NCBI GenBank assembly: GCA_026392515.1
Contig: JAPLBY010000001.1
Location: forward strand, 1-64,000
DNA: 64,000 bases
Direction of reading: 5' to 3'
From: Actinomycetota bacterium
GTDB taxonomy: Bacteria; Actinomycetota; Actinomycetes; S36-B12; UBA5976
Below are positions 1-64,000 of the stretch, piece after piece; within the stretch, counting starts at the first letter, position 1, and the number at the start of each line of letters is the position of its first letter. Made by a program: the position numbers and the translations under genes. A model generated the notes under the pieces. That model searched no databases. It saw only the letters and a program-made list of their open reading frames with translations, and was not told the DNA's origin.

Positions 1-3000
1 GCAACTGGGGGCGGGGTAATTGTTGGAGTTAGCGTTGAGGTCACCGAGCGGCCAAGTCCGTCAGTGATCTGGTAAGTAACTGGAGTCTTTGCACCCGGGG
101 TTGCTGATGACGCAGCCGCGTAAGTAACGATTCCAGTAGTTGGGTTAAGTGTGTAAGTTCCTTGGCCAGCAATAGTAACAATGCCATCGGTATCACAAAC
201 GCTTGTTGCTGGATCAATAATGCAAACGGTTGAGTTTGTTAAGTCCGGTGCGCCAGTTCCCTTAGTTGCAAGAGCTGGATCAGTATCACCAGTTTGGCCA
301 TCAAAGATTGAACTAAACACCTTTGACTGCCCTGGCAAAAGTTCAACTGTGTCAGGGGTTGCGGTTGGAACTGGCGGAACTGTGACAGTTGGGGTGTAAG
401 TCGTTGAAGACTTCTGGCCGAGTGCGTCAGTAACAGAGTAGGTAACTGGTGTTGCCGTTCCGGTAAATGTTGGAAGTGGATCGAACGTAACAATTCCAGT
501 TGCTGGATCAATCGTGTAAGTTCCTTGATTTGCAATCACAACTGAACCGCCCGAAGTTACGGTGCAATTTGGCGCAGTATCAGTTGGCGCACAAAGGCGA
601 ACTGAACCTGCTGCCAGGGTTGTTCCAGTCGCAGCTGAGTCAGAAGTGTTTACATTATTTGTAACAACGTTACGAGTCTGGTTAGTATCCCAAGGACCAG
701 TTGAAGTATCAGGAATCAGCGTTGGAGGCGGGATAACTGTTGGTGTGTAGGTTGCAGTTGCCTTCACATCAAAGTTATCTTCAACAATGTAAGAAAGTGG
801 TGATGGCGTTCCGCTGTATCCGTTGACCGGGGTAAAGGTCATAACGCCAGAGGAATCAACGGCGTAAGTTCCAACATTTGCAACTGTCACCGATGTCTTG
901 GTGCAGTTAGGCGCAACTTCAGCAGGAGCATTTGGATCACAAAGTTTTACAGACGCAACATCAAGTGTTGCCCCAGATGCCGCTGAATCATTCGTCACCA
1001 GGGTCTTAGTTTGCGCAGTATTCATTGGTCCAGATGAAGTGTCATTTAGTGCAGTTGGACCAGGGATAACAGTCGGGGTAATCGTTGCCGAAGTAACTTG
1101 TGGTGTTGAACCAGTATCAGAAACTTGGTATCGAACTGGAACAGAAACTGTTCCAGTAAAGCTTGGAATCGGATCAAACGTTACAACGCCAGTTGTTGGA
1201 TTTACCGTGTAAGTACCATCAGCAGTCGTAAGAGTTGTGAGCGTGCAGTTCGGAGAAGTTTGCGCTGGATTAGTGCCACAAAGTTTCACAGTTGCTGGAT
1301 TCAGTGGGTCGCCAGCTGGGTTAGTTGGAACCGTGTCGTTGTTAAGAACATCAATTAGCTGGTTCTTGTCTTGGCCATTTGTTGAAGTGTCGTTGATTGC
1401 CACTGGTGCTGGGGTAACTGATGGTGTGTAAGTAGTGGTCGCGCTTTGGCCCAGAGCATCAGACACTGTGTAAGTAACAGGTGTTGCTGTGCCAGTAAAC
1501 GCAGGGAGCGGAGTGAAAACTACAGTTCCATCGGCTGCTGCAGCGGAATATGTTCCCTGGTTTGCAATGGTTACTGTTCCATCGATGTTCCTTGTGCAAT
1601 TTGGCGCGCTAGCGCAGGAAAGCGTTACGGTGCTTGAAACCAAAGTTGTTCCAGTGGCCGCGGCATCACTTGTGCCTGCAGTGTTGGTAACAACGTTTCG
1701 TGACTGAGGAACACCTTGTGGACCCGTTGAAGTATCAGGTGTCGCAGTTGGGGTCCCGATAACTGTTGGCGTATAGGTCGAAGAAGCCTTTGCACCAAGG
1801 GAGTCTGTGACTGTATATGAAAGCGGTGTTGGCGGTGTACCAACATAGTTTGGATCTGGAGTGAAGGTCATCTTGCCGGTTGAATCAACACTGTAAGTTC
1901 CAACGCCTGCAACTGTCACAGAAGTCTTTGTGCAGTTTGGTGCGACTTCTGCAGTTGGATTTGAATCACAAAGTTTGACCGATGTTGGATCAAGCGTTGC
2001 ACCTGTTGCAGCATTATCGTTACCAACCAAGCTGACCTCTTGAGATGCACCCTTTGCGCCAGTAGTTGTGTTTGGCGAAGCCGTTGGCGGTGCAACAACA
2101 GTTGGTGTGTAGGTAGAACCTGCAGTAGCCCCAAGTGAATCGGTTACTTGGTAGGCAACTGGTGTTGGAGTTCCAACATAGTTGGCATCTGGAGTGAAAG
2201 TCATAACGCCATTAACAACTGTGTAGGTTCCAACTCCTGGAACAGTAAGAGTTGTCAAAGTGCAATTTGGAGCAACCTGGGCTGGATTAGTTGTTGGATC
2301 ACACAGCTTCACAGATGAAGCCACCAAAGATATGGCTGGATCTGAAGTTGAATCGCCAACTAGCAAATCTGTTGTTTGTGCCACGCCCTTGCTACCAGTT
2401 GTTGTCTCTGCATCAGCTGTTGGTGGGGCAGGTGGATTAACAGTTGGCGTGTAGGTTGAAGTTGCGGTTTGACCTAAGTTGTCAGAAACGGTGTAGGTGA
2501 CCGGAGTTGCTTGACCTGTAAAAGTGTCAAGAGGGTCAAATGTAACGACGCCGGTGGCAGCATCAACCGTGTAAGTACCCTGGTTTGCGATCGTTACTTC
2601 AGTGACAACACCATTAACGCTGGTTTCAGTACAGTTGGCGGCACTCGCGCACGAAATCGTTACAGACGTTGAATCTAGGGTGGCCCCGTTAGCTGCAACA
2701 TCGTCACCAGCGTTTCCGTCCACATTGTTAACAACATTTATTGACTGATTTGCCTTCCAAGCTCCACTGGTGGTGTCTGGATTTGCTGTTGGGGTTCCGA
2801 TAACTGTTGGCGTGTAGGTAGAAGTTGCAGTGCCACCCATTGAGTCAGTTACTTGGTATGCGACTGGAGTTGGCGTACCGACGTATGTTGAAAGTGGCGT
2901 AAAGGTCATCACGCCATTAACAACTGTGTAGGTTCCAACGTTTGGAACCACCAAAGTAGTCAATGTGCAGTTTGGAGCAATTTCATTAGTCGCTGGATCA

Positions 3001-4925
3001 CAAAGCTTTACAGATGACGCAACTAAATTAATGTCAGGATCCGAAGTTGCATCTCCCACCAACAAATCAGTGGTCTGAGCTGACCCCTTCTTGCCCGATG
3101 TGGTTTCAGGATCTGCAGTTGGAGGATCTGGGGCAAAAACTGTTGGAGTAATGGTTGAATCAACAATTACTCCACGGGTATCAGCAACTTGGTACTTAAG
3201 TGGGGTCTGAACGGTTCCAGCAAAAGTTGGTAGTGGGTTAAAGGTAACTGTGCCATCTGAATTAAGCGTGTAAGTACCCTCACCTGGAATTGTTACAGTT
3301 CCATTCACGCCCACTGAACAGTTGTTTGGTGACTGTGCTTCGTTTGTTGGCGAAGTTGCTGGATCATCAACTTGGCAAAGACGAATAGTTGAGGCACTGA
3401 TTGGGAATGCGGCTGATCCCGCGGTGTCATTACCTAATGGTGTGATGGTCTGATTTTGGTCATAGTCGCCAGAACTTACGTTAGCTACCGCGACAGGTGG
3501 TGGTGGGGTTCCAACAGTTGGTGTGTAAGTTGAATTCACAAAACGATCTAATGAATCTTTCGTCTGATACGTAATTGGCGTTGCTTGCCCAGTAAATGTT
3601 GCAAGTGGGGTGAAGGTAATGCGACCAGTTGCTGCGTCGTATGCGTATGTGCCTTGATTTGGAATAGTTACTGAGGTCGCTGAACAGTTATTTGGGCTTT
3701 GCGCTTCATTTGTAAGCAACGTGCTTGCATCATCTATTGCACACAACTTAAAGTTCGACTGTGAAAGCGGGAAGGACGCAGAGCCAGGCGTCTCATTCGT
3801 TAATGGCGTAGTACTTTGTGCCGTGTTGTATGGACCCGATGTGGTTTCTGGCGCAGCACTTGGTACAGGTGGAAGACCTACTGTAGGTGTGATGTTCGCA
3901 GAAACCTTTCGGCCCAGCGCATCCGTAACCTGATAACCAACAGGAGTTGCAACCGTTCCAGTAAATGTTGGCAGTGGATTGAAAGTTACTGTGCCATCTG
4001 AATTAACTGTGTATGTTCCATCCGCAGTTGTTAGCGACGTCAAAGTGCAGTTTGGTGATGTTTGAGGTGGTGTCGAAGCGGGATTGCAAAGCTTGACTGT
4101 CTCTGGAAGCAAGGTTTGTTCGTTGCTTCCAGAACTGTCATTTTCAAGAGGCCTGATCAATTGATTCGTATCGTAATTGCCGCTAGAAACGTCATTAGTT
4201 GCCGTAGCCGTAGGTGGTTGTGCAACAGTTGGAGTAATCGTTGAATTCTCAAACTGACCCAATGTGTCTTGCGCTTGGTATTTAACCGGAGTTGCAACTG
4301 TTCCATAGAAGGTTGGAAGTGGGTTAAACGTTACGGTTCCATCCGAATTGATTGTGTAGGTGCCTTCACCCGGAATGGTTACTGAGGTCGCTGAACAACT
4401 ATTTGGAGACTGTGACTCATTGACTCCGCTTGTTGCTGGGTTATCAACCTGGCAAAGCTTTATTGAATTAGCTACTAATGGGTAGCTTGCACTTCCACGA
4501 ATGTCATTACTTAAAGGATTGATGATTTGATCTTTATCGTAATCTCCACTTGAGGCATCAGGAATGCCGGTCGGTGCAGGAATGACGACTGGGTTAATGG
4601 TTGATGACGATGTTCTGTTTTGAGTGTCGGCAATTTGATATTTGATTGGAGTTGCAGTTCCAGTAAATGTTGGGTCTGGATCAAAAGTTACTGTGCCATT
4701 TGCATTAAGTGTGTAGGTTCCTTCGCCTGGAATTGTTAAGGATTGACCAACGCCAATCGTGCAATTCATAGGTGTTTGCGCTGGAAGGCAAAGGAACATT
4801 TTTGCCATGTTATTGGCTGCACCTGCTTCGAACTGATCATTTACCAATGGGCTAATGGTTTGATTTACATCCTTGGCGCCAATGGAATCGTCTCTAACCG
4901 CAGATGGAATTGCAAAGCTGGCAAT
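1..4925 (-). repeat. Fourteen CshA-type fibril repeats within the giant gene
   Basis: Reading leftward on the minus strand, units of about 110-128 codons each end in a TPTV-type strand followed by a Pro-rich hinge. The ends lie near 4590, 4215, 3880, 3525, 3140, 2800, 2440, 2105, 1760, 1415, 1070, 740, 390 and 20. The core of each unit reads roughly VKLC..NC..GTYT..G.(V/M)TF.P...(F/Y)TGT..PV.Y.V.D..G. This matches my memory of the CshA-type fibril repeat. Most units carry a pair of cysteines near the start. The last unit reaches the window edge, so the true count may be higher. Confidence 0.8.
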
Positions 4926-7900
4926 GGAAAGTGAGTAGTCTTCAACTTCACCAGAACCTACTTTTCCGGAAGGCAAAGCCAACGAATCGTAACTTAGGCG
5001 CACGCGAGCATAGGTAGGTCCGGAGACAATGTTGCTTGGAATTGTCCACAAGATGTTTGCGGAAGTTTGGCCAACTGTAGGACTTGGTGCACAAGCTCGT
5101 TCAGTAGCAGTGAAAATTCCATCTCTGTTGAAGTCAATCCAGGCACAAAGATTCGCTGTTTCGGTGACACCAGCAAGCGTTACTGGAATCGTGAATGTTT
5201 GCCCCGCTTGGTTATTCATCAAGCCATTCCAAGCTGACTGAGGAACACCATCGTCAACCACAACATTTCCATTGGACATATTGATTGCGCCAGCTTTGAT
5301 CTCGGTGCCCGCGGCTACTGCATCCGCATTTGTTGTTGAGTAGAGGCTGGATGGATTATCAGCAGTTACTACGCTGCCAAGCTTTAGGCTGCCTAATGCG
5401 TGGCTAGCTACTGGGTTGTCATAACTTGTTGGCACCATTCCGAAGTCTTCGGGGATGCTTACAGTTAAGTTCCAGGCGTCTTCATTTCCACCATCGCCGC
5501 CAACGCTTGATGCAGCATATTCAAAATTGACCTGGAAAGTAGCTGATGTATAGACGCCCTCTAGTTGTAGCGATCCACAGACCGCTTGAGAGTTGGCGCC
5601 ATAGCCCGATGTTCTGTGGCAATAAATGGCAGGGACTGTTCCATCAACATTTCCAACGACAGTTCCATTTTGTGAAATTTGAATATTTGTACCGGCGAGC
5701 GCGGTAAATCTGGCGCCGGGTACGGAACTAGTTCCATTCATTCCCCCAAGAAGTTGCATTTCAGACCAACCAGCACCATTGCTACCGCCACCCCAACCGG
5801 CGAAGGAAACGACAGGATTTGTCACAGGCTTGCTAAAGCTGATTGTCATTACACCGCGGTTATCACAGCGGCCAATCAATTGATTTGCAACACATCCATC
5901 ATTGGAAGTCCACATCATTAGACCTGGTTCAGTTACCAAGCCAACAGATTGGAAGTCACCTGCTTGTCCACCACGCTCACTTAATGATTCAGTTGCTTGA
6001 TCGATACATAGGTAGTCACCGGTAACGGAAACTGTGTAAGTAACACCATTAGGTAAGAGTTTTGATTTCGAACTATTCCTATAAGCCGAACCAGCGCTTG
6101 GGCAACCTTGTGTTGGTTGGCCACCAACCCATTCCCAGGAAGTACTTGTTGGTTGGTTGCTGGTGTTGAAAGATAATGCATCGTTTCCACGCAGATCCTG
6201 AAGTGCTGAATTAGAAGCGTTAGAAACTACAGGAGAAGGGGCCGTGTATGAAACTGCAACAACGCTACCGGGCGCGATCGACGATGGAAGCGTTAGAACA
6301 ATAGTTTGACCCGAGATGGTTACTGCCGTTGGAGTGATCGGATCGTTACCCGCAAACACTGTGTACTTATCAGCTGTGGCGGAGGTTGAGCTAAGTGGTT
6401 CACTCAGCGTAACTGTTACCTGATTGCCTGAAAAAGTAACGGTAGAGACAGTCGGTGGAGTTACATCAGGTTGGCCGTTTGAGTTATTTGTAACCACAGT
6501 ACTAGTCAGGGTTGCTGCATCATTTCCTGACAGATCCTGAACCGCTGAATTTGTGGTTGCCCCATTCGGAGTTGGAGCCACATAAGAAACGGAAACAGAT
6601 TCGCCTGAAACAATACTTGTGCCGACAGTCAGGACAACAGTTGAACCACTAACTGAAACTGCGGTTGGGCTAAACGTCAGGCCGTTCAAGGTTATGGAGT
6701 AGTCAGAAGGAAGCGCAGTTTTTGAACTCAACGCCTCGTTGTAGGTCAAGATGATCTGTGTGCCATTTGTATTAGTCGCGGCAGACTGGAAGACCGGTGC
6801 GGTTCGATCAACAACTGCAGTGGATGTATTAGGTACTGAGGTAGCTGCAATTGCGGCAGCGTCATTTCCGTATACGTCTTGAATGGCTGCAGCATCTGCA
6901 CGACTGTTTGGAGTTGGCGGCGTGTATGCAACAGATACAGTTTGTCCCAATTCAATTGGCGGGGACATTGTCAATGTAAGTTGCTGACCGACAACCGCAA
7001 CGCTACTTACAGTTGACGCAGTTCCATTAACAAGAACTGTGAACATGCTTCCTGTTGGAACAACTCCACCCATTGCCTCGTCATATGTCAAAACTATTGT
7101 TTGTCCATTTGTGCCTGGCATGGTGATTGATGTAAGCGTTGGGGCCGTTACATCTCCAGGCTGAGTGGAACTGTTTGTAAGCGGTTTTTCAGTGAAACTT
7201 CTGGCAGTTTGGTCGGGAAACGGAGTGCTAGATGGATACTCCCAGCTCGCTGTGACTGTAGAACCTGCTGGAATTGTTGGTGTACAGCCGGAAAACGCAA
7301 AGGAATTTGCAGGTGTGCCATATCCAAGTGTCGAACACTTTACTGCCATGCCGTTGGCATAAAGGGTTAAGTTACTTGCCCAGGCGGAGCTAAGCGCAAC
7401 TCCCTTGGAAAATACTATGGTTGCCGACGTTCCATTGGCATTAACGGTACCGCTGAGAAAACCAGGTGGGCCCTGAGTGGAACCGTTTGTCACACCAAAT
7501 GAATTGGCAATACTTAACGCATCATTTCCAGTTGTGTCCTGGATTGCGGAATTTGTTGTGGCTGTGTCAGGGGTTGGAGGTGTGTAAGCAACAGTTACAT
7601 CTTGGCCGCCATTTACTGTCGAACCTAAAGCAAGAGTAACCGTGGATCCATTTACCGTTACCGTACTTACTGTCACTGGAGTTCCATCAACTGTCACTAC
7701 ATATGAAGAAGCAGCTGGTTTGTTTACAGTGTTTAGAGACTCGTTGTAAAAGAGAACAAGGGTCGTTCCGGTTGTAGCGATAGATGCGCTACTCAACACA
7801 GGTGGTGTTTGATCCTGAGTTGAATTGTTCGTTACAGTCACCGCTGTTGAAGCAGTTGACGTATTGCTTGCAAGATCTGAAATTCCTGGAACATTTGCAG

Positions 7901-10900
7901 TGACTGTAAATCCAGGTTGTTTTCCAACTGGACTAGCTAGCGTCACAACAATTGTTGAAGTATCTGTTCCGCGTGCCACAGAACTAACTGTTACTGGTGA
8001 ACCATTTAAATTGATCACGAAGTTACTCGCACTTGGAAGCGACGCATTAATTGCTTCATTGAAGGTAAGTGTTAACGTCGTTCCGTTTGCACTTACAGTC
8101 GGAGCACTCGCTCCGGTTGTTATCAAAACTGGTGCGGTTGTATCGAGTGTTGAATTGTTCGTTACTGCTGTTGCTGCAAACGTTGCCGCATCATTTCCAG
8201 TAGTGTCCTGAATCGCACTATTGCTTGTTCCTGCAACATTAGATGGAGCGTTATATGCAACGGTGATTACATTGTTGGCTTGAACTGGGGTTGCAAGTGT
8301 CAATACAACTGTTGATCCGCTCACCGAGACGGAACTAACACTGACTGGTGATCCTGCAACGGTGACGACAAAGTTGCTGGTTTGGGCAGCAGTTGCGAAT
8401 AGGGATTCGTTGTAAGTGAGTGTCAGTTCATACCCAGTTGAATTCAACTTAGGTTGGTTTGGGGACGCTGTGACTATTACAGGTGCGGTCTGGTCCTGTG
8501 TGGAATTATTTATTGCATTTGTCGCGGTAAAGCTTGCAGCATCGTTACCTGTTGTGTCCTGTACTGCAGCGTTTGTTGTAGCCGTATTAGAAGTTGGTGC
8601 TGTGTAGGCCACCGTCACCTGCGGATTACTTGTTGTTATACCTTGACCAATCGGTGCTGACAAAGTTAAGACAACGGTGGAACCTGATGTTGCAACGGAA
8701 CTAACTGTTCTGGCTACTCCACCAACGTTAACTGTGAAGTTGCCAGTCGCTGCGGTAGTTGCATGTAAAGGTTCGTTGTAAGTAAGGGTTACGGTTAGGC
8801 CGTCAGCGCTCACTGTAGGTGCCGGTGATGTACTCAGAACTGGAGCCACATTGTCGTAGGTTGAGTTGTTAGTAAGTGGTTGGCTGTTGAATGACCTAAC
8901 ATCACGACCGGCAACATCCTGGAGAGTTTGCTCGCTACTGGATGTGTCGTTTAATGCATATGCAGGTGAGTAACTTGCAGTTACTGTTGCATTTCTCGGG
9001 ATCGTGCTTTGGTTTGATGCCAACGGAAATGTAATTGTGCTACCTGAAACAGTGACCGGAGTAGTCAGAGTGTAGTTTCCACTGGTTGATGTCAGGGTTA
9101 GGCGTACGCCAGAAGAGCTTCCGACAGTGTTGGTCGACATTGGTTCGCTGAACGTTATAGTCACCGATCGGCCATCAGCGTTAACTACACCTGAAATAAC
9201 TGTTGGATTTATAGTGTCAACAGTTGAGCTATTTGTCGCGAGTGCAGTTGTTGAAAGCGACAGCGAATCAGTTCCCACCAAGCTTTGAATAGCAGCAGTT
9301 GCTGTTGAGTCATCAACTGAAGCTGGTGCCTGATAGGCAACAGTTACAGTCGATCCCTTTTCAACTGCCGCTGAAAGCGTTAGCGTGACTGTTTTACCAC
9401 TTATCGCAACTGTGCTTACGGTCTTGGTTACACCGCTTTCCTGAACCGTAAACATGGAAGCTGTTGGCAGCGGACTTGCGAGCAGATCCACATCGTAAGT
9501 TAAAACAATTGTGTTACCTGCACTTGTGTTAGTTGCTGAGACAAATGTTGGTGCAGTACGAGTTGGAGTGACTGAATTTGAAGCAACCGATGCAGAAGAT
9601 GCAGCATCACGATTGAGAGCGACCGCAGTAAATGTGTAAGCAGTACCATTGGTTAAACCCGTAATTGTGCAACTTCCTGATGCACCAGTAACAGTACAAG
9701 TTGCACCACCTGGTGATGCTGTAACGGTATAGCTAGTTGGCGTCACACCAGTTGCTGCGGCAACTGTGACTGTGGCCTGCCGATCGGTTGCAACGGCAGT
9801 GGGGGCCGGTGGTGTTCCTGGCGCAACATTTGTCGGAGTTAATCGCTGAATCCAAGGACTAGCGGAAAGACCTACAACAATCTTTCCAAGGTCTCCTACG
9901 GGTGCGGCGTGGATACTTATTGCTTTAACAGTTGTTGCGCTCGGGATGCTAGTAGAGAAGTTTGAATCTAGCGTGCCGTTTGTGTTAATCCTTCTAAGTC
10001 CAAATGTTTGACCACCTACAAGTAGTCGTCCAGAAGCATCAAAGGCAATGTCACTGTTGCCGTGCGCAAGGTTTGTAGTTATCGTGCTGCTTAAACCGCT
10101 TCCAATTCCTGATGCAATCGTTCCGAGAACTCCAAAGCTCGTATCTTCGGTACCAGTGGGTTTTAAAACCCTAATCCGACCCATTGAATTATCGCCACCA
10201 AAGGCAATCATTTGCCCAGTGCCAGTACCTGTCACGGCTACGTTAGTGGCTCCAGTAGTGCCAAGCGCATTTGTGATGGCAGTGACAGTTGAGATTGTGT
10301 TCGAAGTTGATATTTGCGCATAGCGAGCTGGAAAATTTCCGACTGCGTGAATGACGCCTGATGAATCAACTGCCATGTCATAGACGTATTCAGTACTAGC
10401 CGTAATTAATGTACCTGAATTTGACTGGAAAGATCCGCTTGAATTATATCTTGCTAATCGAGCATTAAGAGGGCTACTTACATCAGATGCTAACCAATAA
10501 TTCGTTGATGCAACGGCCACGGCAGTTACATTCACATTTCCCGGAGTGCTCCACTTTGTCCAAGTAACACCATTAGCACTTAGTATTCCAGCTCCCCAAG
10601 TGGTTCCAACGAAAACGTTGTTGGAAGCATCGAGTGCAATTGCGGTTACGACAGCGCCAAGATTAGGAGAGGTCCAAGTTAGTGATCCAGTCGATGTGTA
10701 TTTTCTAACCTCGTTGTACTCTGCGACGTAAACGTTTCCCAATGAATCGATCGCAGTGTCTGCAACTATTTGTGCCGGCACATTCGGTGCTACTGCAGTA
10801 TTCCAAGTTGTGTCATTACCACCGGCTGTATTTGCACTCGCTGGTGAAAGTTGCGAGCTAACTGTTTGATCAACGAAGGTGAATGTTCCGGCAAGAAGTG

Positions 10901-10967
10901 CAGTTGCAATTACGGTGTGCAAAATATTGCGGCCAAGTTTGCGGTGACGACCACGCTGTGTTGTCAT
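1..10967 (-). CDS. Giant secreted repeat protein (CshA-type/SWM adhesin), 3' part beyond window
   Basis: One frame stays open from the ATG at 10967 to base 1: 3655 codons without a stop, with the C-terminus outside. I translated most of it and spot-checked the frame at several points. Residues 1-45 form a signal peptide (basic start, hydrophobic core, ASA cleavage site). Residues ~50-370 resemble NHL/SMP-30 propeller blades with AIDSLGNVYVAEY-like strings. Residues ~376-466 look like fibronectin type III. Residues ~466-1590 hold ten SWM/Ig-like repeats, ~1590-2013 a Cys-rich region ending in GEVEDY, and ~2014-3655 fourteen CshA-type repeats ending TYTPTV. The domains suggest a cell-surface or secreted adhesive fibre; attachment and ligand are unknown because the C-terminus is missing. 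The upstream two-component pair may control it (inference). Confidence 0.9.
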   Translation of the reverse strand, partial: MTTQRGRHRKLGRNILHTVIATALLAGTFTFVDQTVSSQLSPASANTAGGNDTTWNTAVAPNVPAQIVADTAIDSLGNVYVAEYNEVRKYTSTGSLTWTSPNLGAVVTAIALDASNNVFVGTTWGAGILSANGVTWTKWSTPGNVNVTAVAVASTNYWLASDVSSPLNARLARYNSSGSFQSNSGTLITASTEYVYDMAVDSSGVIHAVGNFPARYAQISTSNTISTVTAITNALGTTGATNVAVTGTGTGQMIAFGGDNSMGRIRVLKPTGTEDTSFGVLGTIASGIGSGLSSTITTNLAHGNSDIAFDASGRLLVGGQTFGLRRINTNGTLDSNFSTSIPSATTVKAISIHAAPVGDLGKIVVGLSASPWIQRLTPTNVAPGTPPAPTAVATDRQATVTVAAATGVTPTSYTVTASPGGATCTVTGASGSCTITGLTNGTAYTFTAVALNRDAASSASVASNSVTPTRTAPTFVSATNTSAGNTIVLTYDVDLLASPLPTASMFTVQESGVTKTVSTVAISGKTVTLTLSAAVEKGSTVTVAYQAPASVDDSTATAAIQSLVGTDSLSLSTTALATNSSTVDTINPTVISGVVNADGRSVTITFSEPMSTNTVGSSSGVRLTLTSTSGNYTLTTPVTVSGSTITFPLASNQSTIPRNATVTASYSPAYALNDTSSSEQTLQDVAGRDVRSFNSQPLTNNSTYDNVAPVLSTSPAPTVSADGLTVTLTYNEPLHATTAATGNFTVNVGGVARTVSSVATSGSTVVLTLSAPIGQGITTSNPQVTVAYTAPTSNTATTNAAVQDTTGNDAASFTATNAINNSTQDQTAPVIVTASPNQPKLNSTGYELTLTYNESLFATAAQTSNFVVTVAGSPVSVSSVSVSGSTVVLTLATPVQANNVITVAYNAPSNVAGTSNSAIQDTTGNDAATFAATAVTNNSTLDTTAPVLITTGASAPTVSANGTTLTLTFNEAINASLPSASNFVINLNGSPVTVSSVARGTDTSTIVVTLASPVGKQPGFTVTANVPGISDLASNTSTASTAVTVTNNSTQDQTPPVLSSASIATTGTTLVLFYNESLNTVNKPAASSYVVTVDGTPVTVSTVTVNGSTVTLALGSTVNGGQDVTVAYTPPTPDTATTNSAIQDTTGNDALSIANSFGVTNGSTQGPPGFLSGTVNANGTSATIVFSKGVALSSAWASNLTLYANGMAVKCSTLGYGTPANSFAFSGCTPTIPAGSTVTASWEYPSSTPFPDQTARSFTEKPLTNSSTQPGDVTAPTLTSITMPGTNGQTIVLTYDEAMGGVVPTGSMFTVLVNGTASTVSSVAVVGQQLTLTMSPPIELGQTVSVAYTPPTPNSRADAAAIQDVYGNDAAAIAATSVPNTSTAVVDRTAPVFQSAATNTNGTQIILTYNEALSSKTALPSDYSITLNGLTFSPTAVSVSGSTVVLTVGTSIVSGESVSVSYVAPTPNGATTNSAVQDLSGNDAATLTSTVVTNNSNGQPDVTPPTVSTVTFSGNQVTVTLSEPLSSTSATADKYTVFAGNDPITPTAVTISGQTIVLTLPSSIAPGSVVAVSYTAPSPVVSNASNSALQDLRGNDALSFNTSNQPTSTSWEWVGGQPTQGCPSAGSAYRNSSKSKLLPNGVTYTVSVTGDYLCIDQATESLSERGGQAGDFQSVGLVTEPGLMMWTSNDGCVANQLIGRCDNRGVMTISFSKPVTNPVVSFAGWGGGSNGAGWSEMQLLGGMNGTSSVPGARFTALAGTNIQISQNGTVVGNVDGTVPAIYCHRTSGYGANSQAVCGSLQLEGVYTSATFQVNFEYAASSVGGDGGNEDAWNLTVSIPEDFGMVPTSYDNPVASHALGSLKLGSVVTADNPSSLYSTTNADAVAAGTEIKAGAINMSNGNVVVDDGVPQSAWNGLMNNQAGQTFTIPVTLAGVTETANLCAWIDFNRDGIFTATERACAPSPTVGQTSANILWTIPSNIVSGPTYARVRLSYDSLALPSGKVGSGEVEDYSLSIASFAIPSAVRDDSIGAKDVNQTISPLVNDQFEAGAANNMAKMFLCLPAQTPMNCTIGVGQSLTIPGEGTYTLNANGTVTFDPDPTFTGTATPIKYQIADTQNRTSSSTINPVVIPAPTGIPDASSGDYDKDQIINPLSNDIRGSASYPLVANSIKLCQVDNPATSGVNESQSPNSCSATSVTIPGEGTYTINSDGTVTFNPLPTFYGTVATPVKYQAQDTLGQFENSTITPTVAQPPTATATNDVSSGNYDTNQLIRPLENDSSGSNEQTLLPETVKLCNPASTPPQTSPNCTLTSLTTADGTYTVNSDGTVTFNPLPTFTGTVATPVGYQVTDALGRKVSANITPTVGLPPVPSAAPETTSGPYNTAQSTTPLTNETPGSASFPLSQSNFKLCAIDDASTLLTNEAQSPNNCSATSVTIPNQGTYAYDAATGRITFTPLATFTGQATPITYQTKDSLDRFVNSTYTPTVGTPPPPVAVANVSSGDYDQNQTITPLGNDTAGSAAFPISASTIRLCQVDDPATSPTNEAQSPNNCSVGVNGTVTIPGEGTYTLNSDGTVTFNPLPTFAGTVQTPLKYQVADTRGVIVDSTITPTVFAPDPPTADPETTSGKKGSAQTTDLLVGDATSDPDINLVASSVKLCDPATNEIAPNCTLTTLVVPNVGTYTVVNGVMTFTPLSTYVGTPTPVAYQVTDSMGGTATSTYTPTVIGTPTANPDTTSGAWKANQSINVVNNVDGNAGDDVAANGATLDSTSVTISCASAANCTETSVNGVVTEVTIANQGTYTVDAATGVVTFDPLDTFTGQATPVTYTVSDNLGQTATSTYTPTVNPPAPPTADAETTTGSKGVAQTTDLLVGDSTSDPAISLVASSVKLCDPTTNPAQVAPNCTLTTLTVPGVGTYTVVNGVMTFTPDANYVGTPTPVAYQVTDSLGATAGSTYTPTVVAPPTASPNTTTGAKGASQEVSLVGNDNAATGATLDPTSVKLCDSNPTAEVAPNCTKTSVTVAGVGTYSVDSTGKMTFTPDPNYVGTPPTPLSYTVTDSLGAKASSTYTPTVIGTPTATPDTSTGPQGVPQSRNVVTNTAGTSDAAATGTTLVSSTVTLSCASAPNCTRNIDGTVTIANQGTYSAAAADGTVVFTPLPAFTGTATPVTYTVSDALGQSATTTYTPSVTPAPVAINDTSTNGQDKNQLIDVLNNDTVPTNPAGDPLNPATVKLCGTNPAQTSPNCTLTTLTTADGTYTVNPTTGVVTFDPIPSFTGTVSVPVRYQVSDTGSTPQVTSATITPTVIPGPTALNDTSSGPMNTAQTKTLVTNDSAASGATLDVASVKLCDPNAPAEVAPNCTKTSVTVANVGTYAVDSSGVMTFTPVNGYSGTPSPLSYIVEDNFDVKATATYTPTVIPPPTLIPDTSTGPWDTNQTRNVVTNNVNTSDSAATGTTLAAGSVRLCAPTDTAPNCTVTSGGSVVIANQGTYTIDPATGIVTFDPLPTFTGTATPVTYSVTDALGQKSSTTYTPTVTVPPVPTATPDTVELLPGQSKVFSSIFDGQTGDTDPALATKGTGAPDLTNSTVCIIDPATSVCDTDGIVTIAGQGTYTLNPTTGIVTYAAASSATPGAKTPVTYQITDGLGRSVTSTLTPTITPPPV
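4925..6190 (-). other. Cys-rich region with GEVED domain in the giant protein
   Basis: Residues ~1593-2014 separate the two repeat arrays. The first part is rich in W, G and C and resembles an ectodomain of unknown family. The last ~100 residues contain WIDFNRDGIFTATE and then SGEVEDYSL, the hallmark of GEVED domains found in large extracellular proteins. The DxNxDG stretch looks like a calcium loop. Its ligand cannot be told from sequence. Confidence 0.65.
6190..9570 (-). repeat. About ten SWM/SwmB-like Ig-fold repeats within the giant gene
   Basis: Units of about 105-120 codons start with TAPV-type strands near 9550, 9215, 8865, 8505, 8150, 7830, 7475, 7165, 6825 and 6485. Each contains LTYNE.L, a VSG(S/Q)TV.L.L strand, V.VAY..P and GNDA.S, and ends with NNST. 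This fits bacterial Ig-like SWM repeats known from very large surface proteins. The units have diverged in DNA sequence, so they are old duplications rather than a recent tandem expansion. Confidence 0.7.
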
Positions 10968-10997
10968 GCAGTCACCGCCAAAGTTGAGCTATAAGTT

Positions 10998-11009
10998 TTT
11001 GTATACAAA
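10998..11009. promoter_or_regulatory. 12-bp palindrome upstream of the giant gene
   Basis: TTTGTATACAAA is a perfect palindrome centred about 36 bases upstream of the giant gene's ATG. It is flanked by T- and A-rich tracts. It could be an operator or overlap the promoter -10 region; which one cannot be decided here. Confidence 0.35.
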
Positions 11010-11033
11010 CTTTTTTGGGGCGCAACAAAACAT

Positions 11034-11051
11034 TGCACAACATTTTGTGCA
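11034..11051. promoter_or_regulatory. 7-bp inverted repeat upstream of the giant gene
   Basis: TGCACAA and TTGTGCA face each other across the four bases CATT. The element lies about 70-85 bases before the giant gene's start, inside the 243-base gap that separates it from the histidine kinase gene. An operator or a leader-RNA stem are both possible. Confidence 0.35.
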
Positions 11052-11141
11052 TATGTATATGTAGTGAATTGCACCAAAGTGAAATTACTTCCCCGTAAAC
11101 CCAACAACCTTGTTCAAGAGATTACGTTTAGGCAAAAGGGC

Positions 11142-11185
11142 TTAGGGCTCAAATACGGGGTTACCCTAAGGTCAACGCATTAGGG
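11142..11185 (-). promoter_or_regulatory. Competing-hairpin leader with GTTACCC motif
   Basis: On the plus strand TTAGGG (11142-11147), CCCTAA (11164-11169) and TTAGGG (11180-11185) follow each other. The middle copy can pair with either neighbour, so two mutually exclusive 6-bp stems are possible in a minus-strand transcript running from the kinase gene into the giant gene. GGGGTTACCC (11157-11166) overlaps the middle copy. The pattern suits either a protein-binding site or an attenuator-like leader; neither is proven. Confidence 0.35.
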
Positions 11186-11210
11186 CATTTTGAGCGGGTC
11201 TAGCGAGTTT

Positions 11211-12974
11211 TCAATTACGTTCGATCGCGAATTTCGCGGTCAGAATCATTCCTGAATTTAGATCCGGTTCAAGCGACCAAGAGCTGCAGACATCATCTAG
11301 AAGTTTGGTTCCAAGACCTTGGGTTTTCCCCGTGTTTGAGAAAGATCCGTTGTCTTTCGCTTCCAATACAAGTACTGAATCTTCAGTGTTTACAGCGATT
11401 TCAACTTTTGTGGCCTTTCCGTGCTTTGAAGCGTTACTAACTGCTTCGCGCAGGACTTCAGCCAGACATTCGGATGTCGCCGGGTTCTTCCGCAAGACCT
11501 CGAGGGCATCGGGTGAAACCTGCCATTTGGTTTCGATCGTGCCAGCCCAGATTTTTGAGATTTCTTGCTGAGCCTGTTCGAAGGAGTAGCTCTGCCCAGA
11601 TTCAAATCCCACTCGAGCCAGGGCTCGGGCTATATTGCCTCGCACCGATTCAATTAGCTCTGGAGTTGGGTTACTGGTGGAGCCAAGCTGAAGGACGGCC
11701 GCGTTGAGCGCGCTTTGCAGTGAGCCATGAATTACATATCCGACTTGGCGACGAGATAACCATTCTTTTTGACTTAATAGTGAAATGGTTGATTCCAAAT
11801 TTTCAATTGTCACAGTAAGGTCGGAAATTAATTGCGTTCTCTGGCTGGTCAAGATTGTGTAGCCAAGGTTAGAGAAGCCATAAATTAGTCCAACGAAAAC
11901 GGTTGCGCCAGATATGTTTTGTGGAATTTCAATTGGTAAATAACTTTCCACAAACAAAATCAATGGACCAACTGATCCAAAAACAACGGCTCCCATTGCT
12001 AACCCGATTGCTAATGGAATCTCTCTGTGGCCAAACAACTTATTAAAGGTAACAAAATAGAAAATCAGTAGAGCTGTCGTAATGACATTAAAAGGTAGTG
12101 CTTCAACAAATGTCATGGTTCGTTGCGCTGCCGCTGCATAAGTAATAAAAAACAGAAGTGTTGTTATGTAAGGCCGCATTGATTGTGACAAGTTAATTGC
12201 TTTTGGTAACTCGAGTTTTTTCTCAGACGTATCTACATGTACCGCTAGAGCTTGAATAGATTTATCGTGTGCAATCTGATGACTGAAGGGGCGTAACTCG
12301 GTTTCGACATACTCCTGCATCTCATGGACTGCGATGTCTTTATTTCCACCGAACTTTAATGCAACTAACAACTGATCGATCTTATCTATTCGAGGTGTTA
12401 CTACTTGCTGGGCGTACTCTCGCAAGTTTTTTGCCGCCACTTGTAAACGTGTGTCCATCGAGATACGCAGCTGTGCTAACTCACTAGTTTTGTTTTCCAG
12501 ATTTCGCACTAAGTTCGAATGCTGATCGAAAACGGCAATGCTAATTGCGATTACCGATAGGACGGTTGAGATAAACACTCCACCACTTAGAATTCGAAAC
12601 GCAAGCTTTGGATCATCAGTAAACCCTAGGAATACTGTAGAAAATCCAAGGATAGATCCCCTAATGCTCTGCGCGAAGACAAAGGCAATCAAGGTGGCGA
12701 TTGGATGGGATTCGTTGTCGCGATTCCCATGAATTAGCTTTCCAGCAATCAGAATCATGACAGTAAATCCGGAATGCGCAAGCAGAATCAAACCTGTCCA
12801 AAGCAGAAATGATCCTCCAAAGTCTGCGCGATCAATAAAGATCGGACTTAGAGATCCTGGAAGAAGAAAAAGTAGGGTTAAGCGAAAACTTAACGATGAA
12901 CGTAAGCCAAGCAAGTACCAAAGAGAGTTGTTTTCAGAATCAACTTTGGTGTTTTCCATAGCTGCTGAATGCAT
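11211..12974 (-). CDS. Membrane sensor histidine kinase
   Basis: The 587-residue protein has two membrane blocks, each of about four segments (residues ~30-150 and ~268-375), separated by a soluble helical stretch (~155-265). A cytoplasmic kinase core follows. H416 in YVIHGSLQ is the likely phosphoacceptor. The ATPase part shows an N-box (EVLREAVSNASKHG, ~507-519), a G1 box (DNGSF, ~541) and a G2 box (GLGTKLL, ~553), as in the NarL/DesK type. It starts two bases after the regulator gene's stop (TAG GA ATG), so translation is probably coupled. The regulator upstream is the obvious partner. The signal sensed is unknown. Confidence 0.85.
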   Translation of the reverse strand: MHSAAMENTKVDSENNSLWYLLGLRSSLSFRLTLLFLLPGSLSPIFIDRADFGGSFLLWTGLILLAHSGFTVMILIAGKLIHGNRDNESHPIATLIAFVFAQSIRGSILGFSTVFLGFTDDPKLAFRILSGGVFISTVLSVIAISIAVFDQHSNLVRNLENKTSELAQLRISMDTRLQVAAKNLREYAQQVVTPRIDKIDQLLVALKFGGNKDIAVHEMQEYVETELRPFSHQIAHDKSIQALAVHVDTSEKKLELPKAINLSQSMRPYITTLLFFITYAAAAQRTMTFVEALPFNVITTALLIFYFVTFNKLFGHREIPLAIGLAMGAVVFGSVGPLILFVESYLPIEIPQNISGATVFVGLIYGFSNLGYTILTSQRTQLISDLTVTIENLESTISLLSQKEWLSRRQVGYVIHGSLQSALNAAVLQLGSTSNPTPELIESVRGNIARALARVGFESGQSYSFEQAQQEISKIWAGTIETKWQVSPDALEVLRKNPATSECLAEVLREAVSNASKHGKATKVEIAVNTEDSVLVLEAKDNGSFSNTGKTQGLGTKLLDDVCSSWSLEPDLNSGMILTAKFAIERN

Positions 12975-12976
12975 TC

Positions 12977-13645
12977 CTAGATTGACACTTGGTCAGATTT
13001 ATAGTCGGCCCTAATTCCTACAACACTCAAATACTTGCTTACTGCAGCGGTTCGCGAATTGCCATCCAGCGAACTATCAATTCCAATTGCTTGGCACGCA
13101 CGTCTGATTGCATCTTCAGTTGCTTTAAGCGAAGTTCCGCGTGCAGTTGCAATTTGGGCATTTGATTTACCCTGCGACATTAAATGTAATACTTCAATCT
13201 GTTTAACAGTGAGTGCTGCAAATGGACGAGATTTGTCTAGGTCATGTCGATGCAGTGGTGTTACTTCCCCACGCATCGCGACATCTAATGCGTCATACAA
13301 AACGTTCAAGTCAGCTAGAGCAGACTTACGGATGTATGCGATGCCATTTGGCAAACCTTGTTCGTTTTCAACTGCAAATCTTGGATCCGGCAATTGCGTT
13401 AAGAAAACAACACCGGTTCCTGGTGCTTCTTTAAGTGCGGTCTGAGCAAAATCAAAACCATTTGGTCCTGGACCTAGATCCACATCAAGTACTAAGCCGT
13501 CAGGATCTGTGGCATGAAAGAGTTTCTTTGCATCAACTACATTTGATGCGGTTTGAACGGCATAACCTCGGACTTCGAGCGCGGTAGCAATCAGCTCGCG
13601 CAAGAGATCGTCGTCTTCGACAACCAGTACCAATCTTGAAGACAT
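12977..13645 (-). CDS. LuxR/NarL-type response regulator
   Basis: The receiver domain (residues ~1-120) shows the acidic pocket EDDD at 10-13, the phosphoacceptor D54 in VLDVDLG, the switch threonine in VVFLT and the lysine in YIRKSA. A GerE/LuxR-type helix-turn-helix follows (~145-205; LTVKQIEVLHLMSQGKSNAQIA). The recognition part is less canonical, with T..KATEDAIRRA where E.TVK.H is usual. It is the first gene of an operon with the histidine kinase. GTTACCC-type motifs lie just upstream of its start and again ahead of the giant adhesin gene, so autoregulation plus adhesin control is a reasonable hypothesis. Confidence 0.88.
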   Translation of the reverse strand: MSSRLVLVVEDDDLLRELIATALEVRGYAVQTASNVVDAKKLFHATDPDGLVLDVDLGPGPNGFDFAQTALKEAPGTGVVFLTQLPDPRFAVENEQGLPNGIAYIRKSALADLNVLYDALDVAMRGEVTPLHRHDLDKSRPFAALTVKQIEVLHLMSQGKSNAQIATARGTSLKATEDAIRRACQAIGIDSSLDGNSRTAAVSKYLSVVGIRADYKSDQVSI

Positions 13646-13655
13646 TTAATACACC

Positions 13656-13750
13656 GTTACCCCACTACAGGCACACCCCCGTGATGACCTGATATTCATC
13701 AAGAATGCCCTAAGTGATTGGGATATTCACCTGAACGCAGGGGTTACCCC
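13656..13750. promoter_or_regulatory. Upstream region of the response regulator with repeated motifs
   Basis: The gap holds GTTACCCC (13656-13663), a perfect GGGGTTACCCC (13740-13750), and two direct copies of GATATTCA (13691-13698 and 13722-13729) spaced 31 bases apart, about three helical turns. GGGGTTACCC recurs at 11157-11166 before the adhesin gene. The arrangement is typical of regulator binding sites; no binding has been shown. Confidence 0.4.
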
Positions 13751-13781
13751 GTTTGTGTCCAAAACGTCCGAGTCGCCTTAA

Positions 13782-15212
13782 CTACAGGGTTTTCAGCGAG
13801 TTAACTACCTTGGTCAACGAATCCTTGGCATCACCGAAAAGTAGCGATGTCTTTGGATCAAACAGCACTTCGTTCTCGATGCCAGCAAATCCTGGACGCA
13901 TTGAGCGCTTGAGGAAAACCACCTGCTGAGCTTGGTCCACGTTCAAGATTGGCATGCCATAGATAGGTGCAGTCTTGTCGTCTCGAGCAGCTGGGTTAAC
14001 AACGTCGTTCGCGCCAACTACCAAGGCAACATCAGTTGATGGGAATTCTGGATTGATTTCATCCATTTCCTTTAGCTGTTCGTAAGGAACATTTGCCTCG
14101 GCAAGAAGAACGTTCATGTGTCCTGGCATACGACCAGCAACTGGGTGAATTGCGTAATCAACTTCGATTCCCTTTGCAACCAACAACTCAACAAGCTCGC
14201 GAATTGTGTTTTGCGCTTGAGCAACTGCCAAGCCATAACCCGGAACGATAATTACCTTGCGTGCGTAACCCAACATGATTGCAACATCTTCAGGTGATGC
14301 GGACTTAACTGGACGATCTTCAGCCGAAGCAGCAGAGGTTGATGCCTTTGCAGTGAATGCGCCAAACAAAGTGTTGGTAAGTGGTCGACCCATTGCTTTT
14401 GCCATCATGCGCGTCAGCAATGTTCCCGATGCGCCAACAAGAGTTCCAGCAACGATCAATAGGACGTTGCCAAGTACGTAACCGGAAGCCGCTACCGACA
14501 GACCAGTGAAAGCGTTAAGCAACGAGATAACAATTGGAACGTCAGCTCCACCAACAGGAAGCACAAGCAAGATACCAAGTACTAATGAAAGTCCTAGAAG
14601 TAACCAGAGCAAAGTATTTGTTGGATTCACAATTAGAAGAACTGCAGTCGCAATAGTTGCAACAGCAACACCGATTGTTATGAAACGTCCTAGTGGAATT
14701 ACAACTGGACGCGATGTCATTAGTTCTTGCAGTTTTGCATAAGTCAACAACGAGCCTGTGAAGGAAACCGAACCAACAACAACTGTGAAGATTGTTGCAG
14801 TCAGAATTGGAATGCTTTCGGATTCAACCGACAAGAATTCGATTACCGAGATAACAGCGGCAGCTCCACCGCCAACACCGTTGAATAGCGCAACCATCTG
14901 TGGCATCTGAGTCATCTGAACTCGACGCGCAGCAACCCAACCGATGATGGAACCAATTGCGATAGCAATCAAAATTTGTGGCAAGTGCTTAACTGGGCCA
15001 CCGTAATATTCTTGGCCATAGAAGAACACAACTGCAGTTGCAATCGCAGCTCCAGCGGCGCCAAGTAAGTTTCCACGACGCGCACTCTTAGGTGAAGATA
15101 ATCCCTTAAGCGCAAGGATGAATAAAACTGCTGCCAGTAATTCGGCTAAGCGAACCCAAGTTGGTGTGATTGCCGATGCTTGTTCAGCAAACCGAATCGA
15201 AGTAGATGTCAT
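13782..15212 (-). CDS. pntB: NAD(P) transhydrogenase subunit beta
   Basis: The 476-residue protein has about nine membrane segments in its first ~280 residues, then a soluble NADP(H)-binding domain (~305-476). The latter contains VIIVPGYGLAVAQAQ, HPVAGRMPGHMNVLLAEA, VVGANDVVNPAA and PILNVD, all standard for PntB. With the two alpha polypeptides upstream it forms the proton-translocating transhydrogenase, which uses the proton gradient to make NADPH from NADH. It overlaps the preceding gene by four bases, so the three genes form one operon. Confidence 0.96.
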   Translation of the reverse strand: MTSTSIRFAEQASAITPTWVRLAELLAAVLFILALKGLSSPKSARRGNLLGAAGAAIATAVVFFYGQEYYGGPVKHLPQILIAIAIGSIIGWVAARRVQMTQMPQMVALFNGVGGGAAAVISVIEFLSVESESIPILTATIFTVVVGSVSFTGSLLTYAKLQELMTSRPVVIPLGRFITIGVAVATIATAVLLIVNPTNTLLWLLLGLSLVLGILLVLPVGGADVPIVISLLNAFTGLSVAASGYVLGNVLLIVAGTLVGASGTLLTRMMAKAMGRPLTNTLFGAFTAKASTSAASAEDRPVKSASPEDVAIMLGYARKVIIVPGYGLAVAQAQNTIRELVELLVAKGIEVDYAIHPVAGRMPGHMNVLLAEANVPYEQLKEMDEINPEFPSTDVALVVGANDVVNPAARDDKTAPIYGMPILNVDQAQQVVFLKRSMRPGFAGIENEVLFDPKTSLLFGDAKDSLTKVVNSLKTL

Positions 15213-15511
15213 TTGGACACCTCTTCCTTCTCAGCCTTCTTGGGTTTAAACATTTCCAGCATTCGGTCAGTAACCACAAAGCCACCGACCATGTTGATAG
15301 AAGCCAGCACAATTGCCACTAAACCAAGGTAAAGCTGGACATTATCCGTAGCCTTGCCAGTAACCAAGATTGCGCCCACCAACACAACGCCGTGGATTGC
15401 ATTCGCGCCCGACATCAAAGGTGTGTGAAGGATTGCGGAGACCTTCGAAACAACTTCAATACCAACGAAAATGCTAAGTATGAAAATAGTTAATAGTGCA
15501 ATTGCATCCAT
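15209..15511 (-). CDS. pntAB: NAD(P) transhydrogenase alpha, membrane part
   Basis: This 100-residue protein has three hydrophobic segments (~5-25, ~35-55, ~60-85) and contains TPLMSGANAIHGVVLVGA, the signature of the C-terminal membrane part of the alpha subunit. In E. coli this is fused to the NAD-binding part; here it is separate, as in many actinobacteria and alphaproteobacteria. Two bases separate it from the upstream NAD-binding subunit and it overlaps pntB. Confidence 0.93.
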   Translation of the reverse strand: MDAIALLTIFILSIFVGIEVVSKVSAILHTPLMSGANAIHGVVLVGAILVTGKATDNVQLYLGLVAIVLASINMVGGFVVTDRMLEMFKPKKAEKEEVSK

Positions 15512-15513
15512 GA

Positions 15514-16674
15514 CTATTCACCCTTTCCGGTTGCTAGTGCAGGTAAGTTAAGCGCTTCGCGAGCCATTGCGTTACGAATCTCACCGTTGAATACAACAGC
15601 TGATCCTTGCACGACTTCGTCTTCTTCATCTGGTGTAACAACACCTTCAGCTGTCATCAAAGTTAAAAGTGAAACAACGTTTTGCGCGTAGAGCTTGCTC
15701 GCGTGCACTGCAAGTTGACTAGCAAGATCTTTGCAACCAATCAAAGTAATTGATCCACCCGGAACATTTACAACTACATCTTCGCCAGCAACACTGCCAT
15801 CAACGTTTCCACCAGATTCTGCGGCAAGGTCAACAATGATTGCGCCTGGCTTCATTTCAGACATCATGTCGGTGGTGATGAGAGTTGGTGCTTTGCGTCC
15901 AGGAACAGCAGCTGTTGTGATTACAACATCTGATGCCGAAATGAATTTCTTAAGCGCGTCCTGCTGAGCCTTTGCACGCTCTGGTGTCATTTCACGTGCA
16001 TATCCACCGGAGCCTTCAACTTCATCAAGGCCAAGGTCAAGGAAAGTTGCGCCCATTGATTTAACTTCATCAGCACTTGATGCGCGAACGTCGTATGCAC
16101 TAACGATTGCACCAAGGCGTTTTGCGGTTGCCATTGCTTGCAAGCCAGCAACACCAGCGCCTAGGACCAAAACTTTTGCGGCCGGAATTGTTCCAGCTGC
16201 GGTCATTAACATCGGGAAGAATTTTGGTGCGCGTTCTGCAGCTATAAGTACTGTGCGGTAACCAGCGCAAAGTGCTTGCGAAGTTAGCGCATCCATTGAT
16301 TGTGCGCGGGAGATACGTGGCAATACATCAAAGGAAAGTGCAGTAACTTTCTTGTCTGCCAATGCCTTTACGGTTTGCGCGTCATTTGCTGGAGACAGGA
16401 ATGAAATTGTGATTGCGCCAGACTTTAATTGTCCAATCGCATCGTTTTCTAAGGGACGAACTGTGGCGACTACGTCAGCAGTACTAATCGCAGAAATACC
16501 AGCAACGGATGCACCGGCAGCTTTGTATTCATCGTCGTGGTAACCCGAAGCCTGTCCGGCACCCTCTTGAATAGACACCGTTAGCCCAAGCTTTATGAGC
16601 TTTTGAGCACCTTCAGGAGTTAAACCAACGCGACGTTCGCCCGCCCTGGTTTCCGCTGGGATAAATACCAACAT
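15514..16674 (-). CDS. pntAA: NAD(P) transhydrogenase alpha, NAD-binding part
   Basis: The 386-residue soluble subunit begins MLVFIPAETRAGERRVGLTP, the typical start of the AlaDH/PNT family. The Rossmann motif VLGAGVAGLQAMATAKRLGA lies near residue 170, followed by AVPGRKAPTLIT and VDLAAESGGN. It binds NAD(H) and donates hydride to PntB. It leads the three-gene pnt operon. The 46-base gap to the exporter gene upstream may contain its promoter. Confidence 0.95.
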   Translation of the reverse strand: MLVFIPAETRAGERRVGLTPEGAQKLIKLGLTVSIQEGAGQASGYHDDEYKAAGASVAGISAISTADVVATVRPLENDAIGQLKSGAITISFLSPANDAQTVKALADKKVTALSFDVLPRISRAQSMDALTSQALCAGYRTVLIAAERAPKFFPMLMTAAGTIPAAKVLVLGAGVAGLQAMATAKRLGAIVSAYDVRASSADEVKSMGATFLDLGLDEVEGSGGYAREMTPERAKAQQDALKKFISASDVVITTAAVPGRKAPTLITTDMMSEMKPGAIIVDLAAESGGNVDGSVAGEDVVVNVPGGSITLIGCKDLASQLAVHASKLYAQNVVSLLTLMTAEGVVTPDEEDEVVQGSAVVFNGEIRNAMAREALNLPALATGKGE

Positions 16675-16720
16675 CAGTAATTCCGCCTTAGATCAATTAG
16701 GTACGAGCCTAGGGTGATCC

Positions 16721-17500
16721 TTAATGTACCGCAGAACCGAGTTGGACTTTCCGGGCTTGTTGGGTCGCAATCGCGATCAAAATAAAGGAAAACAGGATCA
16801 AGGCCAGTCGCTGCGGAACCTGCTGGCTGAGGTAAACCCCAATGAAGGTAGCCGGGACGCCTGCCAACCCAGTTAGCACGGCAAAAGCCACATCTATATT
16901 GCCTTTTCGCAGGTTAGCGATAGTTCCAGAAATTGCTGAACCGACAATCACGGCAAGGCTGGTGCCTCGGGCCGTGAGTGAATCCATGCCCGAAGCGATG
17001 ATCAAAGCGGGCACCATGACTATTCCGCCACCGACTCCAAATAAGCCCGACATCACGCCAGCAAAGAATCCAACGACAATCAAAAACGCGATTGCCGCTG
17101 TGCCTTCGAGTAATTGGTGGGGGGTGGATGACCAAATCAAACGCATCGCCGACAAGTAAAGAAGGGCTGCAAAACCTAGTTGCAGGAACTTAAGCGATAC
17201 CTTGCCCAAAAGTTTCACGCCATACAGCGCGCCAAAAATCGAACCGACTAAAAGTGCGGCTGCGGCATTCCAGTCCACGTAGTCAGATGTTGAGTAGCCG
17301 ATCGCTCCGGCGACTGCGATTGGCAGCACTGCAGCAAGTGAAGTTGCATGTGATCGTCTTTGATCAAGACCCATCCACAGCACGTAAAGCGGAACCATCA
17401 AGAATCCGCCGCCAACACCAAACATTCCAGCCAGGATTCCAGCGAGCAATCCAACTACTAGAGATTGTTTAATCTGCTTTTGTGAAATATCCGAAAACAT
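16721..17500 (-). CDS. TauE/SafE-type anion exporter
   Basis: The membrane protein has about eight segments and the two-fold repeated glycine signature of this family: GMFGVGGGFLMVPL near the start and GLFGVGGGIVMVPA in the middle. TauE/SafE proteins move sulfite, sulfoacetate or other small organic anions across the cell membrane; the substrate here is unknown. The frame extends to 17560, but that would overlap the permease gene by about 58 bases and start with a non-hydrophobic leader. The ATG at 17500 (MFSDISQ) leaves a two-base gap and gives 259 residues, so I chose it. Confidence 0.85.
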   Translation of the reverse strand: MFSDISQKQIKQSLVVGLLAGILAGMFGVGGGFLMVPLYVLWMGLDQRRSHATSLAAVLPIAVAGAIGYSTSDYVDWNAAAALLVGSIFGALYGVKLLGKVSLKFLQLGFAALLYLSAMRLIWSSTPHQLLEGTAAIAFLIVVGFFAGVMSGLFGVGGGIVMVPALIIASGMDSLTARGTSLAVIVGSAISGTIANLRKGNIDVAFAVLTGLAGVPATFIGVYLSQQVPQRLALILFSFILIAIATQQARKVQLGSAVH

Positions 17501-17502
17501 GT

Positions 17503-18252
17503 TTATGCATCTCGCTTGAAGAACATTGCCGAACCAATTAAATATGTGCCAGTTACCCAAGCCGCAAAAATCAATCCTGCATTTGGTTGATCAGGCAGGT
17601 TGGTTAACCAAGCGGTTCCATTTGCAAATGGCAAGGCATCGACGATCCAATCCATCTTGCCATTTGCTAGACCGGCGAATAAAACGATTAAGCCTTCAAT
17701 AATTGACGATAATAAAAGTGGAAGTACGATTCCCAGCGCTAAATTTCTAGTAATCATTGTCAGGCTCATCGCGATTACACAATATGCAAAACCAAAAACC
17801 AAAACTTGCCACAATTCGGATGGTTCGCCACCGTTGATGCTTAATCCAGGACCTTCAGTTCCGATAGAACCTTCAGGTGCAATGGATCCAACCACGCCAA
17901 GCACGGCCCAGCCCAAAATAGTTGCAACCGTTACATACAAAGCAAGCAAAAGCGTTTTCGCTAAAACCACGCGTTCACGTTTTGGAAACTCAGTTAGTGT
18001 CAACCGAATTGTTCCGTAGCGGTATTCATGGCCAAAGAATTGTGAAGCAACTACTGAAAGCATTACTAAACATAGGAAGTTTGCATTGGTGCTGTACAAA
18101 CCCTTCCAAGTTTGCGTTCCGAACCCACCATCGCCTAGGAATAGTGGACCGGCACCAAGTAATCCTGTGATCACTAAGTAAACAAAAGTCATAATCCATG
18201 TTGCGCGTACCGACCAAAGTCGACGCCATTCATAAACCAAGTTCGCAATCAT
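17503..18252 (-). CDS. ABC-2 type exporter permease
   Basis: The 249-residue protein has six predicted membrane segments: ~20-40, ~58-75, ~100-125, ~145-170, ~175-200 and ~222-243. The motif FGHEYRYGTIRLTLTEFPKR after the second segment is typical of bacitracin/lantibiotic-type ABC-2 permeases. It overlaps the ATPase gene by four bases and so forms a two-gene exporter. Such systems often remove antimicrobial peptides or membrane-active compounds; the substrate is not indicated. Confidence 0.85.
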   Translation of the reverse strand: MIANLVYEWRRLWSVRATWIMTFVYLVITGLLGAGPLFLGDGGFGTQTWKGLYSTNANFLCLVMLSVVASQFFGHEYRYGTIRLTLTEFPKRERVVLAKTLLLALYVTVATILGWAVLGVVGSIAPEGSIGTEGPGLSINGGEPSELWQVLVFGFAYCVIAMSLTMITRNLALGIVLPLLLSSIIEGLIVLFAGLANGKMDWIVDALPFANGTAWLTNLPDQPNAGLIFAAWVTGTYLIGSAMFFKRDA

Positions 18253-19160
18253 GATGTTTCTCCCAATCTGTACTCTTGACCAGATTCGGTTAGCTCAAGA
18301 AAAACTTGTTCCAAACTTGCAGTTCGTGGTGACAATTCCGAAAGTGCGATTCCGTTTGCAAAAGCAATCTCACCAATTCGGTCTGTTGAGTGACCCGGGA
18401 TGACGATGGTACGAGCACCATCAGTAGTTGATGCAATTCCTTGTGAGCTCAAAAGCTCAGCAAGCTTTTCACTTTGCGGACTGCGCACGACAACTGCAGA
18501 ACCGGTTGCTCTAGATAGGAATGCTGGCATTGATTCAGCGGCAATTAGATTTCCGCGTGCGATTACAACTACATCATCAGCAAGTAATTCCATTTCACTA
18601 AGTAAGTGAGAGCTCACGAGAACTGATTTTCCAGTTGAGGCGTAGTGCTTTAAGAAATCACGTAACCATTGAATTGATTGCGGATCCAAACCATTTGCAG
18701 GCTCATCCAGCATCAAAACCTGAGGATCAGCAAGGATTGCGCCAGCTAGTCCGAGGCGTTGGCCCATTCCTAAGGAAAATCCACCCGGACGCTTCTTTGC
18801 CACAGATTCCAGACCAACAAGCTTTAGAACTTCGTGAACTCGGGCTTTGCTGATCCCAGCTTCGGCACCAAGCATTCGAAGGTGCGCGTAAGCGGTTCGT
18901 TTTGGGTGGAAGAACTTTGCATCTAGATGCGCACCAATTGTGCGAGTAACTGGGTGATGGCTGGAAAGTTTCTTTCCGTCATATAGTGTTTCGCCACCAC
19001 CGCTATCTAGACCAAGCATCAATCGCATAGTCGTAGATTTACCTGAACCGTTTGGACCTAAGAAACCGGTGACTCGACCTGGCTCAACTGTGAACGATAA
19101 GCCTTTGACTGCGTGAACGCTGCGAAAATGTTTGTCTAAATTACGTGCTTCAATGCGCAT
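18249..19160 (-). CDS. ABC transporter ATP-binding protein
   Basis: The 303-residue ATPase shows Walker A (GPNGSGKSTT, ~residue 35), the signature FSLGMGQRLGLA (~128), Walker B (VLMLDEPANGLDP) and the H-loop SSHLL. The C-terminal ~90 residues form the extra domain seen in BcrA/CcmA-type drug exporters, ending in the SLEQVFLELT motif. It partners the permease immediately downstream (four-base overlap). Confidence 0.93.
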   Translation of the reverse strand: MRIEARNLDKHFRSVHAVKGLSFTVEPGRVTGFLGPNGSGKSTTMRLMLGLDSGGGETLYDGKKLSSHHPVTRTIGAHLDAKFFHPKRTAYAHLRMLGAEAGISKARVHEVLKLVGLESVAKKRPGGFSLGMGQRLGLAGAILADPQVLMLDEPANGLDPQSIQWLRDFLKHYASTGKSVLVSSHLLSEMELLADDVVVIARGNLIAAESMPAFLSRATGSAVVVRSPQSEKLAELLSSQGIASTTDGARTIVIPGHSTDRIGEIAFANGIALSELSPRTASLEQVFLELTESGQEYRLGETS

Positions 19161-19203
19161 AAATTCAGACTAACGCAAGCAAACTTTCAAACCTAACTGA
19201 AGA

Positions 19204-20463
19204 CTAGTTATCTTCAGTTTTTGAATTTGCCTTAATTTCTTGTGCAAAGTTACTGAAGGTGTCCGTTAGCGCGGCGCGGCTGTCTGTGATTCGGGCGAAT
19301 ACATCTGCTGCTGCTGCCTCGGCTTCGGTAAACCGTGCGCCGGCCTGATTTGCAATCTGAGTCATCGTTGACTGTGCATCAAACCATTGTGCACGAAGAT
19401 CCGCAATTCGCTTGGTTAGATCATCAAGTACCTTGCGATTTGCATCTACGGAAACTAAAACATTGTCGCGATATGCAATTGCTGCTTGTCGCAATGATTC
19501 GGCTTCGGCGCGAGAATTCTGTGATGCAACTCGAACGATTTCATCGGCCTTGGTTTGAGCCTGGGAAACGATAAGTTCGGCTTGCTTTTCTGCGGCTTGA
19601 AGCTTTGCTTGTGCATCCGCAATAGTTGCGGCGTGATTCTTGCTCGAATCTTCACCTAATGCGCGAGCATCACCTGTTGACTTAGCAAGCAAAGCCTGAG
19701 CATCGCCAGTTGCTTTTTCAAGCATGGCTTGCGCGGCATTTGTGGCTTCAGTTTGTAGACGCTTTGCTTCGGCTTGAGCTGCAGCGATTTGTGCAGATGT
19801 GCTCTTGTCGGTTTCGCTGCGAAGATTTGAAAGTTCTGAATCGGCATTCGCACGAAGCGCTGCTAGTTCTTGTTCAGTCTGGGCGCGTTGTGCAGCTAAA
19901 TCTTTATCAACGTTTGCCTTTAGGGCTTCGGCTTCGGAAGCAACTTCGTTTGCACGACGTGTTGCATCTTCAAGAAGTTTTGCGATGACTTTTTGATTTT
20001 CAGTTGCCTGTGAATCTGCATCATTTTGAGTTGCTTCAAGTAACTGCGCGGCTTGATCACGAGCGGTTTCTAAAGTGGCAGTTGCCTCGGCGCGCAGCTT
20101 GCGAGCATCAACGTTTGCGGCTTCGCGAGTTTGGCGGGCATCTAGTTCACAGCTGGCGCGGATTTGTTCGCGCTCAGACTCTGCTTGCTGCAAAGTGTCG
20201 GTAGCTTGTTCGATCAACTTGCCAGCACGAAGACGGGCAGCGCGAATGATTACGGCAGCATCTTCGGCCGCGATCTGAGTTAGTGCATCTTCATCCATAT
20301 CGATGAAGCTTGGGCGGCCAACGGCGCCCTCTAGTTCAGTGATTCGACCCTGTAATGCATTGATAGTTCTTTCGGCTTCTGCGAAATCACGCAAACCGTT
20401 TGAACCGGCATCGCCAGATTCGTCACCCTTGAAAAAGCGGCCTAGACCCTTGCTGTCGCTCAT
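19204..20463 (-). CDS. DivIVA-like coiled-coil cytoskeletal protein
   Basis: Nearly all of the 419 residues form an Ala-, Glu-, Gln- and Arg-rich coiled coil (~35-400) with heptad-like and longer periodic patterns such as AEAKRLQTEAT, EKATGDAQALLAKSTGDA and QAELIVSQAQTKADEIV. It has no signal peptide or membrane segment. The composition resembles actinobacterial DivIVA/Scy/FilP-type polar scaffold proteins, but the short N-terminal membrane-targeting domain of classical DivIVA is not clear. A general coiled-coil scaffold is the safest call. It stands alone between the ABC operon and the helicase. Confidence 0.6.
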   Translation of the reverse strand: MSDSKGLGRFFKGDESGDAGSNGLRDFAEAERTINALQGRITELEGAVGRPSFIDMDEDALTQIAAEDAAVIIRAARLRAGKLIEQATDTLQQAESEREQIRASCELDARQTREAANVDARKLRAEATATLETARDQAAQLLEATQNDADSQATENQKVIAKLLEDATRRANEVASEAEALKANVDKDLAAQRAQTEQELAALRANADSELSNLRSETDKSTSAQIAAAQAEAKRLQTEATNAAQAMLEKATGDAQALLAKSTGDARALGEDSSKNHAATIADAQAKLQAAEKQAELIVSQAQTKADEIVRVASQNSRAEAESLRQAAIAYRDNVLVSVDANRKVLDDLTKRIADLRAQWFDAQSTMTQIANQAGARFTEAEAAAADVFARITDSRAALTDTFSNFAQEIKANSKTEDN

Positions 20464-20546
20464 TTGAATTCCTCATTTCCCCGTATCAAAAGAATAAGGG
20501 CAGAAAGCCTTAGTGGAAAATCCGATTTGTCTGAATTAGCCAAGGA

Positions 20547-22652
20547 TTAGCGAGATCGTGATCCGCCACGGGATCCGCCGGAGCGACCCTGTGGGCGTCC
20601 GCCGCCAGATCTGCTTGGACCGCCTGGTCGACGACCGCGAGCTGGTGGTTCTGCTGGTGGTTTCCAAGCAATTCCGGTTGGCTCTTTGGCGCCCGTGATG
20701 GCGACTAATTCTTTAGACATTGGCTTAACCTTGACCACTTCTGGATCTACTCCAGCGCGGGAAGTCATTGCAGTTACTGCCTTTTGCTGACGTGGCCCAA
20801 TCATGGTTACGACTGCGCCGGTCTCACCTGCGCGAGCAGTTCGGCCCGCGCGGTGCAAGTAATCCTTGTGATCATTTGGTGGATCAATGTGGACTACCAA
20901 GCTGACACCATCAACGTGAATACCGCGGGCTGCAACGTCAGTTGCAACTAACACGTCTGTAATTCCTTCTTTAAATGCATTCAAAGTGCGGGTACGAACG
21001 GCTTGGGTTTTCCCACCATGCAATGCGCCAGCTGGCACACCTTTGTTGGCAAGGTCCTTTGCGATGCGATCTACGCCAGCTTGAGTGCGAGCAAAGAACA
21101 TGGTCTTGCCCTTACGGGAACCAATCTCGGCCAAGATCGCTGGCTTGTCTTCGCTATAAGTAATGAATAAGTAGTGCGTCATTGTCTTAACTGATGCCTT
21201 ACCTGAGTTTGTTGCGTGCTCGACTGGATCGTGCAAATACTTGCGAACGATCTTGTCTACATCTTTATCCAAAGTCGCACTGAAAAGTAAGCGCTGGGAA
21301 TTTGGCTTCGTCATATCCAAGACTTCAACGATCTGTGGCATGAATCCCATGTCACACATTTGATCGGCTTCATCGAGAATCGTGATTTCGATTTTGCTTA
21401 AGTTGATATGTCCCTGCTCGACTAAGTCATTTAGGCGACCAGGTGTTGCAACAACAATTGGCACGCCACGCTTTAGGGCATCAATTTGTTTTGCATATGG
21501 CATACCACCGGCAATTAAACGAATGTCTAGATCAACAGCTTGCGCGTAAGGCATCAAAGCATCAGTTACCTGCATAGCAAGCTCGCGTGTTGGAACTAAA
21601 ACGATTCCCAGTGGGTGCTTTGCAGTTGCTTTGCGATGCGCTAAACGAGTAACCATTGCAAGGCCAAATGCCAAAGTTTTTCCGGAACCAGTTTGTCCGC
21701 GACCTAAAACATCGCGACCACTGATTGCATCTGGCAAAGTCTTAGCCTGAATTGGGAATGGTGAATCAATTCCTTGACGCTTAAGTGTGCTGAGTAATTC
21801 TGTTGAAACACCTAGTTCAGCCCAAGAGCTTGATGCAGTATCTAATGCAACTTCTGCAGAGTCTTCTGACATTGCGCTCTTGCTACTTACGCGTTCAGTC
21901 GAGGGCTTCTCACGTGGCAAGCGAGACTTTGGTGCATAAACTTCTTCGCTCTTGGTGCGAGGTGCGCGAGCTGGGGCTTCATCTCTATTTGTACGTGGAG
22001 CGCGACTTTTTGGTGCATCGTCACGACGAGCGCGTGGTGCGCGCGTCGGCGCATCGTCGTTGTACTTACGAGGCGCGCGAGTAGGAGCCTCATCGTTGTA
22101 CTTACGTGGTGCACGAGCTGGAGCTTCATCACGACGCGAGCGACTTGGCGCTACATCATCACGGCGAGCACGTGGCGCGCGTGCGGGAGCTTCATCTTTA
22201 TATGAACGTGGTGGACGACTTGATGGTGCATCGTCACGACGGGCGCGTGGTGCGCGCGTAGGTGCTTCGTCGTTGTACTTACGCGGTGCACGAGCTGGAC
22301 GGTCATCTTCATAACGATCGCGAGCAGCGCGAGTTCCGGCTGGCTTTTCGCCACCCTTACGTTGTGGTTTGCCCGAAGGATTCCAAACATCATTACTGCG
22401 CTTGGCGCCACGAACTTCAGCGCGTGGAGATTCGGCGCGACTACGGGCATCTGGGTCGCGAGGTTCGCGAGGTGCACGGGATTCGGCTTTTGCCACCTTA
22501 GATTTTGGCTTGGCGCGCTTCTTGGCAGCAGTTGTTTTTGCGGCAGCATGGCGAGGCGATCCGGCTTTTGGCTTGGATTCGGTATCGCGGGCGCGGTCTC
22601 GTTCTAGCTTTCGGGCGCGCGGCTTTTTCTTAGGACTTGAGGGAGTGGACAT
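20547..22652 (-). CDS. DEAD-box RNA helicase with repeat-rich N-terminus
   Basis: The helicase core (residues ~277-640) has the Q motif (PFPIQ), motif I (GQTGSGKT), Ib (ATPGR), II (DEAD), III (SATLD) and VI (HRAGRTAR). It unwinds structured RNA, for example in ribosome assembly or cold adaptation. In front lies a ~270-residue basic, disordered region with 12-residue repeats (RAPRKYNDEAPT-like); at the end is an RGG-type tail. I chose the ATG at 22652 because AGAAGG precedes it by five bases, although the frame reaches 22715. The protein is then 701 residues. It is divergent from rmuC. Confidence 0.92.
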   Translation of the reverse strand: MSTPSSPKKKPRARKLERDRARDTESKPKAGSPRHAAAKTTAAKKRAKPKSKVAKAESRAPREPRDPDARSRAESPRAEVRGAKRSNDVWNPSGKPQRKGGEKPAGTRAARDRYEDDRPARAPRKYNDEAPTRAPRARRDDAPSSRPPRSYKDEAPARAPRARRDDVAPSRSRRDEAPARAPRKYNDEAPTRAPRKYNDDAPTRAPRARRDDAPKSRAPRTNRDEAPARAPRTKSEEVYAPKSRLPREKPSTERVSSKSAMSEDSAEVALDTASSSWAELGVSTELLSTLKRQGIDSPFPIQAKTLPDAISGRDVLGRGQTGSGKTLAFGLAMVTRLAHRKATAKHPLGIVLVPTRELAMQVTDALMPYAQAVDLDIRLIAGGMPYAKQIDALKRGVPIVVATPGRLNDLVEQGHINLSKIEITILDEADQMCDMGFMPQIVEVLDMTKPNSQRLLFSATLDKDVDKIVRKYLHDPVEHATNSGKASVKTMTHYLFITYSEDKPAILAEIGSRKGKTMFFARTQAGVDRIAKDLANKGVPAGALHGGKTQAVRTRTLNAFKEGITDVLVATDVAARGIHVDGVSLVVHIDPPNDHKDYLHRAGRTARAGETGAVVTMIGPRQQKAVTAMTSRAGVDPEVVKVKPMSKELVAITGAKEPTGIAWKPPAEPPARGRRPGGPSRSGGGRPQGRSGGSRGGSRSR
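21945..22330 (-). repeat. 36-base tandem repeats coding RAPR(K/A)(Y/R)(N/R)D(E/D)AP units
   Basis: About ten units of 36 bases code for 12-residue blocks such as RAPRKYNDEAPT and RAPRARRDDAPS in the helicase N-terminus. Two block types (KYND and ARRD) alternate, and one block lacks part of the unit (APSRSRRDEAP). Long near-identical DNA stretches imply recent slippage or recombination, so the copy number may vary between strains. Confidence 0.75.
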
Positions 22653-22759
22653 TAAAACCTTCTTTGGGGAATGTACTAACGGTAGGCGAGAAAGGGCGCA
22701 AAACCTAATCGTCATGCGGTTTTCAGGGTTTTGTCACTGCCCAATGGGAGACTTACCTC

Positions 22760-23980
22760 ATGGACGTTACCTCTTTAATTGTCATTGTTGTAGTCACTGC
22801 TCTAACCACTGCTGCCATTGTCGGACTCGTTGTGAGTCGGGCCATGAAGAATCAAGGCGGTTTATCCGTGCAAGACATCCGCCAACAGGTCGCTGATGCT
22901 GCGCGCGAACAGTATTTAACTACTGCACAGATGTTAGAAACCTCAACTGAAGCAAGATTGCAAACAACTACCGCTTCAGTTGCTGAGCAATCAAGAGCTG
23001 CGTCCGCATCGATCCAGGAAATCATCAAGCCACTTGGTGAAAGTTTGAAAGCACTTGATGCAAAAGTTGGTGACTTAGAAACTAAGCGCGCTGATGCATA
23101 CGCCAGGTTAGATCAGCAAGTTACAAACACCACTGGATTACTTGATACTTTGCGAACTGAAACTACAAATCTTTCCAGTGCACTTCGCCGCAATGATGCG
23201 CGTGGTCGTTGGGGTGAACTTCAGTTACGTCGAATCATCGAAATGATTGGTATGTCTGAACACGTTTCCTTCGACGAACAAAAGCAGCAAGTCGGCGATG
23301 GTTCCGGTCGACCTGACGTAACAATTCATCTGCCAAACAATCGCGTGCTTTACGTTGACAGTAAAGCGCCGATGAATTCATATCTTGATGCAATTAATGA
23401 AGTTGATGTTGATCGACGCAAAACTTTATTTGATGCGCACGCCAACGCACTTAAAGGTCACATCAAAGCTCTTGCAAGCCGTAACTACGTTGACGATAAA
23501 GAATCACTTAACTACGTCATTATGTTTATTCCAACTGAATCTTCATTAGCTGCAGCGTTTGAGGTTTATCCAAACTTGATCGAAGATGCAGCGCAGGCAA
23601 AAGTCGTGCTGACTTCACCGACTTCACTTGTGATTGCGCTGAACACGATTGCCATGTTGTGGCAGGAAGATACGCAAGTTCGCAATGCACAAGAAATGAT
23701 TAAAGAATCTGGCGATCTATATGGCCGCTTAATCACTTTCATTAATCACTTCAGCAAAGTTGGCGACAACTTGAAGCGCTCCATGGACACCTACAACAAC
23801 GCAGTTGGTTCATTTGATCGTTCAGTAATGCCAAAAGCTAAGGCTGTTGAAGAACTTGGTCGGTTTACTGACGAGCTACCTGCTCCAGAAAAAGTTGAAG
23901 TTGATTTACGTGAATCAAAGTATGCAACTCATGAGACGCAATTAGGACTTGTTTCGGACTCTGACGAGGAAACGGCTTAA
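22760..23980 (+). CDS. rmuC: DNA recombination protein RmuC
   Basis: The 406-residue protein has an N-terminal membrane segment (~5-25), then a coiled coil (~40-140), then the RmuC nuclease-like domain with RGRWGELQLRRIIEMIGM, VDSKAPMNSYLDA, YVIMFIPTESSLAAAF and the WQEDTQVRNAQEM stretch. RmuC limits recombination between inverted repeats in E. coli, presumably by handling aberrant DNA ends. It is divergent from the helicase, with about 107 bases for both promoters. Confidence 0.94.
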   Translation: MDVTSLIVIVVVTALTTAAIVGLVVSRAMKNQGGLSVQDIRQQVADAAREQYLTTAQMLETSTEARLQTTTASVAEQSRAASASIQEIIKPLGESLKALDAKVGDLETKRADAYARLDQQVTNTTGLLDTLRTETTNLSSALRRNDARGRWGELQLRRIIEMIGMSEHVSFDEQKQQVGDGSGRPDVTIHLPNNRVLYVDSKAPMNSYLDAINEVDVDRRKTLFDAHANALKGHIKALASRNYVDDKESLNYVIMFIPTESSLAAAFEVYPNLIEDAAQAKVVLTSPTSLVIALNTIAMLWQEDTQVRNAQEMIKESGDLYGRLITFINHFSKVGDNLKRSMDTYNNAVGSFDRSVMPKAKAVEELGRFTDELPAPEKVEVDLRESKYATHETQLGLVSDSDEETA

Positions 23981-24070
23981 ACCGCACTAATAGTGAGGAA
24001 AACTGCAAGATCCTGAGAATAACGTTGGGTTACTGACCTGCATAGATATTGCACACGTTAGGTTTTTCTT

Positions 24071-25666
24071 ATGGAAAACGAATCTGCACCACAAAAAAGT
24101 CAATCAGCTAATGCGCTGGATTTGACCGGCGATTACCTGGCTGAGAAGTCGAAACTTCGGAAGAGCTTTGGTCGCAAGGAAGTTCTTTTCTTCTCGATCT
24201 GTTCTGTTATTGGCTTGGACACCATCGGTGTTGTAGCCGCAGCCGGCCCAGAGGCAATTTCCTGGATGGCCGTTCTTGCTATCGTTTTTCTAATTCCAGC
24301 CTCAATGGTTATAGCTGAGTTGAGTGCATCTTTCACCGCTCAAGGTGGGCCTTACCTATGGGCTCGCTTGGCCTTCGGTCGCCTAACTGGATCTATCGCT
24401 GCCGTAATCAGTTGGCTAAAGAGCCCGATTTGGTTTGGTGGCATCCTGGCATTTGTGGCAGTTGCAACCGCCGAAACCTTTTTCATGTCCGGCACCCAAA
24501 TGTCACAATTCTCGTTCTATCGATTCGCTCTTGCTTTTATCTGGATAGGAATCATCGCAGCCAACCTTTCCTTCAAAGTTGGTAAGTGGGTGTCAATTTT
24601 AGGTGGCCTCTCGCGTTTGATTTTGATTCCGTTTTTCACAATCACGGTCATTGTCTTTGGAATTGCAAATGGATTACGCGGTGTTGTGTTCTCTGACTTT
24701 GGCTTGAGCTTTGATGGGTTACTTGCAACTATCGGAATCATTCTGTTTGCGTTTCTAGGCTTAGAGAATGTAAGTGCGGCCAGTGATGAAATGATTCATG
24801 CTAAGCGCGACTTGCCTTACGCCGCGTTTAGAACATCTGCGTTAGCGATGTTGCTTTACGGTGTTCCAATCCTGACTGTGCTTTTAGTTTTACCAATCGG
24901 ACAAGTTAATGGACTAACTGGATTCGTTGATGCTTTGAAATCTGCTTTCACGGTTTATGGCGGAAGTATTGCTGAAGATGGCACAGTTACATTAAGTGGC
25001 GCCGGCAGTTACCTTGGAGCCTTTGCTGGCGTGCTAATCATCATTGCGGTTTTTGCATCAGGCGTAACTTGGTTGATGTCAACCAATCGCAATTTAGCTG
25101 CGGCTTGTTTTGATGGTGCTGGTCCGCGTTGGATCGCATTTACTAATCCGCGTTATGGAACCCCAGTTCGCTTGAACAACATCACAGGAATTATTGCAAG
25201 CGCAATTTTGATTCTTGGTTACCGACTAAACGACGGTGATGTTGCGAAGTACTTTGGAGTTGCCGTTGGTTTTGCCATTGCAACGTCCTTGGTCAACTAC
25301 CTTGCGATCTTCCCTGCGTTCTGGGTGCTTCGTAACAAGTATCCAGAAGCAACTCGTCCGTATCGTGTGCCAGCACATCGCACCGTTTCGATCTGGCTAA
25401 CTTTTGTTGTTGCATTCGGAATCACTCAACTTTTGGCACCAGGATTTGGTGACAAGTGGTTCGGTGATGCTTATCGACCAGCGGGCTGGGTTGCAGATCA
25501 AGGTCGTCCTTATTACCTAACCGAGTTAGCAGTATTGCTAGTAGTAGTTCTAATTGCAGTTGGTTTCTGGTCGATTGGTCGCAGGAATCTAAAGGCTGCG
25601 CTGGTAGCAAGTGTTGATTCTGATGAATCTGATGCAGTCGAAGAAGAGCCAGCGTCCAATAACTAG
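24071..25666 (+). CDS. APC-family amino acid permease
   Basis: The 531-residue protein has about twelve membrane segments. The first helix carries FSICSVIGLDTIGVVAAAGPEAISW, matching the unwound substrate-binding helix of APC transporters, and FLGLENVSAASDEM matches helix 6. The last ~30 residues are acidic (DSDESDAVEEEPA). It imports an amino acid or polyamine; which one cannot be read from the sequence. A longer-than-usual insertion near residue 295 (YGGSIAEDGTVTLSGAGSY) probably forms an outer loop. Confidence 0.88.
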   Translation: MENESAPQKSQSANALDLTGDYLAEKSKLRKSFGRKEVLFFSICSVIGLDTIGVVAAAGPEAISWMAVLAIVFLIPASMVIAELSASFTAQGGPYLWARLAFGRLTGSIAAVISWLKSPIWFGGILAFVAVATAETFFMSGTQMSQFSFYRFALAFIWIGIIAANLSFKVGKWVSILGGLSRLILIPFFTITVIVFGIANGLRGVVFSDFGLSFDGLLATIGIILFAFLGLENVSAASDEMIHAKRDLPYAAFRTSALAMLLYGVPILTVLLVLPIGQVNGLTGFVDALKSAFTVYGGSIAEDGTVTLSGAGSYLGAFAGVLIIIAVFASGVTWLMSTNRNLAAACFDGAGPRWIAFTNPRYGTPVRLNNITGIIASAILILGYRLNDGDVAKYFGVAVGFAIATSLVNYLAIFPAFWVLRNKYPEATRPYRVPAHRTVSIWLTFVVAFGITQLLAPGFGDKWFGDAYRPAGWVADQGRPYYLTELAVLLVVVLIAVGFWSIGRRNLKAALVASVDSDESDAVEEEPASNN

Positions 25667-25691
25667 TGCAGTTTTGCCGTACGGTTACAGC

Positions 25692-26390
25692 ATGATCACA
25701 TCTGTTGTTGAAGTCGCAAACGCCGAAGCCTTAGTGGCGAAATATGTAAGTGAGCTAAGCAATGAGGATGTCGCCGCCGATTCACTTTTGCCAAATTGGT
25801 CTCGCGGACATGTGCTTTCACATCTAGCTAACAATGCGCGAGGACTTTCAAACTTGGTTGAGTGGGCGCTTACTGGTGTGCAAAAAGATATGTATGTTTC
25901 CGTGGAACAGCGCGCAATCGATATTGAAAATGATGCCAAGCGCCCTGGGAAAGAAATCGTCGCCGATTTCCTTGAGCAGTCCAAGATCTTTGCAGCCAAC
26001 CTTGATCGACTTGTGGCAGGTCCGCTATTGAGTGAAGAAATTGTTTTGGGCAATGGATCTCATGTGCATCCCCACGAAATCACAACATTGCGTGAGCGCG
26101 AGCTGCTGGTTCATTTAGTTGATCTAGGCCTTGACTACAAAGCCAACGACTGGACTTTGACTTGGTCGATTAAAACTTTAAAGAGTGTCAGTGCTGGAAA
26201 ACGTAAAGAGCCGGTGAAATTCCGTCTCTTAATAGCTGGTGATCACACTTGGACGATGGATCAAAACGGTATGACAGATATTTTTGGAACTCCGCAAAGT
26301 CTGGCTGCCTGGTTAATGGGCCGCGAACCTGACGACAAACTTGTCACATCAGATGGTTCACCGCTTGGCAATCCGCCATTGTGGCTTTAA
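25692..26390 (+). CDS. Mycothiol-dependent maleylpyruvate isomerase-like (DinB-fold) protein
   Basis: The 232-residue protein begins with a DinB-like helical domain. LPNWSRGHVLSHLANNARGLSNL (residues ~33-55; cited in part) carries the histidine motif of the MDMPI family, and LREREL.VHLVDLG matches its later metal-ligand region. The C-terminal ~70 residues resemble the MDMPI C-terminal domain. The family uses mycothiol in isomerisation or detoxification. The frame opens at 25611 inside the permease gene, but the ATG at 25692 avoids overlap and starts the conserved part, so I chose it. Confidence 0.78.
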   Translation: MITSVVEVANAEALVAKYVSELSNEDVAADSLLPNWSRGHVLSHLANNARGLSNLVEWALTGVQKDMYVSVEQRAIDIENDAKRPGKEIVADFLEQSKIFAANLDRLVAGPLLSEEIVLGNGSHVHPHEITTLRERELLVHLVDLGLDYKANDWTLTWSIKTLKSVSAGKRKEPVKFRLLIAGDHTWTMDQNGMTDIFGTPQSLAAWLMGREPDDKLVTSDGSPLGNPPLWL

Positions 26391-26422
26391 AGTCGAAACA
26401 ACACCAAGGAAAGTAGGACCCA

Positions 26423-26635
26423 ATGTCTGACGAAAAACAAACAATTACAGTTCGTGCCAATGGATCTTTGCGAGTAAACGGCGCAACTCTGATTGGTGCC
26501 GATGGAAACGTAATCAGTGACAAAGAAACTTTCTCGCTATGTCGTTGTGGGCATTCAAAAGATAAGCCGTTCTGTGATGGTGCTCATCGTGAAGCCGGAT
26601 TTGAAGATCCAGGCACTCACGCTCCAGTGGAATAA
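26423..26635 (+). CDS. CDGSH iron-sulfur domain protein
   Basis: The 70-residue protein contains the full 2Fe-2S motif C40-x-C42 ... C51-D-G-A-H55 (CRCGHSKDKPFCDGAH). The single domain sits at the C-terminal half, with a small beta-rich front. CDGSH proteins carry a redox-active, three-Cys-one-His cluster and are thought to act in electron or cluster transfer. A GGAAAGTAGG stretch upstream of the ATG may serve as ribosome-binding site. It lies between the MDMPI-like gene and a small gene in the same direction. Confidence 0.92.
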   Translation: MSDEKQTITVRANGSLRVNGATLIGADGNVISDKETFSLCRCGHSKDKPFCDGAHREAGFEDPGTHAPVE

Positions 26636-26651
26636 TTGGGTTCAATAGTTA

Positions 26652-26912
26652 ATGGAGTTAACTGAACTTAAAGGGCGTTGGAATGAAGTTCTTGATGAAC
26701 TTGAAGCAACCGACCGCATCGCGTGGCTTGCGTTTTTTGATGCCAGACTTGCTGACCTAACTGACGATGTCCTTACTCTGGATTTCTCAGATGCCACTAA
26801 ATTCCAAGATGGTCATGATCTCAAGAAAACGCTTCCAGAAAACAGTCATAAATCTTTACTTGCTGCGATCAAAAAAGTTACTGGACTAACTCTTACTTTG
26901 GAATTTAGTTAA
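26652..26912 (+). CDS. Small protein resembling the DnaX C-terminal region
   Basis: The 86-residue soluble protein (MELTELKGRWNEVLDEL...) has a W-x-EVL start, an AWLAFF block, a strand pattern DDVLTLDFSDATKFQDGHD, then a final helix and LTLTLEFS. This pattern resembles the small alpha/beta domain after the ATPase part of actinobacterial DnaX (LW..VL.....R..WALL......V....L.L.F). A stand-alone copy is unusual. The match is from memory of the pattern, so treat the function as unknown. It is 16 bases downstream of the CDGSH gene and probably co-transcribed. Confidence 0.5.
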   Translation: MELTELKGRWNEVLDELEATDRIAWLAFFDARLADLTDDVLTLDFSDATKFQDGHDLKKTLPENSHKSLLAAIKKVTGLTLTLEFS

Positions 26913-26925
26913 GTCTGGTTATCCG

Positions 26926-28098
26926 ATGTCATCAAAAAAGCGAATTGGTTTTCTGGCTGCAGCTGTTGCGCTGATCATCGTCGTTGGCTATTTAATTGCT
27001 AACCAGAGTCAAAGCAAATCTCCCCAAGCTGTTGTCTCCCCTATTAGTTCGCCAACTACTAGCCCTGAACCGAAACTTCGCAGTATTTCTATTGTTTCTA
27101 GCGGAGACATTTTGTTGCACGAAAGGCTATGGGCTCAGGCAAAAGCCGATGGTGTCGATGGCAACTGGGATTTTTACCCCCAGCTCGCAGACTTAGAGCC
27201 TGAGATTAGTTCAGCTGATTTAGCGCTTTGTCATTTGGAAACTCCGCTGGCAGAACTAGGCGTTGATTACCAGGGCTACCCAACCTTTAATGCCCCACCA
27301 CAAATAACTGAGGCCATCATCAAACTTGGTTTTGACATGTGTGGCACGGCTTCGAATCACAGTTTGGATCAAGGATTCAGCGGGCTAACTCGAACCATAG
27401 AAACTTTGGAGCGCGCCGGAATCCCACACACTGGCACTGCAACTTCACAAGCAGGTGCAAGTCAACCGCTGGTTATGGATGTACAGACTGCAAATGGTGT
27501 CGTAAAAGTTGGAATTTTGTCCTATACATATGGCTTCAACGGATTTGAACGTGATGCTGACAAGTTATGGAGTGCAAACTTAATTGACCCTGTCGCAATA
27601 ATCACCGAAGCCAAATTGGCACGCTCACAAGGCGCTGAAATTGTTATCGCCAAAATGCATTGGGGTGACGAATACACAAATAAGGCAAATGATTTTCAAA
27701 CTTCAGTCGCACAAGAACTAGCTGATTCGGGCCAAATAGATTTGATTGATGGTTCGCACAGCCACTCGGTGCAACCGATAACACAAATTGGCAATACCTG
27801 GATCGCCTATAGTCACGGCAACTTCGTTGCTGCGCATCGCGAACCAACAACTATTAAGTCTGAGGGATTAGTTACCCGTTGGGAGTTTGTTGAATCAGCA
27901 TCGGGAGGATTTAAGCTTTCCTGCGTCAAGGAAGTGCCGACGCTTATTCGCGATGATCGTCCAGTTCGAGTTATTGATGTAAACAAAGCATTGCAAACTG
28001 GTGAGTACTTTGGGGAAACAAAAAACCGCCTAGAGCAAGCAAAGGTTCGAACGGATGAAACCGTTAGAGCACTTGGTTTCAATCAGTTTTGTGAGTGA
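26926..28098 (+). CDS. CapA-family (PGA_cap) metallophosphoesterase-like protein
   Basis: The 390-residue protein starts with a signal anchor (residues ~6-26) followed by a Ser/Pro-rich linker. The CapA-like domain (~50-345) shows SGDILLHE, LCHLETPLA, TASNHSLDQG, AKMHWGDEY, DGSHSHSVQP and IAYSHGNFV, the usual metal-ligand motifs. CapA proteins take part in poly-gamma-glutamate production in Bacillus; in genomes like this no capsule operon lies nearby, so the substrate is unknown. It is probably exported or membrane-tethered. Confidence 0.88.
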   Translation: MSSKKRIGFLAAAVALIIVVGYLIANQSQSKSPQAVVSPISSPTTSPEPKLRSISIVSSGDILLHERLWAQAKADGVDGNWDFYPQLADLEPEISSADLALCHLETPLAELGVDYQGYPTFNAPPQITEAIIKLGFDMCGTASNHSLDQGFSGLTRTIETLERAGIPHTGTATSQAGASQPLVMDVQTANGVVKVGILSYTYGFNGFERDADKLWSANLIDPVAIITEAKLARSQGAEIVIAKMHWGDEYTNKANDFQTSVAQELADSGQIDLIDGSHSHSVQPITQIGNTWIAYSHGNFVAAHREPTTIKSEGLVTRWEFVESASGGFKLSCVKEVPTLIRDDRPVRVIDVNKALQTGEYFGETKNRLEQAKVRTDETVRALGFNQFCE

Positions 28099-28113
28099 GA
28101 AACGAACTTAGCT

Positions 28114-28551
28114 TTAACCGACGAGAACTAATTCACCGTTACCTAGATGAACTTTCTCGTCTTTAAGAATTAACCATTCTTCATCAGTGAAGATGCGGGA
28201 ACGAATTATGAATCGCAAGCCTTCAGGCGTTTCAAGTGAAAAACCTCCACCGCGTCCTGGGACTGCATCAATTGTGATGTGAGTATGTCGCCAGTATTCA
28301 AATTGTTCTAACGAAATCCAAACTTTAATTGGGTCAGCAATTCCATCGATTACTAATTCACCAAGAAGGACATCGGCGCCGCCGACTCTAAACTCGCCAG
28401 CGGTGTAACACATTGGCGCAGATCCATCACAGCAACCGCCGGATTGGTGGAACATCAATGGACCGTTGTTGGCTGTCAGCTTTCGTAACAATTCATTTGC
28501 TGCCTCTGCGGTAGCAATGCGCTGCGGTAAACCGCTGTAAGCAATTGTCAT
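28114..28551 (-). CDS. DUF779 protein, partner of aldehyde dehydrogenase
   Basis: The 145-residue protein contains HQSGGCCDGSAPMC (residues ~34-47) and the FRVG..DVLLGE, EQFEYWRHTH and LDVVPGRGGGFSLE-like blocks of DUF779 (here IDAVPGRGGGFSLE). The family almost always sits beside an AldB/acetaldehyde dehydrogenase, as here. The cysteine cluster suggests metal binding; its biochemical role is not established. A terminator-like hairpin separates it from the dehydrogenase gene. Confidence 0.88.
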   Translation of the reverse strand: MTIAYSGLPQRIATAEAANELLRKLTANNGPLMFHQSGGCCDGSAPMCYTAGEFRVGGADVLLGELVIDGIADPIKVWISLEQFEYWRHTHITIDAVPGRGGGFSLETPEGLRFIIRSRIFTDEEWLILKDEKVHLGNGELVLVG

Positions 28552-28576
28552 AAGTTCACGTTACTCCGTTAAAGAA

Positions 28577-28608
28577 AAATGCGGGAGGCCAATTGACCTC
28601 CCGCATTT
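28577..28608 (-). terminator. Rho-independent terminator after aldehyde dehydrogenase
   Basis: A 12-bp perfect stem (28577-28588 with 28597-28608; core GCGGGAGG/CCTCCCGC) with an 8-base loop is followed on the minus strand by TTTTTCTTT. It lies between the aldehyde dehydrogenase stop and the DUF779 start, so it may end or weaken transcription into DUF779. Confidence 0.85.
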
Positions 28609-28616
28609 GGGCGATC

Positions 28617-30140
28617 CTAGAAGAATCCCAACTTGCTTTCTGAGTAGCTGACCAAAAGGTTCTTGGTCTGCTGGTAGTGATCCAACATCATCTTGTGGTT
28701 TTCGCGACCGATACCGGATGACTTGTATCCACCGAACGCAGCATGTGCTGGGTAGGCGTGGTAGCAGTTGGTCCAAACACGGCCGGCTTGAATCTCGCGA
28801 CCAGCACGGTATGCGGTATTCATCTTGCGAGTCCAGACGCCTGCGCCCAAACCATACAAGGTGTCATTCGCAATTTCCATAGCTTCTTCGAAGCCATCAA
28901 ACTTCGCGACGGAAATAACAGGTCCGAAGATTTCCTCTTGGAAAATTCTCATGCTGTTCTTGCCTTCGAAGATCGTTGGCTCGATGTAGTAACCACCTGC
29001 AAGATCGCCACCAAGATCGGCGCGCTTGCCACCAAGAGCTAGCTTTGCACCTTCTTGCTTGCCGATTTCGATGTAGCTAAGGATCTTTTCCATCTGGTCA
29101 TTGGAGACCTGAGCACCAAGCATTGTGTTGGTATCTAATGGATTTCCTTGAGTAATCGCCTTGGTACGAACGATGCAGTCAGCTAGGAACTTGTCATAGA
29201 TAGGTGCATCAATCAGTGCGCGTGAAGGACAGGTACAAACTTCACCCTGGTTTAGGGCGAACATGTTGAAACCTTCAAGGCACTTGTCGTAGAACGCATC
29301 GTTTTCATCTGCAATGTCGCGGAAGAAAATGTTTGGTGACTTTCCACCAAGTTCCAAAGTGACCGGAATGATGTTTTCTGATGCATACTGCATGATCAAG
29401 CGACCAGTTGTGGTTTCACCTGTGAATGCAATTTTTGCAATGCGGCGTGATGATGCAAGTGGCTTACCTGCTTCAACACCAAATCCGTTAACGATGTTCA
29501 CAACGCCTGCTGGTAATAGATCAGCAATTAGATCCATTAAGAACAGGATTGAAACTGGAGTTTGTTCCGCTGGCTTAAGCACTACGCAGTTTCCTGCAGC
29601 AAGTGCTGGTGCAAGTTTCCAAGTTGCCATCAAGATTGGGAAGTTCCAAGGAATGATCTGACCAACAACACCTAGTGGCTCATGGAAATGATAAGCAACA
29701 GTGTCGTGATCAAGTTCGCCGATTGAACCTTCTTGCGCGCGAATTGCGCTAGCGAAGTAACGGAAGTGATCGATCGCTAATGGAATATCGGCAGCCATAG
29801 TTTCGCGAACTGGCTTTCCGTTCTCCCAGGTTTCAGCAACCGCAATCTTTTCTAGGTTTGCTTCCATACGATCTGCAATTTTGTTCAAAATAATTGCGCG
29901 CTCGGTTACGGAAGTCTTATTCCAAGTCTTGGCAGCTGCGTGCGCAGCATCAAGTGCCTTTTCGATATCTTCTGCGGTGCCTCGAGCAACTTCACAGAAA
30001 ACTTTTCCTGTCACAGGTGTTACGTTTTCGAAATATTGACCTTTAACGGGGGCAACGTATTGTCCACCGATCCAGTGGTCGTAGCGTGACTTGTATTCAG
30101 CTACGGCCCCGGCTTGTCCGGGTTGGGCATAAACAGTCAT
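28617..30140 (-). CDS. AldB-type NAD(P)-dependent aldehyde dehydrogenase
   Basis: The 507-residue enzyme closely follows E. coli AldB along its length, for example [45 protein letters not shown] with the catalytic cysteine, EEIFGPV and [13 protein letters not shown]. It oxidises acetaldehyde or other short aldehydes to acids; acetyl-CoA synthetase elsewhere in the window could use the acetate. The frame opens at 30179, but AGAGG lies eight bases before the ATG at 30140 and the upstream part is not conserved, so I chose 30140. A hairpin lies in the leader. Confidence 0.95.
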
Positions 30141-30156
30141 TGTTTTTCCTCTCAGT

Positions 30157-30176
30157 GTCGGCATCGTTTTGCCGAC
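30157..30176 (-). promoter_or_regulatory. Leader hairpin before aldehyde dehydrogenase
   Basis: GTCGGCA and TGCCGAC form a 7-bp stem with a 6-base loop. It ends about ten bases before the AGAGG ribosome-binding site of the aldehyde dehydrogenase gene, so it could affect translation or serve as an operator. Confidence 0.4.
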
Positions 30177-30230
30177 CAACTAGTTGTGACGGTACGTCTA
30201 GTTCTCCTGCCTTTTCATAGGAATCAATTA

Positions 30231-30289
30231 CCACCTAGCCCTAAGCAGGCAAATTGGTCAGGTTTGCCCCTATCCAAACGGCTAGGTGG
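30231..30289. promoter_or_regulatory. Nested inverted repeats in the divergent control region
   Basis: CCACCTAGCC (30231-30240) and GGCTAGGTGG (30280-30289) are perfect 10-bp inverted arms 39 bases apart. Inside them GGCAAA (30248-30253) and TTTGCC (30263-30268) form a second pair. The element lies between the aldehyde dehydrogenase and the response regulator gene and ends ~17 bases before the regulator's start. It may be an operator for that regulator. Confidence 0.45.
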
Positions 30290-30306
30290 GCAGTTAGCAT
30301 CAAATC

Positions 30307-30996
30307 ATGGCGTCAGATCCAAGACCTGAAGTTTCGCTCGGTCGCCGATCCCCTATGGCCACAACTCGAATTGTTGTGGCAGATCGAAATGTAATTACCC
30401 GAGTTGGCATTCGTTCAATCCTGGAGCGTAATGCTGGAATGGCAGTTGTCGCTGAGGCCACAACCTACGACGCTGTCATTGATGCCGTTGATGAGCATGG
30501 TCCAGACATCATGATTATCGATTTGGACCTAGGCGATGACACCACTCGCGGTTTGTCGCTGTGTGAGGAAATTTCAGATCGTTATCCAGCCACAAAAATC
30601 TTGGTTCTGGCCAACACCCTCAGCGAACTAATTGTGATTGAAGCACTTCGCCGCGGTGCAAATGGATATCTTTGCAAAAATGATTTGAAGTCAGATGAAT
30701 TGATCAATGGCGTGAAAGCGATTCAGGACGGCGACACAGTACTTGGTCGCGGTGTTGGTTCATTGGTTGCTAAAGGACTTGGTTCGACACGTGATAAAAC
30801 TGAGCATTTAACTGACCGCGAGCTAGATGTAATTCGCGCAATCTCACGTGGGCTGAGCAACAAACAAATCGCTCACGAAATGTTTATCTCTGAAAGCACG
30901 GTCAAGTTTCACATTCAAAATGCTTCAAAGAAACTTAATAGTCACCGTAGGGCTGAATTAGTTCATCGAGCAAGCGCCGCTGGACTGATTACTTAA
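30307..30996 (+). CDS. Orphan LuxR/NarL-type response regulator
   Basis: The receiver domain has the phosphoacceptor D72 in IIDLDLG, the switch threonine in VLANT and the lysine in LCKNDL. The C-terminal HTH is canonical (LTDRELDVIRAISRGLSNKQIA, then ESTVKFHIQNASKKL). There is no kinase gene next to it. It is divergent from the AldB-type dehydrogenase and shares a control region with inverted repeats, so that gene is a likely target (inference). Neither possible start (30307 or M17 at 30355) has a clear Shine-Dalgarno site; a leaderless transcript is possible. Confidence 0.88.
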   Translation: MASDPRPEVSLGRRSPMATTRIVVADRNVITRVGIRSILERNAGMAVVAEATTYDAVIDAVDEHGPDIMIIDLDLGDDTTRGLSLCEEISDRYPATKILVLANTLSELIVIEALRRGANGYLCKNDLKSDELINGVKAIQDGDTVLGRGVGSLVAKGLGSTRDKTEHLTDRELDVIRAISRGLSNKQIAHEMFISESTVKFHIQNASKKLNSHRRAELVHRASAAGLIT

Positions 30997-31062
30997 TTAC
31001 CTGCTGCTCTAGAGGTTTCTGGCAGCGCGAACATGCAATAGCGCTAGTAGCCTTGAAAAACT

Positions 31063-32250
31063 ATGAACCAACCGCTTTCACTCGATGCACCTGTTCTCGA
31101 AATTATCGAACGAGGTTTTCAAGGTCTCTACTCTGGAGAGCTTGGACTTAGTTCCATCAAGGGCGGGCAAACTACAGCTGACAGTGCTTTAGAAACACTG
31201 GACATCACTGGTTATGCAAGCAAGCGTTCTGAGGTTCTTCCGAAGTCACGCCGCGGTGCAAGCGTTTTATCGCCATACATCCGCCACAATCTTCTGACTC
31301 TGGCTCAAGTGCATCGCGCAGTTAAAACAGCTCCGTATAAGGATCGCGAAAAATTCCAGGATGAACTTTATTGGCAGGAATACGCACGCCACCTTTATGC
31401 CCGCATTGGTACTCGGCTATTTGAAAATCTGCGATTTGAAGCAAATGCAAAGAGTCAAGGTGATGGCTGGAATCGCGACATGAAATGTGTTGATGAGGTT
31501 GTTTCAGAACTAGAAACAGACGGATGGTTAGTCAATCAAACTCGGATGTGGCTTGCTTCGCATTGGACGGTTCGCAACAACATCGGTTGGTTGCATGGCC
31601 AGGATCGTATGTACCAAGAATTGATTGACGGCTCGCGCGCGGCAAACCTTCTTGGATGGCAGTGGACTGTTGGTGCAGGAACAGGTAAGCCTTATGGGTT
31701 TGCGCGCTGGCAGGTTGAAAAGCGAGCTCCTGGTTTGTGTAATCAATGTCAGTTCTCGAATGCTTGCCCTATCCAAGAATTTCCAGAAGAAGTTTCGTTA
31801 AACCGAATTGATGTTGATTCTCTATTGGAACATGATCTTGATCCAGAAAAGACATCCGGACCATCGACTGCGTTGAAAACGGATTCACCAAAGTACGTAT
31901 TGCTAACTATTGATTCGATGGGTGACAAAGATCCAGCACTGGTAGCCAATCCTGATCTGCCGGTTGTATTCGTATTTAACGAGGAAGCGCTTCGTAAACT
32001 TCAGTTGAGTTCAAGGCGAATTGGTTTCTATCTCGAAACTCTCCAGGACTTGGCGCAGCGACGTAACTTGCAGGTACATTTAGGCAACCCCTACGAATTT
32101 GCCAAAGTTAATCCAGTTGCAGTCACGTTCGCGCCGGTTCCGTCATTTAAGAAGTTCACAAATCTGGCTGAGATTCACCCATACCCATGGTTACAAAAAC
32201 CGCACTCAGGTTCAGTCAAGAGTTTTTCGGCCTGGCGAAAGTCAAAATAA
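31063..32250 (+). CDS. Photolyase/cryptochrome-like flavoprotein with swapped domain order
   Basis: Residues ~25-225 match the helical FAD-binding domain of DNA photolyases: LSPYIRHNLLTLAQV, DELYWQEYARHLY, DGWLVNQTRMWLASHW and IDGSRAANLLGWQW. Normally an alpha/beta domain precedes this part. Here that domain seems to follow (residues ~277-395): YVLLTIDSMGDKDPAL, LPVVFVFNEEAL, SSRRIGFYLETLQDLAQRR, LQVHLGNP, and a final SVKSFSAWRK that recalls the usual TPFWRAW linker. A cysteine cluster C226-x2-C229-x5-C235 lies between. It may repair UV dimers or sense light. The protein is otherwise complete at 395 residues, shorter than typical photolyases (~450-500). Confidence 0.8.
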   Translation: MNQPLSLDAPVLEIIERGFQGLYSGELGLSSIKGGQTTADSALETLDITGYASKRSEVLPKSRRGASVLSPYIRHNLLTLAQVHRAVKTAPYKDREKFQDELYWQEYARHLYARIGTRLFENLRFEANAKSQGDGWNRDMKCVDEVVSELETDGWLVNQTRMWLASHWTVRNNIGWLHGQDRMYQELIDGSRAANLLGWQWTVGAGTGKPYGFARWQVEKRAPGLCNQCQFSNACPIQEFPEEVSLNRIDVDSLLEHDLDPEKTSGPSTALKTDSPKYVLLTIDSMGDKDPALVANPDLPVVFVFNEEALRKLQLSSRRIGFYLETLQDLAQRRNLQVHLGNPYEFAKVNPVAVTFAPVPSFKKFTNLAEIHPYPWLQKPHSGSVKSFSAWRKSK

Positions 32251-32282
32251 GAATAATTCTAAGAAATTTGAATGAAATCAAC

Positions 32283-32358
32283 TGGCGCGCTCGAAGGGAT
32301 TCGAACCCCTAACCTTCTGATCCGTAGTCAGATGCTCTATCCGTTGAGCTACGAGCGC
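32283..32358 (-). tRNA. tRNA-Arg (ACG)
   Basis: The minus strand folds as a tRNA: acceptor GCGCTCG paired with CGAGCGC, anticodon arm TCTGA-CTACGGA-TCAGA with anticodon ACG, and T-loop GGTTCGAATCC. The discriminator base is G and CCA is encoded. It reads CGU-family arginine codons after deamination of A34. Confidence 0.97.
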
Positions 32359-32431
32359 GTGCGCACCTCAATGCGCTCCGCCAGTCTAGCCCAATTAGAG
32401 GGTCTGCCAAAAATCACAGATTACAGGGAGA

Positions 32432-32752
32432 TTAGATGTCTTCGATTGAGTCGTGAATTGGGATTACTTGGTCAAGACCTGTAATGCCAAACACCTTTAG
32501 TACGCGCTCATTTGTGATTACTAGGTCGAGGTCTTTGTCTGCTTCACGGCAACGCTTTAGACCTCGAACAATTACGCCTAAACCTGATGAATCCATAAAT
32601 GACACATCAGTTAAATCGATTGCGAGTGAAGCGGTGCCGGATTCGATTGCAGCGATAATCGCGGTATCCAATTCAGGTGAAGTTGCTAAATCTACTTCGC
32701 CAGAAACCGTGATTACATAACGGTCTGAGCCTGGGGTCGTTGCGATTTGCAT
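32432..32752 (-). CDS. STAS-domain anti-sigma factor antagonist
   Basis: The ~106-residue protein is a single STAS domain with SGEVDLATSPEL near residue 17 and the switch motif FMDSSGLGV near residue 52, where a serine would be phosphorylated by an anti-sigma kinase. Such proteins release a sigma factor by partner switching. The frame opens with TTG at 32767, but AAAAGGA sits five bases before the ATG at 32752, which I prefer. No RsbW-type kinase lies in the window; a SpoIIE-type phosphatase gene is at 52.5 kb. Confidence 0.9.
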   Translation of the reverse strand: MQIATTPGSDRYVITVSGEVDLATSPELDTAIIAAIESGTASLAIDLTDVSFMDSSGLGVIVRGLKRCREADKDLDLVITNERVLKVFGITGLDQVIPIHDSIEDI

Positions 32753-32794
32753 GATCATCCTTTTCAAGTTGTAGTACTAATCTACGCTATGAAT

Positions 32795-33163
32795 TTAATC
32801 GTCACTTGCAATCCCTGCCCTGGAACTTGCCTGAATTTTTGGCAGAAATGTGCTCAAAAATCGATTTGGGTTTGGCTCTGAAAGCAAGATTTCGATACTC
32901 GCCGAGTTGGCTTCACATTCTGCTTGGGTACCGAAATTTGTAGTGCTGTACTCCTGCGCGAAAACACAAGCCTGTTCTTGATTGAATTCAAGTTCGCGAG
33001 CTCCGGCCAGTGCAATGGCTTCTGCTTTAGCGTTCAACCTTTGCTGTGCAATTAGAACTTCAGCAACCATTCCAATTGCGATGGTTCCAAGAAGGAATGC
33101 AATAACGACTGCTAACACCAGAATTGAGATCTGTCCCGATTCACTCTTCGTTGACCGATCCAT
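32795..33163 (-). CDS. TadE-like / Rv3654c-type secretion-neighbourhood protein
   Basis: The 122-residue protein opens with ESGQISILVLAVVIAFLLG, one membrane helix (~12-35), followed by RLNAKAEAIALAGAREL. This is the pattern of TadE-like proteins that end actinobacterial Tad clusters (Rv3654c type). The rest is exported and contains two cysteines. It is probably a minor pilin or assembly factor. Gaps of two bases link it to the gene before. Confidence 0.8.
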   Translation of the reverse strand: MDRSTKSESGQISILVLAVVIAFLLGTIAIGMVAEVLIAQQRLNAKAEAIALAGARELEFNQEQACVFAQEYSTTNFGTQAECEANSASIEILLSEPNPNRFLSTFLPKIQASSRAGIASDD

Positions 33164-33165
33164 AC

Positions 33166-33567
33166 TTAACCAAATTCTTCAAAGACGGGTTCAAGTCGAG
33201 CACGCGAAATTGCCGATAAATCGATTTGGTACGGGACCAAAATCAAGCCAATGTTCTTGGTGGTCCTTAAAGTGAACTGAACAACTTCAGCTTCCGTGTC
33301 AGGTTCAATCACGATTTCAGTTCCTTCCGGAAGTGAGTTTCGAAATGAATCAGGAATCGGATCGCCGCGTCCAACAATTCTTGCGCCCAATGCCGCTGCA
33401 CTCTCCAATTGAATTTGGGTAACAGTTAATCCCACAAGCGAGACTGACATTGCAACAACAATCAAAAGTGCAGGAATTGCCAATGCAAATTCGGCAATCG
33501 CATATCCGTGACTGCGTTGGACTAGGTGTTTGCCCTCATCTAGTCCAACGCTGACTTCACTAGTCAT
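33166..33567 (-). CDS. TadE-family minor pilin
   Basis: The 133-residue protein has HGYAIAEFALAIPALLIVVAMSV, the TadE-type start with a glutamate at position 5 of the hydrophobic stretch, then QLESAAALGARIVGRGD. The periplasmic part is ~80 residues. TadE/TadG pseudopilins take part in Tad pilus assembly. It sits between the pilin-like gene and the TadE-like gene with gaps of two bases. Confidence 0.82.
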   Translation of the reverse strand: MTSEVSVGLDEGKHLVQRSHGYAIAEFALAIPALLIVVAMSVSLVGLTVTQIQLESAAALGARIVGRGDPIPDSFRNSLPEGTEIVIEPDTEAEVVQFTLRTTKNIGLILVPYQIDLSAISRARLEPVFEEFG

Positions 33568-33569
33568 GC

Positions 33570-33755
33570 TTAGCTAAAGAAAAGAAAGCTAAATGCCTGC
33601 TGAATAATCTTCCAAAACAGATCTTGGACTTCTGGACTTGTCAGCATCTTTAGTAACAATCCGCCTAGACCGGCAGCAGCAACAGTTCCAACTGCATACT
33701 CAGCAGTTGTCATACCTTCTTCATTTGTAATCGCTTGATTAATTCTTGGATTCAC
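33570..33755 (-). CDS. Flp-type pilin (DUF4244)
   Basis: The 61-residue protein contains NEEGMTTAEYAVGTVAAAGLGGLLLK, a Flp pilin core: a processing site G/M, the conserved E two residues after TA, and one helix. The frame opens at 33815, but GAGG stands five bases before a GTG at 33755, which gives the short pre-pilin expected (Rv3656c is of similar type). It would be the major subunit of a thin pilus. Confidence 0.8.
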   Translation of the reverse strand: MNPRINQAITNEEGMTTAEYAVGTVAAAGLGGLLLKMLTSPEVQDLFWKIIQQAFSFLFFS

Positions 33756-33861
33756 TGGTACCTCATTTCTGATAATGCGCGAGTGCGCAATTGAAGTTTG
33801 AGGAATTGGCACCAATCTCGAAACACAAATGCGAGACTTGTTGAATTCGTCCGTCTGTGGA

Positions 33862-34428
33862 TTACTGAGTTAGGCCACCAATCAACCCAGCGACAATTGG
33901 TATTACCGCAAGCAGAATGAACGCTGGCAAGAAACATAAGCCCAAAGGCAAAACACTTTTCACCGCAACAGATTTGATTCGCTGTAACTTTTCGGTATCG
34001 ATCGAGCTTTGTAACACAAACTCAACATCGGCCAACTGGTCTGTGATTGGACTACCGGAATGCAGGGATGTTATTAATGCATCTGAGATAGATCGCCAAC
34101 CAGGATTAGCGATTGCGATTTTCTCAAGCCCACGGGAAAGTGGGAAGCCCACCCCGAATTGATTCAGCGCTTGTTCAAGTTCCTGTGATGCTGCACGAGG
34201 TGAATGTTTCTGGGCGTATTGGAGCGCATCACTAATCGTCATCCCCGAACTGATGCCTAATCGAATAATCTCCAAAGCTTGAAGGACTTCCGAGATAGTG
34301 GCAGTCCTTACCCTGGCAGCTATTTCGATTTGGGTTTCTATGGGCGGGTCCTTCGGTAACTTTCTCTGAGGTGGCGGGAAGTAAAGGTATGCCGCCAAGC
34401 AAATACACAGGATTGCAAAGGTTTTCAC
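33862..34428 (-). CDS. TadC-like type II secretion F-domain protein
   Basis: The 188-residue protein has an N-terminal membrane segment (~3-18), a cytoplasmic F domain containing RLGISSGMTISDALQYA and FGVGFPLSRGLEKIA, then two C-terminal segments (~145-185) with LPLGLCFLPAFILLAVIPIVAGLI. That is about two thirds of the length of proteobacterial TadC but fits short actinobacterial versions. It forms the inner-membrane platform with the TadB-like protein upstream (four-base overlap). Confidence 0.82.
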   Translation of the reverse strand: MKTFAILCICLAAYLYFPPPQRKLPKDPPIETQIEIAARVRTATISEVLQALEIIRLGISSGMTISDALQYAQKHSPRAASQELEQALNQFGVGFPLSRGLEKIAIANPGWRSISDALITSLHSGSPITDQLADVEFVLQSSIDTEKLQRIKSVAVKSVLPLGLCFLPAFILLAVIPIVAGLIGGLTQ

Positions 34429-35093
34429 GCGACATCCGCCAGTGCGCGATTGAGAAGGCGCTTAATCCAAAACCAGCCCACTAGTTCAAGCCCAATTCCA
34501 AGTGCTAGACAAACTCGTCCAGCTGGAGAACCAAGCAACCAAGATATCGAATCGGAGCCGAGCATCAATCCCATGCCTGCGCCCATAATCGGCAATCCGG
34601 CAAGAACATAAACTGTGGCCTTTGTACTTGCCAATTCAGTAGCAATCAACTGTTCTTGGTTTCTTATCGTCATTAACTTGTCAGCTACTTGCGTTAGTGC
34701 TTCGTTGATACTGCTACCCGATTGCGAACTTAACTCAAGTAGATTCGCGCAACTTGCTAAAGATGCAACTTTGTAAACTTTCGAGTCATTATGCAGTGCG
34801 GAATAAACATTGGTTTGTGAAGTTAGAGCTTGCCGAGTGTTCTTAAACGCAAATTCTGGCGCTCGACTAATTGCAAATCTGAGAGCGTCCAATTGGTTTA
34901 TCCCAGCATTTAGCTGACTCTTTAGATTGAATACAAATTGGAGTTCCTCTTCGAAAGACAAATTACTTTTGACTTTTTGTTTTAGGGCTAACTTTGGAAT
35001 TCTAATTTCCGAAACCCATTGCAACCTTGGCAGTGGCCGCACCATCATGACCGCAGCAATCGAAATAAGCGCCGTAGCTATGAATAGTTTCAT
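34425..35093 (-). CDS. TadB-like type II secretion F-domain protein
   Basis: The 222-residue protein has an N-terminal hydrophobic segment (~3-20), a cytoplasmic F domain with FNLKSQLNAGINQLDALRFA and SSQSGSSINEALTQVADKL, and two C-terminal segments (~155-215). It overlaps both the ATPase gene and the TadC-like gene by four bases. Together they drive the Tad pilus. Length fits the short actinobacterial form. Confidence 0.82.
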   Translation of the reverse strand: MKLFIATALISIAAVMMVRPLPRLQWVSEIRIPKLALKQKVKSNLSFEEELQFVFNLKSQLNAGINQLDALRFAISRAPEFAFKNTRQALTSQTNVYSALHNDSKVYKVASLASCANLLELSSQSGSSINEALTQVADKLMTIRNQEQLIATELASTKATVYVLAGLPIMGAGMGLMLGSDSISWLLGSPAGRVCLALGIGLELVGWFWIKRLLNRALADVA

Positions 35094-36190
35094 GCGACTC
35101 GGCTAATGAGATGTGGTTTATAGATCGGTTGGGTTGTGACAGTGCCATTTGGTGATCTAGTGAATTCCGCTATTTCGGCTACGCCCCGCTTTCCATTCCG
35201 GGGATTATTCATTTGGATCACAGCGTCAAATGCCGAATGCATCTGAGCGTGAATGGCTTCTCGCGGCAAGCCAGCCAACAATCCCAGTGCCTCAATTCGG
35301 GTTGGCACACTTGCCGCAGCGTCAGCGTGAATGGTTGTTGCACTTCCCTTGTGCCCGGTGTTTAACGCAAGTAACAAGTCGCTGATCTCTTTACCTCGGA
35401 CCTCGCCAACCACGATTCGATCAGGGCGCATTCGCAGCGACTGTCTAACTAGATCCGTCATAGTGATTCCACCCGCACCTTCACTATTTGCCAGACGTGC
35501 TTGGATGCTCACCACATGCGGATGTGAAATCGAAAGCTCGGAAGAATCTTCAATTACGACGATCCTTTCTGTAGTTCTTACTTTGGTGATCATGGCTGCT
35601 AGCAAAGTAGTTTTTCCGCTACCAGTCCCACCGCTGACAACAAAACTTTTTTGTTCGTCGACTAATTCACAGAGTGCTTGGTAAGTGTCGCTTTCCAAGT
35701 TGCCAGCTGCCACCATGTCTTCGAGTGTCAGCGAAATTCTTAGAGGAGTACGGATTGAAATGGCAATCCCTGATGATGCAATCGGGGGAAGCATCGCATG
35801 AAACCGTAAGCCAGCATCTGTTTGGATGTCGACAAATGGTTGTGCTTCATCAAGTCTGCGGTGTCCACGAGTGGCGATTCGTTTAGCAAACTCTTGAGCT
35901 GCGCTCTCGGAACTGAATTGAACTTGAGTTTTCTCAAGTCCATTTCCCTTATCAATCCAAACATCATCAAAGCGATTCACCAAGATGTCGGTGAGATTAG
36001 GCAGGAACAAGAGTTCTTCTAATGGACCTAGGCCATTGATTGAAGATAGGACCTCATCAACCAATTCAACAAGGTCCGAGTGAGAAGTGGCTGGGTGAAG
36101 CGATCGAACGATTTGAGATATCGATTCTGCATTTAGTTCAACTTTGGCTTCAATACAAGCAGCTCGGATTTGTTCCAGGAGATCAGGCAA
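35090..36190 (-). CDS. TadA/CpaF-type secretion ATPase
   Basis: The 366-residue ATPase shows Walker A (SGGTGSGKTTLLA, ~190), the Asp box (IVVIEDSSEL), Walker B-like RPDRIVVGEVRGKE and the His box (GHKGSATTIHAD). The N-terminal part has GLGPLEELL and TDILVNRFDDVWID, as in CpaF/TadA proteins. It powers pilus assembly. It overlaps the CpaE-like gene by eight bases. Confidence 0.94.
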   Translation of the reverse strand: MPDLLEQIRAACIEAKVELNAESISQIVRSLHPATSHSDLVELVDEVLSSINGLGPLEELLFLPNLTDILVNRFDDVWIDKGNGLEKTQVQFSSESAAQEFAKRIATRGHRRLDEAQPFVDIQTDAGLRFHAMLPPIASSGIAISIRTPLRISLTLEDMVAAGNLESDTYQALCELVDEQKSFVVSGGTGSGKTTLLAAMITKVRTTERIVVIEDSSELSISHPHVVSIQARLANSEGAGGITMTDLVRQSLRMRPDRIVVGEVRGKEISDLLLALNTGHKGSATTIHADAAASVPTRIEALGLLAGLPREAIHAQMHSAFDAVIQMNNPRNGKRGVAEIAEFTRSPNGTVTTQPIYKPHLISRVA

Positions 36191-37220
36191 CGGATTTAAG
36201 TTCCTTTAGATACGCAATACGTTGAGCCAAAGCATTTAGGTTTCTGGTGAATCCACCTAAGTTGATTCCGGAAACCCCAAATCCTTGTTCAATTTGTTCA
36301 ACTATCCGAACATCGGTGTTTATGACTGAAGCAAGTGGTGTATTCAGGAGCTCTGCAATCTGCATAGGATCAAGATTCGAACCAGGAACATTTCTAACTA
36401 CGAGTTCAATGTTCTTTGCGTAGCCCGCTAATCCCGCAATACTTCGCTTCGCACTGGCACATCCTCTAACAGTTGCTGTTGTTGCTACTAGAACCAAATC
36501 ACAGTCAGAAATTACATCGAGTGAAAACTGCTTATCACTGGTTTTTGGAAAATCTATGACAACTAGGTCACATGCCTCTTTGAGTTTTTCCAAGATCAAG
36601 TTCCTTGGGATAGAGGTTTCTGCGAAATTCAGTTGCCCATGAGTTAGCAGACCCACGCGGTCACGACTTGGCAAACTTCGGTAGATGTCGCTGCCACTGA
36701 TTGATCCAGACAGCTCGGAGAAGTCGTGCCAGCGCATACCTGCTTGATTTTCTAATCCAAAAGTTATATCCAAACTTGCTGAACTTTGATCAAGGTCAAC
36801 TAAGGCAACATCCGTGAAAACTTGCCGAGCATGGAAGGCCAAACCGCACGATACAAGTGATGCGCCCGCTCCTCCTGATGCTGGCACAATTGCCACCGAT
36901 AGTCCTTTGGTCACATGTGGTTCGCTTAGGTTTTCAATTAACCAATCTCGTGATTCCGGAATAGTTGCAACATGTTTGGCCGATAACCGCAAAGCGCTGC
37001 TCCAAGTTTGCGTATTCGTTGCACCAATAACCACAAGAACCACTTCACTGTGATCGATCTCAATATCAGACAGCTCTTGGCTTACAAATACTCGATAAGC
37101 CAAATCGATTTCGGATTTCGTAGGTTCACTTGCGATTACTAGATGGGTTTGAGTGACGGCAGCGATGGTCTTGAATTCACTAACTACACGGTCGTCACTT
37201 GTTATCAATAGGGCGTGCAT
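36183..37220 (-). CDS. CpaE/Ssd-like MinD-family protein
   Basis: The 345-residue protein has a receiver-like N-terminal domain (~1-110) and a MinD/ParA ATPase domain starting AIVPASGGAGASLVSCGLAF, which is a deviant Walker A where the usual KGG is replaced by SGG. VALVDLDQSSASLDI and LVVIDFPKTSD follow. In actinobacteria this 'septum-site-determining' protein leads the Tad cluster (Rv3660c type). It may place the pilus apparatus at a cell pole or septum. The loss of the deviant Walker lysine may weaken ATP hydrolysis. Confidence 0.85.
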   Translation of the reverse strand: MHALLITSDDRVVSEFKTIAAVTQTHLVIASEPTKSEIDLAYRVFVSQELSDIEIDHSEVVLVVIGATNTQTWSSALRLSAKHVATIPESRDWLIENLSEPHVTKGLSVAIVPASGGAGASLVSCGLAFHARQVFTDVALVDLDQSSASLDITFGLENQAGMRWHDFSELSGSISGSDIYRSLPSRDRVGLLTHGQLNFAETSIPRNLILEKLKEACDLVVIDFPKTSDKQFSLDVISDCDLVLVATTATVRGCASAKRSIAGLAGYAKNIELVVRNVPGSNLDPMQIAELLNTPLASVINTDVRIVEQIEQGFGVSGINLGGFTRNLNALAQRIAYLKELKSVA

Positions 37221-37337
37221 TCAGGCTCCAAATTCCAGTCAGCGCAAAGCTGCGCATCTTGAGAATCATCAGATTTTTCAATGAGATCCGAAATGGGCAT
37301 CAAAGTTATGAGGAGAACCATTGAGTGTGGAAAAGGT

Positions 37338-37366
37338 GAGAGCCCTCTCGGGGGGAGAGGGCTCTC
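37338..37366 (-). terminator. Strong hairpin, likely terminator before the Tad cluster
   Basis: A 12-bp perfect stem (37338-37349 with 37355-37366, GAGAGCCCTCTC/GAGAGGGCTCTC) has a GGGGG loop and is followed on the minus strand by CACCTTTTCC. It can end transcription from the Fic-like gene. The T-tract is short and begins three bases after the stem. Confidence 0.65.
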
Positions 37367-37368
37367 TA

Positions 37369-37391
37369 ATCGATACGGGGGGTGTATCGAT
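37369..37391. promoter_or_regulatory. Second hairpin with G-rich loop
   Basis: ATCGATAC (37369-37376) and GTATCGAT (37384-37391) form an 8-bp stem around a GGGGGGT loop, two bases from the hairpin at 37338-37366. Both have G-rich loops. No T-tract follows, so its role is unclear. Confidence 0.4.
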
Positions 37392-37447
37392 GTGACTACT
37401 TGAAAGCAGTCATTACAAGCGTGACTAATTTCTTGGCAAAATTCAAG

Positions 37448-38245
37448 TTACTTTTTGGCGTCGGCCATTTCGGCCAATTCCTTAGCCATTTCTGCGCCTC
37501 GTCGGATTGCTTCACCTTGCCAAGTTACCCAGGCACTGACTCCTTCACGGGTGCCAGAAATGTATCCGGTCAAGGCCTTTACATACGCAGGTCTGCCTAA
37601 TAAAAATGCGCCGTATTCACTCATAACCAACCCATCGTTGTCTACGTCACGAGCGGCCAGAATCAACCGGGTACTCGCGCGCGCGACCAGATAAGAACCT
37701 TGAGTAAACGGTCGCAAAGTTGCAAGTTCGGCATGCGCAATCGCAGCCACCAAAATTGATGAAGCTTTAGATTCAATTACCAAATCAACTAACTGACTCA
37801 TTCGTTCTTGCAAAACTTCATGTGGTGGCACACTTCCTAACCGAAGTGGGTCATTGACATCATTTGTTGTGCGAGGTCTTCCTCGATCCTCATCAGTAGA
37901 AACAAATGTGTGAAGTCTCGCTAAAACTTTTAGTGGTTCAGTTCTAAACGCTAAACGTTGTAAGTCTGCTTCGGCAGTGACTAGTAGTCCTTGATCTGAA
38001 AGTGAACCCATCGGCGATACTTCAGGTTCCATAGTTGGATCCTTTGGCATTTGCGCGCCATCGAGAGCTGCAGTTGCAAACCCGGCAATTCTTCGAGTGT
38101 AAGGAATCAGTGACTCCGTATGGCGACGAACTGTTCGATTCCACATCAATTCGTCAATTGCTTTTAAAGTGGTTTCACATTCGCTTGCAACACCAGGAAT
38201 CGTAAGAAGGTTACTAAGTGGATCAACCTTAGATTGCGAAGACAC
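37448..38245 (-). CDS. Degenerate Fic-fold protein
   Basis: The 265-residue protein contains AHAELATLRPFTQGSYLVARASTRL (~residues 170-195; cited in part as LRPFTQGSYLVAR). This aligns with the Fic motif HPFxxGNGRxxR, but the catalytic histidine is leucine, the GNG is GSY and only the final arginine remains. Similar Fic-like proteins lie beside the Tad/CpaE cluster in other actinobacteria (from memory). It is unlikely to be an active AMP transferase in the usual way. It follows the holin-like gene by five bases. Confidence 0.65.
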   Translation of the reverse strand: MSSQSKVDPLSNLLTIPGVASECETTLKAIDELMWNRTVRRHTESLIPYTRRIAGFATAALDGAQMPKDPTMEPEVSPMGSLSDQGLLVTAEADLQRLAFRTEPLKVLARLHTFVSTDEDRGRPRTTNDVNDPLRLGSVPPHEVLQERMSQLVDLVIESKASSILVAAIAHAELATLRPFTQGSYLVARASTRLILAARDVDNDGLVMSEYGAFLLGRPAYVKALTGYISGTREGVSAWVTWQGEAIRRGAEMAKELAEMADAKK

Positions 38246-38250
38246 TTTTA

Positions 38251-38649
38251 TTACTTGGAGCCCGGGCGCAAATTAGAAATTGTGTTGACGGTATCTGTGA
38301 CTGACTTTGCGGTCTTGGTGCCGAATGTAATCTTTGAAGCTTGACGCTTTGCGAGTAATCCAAGAAAAACTGCGCCGAAAGTTAGTCCGCCAACAACAAA
38401 TAGGAAACTAACCCAAAGCTCAAATCCAAGTGTGTTTATGTAATAGGCCGCTGCTATAAAAACAAATACAATTGCTAGATTCAACATCGCAATTGCGGTG
38501 ATGAAAAGGCCAGAAGATTTTGCTATGCGACCCACAGACTCTTTTGCTTCAGCTTGAGCCAATTCGATGTGACTATTAACTAGAGACGTTAAATCGTCTT
38601 TAATTGAATTGATCATTGATACGAAGCTCGCATCTTTTTCAGGACTCAT
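38251..38649 (-). CDS. Holin-like (DUF1469) membrane protein
   Basis: The 132-residue protein has an N-terminal amphipathic helix (SLVNSHIELAQAEAKE), two close membrane segments (~52-75 and ~78-103) and a basic C-terminus. This is the actinobacterial phage-holin-superfamily-III/DUF1469 layout. Despite the name these proteins are chromosomal and no prophage is present. It is probably co-transcribed with the Fic-like gene. Confidence 0.75.
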   Translation of the reverse strand: MSPEKDASFVSMINSIKDDLTSLVNSHIELAQAEAKESVGRIAKSSGLFITAIAMLNLAIVFVFIAAAYYINTLGFELWVSFLFVVGGLTFGAVFLGLLAKRQASKITFGTKTAKSVTDTVNTISNLRPGSK

Positions 38650-38693
38650 AGTTATATCGTATTACAGGCTAGGCACTTAAAAAATCTATTGTT

Positions 38694-39914
38694 CTATTCG
38701 GTTTTATAGCGGCCGATCACAACGGAACGCATTGAGATAGCTAATACCGAAACAATGATGGCTACCAAATTAGTAAAAATGATTGCAAATTTACTGGTTG
38801 CCAGCATTTCGATATCAGATCCAAACGTTACTTCCGCAATTAATAGTGCAACAGTGAAGCCGATGCTGGCGAGCGTACCAACAACAACAACGTCCCACCA
38901 TGACAGCGCAGGATTTAGTGTGCCACTAGTAAATCTCGAAACTAGAAAAGCACCCAAAGTGACACCAATCGGTTGACCAATAATTAATCCACACATGACG
39001 CCCATAGTCAGTGGATCTGAAATTGCCTCCGCCAAAGTAGTGCCGAGTACATTAACTCCAGCCGCTAAGAAAGCAAAAACCGGAACTGCAAACCCAGCAC
39101 TAAACGGGCGAAGGGCAACTTCAGCTTTGTCGCAAGGTGAGATTATTTCGCTTTCGGTTTTTCGAACTCGCATCAATAGTCCCAACGCAACGCCCGCTAT
39201 CGTCGCATGGATACCACTTCTAAACATTGCATACCAAGCCAGTAGTGCCAATGGAACAAAAATGTATGCGGAAGTTATTTTCCTATTTTGTAGAAGCCCA
39301 AACACTGTCAGTAATGACACAGCTGCTACAAACCAATTTAGATGAAATCCATGACCGTAAAAGATGGCAATTACCAAAATTGCACCTAGATCATTAACTA
39401 CCGCCAGAGTCAATAGAAACGAACGTAATTCAATAGGCAGTCGTTGACCTGCGATTGCTAGTACTGCCAATGCAAAGGCTACGTCGGTAGAAATTGGTAA
39501 ACCCCAAGCCGCTTGAGCTGGGGTGTTGAAATTGAAAGCTAAGAAGATTGCAGCTGCAACGAGCATTCCGCCTAGTGCAGCGCCAATTGGTACCGCAGCA
39601 ATTCGTGGATTTGAAAGTGTTCCAAGAACGAACTCATGTTTTAGTTCGCAGCCAATCACAAAGAAGAAAACTGCCAATAGAAAGTCAGAAGCCCAAGCAT
39701 TCAACGATAAGTGAAGTCCTAGGGACTCGGGGCCAACTTGAAAACTAACAAGTGATTCGTAAGAGGATGCCCAATTGGAGTTTGCCCAAACAAGTGCAAA
39801 TACTGCTGCACCCATTAAAAGTAGGCCGCCAACTGTTTCGTTTTTCAACGCTCGAGATAGCCAGCGCTGCTCACTTTCTGGAACAGGGTTGAGCACATCT
39901 ACTTCATGGACCAT
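38694..39914 (-). CDS. nhaA: Na+/H+ antiporter NhaA
   Basis: The 406-residue protein has about twelve membrane segments and the NhaA signatures FFFVIGCELKHEFVLG, ISTDVAFALAVLAIAG and LAVVNDLGAILVIAIFY, which hold the paired aspartates for Na+/Li+ exchange. It exports sodium in exchange for protons and so helps pH and salt balance. It ends 23 bases after... the acs stop lies just upstream in transcription order, so the two may share a transcript. Confidence 0.95.
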   Translation of the reverse strand: MVHEVDVLNPVPESEQRWLSRALKNETVGGLLLMGAAVFALVWANSNWASSYESLVSFQVGPESLGLHLSLNAWASDFLLAVFFFVIGCELKHEFVLGTLSNPRIAAVPIGAALGGMLVAAAIFLAFNFNTPAQAAWGLPISTDVAFALAVLAIAGQRLPIELRSFLLTLAVVNDLGAILVIAIFYGHGFHLNWFVAAVSLLTVFGLLQNRKITSAYIFVPLALLAWYAMFRSGIHATIAGVALGLLMRVRKTESEIISPCDKAEVALRPFSAGFAVPVFAFLAAGVNVLGTTLAEAISDPLTMGVMCGLIIGQPIGVTLGAFLVSRFTSGTLNPALSWWDVVVVGTLASIGFTVALLIAEVTFGSDIEMLATSKFAIIFTNLVAIIVSVLAISMRSVVIGRYKTE

Positions 39915-39937
39915 GCGTTCAACTTTATCTTAAGAAA

Positions 39938-41896
39938 TTAGTCATCATCGCTTGATGAATTACTCAATCCATCACTAATTAGATTCATAATCGTTGGATC
40001 TGCAAGCGTTGTTACATCACCAAGTGTTCTGTTCTCAGCGACATCCCGAAGCAAGCGACGCATGATTTTGCCAGAACGAGTCTTTGGCAATTCAGCAACG
40101 ATCAAAATCTGGCGAGGCCGTGCGATGGCGCCAATCTCTTTAGCCACATGCGCGCGTAATGCTTGCGCAACGCCAGGTCCGTCTTCAGAACCTGCTCGCA
40201 AAATCACAAACGCAACAATTCCTTGACCGGTTGTTTCATCATTAGCACCTACAACTGCGGCTTCGGCAACCGTTGGATGTGAAACCAATGCAGACTCAAC
40301 TTCAGTTGTTGAGATGCGATGACCCGAAACATTCATTACGTCGTCAACACGACCAAGTAACCAGATCGCTCCGTCGTTGTCCCATTTGGCGCCATCGCCA
40401 GCAAAGTATTGCGACTTAAAGCGTGACCAATATGTTTCTTTGTAGCGATCCATATCGCCCCAAATGCCTCGCAACATTGCAGGCCAAGGCTGGGTTAAAA
40501 CTAAATACCCGCCACTGCCATGACCGACAGCAACGCCTGCATCATCAAGAATTTCAGCCGAGATTCCCGGGATCGGTCCCATTGCAGATCCTGGTTTAGT
40601 TCCAGTTACACCTGGCAGTGGACTAATCATGATTCCGCCAGTTTCGGTTTGCCACCAAGTGTCAACGATTGGGCAATTGTTTGCGCCAATAACTTCGCGG
40701 TACCACATCCAAGCTTCTGGATTAATTGGTTCGCCAACGCTTCCTAGTAATCGAAGGCTTGATAAGTCGTGTGCTTGCGGGAACTCATCTCCCCATTTCA
40801 TGAAGGTGCGAATCGCGGTTGGAGCTGTGTAAAGAATTGTTACGCCGTACTTAGCAACGATCTCCCACCAGCGACCTTTATGTGGAGTGTCTGGAGTGCC
40901 TTCGTAGATTACTTGTGTCGCACCATTTGCAAGCGGTCCATACGTTACATATGAATGGCCAGTGATCCAGCCGACGTCGGCGGTGCACCAGTAGACATCT
41001 GTTTCAGGTTTCAAATCAAAAATTACTCGATGTGTGTATGACGCTTGAGTTAAATAGCCACCAGTAGTGTGCAGGATTCCCTTTGGCTTTCCCGTTGTTC
41101 CAGAGGTGTAAAGAATGAAAAGCGGATGTTCGGAATCAAAGGATTGTGGGGTGTGGCTAGTTGATTGACGAGAGACTATGTCATCCCACCAAACATCGCG
41201 TTCACTATTCCAATTAACTTCTTGTTCGGTTCGCTTTACAACCAACACATTCTTAACGCTTGGCATGTTCTCAATTGCTTCATCAACTGCAACTTTTAGG
41301 CCAAAGGCACTTCCCTTTCGGAAACCTCCGTCTGCGGTAATAACCAAACTTGCTGAGGCATCTTCAATGCGACTGCGAAGTGACTCTGCAGAAAATCCAC
41401 CGAATACAACAGAGTGCGGCGCACCAATACGTGCACAAGCCAGCATGGAAATTACAGCTTCTGGGATCATCGGCATATAAATTGCAACGCGATCTCCAGC
41501 TTTAATTCCTAATTCGGTTAAGGCGTTTGCAGTTTGACTAACTGAGTCGAGCAAATTTTTGTAAGTAATGGTTTGGGTATCGCCGCGTTCACCTTCGAAA
41601 TAAATTGCAACTCGCGATCCATTTCCGGCGACGACATGTCGGTCAACACAGTTAACCGAAATATTTAATTTTCCGCCTACAAACCATTTAGATACTGGGG
41701 CCTCGGACCAATCAAGAATCTGACTCCACTTGGTATCCCATTGCAGATTCTCTGCTTGTTTTTCCCAGAAACCTTCACGATCGGACTTGGCGCTTTCATA
41801 GAGATCTGCTTTGCCATTGGCCTGGGCAGCAAATTTCTCAGATGGTGGAAAAACTCGGTCTTCGTGAGACAAGTTCTCTAACGCTTCGCCGCTCAT
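39938..41896 (-). CDS. acs: Acetyl-CoA synthetase
   Basis: The 652-residue enzyme shows the P-loop YTSGTTGKPKGILHTTGG (~residue 262), ADVGWITGHSYVTYGPL, DTWWQTETGG and the C-terminal PKTRSGKIMRRLLR, where the lysine is the site of acetylation control in the family. It activates acetate with ATP and CoA to acetyl-CoA. Acetate could come from the AldB-type dehydrogenase at 28.6 kb. A promoter-like sequence lies about 50-80 bases upstream. Confidence 0.97.
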   Translation of the reverse strand: MSGEALENLSHEDRVFPPSEKFAAQANGKADLYESAKSDREGFWEKQAENLQWDTKWSQILDWSEAPVSKWFVGGKLNISVNCVDRHVVAGNGSRVAIYFEGERGDTQTITYKNLLDSVSQTANALTELGIKAGDRVAIYMPMIPEAVISMLACARIGAPHSVVFGGFSAESLRSRIEDASASLVITADGGFRKGSAFGLKVAVDEAIENMPSVKNVLVVKRTEQEVNWNSERDVWWDDIVSRQSTSHTPQSFDSEHPLFILYTSGTTGKPKGILHTTGGYLTQASYTHRVIFDLKPETDVYWCTADVGWITGHSYVTYGPLANGATQVIYEGTPDTPHKGRWWEIVAKYGVTILYTAPTAIRTFMKWGDEFPQAHDLSSLRLLGSVGEPINPEAWMWYREVIGANNCPIVDTWWQTETGGIMISPLPGVTGTKPGSAMGPIPGISAEILDDAGVAVGHGSGGYLVLTQPWPAMLRGIWGDMDRYKETYWSRFKSQYFAGDGAKWDNDGAIWLLGRVDDVMNVSGHRISTTEVESALVSHPTVAEAAVVGANDETTGQGIVAFVILRAGSEDGPGVAQALRAHVAKEIGAIARPRQILIVAELPKTRSGKIMRRLLRDVAENRTLGDVTTLADPTIMNLISDGLSNSSSDDD

Positions 41897-41946
41897 TTTT
41901 CCACGCTTTCATGTTGGTTCGTTTTTATGCTTTAGATATAACAACG

Positions 41947-41975
41947 ATAGTTCTCTTAGTTAAGGCTCGGGTCAA
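41947..41975 (-). promoter_or_regulatory. Candidate acs promoter
   Basis: On the minus strand TTGACC (41970-41975) stands 17 bases before AACTAT (41947-41952), a sigma-70-like pair. The acs ATG follows about 50 bases later. Only the -35 is close to consensus. Confidence 0.4.
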
Positions 41976-42011
41976 GTTAAATGCAGATTTATCCATTGAT
42001 CTGGCTACTTA

Positions 42012-43151
42012 TTACACGGCTAATGTCTTGATTTCCGTTGCAATTTTGGTTACTAAGTTCGAAGGCTGCATTGCACTTTCTAGTCCGGCAACTACTCCTA
42101 ACAGCTCAGGGAAACCTGCTAACGCACCAGTCCTGGTTACTTTGCGTAATGGGTTCTGTGCCTGTGGGGCTTCGTCACGATCCGCAACAAGCCCCTGCCA
42201 AGTGGTTTCCCAGCTCGCCAAGATTTCAGGTTCCTGTGGAACTGAGAAGAAGTGTCCAACTGGAGCATCGTGGCGCAAAGTTAAAAGAGATGAATCTTTT
42301 AGTCTGCGAGTTAGAACCATTGCCCAAGCTAGATCAGTATTTCCTTTGCGAATCGCGCACGGCGTTCGACAAGTTCGCTGGCCGCTGACGTCAGATGATG
42401 GATTAGGCACACTTGCACAGATACTCAGTGAAGCCGCGACTCGAGAGTGACTATCACGAAGATAGATTCGCCAATTCTTCTGAGATTGATTAGCTGTCAT
42501 CACGTTCGCAAATGCTTTGCGTTGCTGTCGATTTAGCGGGCAAGCATCTGTCTGCCACATTGAATTTGGTTGCGAAAGATATTCAGCAAGTTGTTTTGGA
42601 TTACCCGCATGACCCAATTCCTTTTCCCATCCCAGTAGTGGCAGGTATTCGGTCATCAAATGAATTGTAGAAAGGCCCATACTGATGTCGCCTTTGAGAA
42701 TTCGGGTCTCAAAAACTTCTAACAATAATTCGAAGGTTGGGATCAGCGAATGTAGAGCTCCGGTGGCTTCATCTTGCATCTTTAACGGCCAGGTTCGAAG
42801 TGCTAAGTCATCTCTAATGTGTTGCGGGATCTGTTTATCCTGACACCACGATTCAAAATCATGTGTGTCTACGTTTAATACGGCCTCGCCAAGTCTGGCT
42901 AGATTTCTAATCTTTGCGTGAACTTCTGGTCTACTTGTCGTTGCCGCAGTTGCAGGTGCGCCATAATCAACTGCATCCAACAGTCGCATGATCAACCAAA
43001 ACTCATTTAAGGTTGCTAGTTGACTTACTAAATTTGAAACATTGGTTCGGTCAACGTCAGCGAGTAAGTTAAACATCACATCAGCGCGTTTTCGCAGTCC
43101 TGGTTCAGTCCAAAGCCGGGTCACTGCAGAAGGGAGTTGAGATTCAGACAC
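42012..43151 (-). CDS. Hypothetical protein in the MarP-acs interval
   Basis: I do not recognise the 379-residue protein. It appears soluble, mainly helical in the first ~220 residues (ADVMFNLLADVDRTNVSNLVSQLA, LIMRLLDAVDYGAP), without signal peptide or membrane helix. A middle segment carries four cysteines (CASVP...C..PCA, ~residues 265-290), which could bind a metal or form a small finger. It overlaps the MarP-like gene by eight bases, so it is expressed with that protease operon. Codon and base use match the neighbours. Confidence 0.7.
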   Translation of the reverse strand: MSESQLPSAVTRLWTEPGLRKRADVMFNLLADVDRTNVSNLVSQLATLNEFWLIMRLLDAVDYGAPATAATTSRPEVHAKIRNLARLGEAVLNVDTHDFESWCQDKQIPQHIRDDLALRTWPLKMQDEATGALHSLIPTFELLLEVFETRILKGDISMGLSTIHLMTEYLPLLGWEKELGHAGNPKQLAEYLSQPNSMWQTDACPLNRQQRKAFANVMTANQSQKNWRIYLRDSHSRVAASLSICASVPNPSSDVSGQRTCRTPCAIRKGNTDLAWAMVLTRRLKDSSLLTLRHDAPVGHFFSVPQEPEILASWETTWQGLVADRDEAPQAQNPLRKVTRTGALAGFPELLGVVAGLESAMQPSNLVTKIATEIKTLAV

Positions 43152-44334
43152 CAGAGCACTCTCCCGTTGCTACGGCTTGCGTAGCAGTACTTGCTGTTTC
43201 AACTCCAACCATAAACTCTTTGGCGGTCAAGGCGTAGCCCGTTTCGGTATCTGTTGCTGATGAGGCAAAAACTAATCCAGCGACCGTGCCATCTAATGCA
43301 AACATTGGTGCACCAGAATCGCCCTGCTTTATGTCCGCAGAAATCGCATAGATCTCGCGCGTTACTTCCGCTTTTCCATAAATGTCTGTGCCGGTGGAAT
43401 CTGAGACACTTCGGATTCGCGCTGGAACCAAAGTGAGTGGTCCACCGCCAGGAAAACCTGCCACCACTGCATTGTCGCCTCGGCTCAGTGGTTCACTGAT
43501 TCGCAACGCGACGGATGGAAAATCTTTGGTCTTAATTACTGCAACATCTCGAGCCGGATCGAAGTAAACCACGATTCCTTCAAACGCTTTGCCTTTGCCT
43601 TTAACGCGCAGCGTTGGATTTTCAACACCTGCAACGACGTGGGCATTTGTGAGGATTAAGTCTGGACCAACAACAAAACCAGAACCTGTAAGTCGAGTGC
43701 CGCACTCTTCAGCAATACCTTCAACTTTGACAACTGAGTCCAGGCCAGCAATTACTGCTGGGGCATCAACGGATGTTAAATCGGGAGGTTCCACTGCAGG
43801 TGCTAACAAAACATTTGCAAAGCCTTCGGGTAAACCTGAGTCTGAAACATAAATCCGAACTGATTCAACACCATCACGAATTTGAATGGGCATGTATTGC
43901 TCGAGTGCATTCAATACTTTTGATTGGGAAACTGTGTTTGTAAATGACGAAACCGGTGCTGCTAACAAAGTTGTGGCAAGTAACCAAAACACAATGGACC
44001 ACGCAACGAGTGAAAGTGCCGCACCGGTTAAGTTATCTAACAATCGAAGTGGCGACCAGCTAAATACATTTCGAAGCCTGCGACCAATAAAGCCACCTAC
44101 TGCGCTACCCACTCCGATACCAATAAACAGAGTTGCTGCACTCAGCGCAGTTCGTGTTAGTGATGTTGTCGTTGAGGCGCCATTAACTATGTCAATGACA
44201 GATTTGCCGATCCAAGCACCAGCAATCAAACCGAGTAACGAAAATATGCTGACAAACAAACCACGTCGCCAGCCAGAAACCAAAATGAAAATGCCGAATC
44301 CGACCAAGATTAGATCAAGATAAAGCGGATTCAA
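43144..44334 (-). CDS. MarP-like membrane serine protease
   Basis: The 396-residue protein has four N-terminal membrane segments of the CvpA type (~5-115) and an extracytoplasmic trypsin-like domain (~200-385). The catalytic triad is visible: H in LTNAHVVAG, D in FDPARDVAVI and S in GDSGAPMF. In M. tuberculosis MarP protects the cell from acid and oxidative stress by processing a cell-wall hydrolase. The gene order to NUDIX and nth matches that genome. It overlaps the NUDIX gene by four bases. Confidence 0.9.
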   Translation of the reverse strand: MNPLYLDLILVGFGIFILVSGWRRGLFVSIFSLLGLIAGAWIGKSVIDIVNGASTTTSLTRTALSAATLFIGIGVGSAVGGFIGRRLRNVFSWSPLRLLDNLTGAALSLVAWSIVFWLLATTLLAAPVSSFTNTVSQSKVLNALEQYMPIQIRDGVESVRIYVSDSGLPEGFANVLLAPAVEPPDLTSVDAPAVIAGLDSVVKVEGIAEECGTRLTGSGFVVGPDLILTNAHVVAGVENPTLRVKGKGKAFEGIVVYFDPARDVAVIKTKDFPSVALRISEPLSRGDNAVVAGFPGGGPLTLVPARIRSVSDSTGTDIYGKAEVTREIYAISADIKQGDSGAPMFALDGTVAGLVFASSATDTETGYALTAKEFMVGVETASTATQAVATGECSGV

Positions 44335-44990
44335 CTTGTTACTTCCGTATTTGGTGCTGGAGCTGGTAATTCAACAACCACTGACTCATCCCACGGGATT
44401 GACCAACCAGCAATGTCCATGAGTCGGCTGATCAATCCACCAGTGAATCCCCAGATCAGCATTTCTTCAACGTTGAAGCCAGGGCCAAACGAACCATTTA
44501 TATGTCGAACTCGAGTGCGATTACTTGGGTTAATCAAGTCAGTTAACGGAATTTGATGCACGGCTTGAACTTCGTTGGCATCAATATTTGTAATCTCATG
44601 CGGGCTATGCCACCAACCAAGAACCGGTGTCACTTTGAAATTCGATGGTGGGATCCAAAGCTGCGGTAGCTCGCCCAGAATTTCAATCGAGTCTGGATTC
44701 AATCCGATTTCTTCTTTTGCTTCTCGCAATGCGGTTTGGGAAAGTGAACTATCCCCCTCTTCAACGCGACCACCTGGAAATGCCGGTTGCCCAGGATGAG
44801 CTTTTAAGTGTGATGCACGCTCAATAATTACAACTTCGCCAAAGTTTTCGCGTGGCCCAAATAGAACAAGCACCGCTGCTTCTCGCGTTGATTCTTCTGG
44901 AACGGCATGCCTAGATAGATCACTTGGTTGCAATGTTGGCAATCGGGTGATCAGTTGGTTCATCCACTCTGGCGCGCTCATCTCACTCAC
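44331..44990 (-). CDS. NUDIX hydrolase, CoA-pyrophosphatase type
   Basis: The 219-residue protein has the NUDIX box GGRVEEGDSSLSQTALREAKEEIGL (~residues 73-97; key residues G, E, R, E, E, E). The preceding PGQPAFPGG and the later VTPVLGWW fit the CoA-diphosphatase (NudL/YeaB) group. It probably cleaves CoA or related nucleotides. It overlaps nth by eight bases and MarP by four. Confidence 0.9.
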   Translation of the reverse strand: MSEMSAPEWMNQLITRLPTLQPSDLSRHAVPEESTREAAVLVLFGPRENFGEVVIIERASHLKAHPGQPAFPGGRVEEGDSSLSQTALREAKEEIGLNPDSIEILGELPQLWIPPSNFKVTPVLGWWHSPHEITNIDANEVQAVHQIPLTDLINPSNRTRVRHINGSFGPGFNVEEMLIWGFTGGLISRLMDIAGWSIPWDESVVVELPAPAPNTEVTS

Positions 44991-45681
44991 CAGTCTTCAC
45001 TAGTTTTGCTGCTTCAGTTGGATCAGTAGGGCCCTCACCAAAAGATGGGCACATGCTGGCAAGTTCGCAAGCACCACAGGCTGGTTTGCGGGAATGACAA
45101 ACTCGGCGGCCTAAGAAAATTAAACGATGATTCATCATGGTCCAATATTCCGAAGGCATAATTTCCATGATGTCAAACTCAACTTTTACGGGATCAGTAT
45201 TTTTAGTCCAACCAAGTCGTCGAGCAATTCGACCCACATGGGTATCAACTGTTACTCCAGGAACCCCGAAGGCATTTCCTAAAACAACGTTTGCGGTTTT
45301 ACGCCCAGCCCCTGGCAATGTGACTAACTCATCTAACGTGTTTGGGACTTCACCGTCAAAGCGCTCAATGATTGCTGCTGACAGTCCTTTGATGGACATC
45401 GCTTTGTTGTGATAAAAACCAGTCGAGCGAATGATTGCTTCGATATCTTCAATCGGGGCAGCAGCAAGATCAGTCACAGTTGGATACTTTTCAAACAGAA
45501 CTGGCGTTACCATGTTGACGCGCTTATCTGTGCACTGCGCAGATAACACCGTTGCAACTAAAAGCTGTAATGGATTTTCATAATCCAGTTCGCATTTAGC
45601 GTCGGGAAACATTTCAGATAGTTTTGTATCAATTGCAATTGCGCGAGCCTTTAAGGCAGTTTTAGATTCGCGCGGGGACAT
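44983..45681 (-). CDS. nth: Endonuclease III
   Basis: The 232-residue DNA glycosylase/AP lyase has the helix-hairpin-helix LPGAGRKTANVVLG with the catalytic lysine, the catalytic aspartate in VDTHVGRIARRLGW, and the 4Fe-4S ligands C-x6-C-x2-C-x5-C at the C-terminus (CHSRKPACGACELASMC). It removes oxidised pyrimidines from DNA. Its place between Crp and NUDIX/MarP genes is conserved in actinobacteria. Confidence 0.97.
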   Translation of the reverse strand: MSPRESKTALKARAIAIDTKLSEMFPDAKCELDYENPLQLLVATVLSAQCTDKRVNMVTPVLFEKYPTVTDLAAAPIEDIEAIIRSTGFYHNKAMSIKGLSAAIIERFDGEVPNTLDELVTLPGAGRKTANVVLGNAFGVPGVTVDTHVGRIARRLGWTKNTDPVKVEFDIMEIMPSEYWTMMNHRLIFLGRRVCHSRKPACGACELASMCPSFGEGPTDPTEAAKLVKTGE

Positions 45682-45702
45682 TACTTAAGACTAGATGATT
45701 AT

Positions 45703-46380
45703 TTAACGTGCGCGTTTTGATAACCGCTCAACATCAAGGATCTCAACGGAACGGGTTTCTAATTTGACCCAGCCACGGCTAGCAAAATCAGCCAACGCCT
45801 TATTCACAGTTTCGCGAGATGCGCCAACTAGTTGCGCAAGTTCTTCTTGAGTTAGATCATGATGAACGTAAAGCCCGTAATTAGTTTTGGTGCCAAACTT
45901 TTCGCCCAGTTCCAAAAGTGCTTTCGCTACTCGACCTGGGACATCAGCAAAAACTAAATCTGACATGGTTTCGTTTGTGCGACGTAAGCGATGCGCTAGC
46001 GCCTGCAAAAGTGATTTAGAAACTTCTGGGCGACCAGCAAGCCATGGATTTAAGTCAGTATGTCCTAAACCTAAAACTTGGGAATCCGTTATCGCAGTTG
46101 CGGTTGCAGTTCTCGGTCCTGGATCAAATAGTGAAAGTTCACCGAACATATCACCAGGTCCCAAGACCATAAGCAATGATTCGCGGCCATCACCAGAGGC
46201 GTGACTCAATTTAATTTTACCTTCAGTCACAACATAAAGTCGATCGCCTGGGTCGCCTTCTTTGAAAAGATCTTGACCCTTTTTAATCGTTTGCGGCACC
46301 ATCGATTGCTTTAGCGCAATCGCCGCTTCTTCATCGAGGGCAGAAAACAGCGGAGTGTCATGCAAGTTACTGTCAATCAC
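45703..46380 (-). CDS. Crp/Fnr-family regulator (Crp/GlxR type)
   Basis: The 225-residue regulator has a cyclic-nucleotide-binding domain (~10-130; PGDMFGELSLFDPGPRTATATA is the phosphate-binding cassette with E and R) and a winged HTH (~165-215; LTQEELAQLVGASRETVNKAL). Length and the RTATA cassette match the cAMP-responsive GlxR/Crp of actinobacteria, a global regulator. It lies in the usual position next to nth. Confidence 0.93.
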   Translation of the reverse strand: MIDSNLHDTPLFSALDEEAAIALKQSMVPQTIKKGQDLFKEGDPGDRLYVVTEGKIKLSHASGDGRESLLMVLGPGDMFGELSLFDPGPRTATATAITDSQVLGLGHTDLNPWLAGRPEVSKSLLQALAHRLRRTNETMSDLVFADVPGRVAKALLELGEKFGTKTNYGLYVHHDLTQEELAQLVGASRETVNKALADFASRGWVKLETRSVEILDVERLSKRAR

Positions 46381-46414
46381 TTCCAGCTCCTTTCTGCTTT
46401 CCCGAATCTACGAT

Positions 46415-46879
46415 TTAATCGCGAACTTCGACAATCACTTCGACTTCGACCGGAGTGTTAGCCGGCAATGCCGCTACGCCAACTGCCGATCGAGCGTGCT
46501 TTCCAGCATCGCCGAAAGCTTGAATGAACAAATCACTTGCGCCATTGATTACAACTGGCTGCTTTGTGAAATCTGGAGTGCTAGCAACAAAGCCAACAAC
46601 TTTAACTACGCGCACAACTTTATCTAGGTCGCCAATAAGTGACTTGATTGCTGCGATTGCATTTACTGCGCACTGGGCGGCGCACTTAGCTGCAGTTTCT
46701 TCGTCAACATCTTTACCTAGCAAGCCAGTCGCCATAAGTACGCCATCAACGAAAGGTAGCTGACCTGAGGTATAAACCAAGTTTCCAGTGCGTGATGCTG
46801 GAACATAAGACGCTACCGGTGGAACAACTTCTGGAACTGTGATTCCTAATGTGGACAAACGATCTTCTACTGCGCTCAT
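46415..46879 (-). CDS. RidA-family protein
   Basis: The 154-residue protein fits the longer actinobacterial RidA/YjgF group: GNLVYTSGQLPFVDG, AAQCAVNAIAAIKSLIGDLDKVVRVVKVVGFV, and ARSAVGVAALPANTPVEVEVI containing the conserved arginine. RidA proteins hydrolyse reactive enamines or imines from PLP enzymes. AGGAAAAAC precedes the ATG at 46879, so I chose it over the upstream extension to 46918, which would overlap the DUF4177 gene. Confidence 0.9.
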   Translation of the reverse strand: MSAVEDRLSTLGITVPEVVPPVASYVPASRTGNLVYTSGQLPFVDGVLMATGLLGKDVDEETAAKCAAQCAVNAIAAIKSLIGDLDKVVRVVKVVGFVASTPDFTKQPVVINGASDLFIQAFGDAGKHARSAVGVAALPANTPVEVEVIVEVRD

Positions 46880-46886
46880 GTTTTTC

Positions 46887-47042
46887 CTAGTCTTTAGGTC
46901 GCTTGAAATAAGCAACAAGATTTTCTGAATTCATACCTGGAATGACTGCAACAAGTTCCCAGCCATCAAGTCCGAAGTTATCCAAGATTGCCTTGGTGTT
47001 GTGAACCAATAATGGTGCTGTCAGATATTCCCACTTAGTCAT
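46887..47042 (-). CDS. DUF4177 small protein
   Basis: This 51-residue protein (MTKWEYLTAPLLVHN..., ...GWELVAVIPGM..., ending FKRPKD) fits DUF4177, with the W-E-Y start, DGWEL and a final YFKRP. It lies seven bases before the RidA-family gene, the same pairing as Rv3678A/Rv3678c in M. tuberculosis (from memory). Its function is unknown; it is short enough to be missed by automated gene finding. Confidence 0.88.
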   Translation of the reverse strand: MTKWEYLTAPLLVHNTKAILDNFGLDGWELVAVIPGMNSENLVAYFKRPKD

Positions 47043-47086
47043 GTCACGAGCATACGACAGTTGGTGGTTTAGTAAAAATGTTGGAT

Positions 47087-47404
47087 TTATGCTCCGCGCA
47101 CAAACGCCACTGGATCAAGGCGGTCATAGTCTTTGCGGGCATTCATTAGCAGCTCTCGCCATGAAGTCACATTGGAGCGTCTCCGCAATAGTGCGCGGCG
47201 CTCACGTTCAGTCATGCCACCCCAAACGCCAAACTCGATTTCGTTGTCTAGAGCATCGGCTAGGCACTCAGTGCGAACTGAACATCCAGCACAAATAACC
47301 TTCACTCGGTTTTGTGCGGCACCTTGAACAAACAAAAGATCTGGATCGGTATCGCGGCAAGCTGCGCTGCGACTCCACTCTGAATTCCACGCTGGCACTG
47401 ACAT
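47087..47404 (-). CDS. whiB4: WhiB4-like iron-sulfur regulator
   Basis: The protein carries the four cluster cysteines (C in AACRDTDP, then CAGC, then TEC), the FVQGAAQ segment and DALDNEIEFGVWGGMTERERRALL. That last string closely matches WhiB4, and the next gene is a PonA2-like penicillin-binding protein as in M. tuberculosis. WhiB4 senses oxygen and redox state through a 4Fe-4S cluster. The frame opens at 47479 (130 residues); I prefer the ATG at 47404 (105 residues), but M19 at 47425 is also possible. Confidence 0.88.
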   Translation of the reverse strand: MSVPAWNSEWSRSAACRDTDPDLLFVQGAAQNRVKVICAGCSVRTECLADALDNEIEFGVWGGMTERERRALLRRRSNVTSWRELLMNARKDYDRLDPVAFVRGA

Positions 47405-47617
47405 TGACGATTTGTATCCCCTCATACTTGGATTAACGTCGATCGATGTTTTCCCTGTGCGAAATGCTAGAGCAAACACCTTTGGCTTAACTATTGGGGT
47501 AGGCCATAGGCAATGTCAATACCTAGAGCCAGGTTTTTTCTGCAAAAAGACAACTGTTATCTGTTCGATATATCCGCGTTTCGTTTCGGACATACCGAGA
47601 GTTACCATTGACTAACT

Positions 47618-49948
47618 ATGGAAAATAACCTTGGGGGAACTGGGCTAGACCGATTTGGTCTACTAACTCGCATGATCACTTTTGTGGCGCTTGCGGGTGT
47701 GGTTGCCTCCCTGGTTGTGCTTCCGGTAATTGGTGGCATTGGGTTAGCAACTCGTAATAGTGCCCAAGCGTTTAGCAGTCTGCCAAGTGATCTGAGCCAA
47801 GTTCCACTACCGCAACAAAATACGATCGTTGATTCCAATGGCGACATCCTTGCGGTCCTTTTCGCACAGAATCGAATTGAAGTTCCACTTGAAGAAATTT
47901 CACCGATCATGCAGCAGGCAATCATTGCGATTGAAGATCAGAGATTTCTAAATCATGCTGGCATTGATTTCAAGGGAACCTTGCGGGCAGCAATTTCCAC
48001 TGGTGCTGGTGGTCAGGTGCAAGGTGGTTCCACCATTACTCAGCAATACGTAAAACAAATTTTGTTAACTGCCGCTACAACCAAGGAAGAGCAGGATGCA
48101 GCCACTGCAACAAGCATAAATCGCAAGTTGCGTGAAGCTCGCTATGCAATTGCACTTGAGAACAAACTTTCTAAGAAACAAATTCTTGAGGGCTACTTAA
48201 ACATTGCCTATTTCGGTGCTGGTTCATACGGAGTCGAAATCGCAGCCCGTCGATACTTTTCTACTAATGCAAACAAATTAACTTTGAGCCAAGCTGCAAC
48301 TCTTGCTGGTCTGGTACAAAATCCGTCCCGCTTTGATCCAACGCAATACCCAGAGCGCGCCCAGAATCGTCGCGACGATGTTTTGAATGCAATGGTTAAC
48401 GCTGGATATATCACGCAAGAACAAGCCGATGCGGCTAAAGCCGTTCCTGTTGCAACAGATCTCAATCCTGCCGAATTACCAAACGGCTGCACAAGTTCAA
48501 TTGCGCCATTCTTTTGTGATTACGTCTTAACGGTGTTGAAAAACGATCCGGTATTTGGTGATACTCCGGAAGCTCGTCAAAGACTTTTGGATATCGGTGG
48601 ATTAACAATCAAAACCACTTTGGATCGTAAGGCTCAAGTTTCTTCACAAACCGCAGTCGAGGAGCGAATTCCATATGACGATCCAAGTGGCAAAGCTGCT
48701 TCGATCACCATGATTCGCCCTGGAACTGGTGAGATAACTGCAATGGCCCAAAACCGCAGGTGGGGTCGCAGTGGCGTTGGCTACACAACAGTAAATTACG
48801 GCGCTCCAGTTAGTGCCAATGGCAGCGTTGGTTTCCAAGCAGGGTCTACTTTCAAGGCCTTCACAATTGCAGCTGCATTTAAACAAGGTTGGGATCCATT
48901 TAAGGTAATCAATGCGCCAGAAAAGAAAAAGTTCGAAGATTTTGTTGAGTGCGGCACTGGAGACAAATTCGCCCCATACGAAGTTCAAAACTCAACCGCT
49001 TCTGGCGCATTCGATATTCTCAGTGGCACTGCATATTCCGTGAACACATACTTTGTTGGGCTTGAAGAACAGCTTGGACTTTGTGATCCACCAGACATTG
49101 CAAAAGCAGCCGGTGTACAACAAGGCAACGGTGAAGACTTTGAAAAGTATCCATGCTTCACACTCGGATGTTTTGATGTAACAACTCTTGACATGGCTGT
49201 TGGCATGGCGACTTTTGCCGCGCATGGCATTCGTTGCAATGCAATCGCAATCACTGAAGTTAAAGATCGTTATGGCAAGAATTTGAATGTGCCATCTGCT
49301 AATTGTGAACGAACTATTGATTTGCAAGTTGCTGACAGTACGGCCGCAGTTCTTGCCGGTGTAATCGATGGACCAGTTAAAGGACGTACTGGACAGGCAA
49401 TGGATTTGGGTAGACCAGCTGCTGGAAAAACTGGAACTACCGATAGCTCAGCTGCTGTTTGGTTTGTTGGCTTCACCCCAGACATGGCTGCAGCGGTTTG
49501 GGTTGGTGATCCTCGTGGTGGACAAAAGTATCCGATGAAGGGTGTCACGATTAATGGTCGCTACTACTCTCAAGTTTTCGGATCGACAATGCCTGGTCCG
49601 ATTTGGCGAGATTCATTAATTGGCGCGCTTGAAGGAACTCCAGAAACTCCATGGGATTTAAACACTCTCAACGGTGTTAACCCTGGTGGTTACGGAAATA
49701 AGATCACAGCAACCAAGGACAAGTGTGCTGGCCTGGAAGAAGAAGAGCTTGCTGCGTGTAAGTCCAAATCTGCGCTCAAGAAGTATGCGGCTGAACTTGC
49801 TGCTGGCACATACGTCCTAGATCCACTAACTGGACAGATTGTTGATCCACTAACTGGACAAGTAATTGCTGAGACCAAGACCGCAGAACCTTCAACCACT
49901 CCGAATGCTTCACCTTCGCCGTCCTCAACTTCGACTAAAACTCCATAA
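47618..49948 (+). CDS. Class A penicillin-binding protein (PonA2-like)
   Basis: The 776-residue protein has a membrane anchor (~15-42), a glycosyltransferase domain (~65-245; IEDQRFLNHAGIDFKGTLRA, GGSTITQQYVKQ, EGYLNIAYFG) and a transpeptidase domain (~335-640) with SxxK in GSTFKAFT, SVN in YSVNTYF and KTGTTDSSA. It polymerises and crosslinks peptidoglycan. No PASTA domain is present, unlike mycobacterial PonA2. The C-terminal tail has a DPLTGQIV duplication and a Ser/Thr/Pro-rich end. It is divergent from the WhiB4-like gene. Confidence 0.95.
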   Translation: MENNLGGTGLDRFGLLTRMITFVALAGVVASLVVLPVIGGIGLATRNSAQAFSSLPSDLSQVPLPQQNTIVDSNGDILAVLFAQNRIEVPLEEISPIMQQAIIAIEDQRFLNHAGIDFKGTLRAAISTGAGGQVQGGSTITQQYVKQILLTAATTKEEQDAATATSINRKLREARYAIALENKLSKKQILEGYLNIAYFGAGSYGVEIAARRYFSTNANKLTLSQAATLAGLVQNPSRFDPTQYPERAQNRRDDVLNAMVNAGYITQEQADAAKAVPVATDLNPAELPNGCTSSIAPFFCDYVLTVLKNDPVFGDTPEARQRLLDIGGLTIKTTLDRKAQVSSQTAVEERIPYDDPSGKAASITMIRPGTGEITAMAQNRRWGRSGVGYTTVNYGAPVSANGSVGFQAGSTFKAFTIAAAFKQGWDPFKVINAPEKKKFEDFVECGTGDKFAPYEVQNSTASGAFDILSGTAYSVNTYFVGLEEQLGLCDPPDIAKAAGVQQGNGEDFEKYPCFTLGCFDVTTLDMAVGMATFAAHGIRCNAIAITEVKDRYGKNLNVPSANCERTIDLQVADSTAAVLAGVIDGPVKGRTGQAMDLGRPAAGKTGTTDSSAAVWFVGFTPDMAAAVWVGDPRGGQKYPMKGVTINGRYYSQVFGSTMPGPIWRDSLIGALEGTPETPWDLNTLNGVNPGGYGNKITATKDKCAGLEEEELAACKSKSALKKYAAELAAGTYVLDPLTGQIVDPLTGQVIAETKTAEPSTTPNASPSPSSTSTKTP
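49820..49860 (+). repeat. Direct repeat in the penicillin-binding protein tail
   Basis: GATCCACTAACTGGACA occurs at 49820-49836 and 49844-49860, spaced 24 bases. It encodes DPLTGQIVDPLTGQVI in the C-terminal tail. The arrangement looks like a recent in-frame duplication. Confidence 0.8.
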
Positions 49949-49997
49949 TCTGCGCCAGAAATTTCGATTCTCACTCTTGGTCTGACAAGGTATAGAT

Positions 49998-50459
49998 ATG
50001 ACAAACCTCAAAGAGCAACTACACACGGATCTAACTGCTGCCATCAAGGCAAAAGATTCACTTACCTCTGGCACTTTGCGGATGGTGCTAGCTGCAATTA
50101 CAAATGAGGAAGTTTCCGGCAAAGAAGCCCGCGTACTTAACGATCAAGACATGATCACAGTTTTAAACCGGGAAGCAAAGAAGCGCAAAGAAGCAGCTAC
50201 CGCTTATGACGATGCAAAGCGTCTAGAACTTGCAGACAAAGAACGAGCTGAACTTGGAATTATTCAGGCGTACCTTCCAGCTGCATTATCTGATGAAGAT
50301 CTAGCAAAAATTATTGCTGAGGCTGTGGCTGAAGTTGCTGCAAGTGGAGCTACTGGCCCGAGTGCGATGGGCGCAGTTATGAAGATTGTTTCGCCACAGG
50401 TCTCAGGTAGAGCCGATGGTGGCGCTGTCGCTGCTGCCGTTAAATCTGCACTGGCTTAG
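49998..50459 (+). CDS. GatB/YqeY-domain protein
   Basis: The 153-residue protein matches the YqeY family: LKEQLHTDLTAAIKAKDSLTSGTLRMVLAAI, MITVLNREAKKRKEAATAY, ELGIIQAYLPAALSDEDLA and GAVMKIVSPQVSGRADG. The fold is shared with the tail domain of the GatB amidotransferase, and the proteins may act on tRNA. The exact role is unknown. Confidence 0.92.
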   Translation: MTNLKEQLHTDLTAAIKAKDSLTSGTLRMVLAAITNEEVSGKEARVLNDQDMITVLNREAKKRKEAATAYDDAKRLELADKERAELGIIQAYLPAALSDEDLAKIIAEAVAEVAASGATGPSAMGAVMKIVSPQVSGRADGGAVAAAVKSALA

Positions 50460-50515
50460 TTTCGACTAACTGAACTTGACCCAAAGTTATTTAGTTTCCC
50501 ACGGCGCAATAGTGT

Positions 50516-51457
50516 GTGCCTGTGAGTAGTTCAATCAAAACCAAAGTCGCAATTGGTTTGGGAATTATGTATGTGGCATGGGGAACTACCTATATAGGTA
50601 TTGCTTTCACAATTGAAACTATGCCGCCGCTGTTGTCTATGTCCTTTAGATTCGTTGCGGCCAGCTTGGCACTTTTCATTTTTATTGGTCTTCGTAATGG
50701 TTGGGACTCATTACGTTTAACTCGTAAAGAATTATCAAGTTCGATTTTCTTGGGTATCCTCATGCTTGGTGTTGGGTTGGGAACTATGGCTTTTGCTGAA
50801 AAAGTTGTTCCAATCGGCGTTGCATCTCTAATCGTTGCCGCTATGCCAATTTGGACTGCACTGTTTCGCACGCTTGATAAGGATCGCCCAAAGATAACTT
50901 CATTGATTGGAATAGTTGGCGGACTAATTGGAATTGGCATCATTATGTTGCCTGGGCATACGATTGCGCGTCCTGATTCTGGTGGACAAAACGTCACGCT
51001 TTGGATGTTCATAATTCTGTTTGGAAATCTTTGTTGGTCACTGGGATCCTTCATAGCTCCCCGAATGGAAACTCCAAGTAATCCATTAGTTCTTAGTACT
51101 TACGAAATGGCTGGAGCTGCTGGAGCATTATTCATTGCCGGAATGATTCACCAAGAGTCCATTTCAGATTTTATGGATGCCAGCGCTCGCTCCTGGGGTG
51201 GTTGGATTTATCTAGTTACCGTTGGTTCATTAATCGGATACACGGTTTACACCTGGCTACTTGAAAATGCTCCGATTACATTGGTATCTACTTACGCGTA
51301 TGTGAATCCGATCGTTGCGGTAGCCCTTGGAATTGTAATTTTTAGTGAGACGCTAACTAACAACATCTTGATAGGTGGCTTCATTGTGATTGTCAGCGTT
51401 GCAATAGTCGTTGCTGTCGAATCTGCTAAAAAACAAACTCTTTCGCAAGTTCAATAA
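50516..51457 (+). CDS. EamA-family drug/metabolite transporter
   Basis: The 313-residue protein has ten membrane segments in two EamA halves. AWGTTYIGIAFTIETMPPLLSMSFRF and MTFAEKVVPIGVASLI-like strings (here MAFAEKVVPIGVASLIVAAMP) fit RhtA/YdcZ-type metabolite exporters. The start is GTG. The last ~32 bases overlap the HisC-type gene that runs in the opposite direction. Confidence 0.88.
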   Translation: MPVSSSIKTKVAIGLGIMYVAWGTTYIGIAFTIETMPPLLSMSFRFVAASLALFIFIGLRNGWDSLRLTRKELSSSIFLGILMLGVGLGTMAFAEKVVPIGVASLIVAAMPIWTALFRTLDKDRPKITSLIGIVGGLIGIGIIMLPGHTIARPDSGGQNVTLWMFIILFGNLCWSLGSFIAPRMETPSNPLVLSTYEMAGAAGALFIAGMIHQESISDFMDASARSWGGWIYLVTVGSLIGYTVYTWLLENAPITLVSTYAYVNPIVAVALGIVIFSETLTNNILIGGFIVIVSVAIVVAVESAKKQTLSQVQ

Positions 51458-52505
51458 CTCGCTCTAAAGCTTGGCGCTCGCCAATACTGATGCGAACACC
51501 TTCACCTGGGAATGGTCGAATCGAAACTGCTATGCCTTCACTACGAAGCGCAAACTCTTCAGTGCGTTCGCCAAGTGGGATCCAAACAAAGTTTGCTTGA
51601 CTTGGCGGAAGCTTGAAGCCGAGTTTTGTAAGTTCAGATTCGAACCAGGTTCGCTCAGCGATAACTTCCTCGACTCGCTTAAACAATTCGGCTTCATGTT
51701 CCAATGAGGCAACAGCAGCAACTTGCGCAATGTTAGATACTCCGAATGGAACAGCAGTCTTTCTGACGGCGTCTGCAATATTTTTTGGTCCTACGAAGTA
51801 ACCCACTCGCAAACCAGCCAGTCCATATGCCTTCGAGAAAGTTCGCAGCACACCAACATTTGAATGAGCCTTTAATGTGGCGACGCCATCAATTGCATTC
51901 TTATCACGGTTGAACTCAACATAAGCTTCGTCGATAACTACCAAGATGTTCTCTGGAACTTTTTCTAGAAATTCATTTATTTCTTGTTGGGTGACAATTC
52001 CACCAGTTGGGTTGTTAGGAGTGCATACAAAAATTGCTCGCGTCTTGGAAGTGATCGCATTCAACATTGCAGCTAAATCGTGTTGTCCGTTATTTGTTAG
52101 TGGCACCTGCACGCTTACTGCGCCAGCAATTGTTGCAATGATCGGATACGCCTCGAACGATCGCCAGGCATAAATAACTTCATCGCCCGCGCCAGCAACT
52201 GACTGGATGATTTGCTGACATACGCCAACCGATCCGGTACCAGTTGCAATTTGCTCAGCTGGTACATCGAATTTATCTGAGAGCGCTTGAATCAAATTTG
52301 TCGTGAATGGATCTGGGTATCGATTGATTTCATTGGCTGCATCGACAATGGCAGCTACAACACTAGGCAGAGGCGATTGTGCGACCTCATTGCTGGAAAG
52401 TTTGTAAGCAGTAAGACCATTAACCGGGGCTACTTTTTTGCCCGCTTTGTAGGTTGGCAACTGGGCCATCTCAGGTCGAAGCTGTGGGTTCACTGACTCG
52501 CTCAC
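51426..52505 (-). CDS. HisC-type aminotransferase
   Basis: The 359-residue PLP enzyme of fold type I has YKLSSNEVAQSPLPSV, GTGSVGVCQQIIQS, VCTPNNPTGGI, VVIDEAYVEF and the PLP lysine in RTFSKAYGLAGLRVGY. This is the histidinol-phosphate or aromatic amino acid aminotransferase group. Because no his operon is near, the gene may be the Pat-type aromatic enzyme. It overlaps the phosphatase gene by four bases. Confidence 0.87.
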   Translation of the reverse strand: MSESVNPQLRPEMAQLPTYKAGKKVAPVNGLTAYKLSSNEVAQSPLPSVVAAIVDAANEINRYPDPFTTNLIQALSDKFDVPAEQIATGTGSVGVCQQIIQSVAGAGDEVIYAWRSFEAYPIIATIAGAVSVQVPLTNNGQHDLAAMLNAITSKTRAIFVCTPNNPTGGIVTQQEINEFLEKVPENILVVIDEAYVEFNRDKNAIDGVATLKAHSNVGVLRTFSKAYGLAGLRVGYFVGPKNIADAVRKTAVPFGVSNIAQVAAVASLEHEAELFKRVEEVIAERTWFESELTKLGFKLPPSQANFVWIPLGERTEEFALRSEGIAVSIRPFPGEGVRISIGERQALERVIELAKEFVF

Positions 52506-53641
52506 TCTCCGAGCCTACGGGTAATTACAACAACTGAGACATCGTCGCGGTTCCAAGTAACGGAATCCTGGCGGGCCGTTGAAACAATTAAATTTGTAAG
52601 CTCGGCAGAATTTCCAATTCGTTCACCGGTAACAACAGATGTGACCAAGCCTTGGGTGCCAAACTCTTCACCTTTTTCATCCTGCGTTTCCAGGAGTCCA
52701 TCGGATGCCAGGACAATTCGATCACCTGCGCCGAAGAAGATCTCTTGGCTATTCCAAATTCCACCGAAACCACCTAACATCGGTCCAGTTGGGTTCAGGG
52801 TTGTAATCAAGTGATTGGCATCGATCCAGTAGCCCGCGGGATGGCCGGCGTTTACCCACATTGTCGGCTTACTTATGTCGTTAGGAATTTCCAAAATTAC
52901 TGCTGTGGCCAGCAGGGCATCTACATCTGAAAGCCCAGCTGAAACTCTTTCCATCACATCACTTGGCGTGAATCCGGCAGACAGCGCTGCAGTCATGATC
53001 GCCTTTATCTGCAGTCCAACTACTCCAGCCTCTGGGCCGTGACCAGTGACGTCAACCATTGCAAGTGCGGTGCCTTGAGGAGTTCGAATTACATCCCACC
53101 AGTCCCCTGCGATAGCTCCGCTTGCTGGCAAGGTTTGTCCCGCTACATCGAGCCCAAATTTCTCTGTGTCGATCAAAGTTGGTGAGAGTGCTTTCCGCAT
53201 TGAGGCAACTAGTGGCGCGTCTTGCTCCAGTCCTTGCCAAGCTGCTCGCGCTAGATCAATCTGGCTAACCAAGTTTTGCCGCATGGATTCAGCGTCTGCT
53301 GCGGCGAGCTGAATCTCGGGTGGATTTGCGACTTCAATTACTTGATGAATGGTTCCACTTGCAACCATGCGCAGCTCGGTGCGCATTTCATCAAGTGGTG
53401 CAAGCACCCAGCGCTCTAGGAATATCCAAGCTAGAGATAACAGAACAAGGCTGACAAAGATTGAAATGCTAAGAACAGCCGAAAGTTGATCAGCGACTTC
53501 ATCAAGTCTGATATCAAGTGCAAGGGATTCACTGATCTCGGCTCGTGCCTCTAGATACACGTATCGTTCCCAGCCAGCGACAGCCAACACCGTTACTGCA
53601 AAAAATGCAATAAACAGTTGTAGTCGCCGACGTAAGGTCAT
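52502..53641 (-). CDS. Membrane SpoIIE/RsbU-type PP2C phosphatase
   Basis: The 379-residue protein has two membrane segments (~7-25 and ~52-72) around a short outer loop, a HAMP-like linker (LAPLDEMRTELRMVASGTI) and a SpoIIE-type PP2C domain. The domain shows ASGAIAGDWWDV, VDVTGHGPEAG, NAGHPAGYW, ASDGLLE and RDDVSVVV, which keep the metal-binding acidic residues. It would dephosphorylate an anti-sigma antagonist; the STAS protein at 32.4 kb is one candidate (inference). Confidence 0.9.
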   Translation of the reverse strand: MTLRRRLQLFIAFFAVTVLAVAGWERYVYLEARAEISESLALDIRLDEVADQLSAVLSISIFVSLVLLSLAWIFLERWVLAPLDEMRTELRMVASGTIHQVIEVANPPEIQLAAADAESMRQNLVSQIDLARAAWQGLEQDAPLVASMRKALSPTLIDTEKFGLDVAGQTLPASGAIAGDWWDVIRTPQGTALAMVDVTGHGPEAGVVGLQIKAIMTAALSAGFTPSDVMERVSAGLSDVDALLATAVILEIPNDISKPTMWVNAGHPAGYWIDANHLITTLNPTGPMLGGFGGIWNSQEIFFGAGDRIVLASDGLLETQDEKGEEFGTQGLVTSVVTGERIGNSAELTNLIVSTARQDSVTWNRDDVSVVVITRRLGE

Positions 53642-53676
53642 GATGAAATTCTAAGTGGAAATCGCTCAGCGAAAAA

Positions 53677-55050
53677 TCAAGCTTTGGTTAGCTCTGCCAT
53701 TGCTTGTGCAAATAGCATGCCATGACGATCAACTTGTTCCTGAGTTGTTGTTGGACACATCAATGCCATGTTGTGAAATGGTGTCATAAGAACTCCTCTA
53801 TTAGACATAAAGAGGTGCATGAATTCATCCAACTCGTCATCGCCGGCATGCATTGCTTCAGTTCCAGTTTTTGGCGCTGGAAAGGTGAAGCGATATTCAG
53901 CGCGTGCACCAAGTTGTGAGATCGACCACGGTACGCCGTATTCATCCAACGCTGCATTCACTTGATCTGTGTATCTAGTGGCAAGTGCAATCATGTGTTC
54001 AAATGCTTGTTCCGTTAAAACTTCGCCAAGTGTTGCTCGCATCGCAGCCAAGGACAAAGCGTTACCAGCAAGAGTTCCACCGATGCCACCAACATCGAGT
54101 AAGTCTGCTTCGGTGTGAGAATTAATCAGATCAACAACTTCTTGCTTAAAGCCATATGCACCTGATGGAATTCCAGCACCAATGCTCTTTCCGATGATAA
54201 AGATATCTGGATCTAACTTGTCGCGTAATGTCATGCCGCCATATCCGGCCGAGATGGTGTGCGTTTCATCAATCATTAAAAGTGCACCGTACTTTGTTGC
54301 AAGCTTGCGCATGTCTTCAAGATAGCCAGGTTCTGGCAAAACGATTCCGATATTTGTCAGGGCCGGTTCAGTCAAAATAGCTGCCACGTCACCATGCTTT
54401 AACGCAGCTTCTAATCCAGGCAGGTCGTTGAATTCAACAACGCGGGTTGTTTGATCGATTGGTACTGGCGGTGCAACATTGCCAGGTCTTGAAACAGTGT
54501 TGCCACTTGAATCTAAAACACCAAAAGTTTCATCTACTGAGCCGTGATAGCAGTATGAAAAAACTAGAATTTTGCTCTTTCCGGTTGCTAACCGAGCCAG
54601 TCGAATCGCCCATCTATTCGAGTCCGTTGCTGAAACCGTAAATGACCAAAGAGGGACTTTGAAACGTCGAGTTAGTTCTGCACCAACCCACTGTGCGTCC
54701 TCAGTAGGCATCATGGTTGTAATGCCACCCAGGTCTTGCATTCGATCAATAATTGCTTTGACGCTGGCATCTGGTGAATGACCAGTCATAGCGGCAGTGT
54801 CGCCAAGTGCAAAGTCAATATATTCGTGGCCGTCGACGTCCGTGATGATATTTCCCTTTGCACCCTGCATGTAGAGCGGGAAGCCACCAACCCACTTATT
54901 CATCCATGGCATTGGAACGCCGCCGAACAAATTCTTAGCGTCTTTGTAGAGTGCCAAAGACTTTGGGTGGCTCTCTCGATAAGTTTTACGTTCACGCTCA
55001 AGCAGTGAAGCTAAATTGCCACGATCTAATTCAGTTGATCTGTTGGTCAT
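53677..55050 (-). CDS. Class III PLP-dependent aminotransferase
   Basis: The 457-residue enzyme is of the class III group (glutamate-1-semialdehyde aminomutase or omega-aminotransferase type): GHEYIDFALGDTAAMTGHSP, VSATDSNRWAIRLAR, SYCYHGSVDE, LLMIDETHTISAG and the lysine in FIIGKSIGAGIPSGAYG. Substrate choice is open; NRWAIRLAR replaces the usual NE/A-A-I-RLAR. It lies between the phosphatase and dnaB genes. Confidence 0.85.
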   Translation of the reverse strand: MTNRSTELDRGNLASLLERERKTYRESHPKSLALYKDAKNLFGGVPMPWMNKWVGGFPLYMQGAKGNIITDVDGHEYIDFALGDTAAMTGHSPDASVKAIIDRMQDLGGITTMMPTEDAQWVGAELTRRFKVPLWSFTVSATDSNRWAIRLARLATGKSKILVFSYCYHGSVDETFGVLDSSGNTVSRPGNVAPPVPIDQTTRVVEFNDLPGLEAALKHGDVAAILTEPALTNIGIVLPEPGYLEDMRKLATKYGALLMIDETHTISAGYGGMTLRDKLDPDIFIIGKSIGAGIPSGAYGFKQEVVDLINSHTEADLLDVGGIGGTLAGNALSLAAMRATLGEVLTEQAFEHMIALATRYTDQVNAALDEYGVPWSISQLGARAEYRFTFPAPKTGTEAMHAGDDELDEFMHLFMSNRGVLMTPFHNMALMCPTTTQEQVDRHGMLFAQAMAELTKA

Positions 55051-55077
55051 GATCCACTTCTTTCAGAGATAGAGAAA

Positions 55078-56433
55078 TTACGAAGTAGCCATGTCGACGA
55101 AACGGCTGTAGTGGCCTTGGAATGCAACGGTAACGGTTCCGGTAGGTCCATTGCGGTGCTTTGCCAAAATGAAGTCAGCTTCACCTGCGCGTGGTGATTC
55201 ACGTTCGTAAACATCTTCACGGTGAAGCAGCACGACCATGTCCGCATCTTGTTCGAGAGATCCAGATTCACGCAAGTCAGAAAGCATTGGTCGCTTATCT
55301 TGACGTTGTTCCGGTCCACGGTTCAACTGGCTGATTGCGATGACTGGAATTTCTAATTCCTTGGCAAGAAGTTTCAATGAGCGAGAGAATTCCGAAACTT
55401 CAACTTGGCGGCTTTCAACTTTTCGTCCGGACGACATAAGTTGCAAGTAATCAATGATAAGAAGTTTTAAATCAAAACGTTGCTTGAGGCGACGAGCCTT
55501 TGCGCGGATTTCCATCATTGTCATGTTTGGTGAGTCATCGATGAACAAGGGTGCATCGTTAACTTGTCCCATTTTGTTTGCAAGTCTGCCCCAGTCAGCA
55601 TCGCTTAAAGTTCCTGCGCGCATGTGATTCAGACCAACTTGCGCTTCAGCCGAAAGCAGTCGCATCACGATTTCGTTGCGGCTCATTTCAAGTGAGAAAA
55701 TTGCAGAAGTTAAATTGTGTTTGATGCTTGCAGAGCGCGCCAGGTCTAAACCTAAAGTTGATTTACCAATTGCAGGACGCGCCGCAACAATAATTAATTG
55801 TCCGGCGTGAAGTCCGTGTGTGATGTCATCGAGTTGTTGGAATCCGGTTGGTACGCCGACTAGTTGTCCGCCACGTCCTTCGATAGCTTCGATCTCTGAC
55901 AAAGTCTGCGGCATGATTTCAGAAAGTGGTGCGTAGTCTTCAGATGTTCTGCGACCAGTAACGTCATACACTTCGGCTTGCGCACGATCCACTAACTGAT
56001 CAACTTCAGCATCACCGGCGTAACCCATTTGCGCAATCTTTGTTCCAGCGTCAACTAGTCGTCGCAAAATTGCACGCTCGCTAACAATGCGCGCGTAGTA
56101 AGAACCGTTAGCTGCTGTTGGAACACTTGCAACCAAAGTGTGAAGGTAGCCCGCGCCACCAACATTTCCTAGCGCACCAGACTTGCTTAAATAGTTCGCA
56201 ACTGTAATTGCATCAGCTGGTTCACCGCGGCCATAAATATCTAGGATCGCGCCGTAAATTGTGGCGTGCGCAGGTTTGTAAAAATCAACTTCGCGCAAGT
56301 TTTCGATGACATCGGCGATCGCGTCTTTGCTGAGCAGCATCGCGCCAAGAACTGATTGTTCAGCGACGATGTCCTGGGGTGGAACTAATGCGCCATCTTC
56401 TTCGTAGCTGCGGGGAAATTCCGCGACGCTCAT
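55078..56433 (-). CDS. dnaB: Replicative DNA helicase
   Basis: The 451-residue helicase has the N-terminal primase-binding domain (~15-115; PPQDIVAEQSVLGAMLLS) and the RecA-like core with Walker A ARPAIGKST, SLEMSRNEIVMRLLSAEA, LLIIDYLQLM and AISQLNRGPEQR. It unwinds DNA at the fork. AAAAGGTGG lies just before the ATG at 56433, so I preferred it to the longer frame starting at 56466. The upstream region contains DnaA-box-like sites. Confidence 0.96.
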   Translation of the reverse strand: MSVAEFPRSYEEDGALVPPQDIVAEQSVLGAMLLSKDAIADVIENLREVDFYKPAHATIYGAILDIYGRGEPADAITVANYLSKSGALGNVGGAGYLHTLVASVPTAANGSYYARIVSERAILRRLVDAGTKIAQMGYAGDAEVDQLVDRAQAEVYDVTGRRTSEDYAPLSEIMPQTLSEIEAIEGRGGQLVGVPTGFQQLDDITHGLHAGQLIIVAARPAIGKSTLGLDLARSASIKHNLTSAIFSLEMSRNEIVMRLLSAEAQVGLNHMRAGTLSDADWGRLANKMGQVNDAPLFIDDSPNMTMMEIRAKARRLKQRFDLKLLIIDYLQLMSSGRKVESRQVEVSEFSRSLKLLAKELEIPVIAISQLNRGPEQRQDKRPMLSDLRESGSLEQDADMVVLLHREDVYERESPRAGEADFILAKHRNGPTGTVTVAFQGHYSRFVDMATS

Positions 56434-56537
56434 GTAATCCACCTTTTCGCACCTGGTTACAGCCAAGCGCCTTTTCCACTGGTAATGACCAGGTATTATT
56501 GACTGTATGGGTCAGGACTGACATAAACAATGATCCC

Positions 56538-56636
56538 TGTGGATAACTAAGTGGACAAATTGGGGAAAACCCACGAAACAATGGGTATTTAGCTGGGGAT
56601 ATCCTGTGTGAACAGCTTGGTTTTGCCTGTGGATAT
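56538..56636. promoter_or_regulatory. DnaA-box-like cluster upstream of dnaB
   Basis: TGTGGATAA at 56538-56546 is a perfect DnaA box (TTATCCACA on the minus strand). AGTGGACAA at 56550-56558 reads TTGTCCACT, one change from the mycobacterial form TTGTCCACA. TGTGGATAT at 56628-56636 has one mismatch. Weaker TGTG elements lie at 56605 and about 56669. The site is in the dnaB upstream region, about 7.5 kb from dnaN. Confidence 0.6.
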
Positions 56637-56640
56637 CCCC
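56595..56640. promoter_or_regulatory. 10-bp inverted repeat GGGGATATCC/GGATATCCCC
   Basis: The arms at 56595-56604 and 56631-56640 are perfect inverted copies with a 26-base spacer. A TGTG element lies on the inner side of each arm, so the inverted repeat overlaps the third DnaA-box-like site. The rest of the 56434-56710 gap holds nothing else I can support. Confidence 0.5.
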
Positions 56641-56710
56641 ATTTATCAGGCATTTTGGGGATTTGAGCCTGTGTGCAAAAAGTATTTGCAAACTATTTTT
56701 GGTAAAACGA

Positions 56711-56738
56711 AAGCGAAGGCGATTTTCTGCCTTCGCTT
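56711..56738 (-). terminator. Terminator after tRNA-Ala
   Basis: AAGCGAAGGC (56711-56720) and GCCTTCGCTT (56729-56738) form a 10-bp stem with an 8-base loop. On the minus strand TCGTTTT follows. It would end the tRNA-Ile to tRNA-Ala transcript before dnaB. Confidence 0.8.
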
Positions 56739-56759
56739 AAGTTTCTTACTTTCTTCTTG

Positions 56760-56832
56760 TGGAGAATAGGGGACTCGAACCCCTAACCCCTGCCTTGCAA
56801 AGGCAGTGCTCTACCAATTGAGCTAATTCCCC
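56760..56832 (-). tRNA. tRNA-Ala (TGC)
   Basis: Acceptor GGGGAAT pairs with ATTCTCC; the anticodon arm is CTGCC-TTTGCAA-GGCAG with anticodon TGC; the T-loop is GGTTCGAGTCC. The discriminator is A and CCA is not encoded. This tRNA sits in its usual actinobacterial place downstream of gyrA. Confidence 0.97.
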
Positions 56833-56856
56833 GGCGGTAACACCGTAGAACAAAAT

Positions 56857-56970
56857 CTACTCTGAAGTAGCCTGTGTCCACAATTCTTGCTCGGCTTTGC
56901 TGTTTTCTGCCTGCTGATAAATCACGTAACCAGCAACCGCTAGCAATGCTAGTGACAATAGTTTCTTCAT
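56857..56970 (-). CDS. DLW-39-like small protein
   Basis: This 37-residue protein (MKKLLSLALLAVAGYVIYQ..., ending QELWTQATSE) has one hydrophobic helix after two lysines and an acidic tail with ELW. Its place between tRNA-Ile and tRNA-Ala after gyrA and its make-up fit the tiny actinobacterial DLW-39 family, here with ELW instead of DLW. Function is unknown; the helix suggests membrane association. Confidence 0.8.
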   Translation of the reverse strand: MKKLLSLALLAVAGYVIYQQAENSKAEQELWTQATSE

Positions 56971-57006
56971 TACGCTTCCTGTCTTTCTAGACTTGAACAC
57001 CGTGCG

Positions 57007-57081
57007 TGGGCCCAGGTGGACTTGAACCACCGACCTCTTCGTTATCAGCGAAGCGCTCTAACCAAGCTGAGCTATGGGCCC
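57007..57081 (-). tRNA. tRNA-Ile (GAT)
   Basis: Acceptor GGGCCCA pairs with TGGGCCC; anticodon arm CTTCG-CTGATAA-CGAAG gives anticodon GAT; the T-loop is GGTTCAAGTCC. Discriminator A, no encoded CCA. It follows the DUF3566 gene. Confidence 0.97.
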
Positions 57082-57179
57082 TGATTTCTTGCATTTCTTA
57101 AAGTTCTTACTATTTGTGCCTATTTCTAGGCACGAGTTAAGAGGTTACCTCAAAGCGGGCATTCGCCCAAAATGAAGAA

Positions 57180-57659
57180 TTAGCCTCGATCGGTGAAGGT
57201 GTATTCGACGCCACCTGTGAAGCCAACGCTTAAGTTGTAGAGGACTGCAAAAAGCGTGGAAAGTACGCTCAAAAGCACAATTTCAATTGCTGAAATTACC
57301 ATCGCCAAACCAAGTAGGCGCCCAAGTGACAAGAAGCTAATCCCAGTTCCGGTGTTACCTGACGCGTCACTCCAAAGACTTGATACGGCTTCGAAGACTC
57401 CAGCGGCTGAGAGCACCATCCAGAGCACAACAGTGGCCACGATTAGCACACCAGCAATTAGCACACCCAACACAAAAGCTCGTTTTGCAGCTGACCAAGG
57501 ATCGATGTGAGTTAAGTGCAGCGTGACTTGTCGTGCTGGTGCTTGCGATGCAGCGGGTGCTGTGGGTGCAACCGATTGCTCAGATGACTTCAAAGGGTTC
57601 TTGAAGAAATTTCGCTTAGTCGGTTGATCGTCATTTAGATCGATATCGATATCTGACAT
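57180..57659 (-). CDS. DUF3566 membrane protein
   Basis: The 159-residue protein has a polar, acidic N-terminal ~45 residues and two membrane segments (~66-90 and ~112-140). VTLHLTHIDPWSAAKRAFVLGV and LSVGFTGGVEYTFTDRG are typical of DUF3566, which follows gyrA in many actinobacteria. Function is unknown. It starts one base after the gyrA stop. Confidence 0.92.
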   Translation of the reverse strand: MSDIDIDLNDDQPTKRNFFKNPLKSSEQSVAPTAPAASQAPARQVTLHLTHIDPWSAAKRAFVLGVLIAGVLIVATVVLWMVLSAAGVFEAVSSLWSDASGNTGTGISFLSLGRLLGLAMVISAIEIVLLSVLSTLFAVLYNLSVGFTGGVEYTFTDRG

Positions 57660-60218
57660 TTATGCCTCTTCCCCGTCGTTGGCAACTTCCTCAATCATTT
57701 CTTCAGATTCAACCGTTGTTGCTTCCTCGGTGACTTCAACACTTTCCAATGCAGCCATTGATGCTGCGCTGCTTCGAGCTACTGCAACAACTTGATCGTC
57801 ATCGCCAACCTTCATAAACGAAACACCCATGGTGTCTCGTCCAGCTGCGCGAATTTCATCAACGCGAGTTCGGATTACAACACCGTTGCTTGCGATAGCG
57901 AATATTTCGTCATCCGCTGCACAAATCAAAGCGCCAGCTAAGCCGCCACGCTTCTCGACTAGACGCATAGCGCGAACACCCTGAGTGCCACGACCCTTTG
58001 CATTCCACTCTTCGATTGAAGTGCGCTTAGCCCAACCACCTTCGGTGACTGTTACGACGAATGAATCTGGTGTTGCAACTTCCATCTTTAACAAGTAATC
58101 GTCATCGGTTTTAAATCTGATTCCGATTACACCGCCAGCAGTTCGTCCCATTGGGCGCAATGTGGCATCGTCAGCATGGCAACGAACTGAGTAACCCATT
58201 TTGGAAACCAAAAGTAAGTCATCTTCGTCGTTTACAAGTTGAGCCGAAACTACATCGTCTTCATCGCGAAGTGTGATTGCAACTAGTCCAGTGCTGCGTG
58301 AGGAATCGTAATCCGCAAGTCTCGACTTCTTGATGACACCATTTCGAGTTGCAAGCACTAAGTACTTAGCCTGGCTGTAATCGCGCAAGTCTTGGACTTC
58401 TACTACCTGCTCTTCTGCGGCAAGCGATAGCAAGTTAGCGACATGTTGTCCGCGGGCATCACGACCGGTGTCAGTTAATTCGTAGGCCTTCACTCGGAAC
58501 ACTCGGCCCCGGTTTGTAAAGAACAAGATCCAATGATGGGTTGTCGTTACGAAGAAGTTTGTAATCACGTCATCTTGTTTAAGTGCTGCGCCCTTTACGC
58601 CACGGCCACCGCGCTTTTGGGATCGATAAAGCGCAGCTTTAGTGCGCTTTATGTAACCATCAGCCGAAAGTGTTACCACGATTGGTTCCACTGCAATCAA
58701 GTCTTCGTGAGTTACATCATTTTCGTCAGCCACGATTATGGAGCGACGCTCGTCACCGAACTTGTTAACGATTTCAGCAAGCTCTTCACTCACAATGCTG
58801 CGCTGGCGAGTTAGGTTCGACAAAATATCTTTGTAGTCGGCGATCTCAGCCATTAACTTGTCATGCTGAGTTTGTAATTCATTGCGCTCAAGAGCGGCAA
58901 GCTTACGAAGCTGCATGTCAAGAATTGCTTGGGCTTGAATTTCATCGATGTCAAGAAGTTTCATCAAGCCGGCTTGGGCAACCGATGCTGACTCTGATGC
59001 GCGAATTAATGCAATAACTTCATCGATGCGATCGATTGCCTTTAGTAGGCCGATCAAAATATGTACGCGCTCTTCAGCAATTCGTAAGCGGTAGGCAGTG
59101 CGACGTTGAATAACTTCGACTTGATGTTCAATCCAGTTAGTTACAAACGCATCAAGTGTCAGAGTGCGAGGCACACCGTCAACAAGTGCCAACATGTTTG
59201 CACCAAAGTTATCTTGTAGCTGGGTGTACTTGAACAAGTTGTTCAGAACTACCTTTGGCACTGCGTCGCGCTTAAGAACTACAACGATGCGCATTCCGGT
59301 ACGTGATGAGCTTTCATCAACCAAGTCAGCGATGCCGCCAACTTTGCCTTGCTCAACCAGTTCGGCAATTCGTTCAAGTAAGTTGTCTGGATTAACTTGG
59401 TAAGGCAATTGCGTAATCGCAATAATCGTGCGGCCACGCTTGTCTTCAGTGATTTCAGTGACGGCTCGCATCGTGACAGACCCACGACCCGTGCGATACG
59501 CATCTTGAATTCCGCGGCGTCCAACAATCTGGCCACCGGTTGGGAAATCTGGTCCGGAAACTCTTTCCATCAACGCTTCAAGTAATTCTTCGCGTGTTGC
59601 GTCTGGATGGTCTAGCGCCCACTGCACACCTGCAGCTACCTCAGTGAGGTTATGCGGTGGAATGTTTGTTGCCATACCAACGGCGATACCTGACGAACCG
59701 TTAACCAAAAGGTTAGGGAAACGGCTAGGTAAAACGGTTGGTTCAAGATTCTTGCCGTCGTAGTTCGGTGTGAAGTCAACAGTGTCTTGATCGATGTCAC
59801 GAACCATTTCCATGGCAAGTTGGGCCATGCGAACTTCGGTGTAGCGAGCAGCGGCAGCTGAGTCATTACCTGGGGAGCCGAAGTTACCTTGACCCTGCGC
59901 AAGTGGATAGCGCAATGACCAAGATTGGGTTAAACGAACCAAGGTGTCATAAATCGCGCTGTCACCATGTGGGTGGTACTGACCCATAACTTCGCCAACT
60001 ACGCGAGCGCTCTTATTGAATGCACGATCTGGGCGGTAGCCACCGTCGTACATTGCGTAAATAACACGTCGGTGTACTGGCTTGAGGCCGTCCCGCACAT
60101 CAGGCAATGCGCGCGAGACGATAACGCTCATCGCGTAGTTAAGGTACGACCTTTGCATTTCAACATTAAGGTCAACGATTTCAATTTGATCGTGGGTTGC
60201 GTCATTAATTTCAGTCAT
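57660..60218 (-). CDS. gyrA: DNA gyrase subunit A
   Basis: The 852-residue subunit has the catalytic tyrosine Y126 in [10 protein letters not shown], the quinolone region [14 protein letters not shown] (S87 and D91, the drug-sensitive types) and the C-terminal six-bladed wrapping domain including the GyrA box [10 protein letters not shown]. With GyrB it introduces negative supercoils. The end is acidic ([17 protein letters not shown]). It overlaps the gyrB stop by one base. Confidence 0.98.
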
Positions 60219-62185
60219 TAGATGTCCAAGAACCGCACGTCATGTGCATTGCGTTGAATAAAGTTGCGTCGACTTTCAACGTCTTCGCCCATAAGGGTTG
60301 AGAAAAGTTGATCAGCTTGTGCGGCATCATCAACCGAAACCTGCAACAAAACTCGCGTTGCTGGATCCATTGTGGTTTCCCAAAGTTCTTCGGCATTCAT
60401 TTCGCCAAGACCTTTGTAGCGCTGAACCTCTTCAGTCCTAAGTTTTTTACCTGCAGCAAGTCCAGCTTCAACGATTTGATCGCGCTGCTTGTCTGAATAT
60501 GCATAGCCCGGAGTTTCGCGCGACCACTTCACTTTATAAAGCGGTGGTTGTGCCACATAAACAAATCCACCATCAACAAGTGGTCGCATGTAGCGGAATA
60601 AGAAAGTTAGCAACAAAGTTCTAATGTGCTGTCCGTCTACGTCAGCATCAGCCATCAAAACTAATTTGTGATAGCGCAGTTTGTTGATATCGAATTCGTC
60701 TTGAATTCCAGTGCCGAATGCAGAAATAATCGCTTGGACTTCGGTGTTTGCTAGTACCCGATCGATTCGGGTTTTTTCTACGTTAAGAATTTTTCCGCGG
60801 ATTGGCAAAATCGCTTGCGTGCGTGGGTCGCGACCTTGACCTGCAGAGCCACCGGCCGAGTCACCTTCAACGATAAACACTTCGCACTCTGAAGGTTCGT
60901 TACTTGAACAGTCCTTCAACTTTCCAGGCAAGCTACTGCTTCCTAGTAAGCCCTTGCGGTTACGAGCTAAGTCGCGTGCTTTACGCGCAGCTAACCGAGC
61001 AGTTGCAGCTTGCAAAGATTTGCGCGCAATGTCTTTACCTTGTGCTGGATTCTTTTCAAACCAAGCAGCTAATTCTTCGTTAACAACTTTTTGTACGAAT
61101 GCTTTAGCTTCAGTATTTCCAAGTTTGGTTTTGGTTTGACCTTCGAACTGTGGTTCATGAAGTTTGATCGAAATAATTGCAGTTAAACCTTCACGCACGT
61201 CTTCACCAGAAAGGTTCGTGTCTTTCTCTTTCAGAATGCTCCACTCACGCGCGAACTTGTTAACCAACGAAGTCAATGCGGTACGGAAACCTTCTTCGTG
61301 AGTTCCACCTTCGATTGTGTTGATTGTGTTTGCAAATGAGTAAACCGATTCGGTGTAGCTGCTATTCCATTGCATAGCAACTTCAAGGCTGAGGCCTCGC
61401 TTAGTATCTTCGGAGAAAAACTCAACTATGTCATTGTGAATTGGTGACTTGCGCACATTTAGATGTTGAACGAAATCTCTAATGCCACCTTCGTACATGT
61501 AGGTAACGCTGCGTGGGCCATCAACTTTTGGTTCGCCGGTTTCTTCGTCAATGACTAGACCGGTAGAAGCTCGCTCATCCGTAAGTGAAAGTGTTAAGCC
61601 GCGATTTAGAAATGCCATTTCTTGGAAACGACGGGAAAGGGTTTCGAAATCATAAATAGTGGTTTCGAAAATATCTCCGTCTGCCCAAAATGTAACTGTG
61701 GTTCCAGTTAAATCGGTTTTGCCGCCTTTTTTCAGGGGTGCAACTGGGACGCCGTACTTGTATGACTGGGTGTGAACAAATCCTTCGCGTCGGACTTCAA
61801 CGTCAACGTCTCTGGAAAGCGCGTTAACAACTGAGACACCAACGCCGTGCAAGCCACCGGAAACTGCATATCCGCCGCCGCCAAATTTTCCGCCAGCGTG
61901 AAGAACTGTGAGAACTACTTCTACTGCGGGTTTACCTTCAGAGGCAACGATGTCTACTGGGATGCCGCGGCCGTTGTCTACGACTCGAACGCCGCCATCT
62001 TCCAAAATTGTTACTTCAATGTGGGTGCAGTGCCCTGCTAGAGCTTCATCAACCGAGTTATCTACGACTTCGTAAACCAAGTGGTGCAGGCCTCTTTCAC
62101 CGGTTGAACCGATGTACATGCCTGGGCGTTTTCTAACTGCATCAAGGCCTTCTAAGACCTGGATGGCACTGCCGTCATACGTCAC
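60218..62185 (-). CDS. gyrB: DNA gyrase subunit B
   Basis: The 655-residue subunit has the GHKL ATPase part ([36 protein letters not shown]), a transducer domain and the TOPRIM domain ([27 protein letters not shown]). The start is GTG, with AAAGG six bases upstream. It drives gyrase ATP-dependent strand passage. A 120-base gap separates it from DUF721. Confidence 0.98.
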
Positions 62186-62305
62186 TTTGGGCCTTTCCGT
62201 CGTACGTTGTTGGCTCCTGAATGTCAGACCCTAAATAGGGAGTTTTTCAGGCGCTCTAGTGCCTCTAATCCTATCTGTTTATTGAATTTTTTGGGAGCCG
62301 GGGTA

Positions 62306-62815
62306 TCACCCGTAGGTATCCCTGGGACCCCGTCCTGGGACACTTCTTTGGCCATGTTTCCAGGATGGAGCTGTTGGTCCTAAAACCTTAATCTCGCTGA
62401 TGCGGCCCTGCCCGATCTCTTCGCCAAGCCGCTGGGAAACTGTCGGTAAAAGTAGCCGAATTTGTGTGGCCCAAGCGCTGGATTCTGCCCGCAGCACCAA
62501 GGTGCCGGATTGCCCACTTGCATCCAGGTTGAATGATTCGATTTTTACGTGGCTTGCAACATCGTGGCCAACAATTAATCCCCATTGGCCGTGTAGTCGC
62601 CCAGTTGCAACCTGCAGGTCCCAGCCTTTGCTAATAATTAGGCGATCGATCAACCCAGACAAAGTTGCTGGGTCTCGCTCATCTGGACCTGAACCACTTC
62701 TTTGCTCGTCATAAAAGTTGGTGTTGCGGTTTTTGCGATTGGGCACAGTTGTGGTGCGGACCCTTGCCCTACTTAGCAAAGACCGCAGAAATTCCTGTTG
62801 AGGTTTATCTAACAC
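62306..62815 (-). CDS. DUF721 (DciA-type) protein
   Basis: The 169-residue protein has a polar N-terminus and the DUF721 core (~50-140): LIISKGWDLQVATGRLHGQW, HVKIESFNLDASGQSGTLVLRAESSAWATQIRLLLP. DUF721/DciA proteins help load the replicative helicase in bacteria that lack DnaC. This gene is usual between recF and gyrB in actinobacteria. Its stop... the recF stop lies four bases before its start. Confidence 0.9.
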   Translation of the reverse strand: MLDKPQQEFLRSLLSRARVRTTTVPNRKNRNTNFYDEQRSGSGPDERDPATLSGLIDRLIISKGWDLQVATGRLHGQWGLIVGHDVASHVKIESFNLDASGQSGTLVLRAESSAWATQIRLLLPTVSQRLGEEIGQGRISEIKVLGPTAPSWKHGQRSVPGRGPRDTYG

Positions 62816-62819
62816 AGTG

Positions 62820-63920
62820 TTAGTTATCTTCTAACAGAAGTTGGTTGCTCGGCAATCCCTTTGGAATATCTTCTATTACTGCAGCTGTTATTAAAGTTTG
62901 TTCCACGTCTGAAATTATCGCGATGAGCCGATTACGTCGTCTTTCATCAAGCTCGGCAAACACGTCATCCAGGATCAGAATTGGGTCATCGTCATGTTCG
63001 CGCAATATTTTGAAAGCGGCTAACCGAAGTGCGATTGCAATTGACCAAGACTGGCCATGTGAGGCATATCCTTTTGCCGGCATATTGCTTAACTGAATAT
63101 TTAGATCGTCTCGATGTGGTCCTACTAATGTTGCGCCACGTTCCACTTCTTCCTTACTTCTGTTTTCTAATTCAATCTTGAAGAGGTTTGAAATTTCGGT
63201 TTTGTCACTCACTTCAATAGGCAACCAAGAGTTTGAATAATTTAGAAACAGTGGCTCAGTATCTCCACTAATCGCAGTTCCAAATTCAGTTAGGTGCGGC
63301 TCGATTCGCTTGATGTTTTCTAAACGAGTAGCAATTAGTTCGGCACCGGTTTGAATTAGTTGTTCATCCCAGGCGTCTAAAGTTGCCCGCGCTTGAGCTG
63401 ATGGGGCGCGGCGGCCTAAAGATTTTAAAAGCGTGTTGCGCTGTTTTAAGGTTCGTTCAAAGTCACTGCGGGTTGTTGAAAGTTTTGGGGAAATTGATGT
63501 TCCGAGTTCATCAATAAATCTTCGCCGGGATGAAGGTTCACCTTTTACTAGCTCTAGGTCTTCCGGTGAGAAAATTACAGTCGTTACTAAACCTAAAATG
63601 TCACGGGATTTAGAAAGTGGGTTTCCGTTTAGCGAAACTTTATTGGCGCCTTGAGTATTTATAGTTAGTTCCACTTTTGCTTGGCGGTTATGTTTCTCAA
63701 CTTGAGCCAAAACGGTTGCTGAAGTTTGCCCATTTCTAATTAGAGGGGCATCCTGGGAAACCCTATGGCTGTTAAGGGTTGCCAGGTAATGAACCGCTTC
63801 CACAATGTTTGTTTTGCCTCGGCCGTTACGGCCCACAATGGTTGTTGCACCGGGCGAAAAAGAAAGATCTAAGTTTTCGTGGTTGCGAAAATCGCGCAAA
63901 GAAAGTTTAGATATTTGCAT
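62820..63920 (-). CDS. recF: DNA repair and replication protein RecF
   Basis: The 366-residue SMC-like ATPase has Walker A (VGRNGRGKTNIVEA, ~30), the signature SHGQSWSIAIALRLA and Walker B (ILILDDVFAELDERRR). It loads RecA at gaps with RecO and RecR. It lies 32 bases after dnaN and four before DUF721, the usual origin-side order. Confidence 0.96.
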   Translation of the reverse strand: MQISKLSLRDFRNHENLDLSFSPGATTIVGRNGRGKTNIVEAVHYLATLNSHRVSQDAPLIRNGQTSATVLAQVEKHNRQAKVELTINTQGANKVSLNGNPLSKSRDILGLVTTVIFSPEDLELVKGEPSSRRRFIDELGTSISPKLSTTRSDFERTLKQRNTLLKSLGRRAPSAQARATLDAWDEQLIQTGAELIATRLENIKRIEPHLTEFGTAISGDTEPLFLNYSNSWLPIEVSDKTEISNLFKIELENRSKEEVERGATLVGPHRDDLNIQLSNMPAKGYASHGQSWSIAIALRLAAFKILREHDDDPILILDDVFAELDERRRNRLIAIISDVEQTLITAAVIEDIPKGLPSNQLLLEDN

Positions 63921-63952
63921 TACTTAATGTTGCCGATAAACATCTGCACTAA

Positions 63953-64000
63953 TTATTGTTGCCGGATTGGCATCAATAAATATTTAAAGCTGTCATCTGG
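63953..64000 (-). CDS. dnaN: DNA polymerase III beta clamp, C-terminal end
   Basis: The last 15 codons and stop are present: PDDSFKYLLMPIRQQ. The FKYLLMP(I/V)R ending is the C-terminal strand of the sliding clamp. The gene continues beyond the window edge. It marks the near side of the dnaA-dnaN origin. Confidence 0.93.
   Translation of the reverse strand, partial: PDDSFKYLLMPIRQQ

Follow-up and report, generated by a model that had tools for sequence, protein, structure and literature searches.

The order to which this actinobacterium belongs is usually regarded as free-living plankton with small genomes. What is encoded by a minus-strand frame of such a genome that stays open for 3,655 codons until its contig ends, and what might so large a protein do? 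The window analysed here comprises the first 64,000 nt of the 71,154-bp contig C40 (G000:C40:1-64000), with which it shares its first base; the assembly (G000) consists of 1.69 Mb in 40 contigs and is 94% complete. The answer that we consider probable is a sortase-anchored, CshA-type fibrillar adhesin of ~4,060 residues with a new architecture, in which the putative binding part lies mid-chain.

Open frame and domain chain

The 5' part of the gene occupies positions 1..10967 on the minus strand (ORF 3..10967), begins with ATG and runs off the contig at base 1. Because base 1 is the end of contig C40, the gene is truncated by the assembly. The ORF listing confirmed that the frame runs from 10967 to base 1 without a stop, as had been claimed in the original prediction, and neither an in-frame stop nor a frameshift was found in the region. 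A frame of this length would stay open by chance with a probability of ~10^-78 at the same base composition, the other five frames contain 112–238 stops over the gene, and the GC contents of the three codon positions (0.51/0.57/0.35 overall) are steady throughout; this ORF is the coding frame. On the plus strand over it, the two ORFs of at least 100 aa begin with TTG and contain no Pfam family above the cut-off. Tandem Repeats Finder listed no tandem arrays in the gene, and its repeats are 68–75% alike at the DNA level; therefore, a collapsed repeat in the assembly is unlikely. A periscope-type protein was considered and rejected on the same grounds, because the near-identical tandem DNA repeats of that type are not present. 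The product is acidic and Thr-rich (17% Thr; 108 K+R versus 232 D+E). A first genome-contig scan with the whole protein returned 14 pattern matches, none of which is a relative.

Pfam and NCBIfam searches supported the claim of a secreted repeat protein of at least 3,655 residues in the proposed domain order and detected all three of the families expected, CshA, SWM and GEVED. From the N- to the C-terminus, the chain consists of a signal peptide, a beta-propeller, an fn3 domain, eight SWM repeats, a domain designated X, a GEVED domain and 14 CshA repeats, all on the minus strand. These domains, their order and the likely export signal are read from the window itself. The signal peptide region (aa 1-46, 10830..10967), recognized by eye from a basic start, a hydrophobic stretch and ASANTA, is 68% identical to that of G013, another genome of the genus. 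The N-terminal beta-propeller (aa 47-395, 9783..10829) was detected by weak HMM matches (DUF5122, 22.1 bits against its own cut-off of 27) and by a predicted model, of which the best of five has a pLDDT of 72.0 and a pTM of 0.80, the other four have pLDDT values of 54.7–58.9, and the underlying alignment has three rows only, one of them poorly aligned. The best Foldseek matches of this model are 7-bladed propellers (E ~1e-11). The fn3 domain (aa 396-470, 9558..9782; PF00041, E 2e-5) is barely at its cut-off (25.1 against 25 bits).

The SWM repeat arm (aa 471-1604, 6156..9557) gave strong matches to PF13753 (E 1.4e-95) and TIGR02059 (E 6.1e-73), and eight stretches pass on their own, two fewer than the ten repeats originally counted. 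The count of 14 CshA repeats stood: the array (aa 2021-3655, 3..4907), which runs on past the contig end, matches PF19076 at E 2.1e-176 (574.8 bits, cut-off 27) and TIGR04225 at E 5e-209 (679.5 bits, cut-off 60), and the sequence search of solved structures gave a single match, to 6szc, a chain of CshA. The GEVED region (aa 1846-2020, 4908..5432; PF20009, E 7.5e-15, match at aa 1940-2013) lies between domain X and the first CshA repeat. It had been described as Cys-rich. The GEVED domain is present, but cysteines are not special to it: of 40 in total, 28 are in the CshA array, six are in domain X and two are in the GEVED region. Each of the 14 CshA repeats contains two cysteines spaced by 6–19 residues, and these may form one disulphide in each repeat.

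Domain X and its relatives

Domain X (aa 1605-1845, 5433..6155, minus strand), which is absent from the original prediction, is a polymer-adhesin-like (CshA NR2-like) beta-sandwich in its predicted model, contains six cysteines and is likely the binding module of the giant. Pfam assigned no family to it, and among the 16 members scanned the sole match was a weak one (E 0.091), to a family that is unrelated; a sequence search against solved structures gave no match, and no copy was found in viral contigs. A profile constructed from the copies of the window, G010 (same genus) and G128 recovered 16 named loci in one genome-contig scan, with Aurantimicrobium minutum, G128, G010, Microbacterium, Nocardioides, Lysobacter and its relatives, Burkholderiales, Bacteroidia and Pedobacter as hosts. 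The 16-row alignment joins the window to 15 loci (L181 was left out because its match spans only 25 residues) and contains nine invariant columns.

The best of five models of domain X (window positions 5427-6155) has a pLDDT of 79.4 and a pTM of 0.83 (range of pLDDT, 76.8–79.4). Foldseek gave nine matches at E<=0.001, every one of them an antigen I/II-type variable domain (best E 1.8e-4, TM 0.36), and the ten best Z rows from VIA all fall on adhesin domains from streptococci (GbpC, Pas, Sgo0707, SspB and antigen I/II), with Z values of 7.3 for GbpC (rmsd 4.3, 175 residues aligned), 7.2 for Pas and Sgo0707 and 7.1 for SspB, followed further down by PrgB (5.9) and Epf (5.0); a Z under 8 and a TM of 0.36 are in a range that a common fold arrangement can reach. 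These top matches are much the same set as that given by DALI for CshA NR2 in the accessible text of PMC10952558, where SpaP, SspB, GbpC, Sgo0707 and PrgB are the best structural homologues, with Epf lower. CshA NR2 is not among the 50 matches listed for the model by Foldseek and VIA, an absence that is compatible with likeness. The same text assigns CshA, CshB and Sgo0707 to the PAD family (PMC10952558, Barringer et al. 2023). The PAD proteins that best match domain X in fold (antigen I/II SspB and Pas, GbpC, Sgo0707 and PrgB) differ from it in that X is only 6–12% identical to them, with Z below 8, and is Cys-bearing, and in their stalk domains. Because the fold scores are moderate, we claim for X a predicted likeness to NR2 and to the polymer-adhesin domains that streptococci carry in their surface proteins, not membership. 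In a separate search of a viral fold library, the best match of the X model was a phage protein named B30.2/SPRY (A0A6J5SUH7, E 2.9e-7).

The position of domain X also agrees with this likeness. NR2 domains invariably have GEVED directly after them according to the accessible part of PMC10952558, and X of the giant likewise directly precedes GEVED. The order of an NR2-like X, GEVED and CshA repeats is thus shared with CshA of Streptococcus gordonii as described there, and a sorting signal at the end is also seen in a relative of the window (G003, below). In contrast to CshA, the giant adds a distal arm of propeller, fn3 and SWM repeats before X, has a Cys pair in every CshA repeat, is associated in its relatives with an LAxTG signal and a class E sortase, and carries an X that Pfam does not recognize.

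The adhesin tip is given in the same partial source as the predominant, though not invariable, site of NR2-like domains (PMC10952558). In the giant, X is not at the N-terminal tip but behind the arm. In 11 of the 13 non-giant loci (L169-L178 and L180), the X match begins 45–222 codons past the upstream stop of the ORF, the later starts being at codons 440 (L179) and 912 (L181). For the four giants, the corresponding start codons are approximately 1605 (window), 1396 (G010), 876 (G128, in which the start of the frame is incomplete) and 2121 (A. minutum); the X domains of these giants form one clade (support 95/91). The arm consists of propeller, fn3 and SWM in the window and G010, of propeller and SWM in G128, and of SWM alone in A. 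minutum. The mid-chain location of X in one clade of giants therefore suggests that these giants are a branch of the CshA-like adhesins that bears an additional arm distal to X and in which an NR2/PAD-like domain is used inside the chain. Domain X itself would represent a Cys-bearing, Pfam-unassigned branch of NR2/PAD-like adhesive domains with relatives in Actinomycetota, Pseudomonadota and Bacteroidota.

Two of these relatives are informative in their overall structure. The giant of A. minutum MWH-Bo1 (NZ_JARXVT010000001.1, 23905-49689; at most 8,594 aa, with an uncertain start) shares the order SWM, X, GEVED and CshA with the window, contains 15 SWM repeats, one GEVED and 51 CshA stretches, and ends with LVRTG, a hydrophobic stretch and RKRRR, an LxxTG-type end in common with the LAKTG-type end of G003; its X is 56% identical to that of the window. 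Unlike the window, it has no propeller in the Pfam scan and no two-component genes among the adjacent ORFs listed; these ORFs include no sortase either, and the one class E sortase of this genome is on a contig other than that of the giant. A 1,474-aa surface protein of Microbacterium sp. Root180 contains X, a GEVED-like stretch (by eye) and an LPATG end, with a sortase gene nearby; compared with the window protein, it is shorter, its X lies right after the signal peptide and its stalk appears DUF11-like by eye. In this Root180 locus (L169, 9815-16882), three genes stand in a row, for the X-headed LPATG protein, for an LPLTG protein resembling pilins and for a sortase, an arrangement reminiscent of a pilus locus that includes an X domain.

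The fold matches bear on a second explanation of the protein, namely wall-anchored capture of dissolved or particulate polysaccharide for feeding, in which X and the propeller would bind glycans and keep the substrate near the cell. The lower-ranked matches of X include concanavalin-type lectins (Foldseek) and carbohydrate-binding modules (VIA), and among the matches of the propeller is the extracellular domain of a regulator that senses heparin. However, the best fold matches of X are adhesins and the Pfam and NCBIfam scans detected no catalytic domain in the giant, and we regard a feeding role as rather unlikely.

C-terminal end, sortase and regulatory genes

The original prediction left the stop codon and any anchor to be sought beyond the contig, and the relatives provided both an LAxTG-kind signal and, after it, a class E sortase gene. 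Contig C144 of G003 begins within the same gene: residues 36-158 of its frame share 98% identity with the final 123 residues encoded in the window (90.9% DNA identity over 449 nt), and 403 more residues follow, which end with GLAKTGG, a hydrophobic stretch and RKR. Because G003 adds these 403 residues, the complete protein of the window probably has about 4,000 residues, or ~4,060 if it ends as in G003. A class E sortase gene starts 38 nt past the G003 giant (473 aa, 193.1 bits against a cut-off of 160), and the same sortase adjoins tadA in G013 (185 bits). Class E sortases use LAXTG signals according to the accessible text of PMC5148588, and the arrangement in G003, a class E sortase beside an LAKTG adhesin end, resembles the SrtE1/LAXTG display of Streptomyces coelicolor described there. 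The G003 sortase differs from SrtE1 in its long N-terminal extension, and its use of LAKTG is a prediction. In the window's own assembly, we found no sortase match, no tadA (only a weak paralogue) and no match outside C40 to the missing C-terminal end; therefore, the bin lacks this stretch altogether. The anchoring of the window protein is thus read from its relatives, which supply the putative sorting signal, the sortase and the C-terminal end.

Several further observations concern sortases of the genus. EPEPEP tracts are present exactly at contig ends, at the start of L097 (G013:C64), in the extension before the sortase domain, and at the end of L098 (G011:C11), in an ORF beside the sortase; such tracts may break assemblies at this locus. 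A surface protein of G012 (L100, G012:C199, 6310-10499), DUF11-like by eye and with an LAFTG end, adjoins another class E sortase, which suggests a separate sortase/substrate pair within the genus. In addition, LADTG-type C-termini occur near sortase matches in G010 and G009 (L062 and L063).

Upstream of the giant, the window contains genes for a membrane histidine kinase (11211..12974, minus strand, 587 aa; HATPase_c E 2.5e-4, below the cut-off; NarX-type match E 2e-6) and a response regulator (12977..13645, minus strand, 222 aa; receiver PF00072 E 9.9e-13, with a weak LuxR-type end), preceded by a housekeeping gene that marks the insertion site and that we take to be pntB from the look of its protein (13782..15212, minus strand); tadA on the other side is likewise presumed from the look of its protein. 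The order pntB–response regulator–kinase–giant of the window agrees with that in G010 and, for kinase and giant, with that in G013, and the order sortase–tadA is seen in G003 and G013; the full order pntB–response regulator–kinase–giant–sortase–tadA is therefore a composite of four genomes.

Parts of this locus are present in 4 of the 23 genomes of the genus (G000, G003, G010 and G013). In eight others (G006, G009, G011, G015, G016, G019, G020 and G022), tadA adjoins pntB at a distance of <500 nt. In G009, the absence of the locus from this site is real because the genome is 98% complete and the site is on a 1.1-Mb contig. One genome, G002, contains at the tadA–pntB site a lone response regulator (L129, G002:C1, 11622-12296; 71% identical to that of the window) with no kinase, adhesin or sortase. 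The remaining 10 fall outside this tally, having no tadA, a contig end or other neighbours. In G011, a distant set of regulator, kinase and SWM protein is located elsewhere on the contig bearing its tadA–pntB pair. The domain chain had been called exceptional, a description that we temper because CshA repeats occur in 13 of the 166 genomes of the order (above the curated cut-off in four) and the A. minutum cousin is longer still; domain X was found in 3 of the 166. One of these 13 genomes, G053, provides a second case of a regulator–kinase neighbourhood: its 2,516-aa CshA protein (L163, G053:C122, 1566-12264) lies beside a divergent LuxR-type regulator and a 755-aa kinase, and its C-terminus appears sortase-type by eye (TLLTC), with no Pfam sortase match there.

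The leader between the kinase and the adhesin (10968..11210, minus strand), which carries GGCGGTGA shortly before the ATG, is 95.0% identical between the window and G010 over its last 180 nt (87.8% for the G013 leader). In the comparison with G010, the last 300 nt of the kinase gene are 84.2% identical, the first 99 nt of the adhesin gene 90.9% and its nt 100-400 53.1%; the leader is more conserved than the surrounding coding sequence. It contains a dyad, GCACAA-N4-TTGTGC (11035..11050). The pattern with one base added 5' (TGCACAA-N4-TTGTGC) has a single site in each of G000, G010 and G013, always in this leader, and its only copy among the other 20 genomes of the genus is in G004. We read that copy as chance rather than as a regulatory site, since it lies inside an ORF resembling a penicillin-binding protein (named by eye). 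The reversed control pattern was found in no genome of the set. The simple reading is that the dyad is a candidate operator for the response regulator; a leader hairpin is also possible, and the dyad was listed as a weak terminator-like site. Rfam gave one snoRNA match on the leader, far below the gathering score, and three tRNAs only on the 64-kb window. In the consensus fold of the three leaders, double changes affect 2 of 70 pairs, of which one falls within coding sequence, and the fold therefore makes no case for a structured RNA leader. A promoter scan found fewer sites than in shuffled sequences.

Proposed function and diversity

Attachment, proposed originally, is the best-supported function. 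The giant would be exported through its signal peptide by the Sec pathway, and the class E sortase encoded just downstream would join it to the cell wall via the C-terminal LAKTG. The CshA array would then form a rigid stalk that holds GEVED and domain X, together the presumed main binding module, and the distal arm off the wall. The arm of SWM, fn3 and propeller would extend the reach beyond X, perhaps with a binding site of its own. The adjoining kinase and response regulator probably control the giant through the conserved leader.

Comparison with G010 revealed that conservation is unevenly distributed along the gene. The flanking genes are 97.7% (regulator), 88% (kinase) and 97.3% (pntB) identical, and the giant itself is 80% identical in the signal peptide, 40% in the propeller, 33% in X and 49% in GEVED. 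The best matches of CshA repeats 1-12 are 41–61% identical and fall on either G010 piece, scattered and not in order, and repeats 13 and 14 are 90% and 86% identical. The two ORFs of G010 were rejected as two genes, because a run of 100 N divides one gene. The ends and the leader are thus conserved and the middle is diverged. This pattern, together with the presence or absence of the locus across the genus, would also be expected if the protein were a variable shield of the cell surface, directed against phages or grazers, in which length and sequence change outweigh binding. However, the residues of X that are conserved across Actinomycetota, Pseudomonadota and Bacteroidota suggest a kept binding function, which makes a shield improbable. 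It is very improbable that the frame arose as an artefact of assembly or belongs to a pseudogene in decay: contigs end inside the gene in the window, G003, G010 and G013 and the G010 copy contains the 100-N gap, but there is no stop in 3,655 codons, the composition is of coding type throughout, G010 and G128 share the domain order and near-identical tandem repeats are absent.

Domain X of the window is 56–59% identical to that of A. minutum, 39–43% to that of G128 and only 33–36% to that of G010, a member of its own genus. The tree groups it with the A. minutum copy at a support of 92/92, which does not reach what the program counts as strong (95 and 80). Transfer or an exchange of domains could explain this closeness without being proven by it; a short A. 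minutum branch combined with fast change in G010 would give the same picture. We tentatively propose that the pntB–tadA segment is an exchangeable attachment island, comprising the two-component system, the leader with its dyad, the giant and the class E sortase, whose conserved ends might let the middle of the adhesin, including the binding module, be swapped by recombination, even with Microbacteriaceae; the product would be a fibre in two parts, in which a CshA stalk on the wall side leads up to the adhesin domain in mid-chain and the distal arm with the propeller may search for or probe another ligand.

The presence of an anchored-fibre gene of >12 kb in some species of the genus and its absence from the site in others point to a switch between planktonic and attached life, which can now be looked for in the genus. 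The larger version is present in the isolate A. minutum MWH-Bo1, and A. photophilum of the same genus is naturally transformable according to the accessible text of PMC11577799; therefore, bench study may be feasible. The word SWM is absent from the accessible parts of two surveys of fibrillar adhesins (PMC8286594 and PMC9210967). Our literature search, which covered largely open-access papers, found no published work on such giant adhesins in Nanopelagicales or freshwater actinobacteria or, judging by the titles listed, in Aurantimicrobium. Giants of another kind, with RCC1-like and fn3 repeats, are also encoded in the genus, by L101 (G008:C11, 4793-14428; 3,211 aa) and L102 (G019:C9, 256-9693; 3,145 aa).
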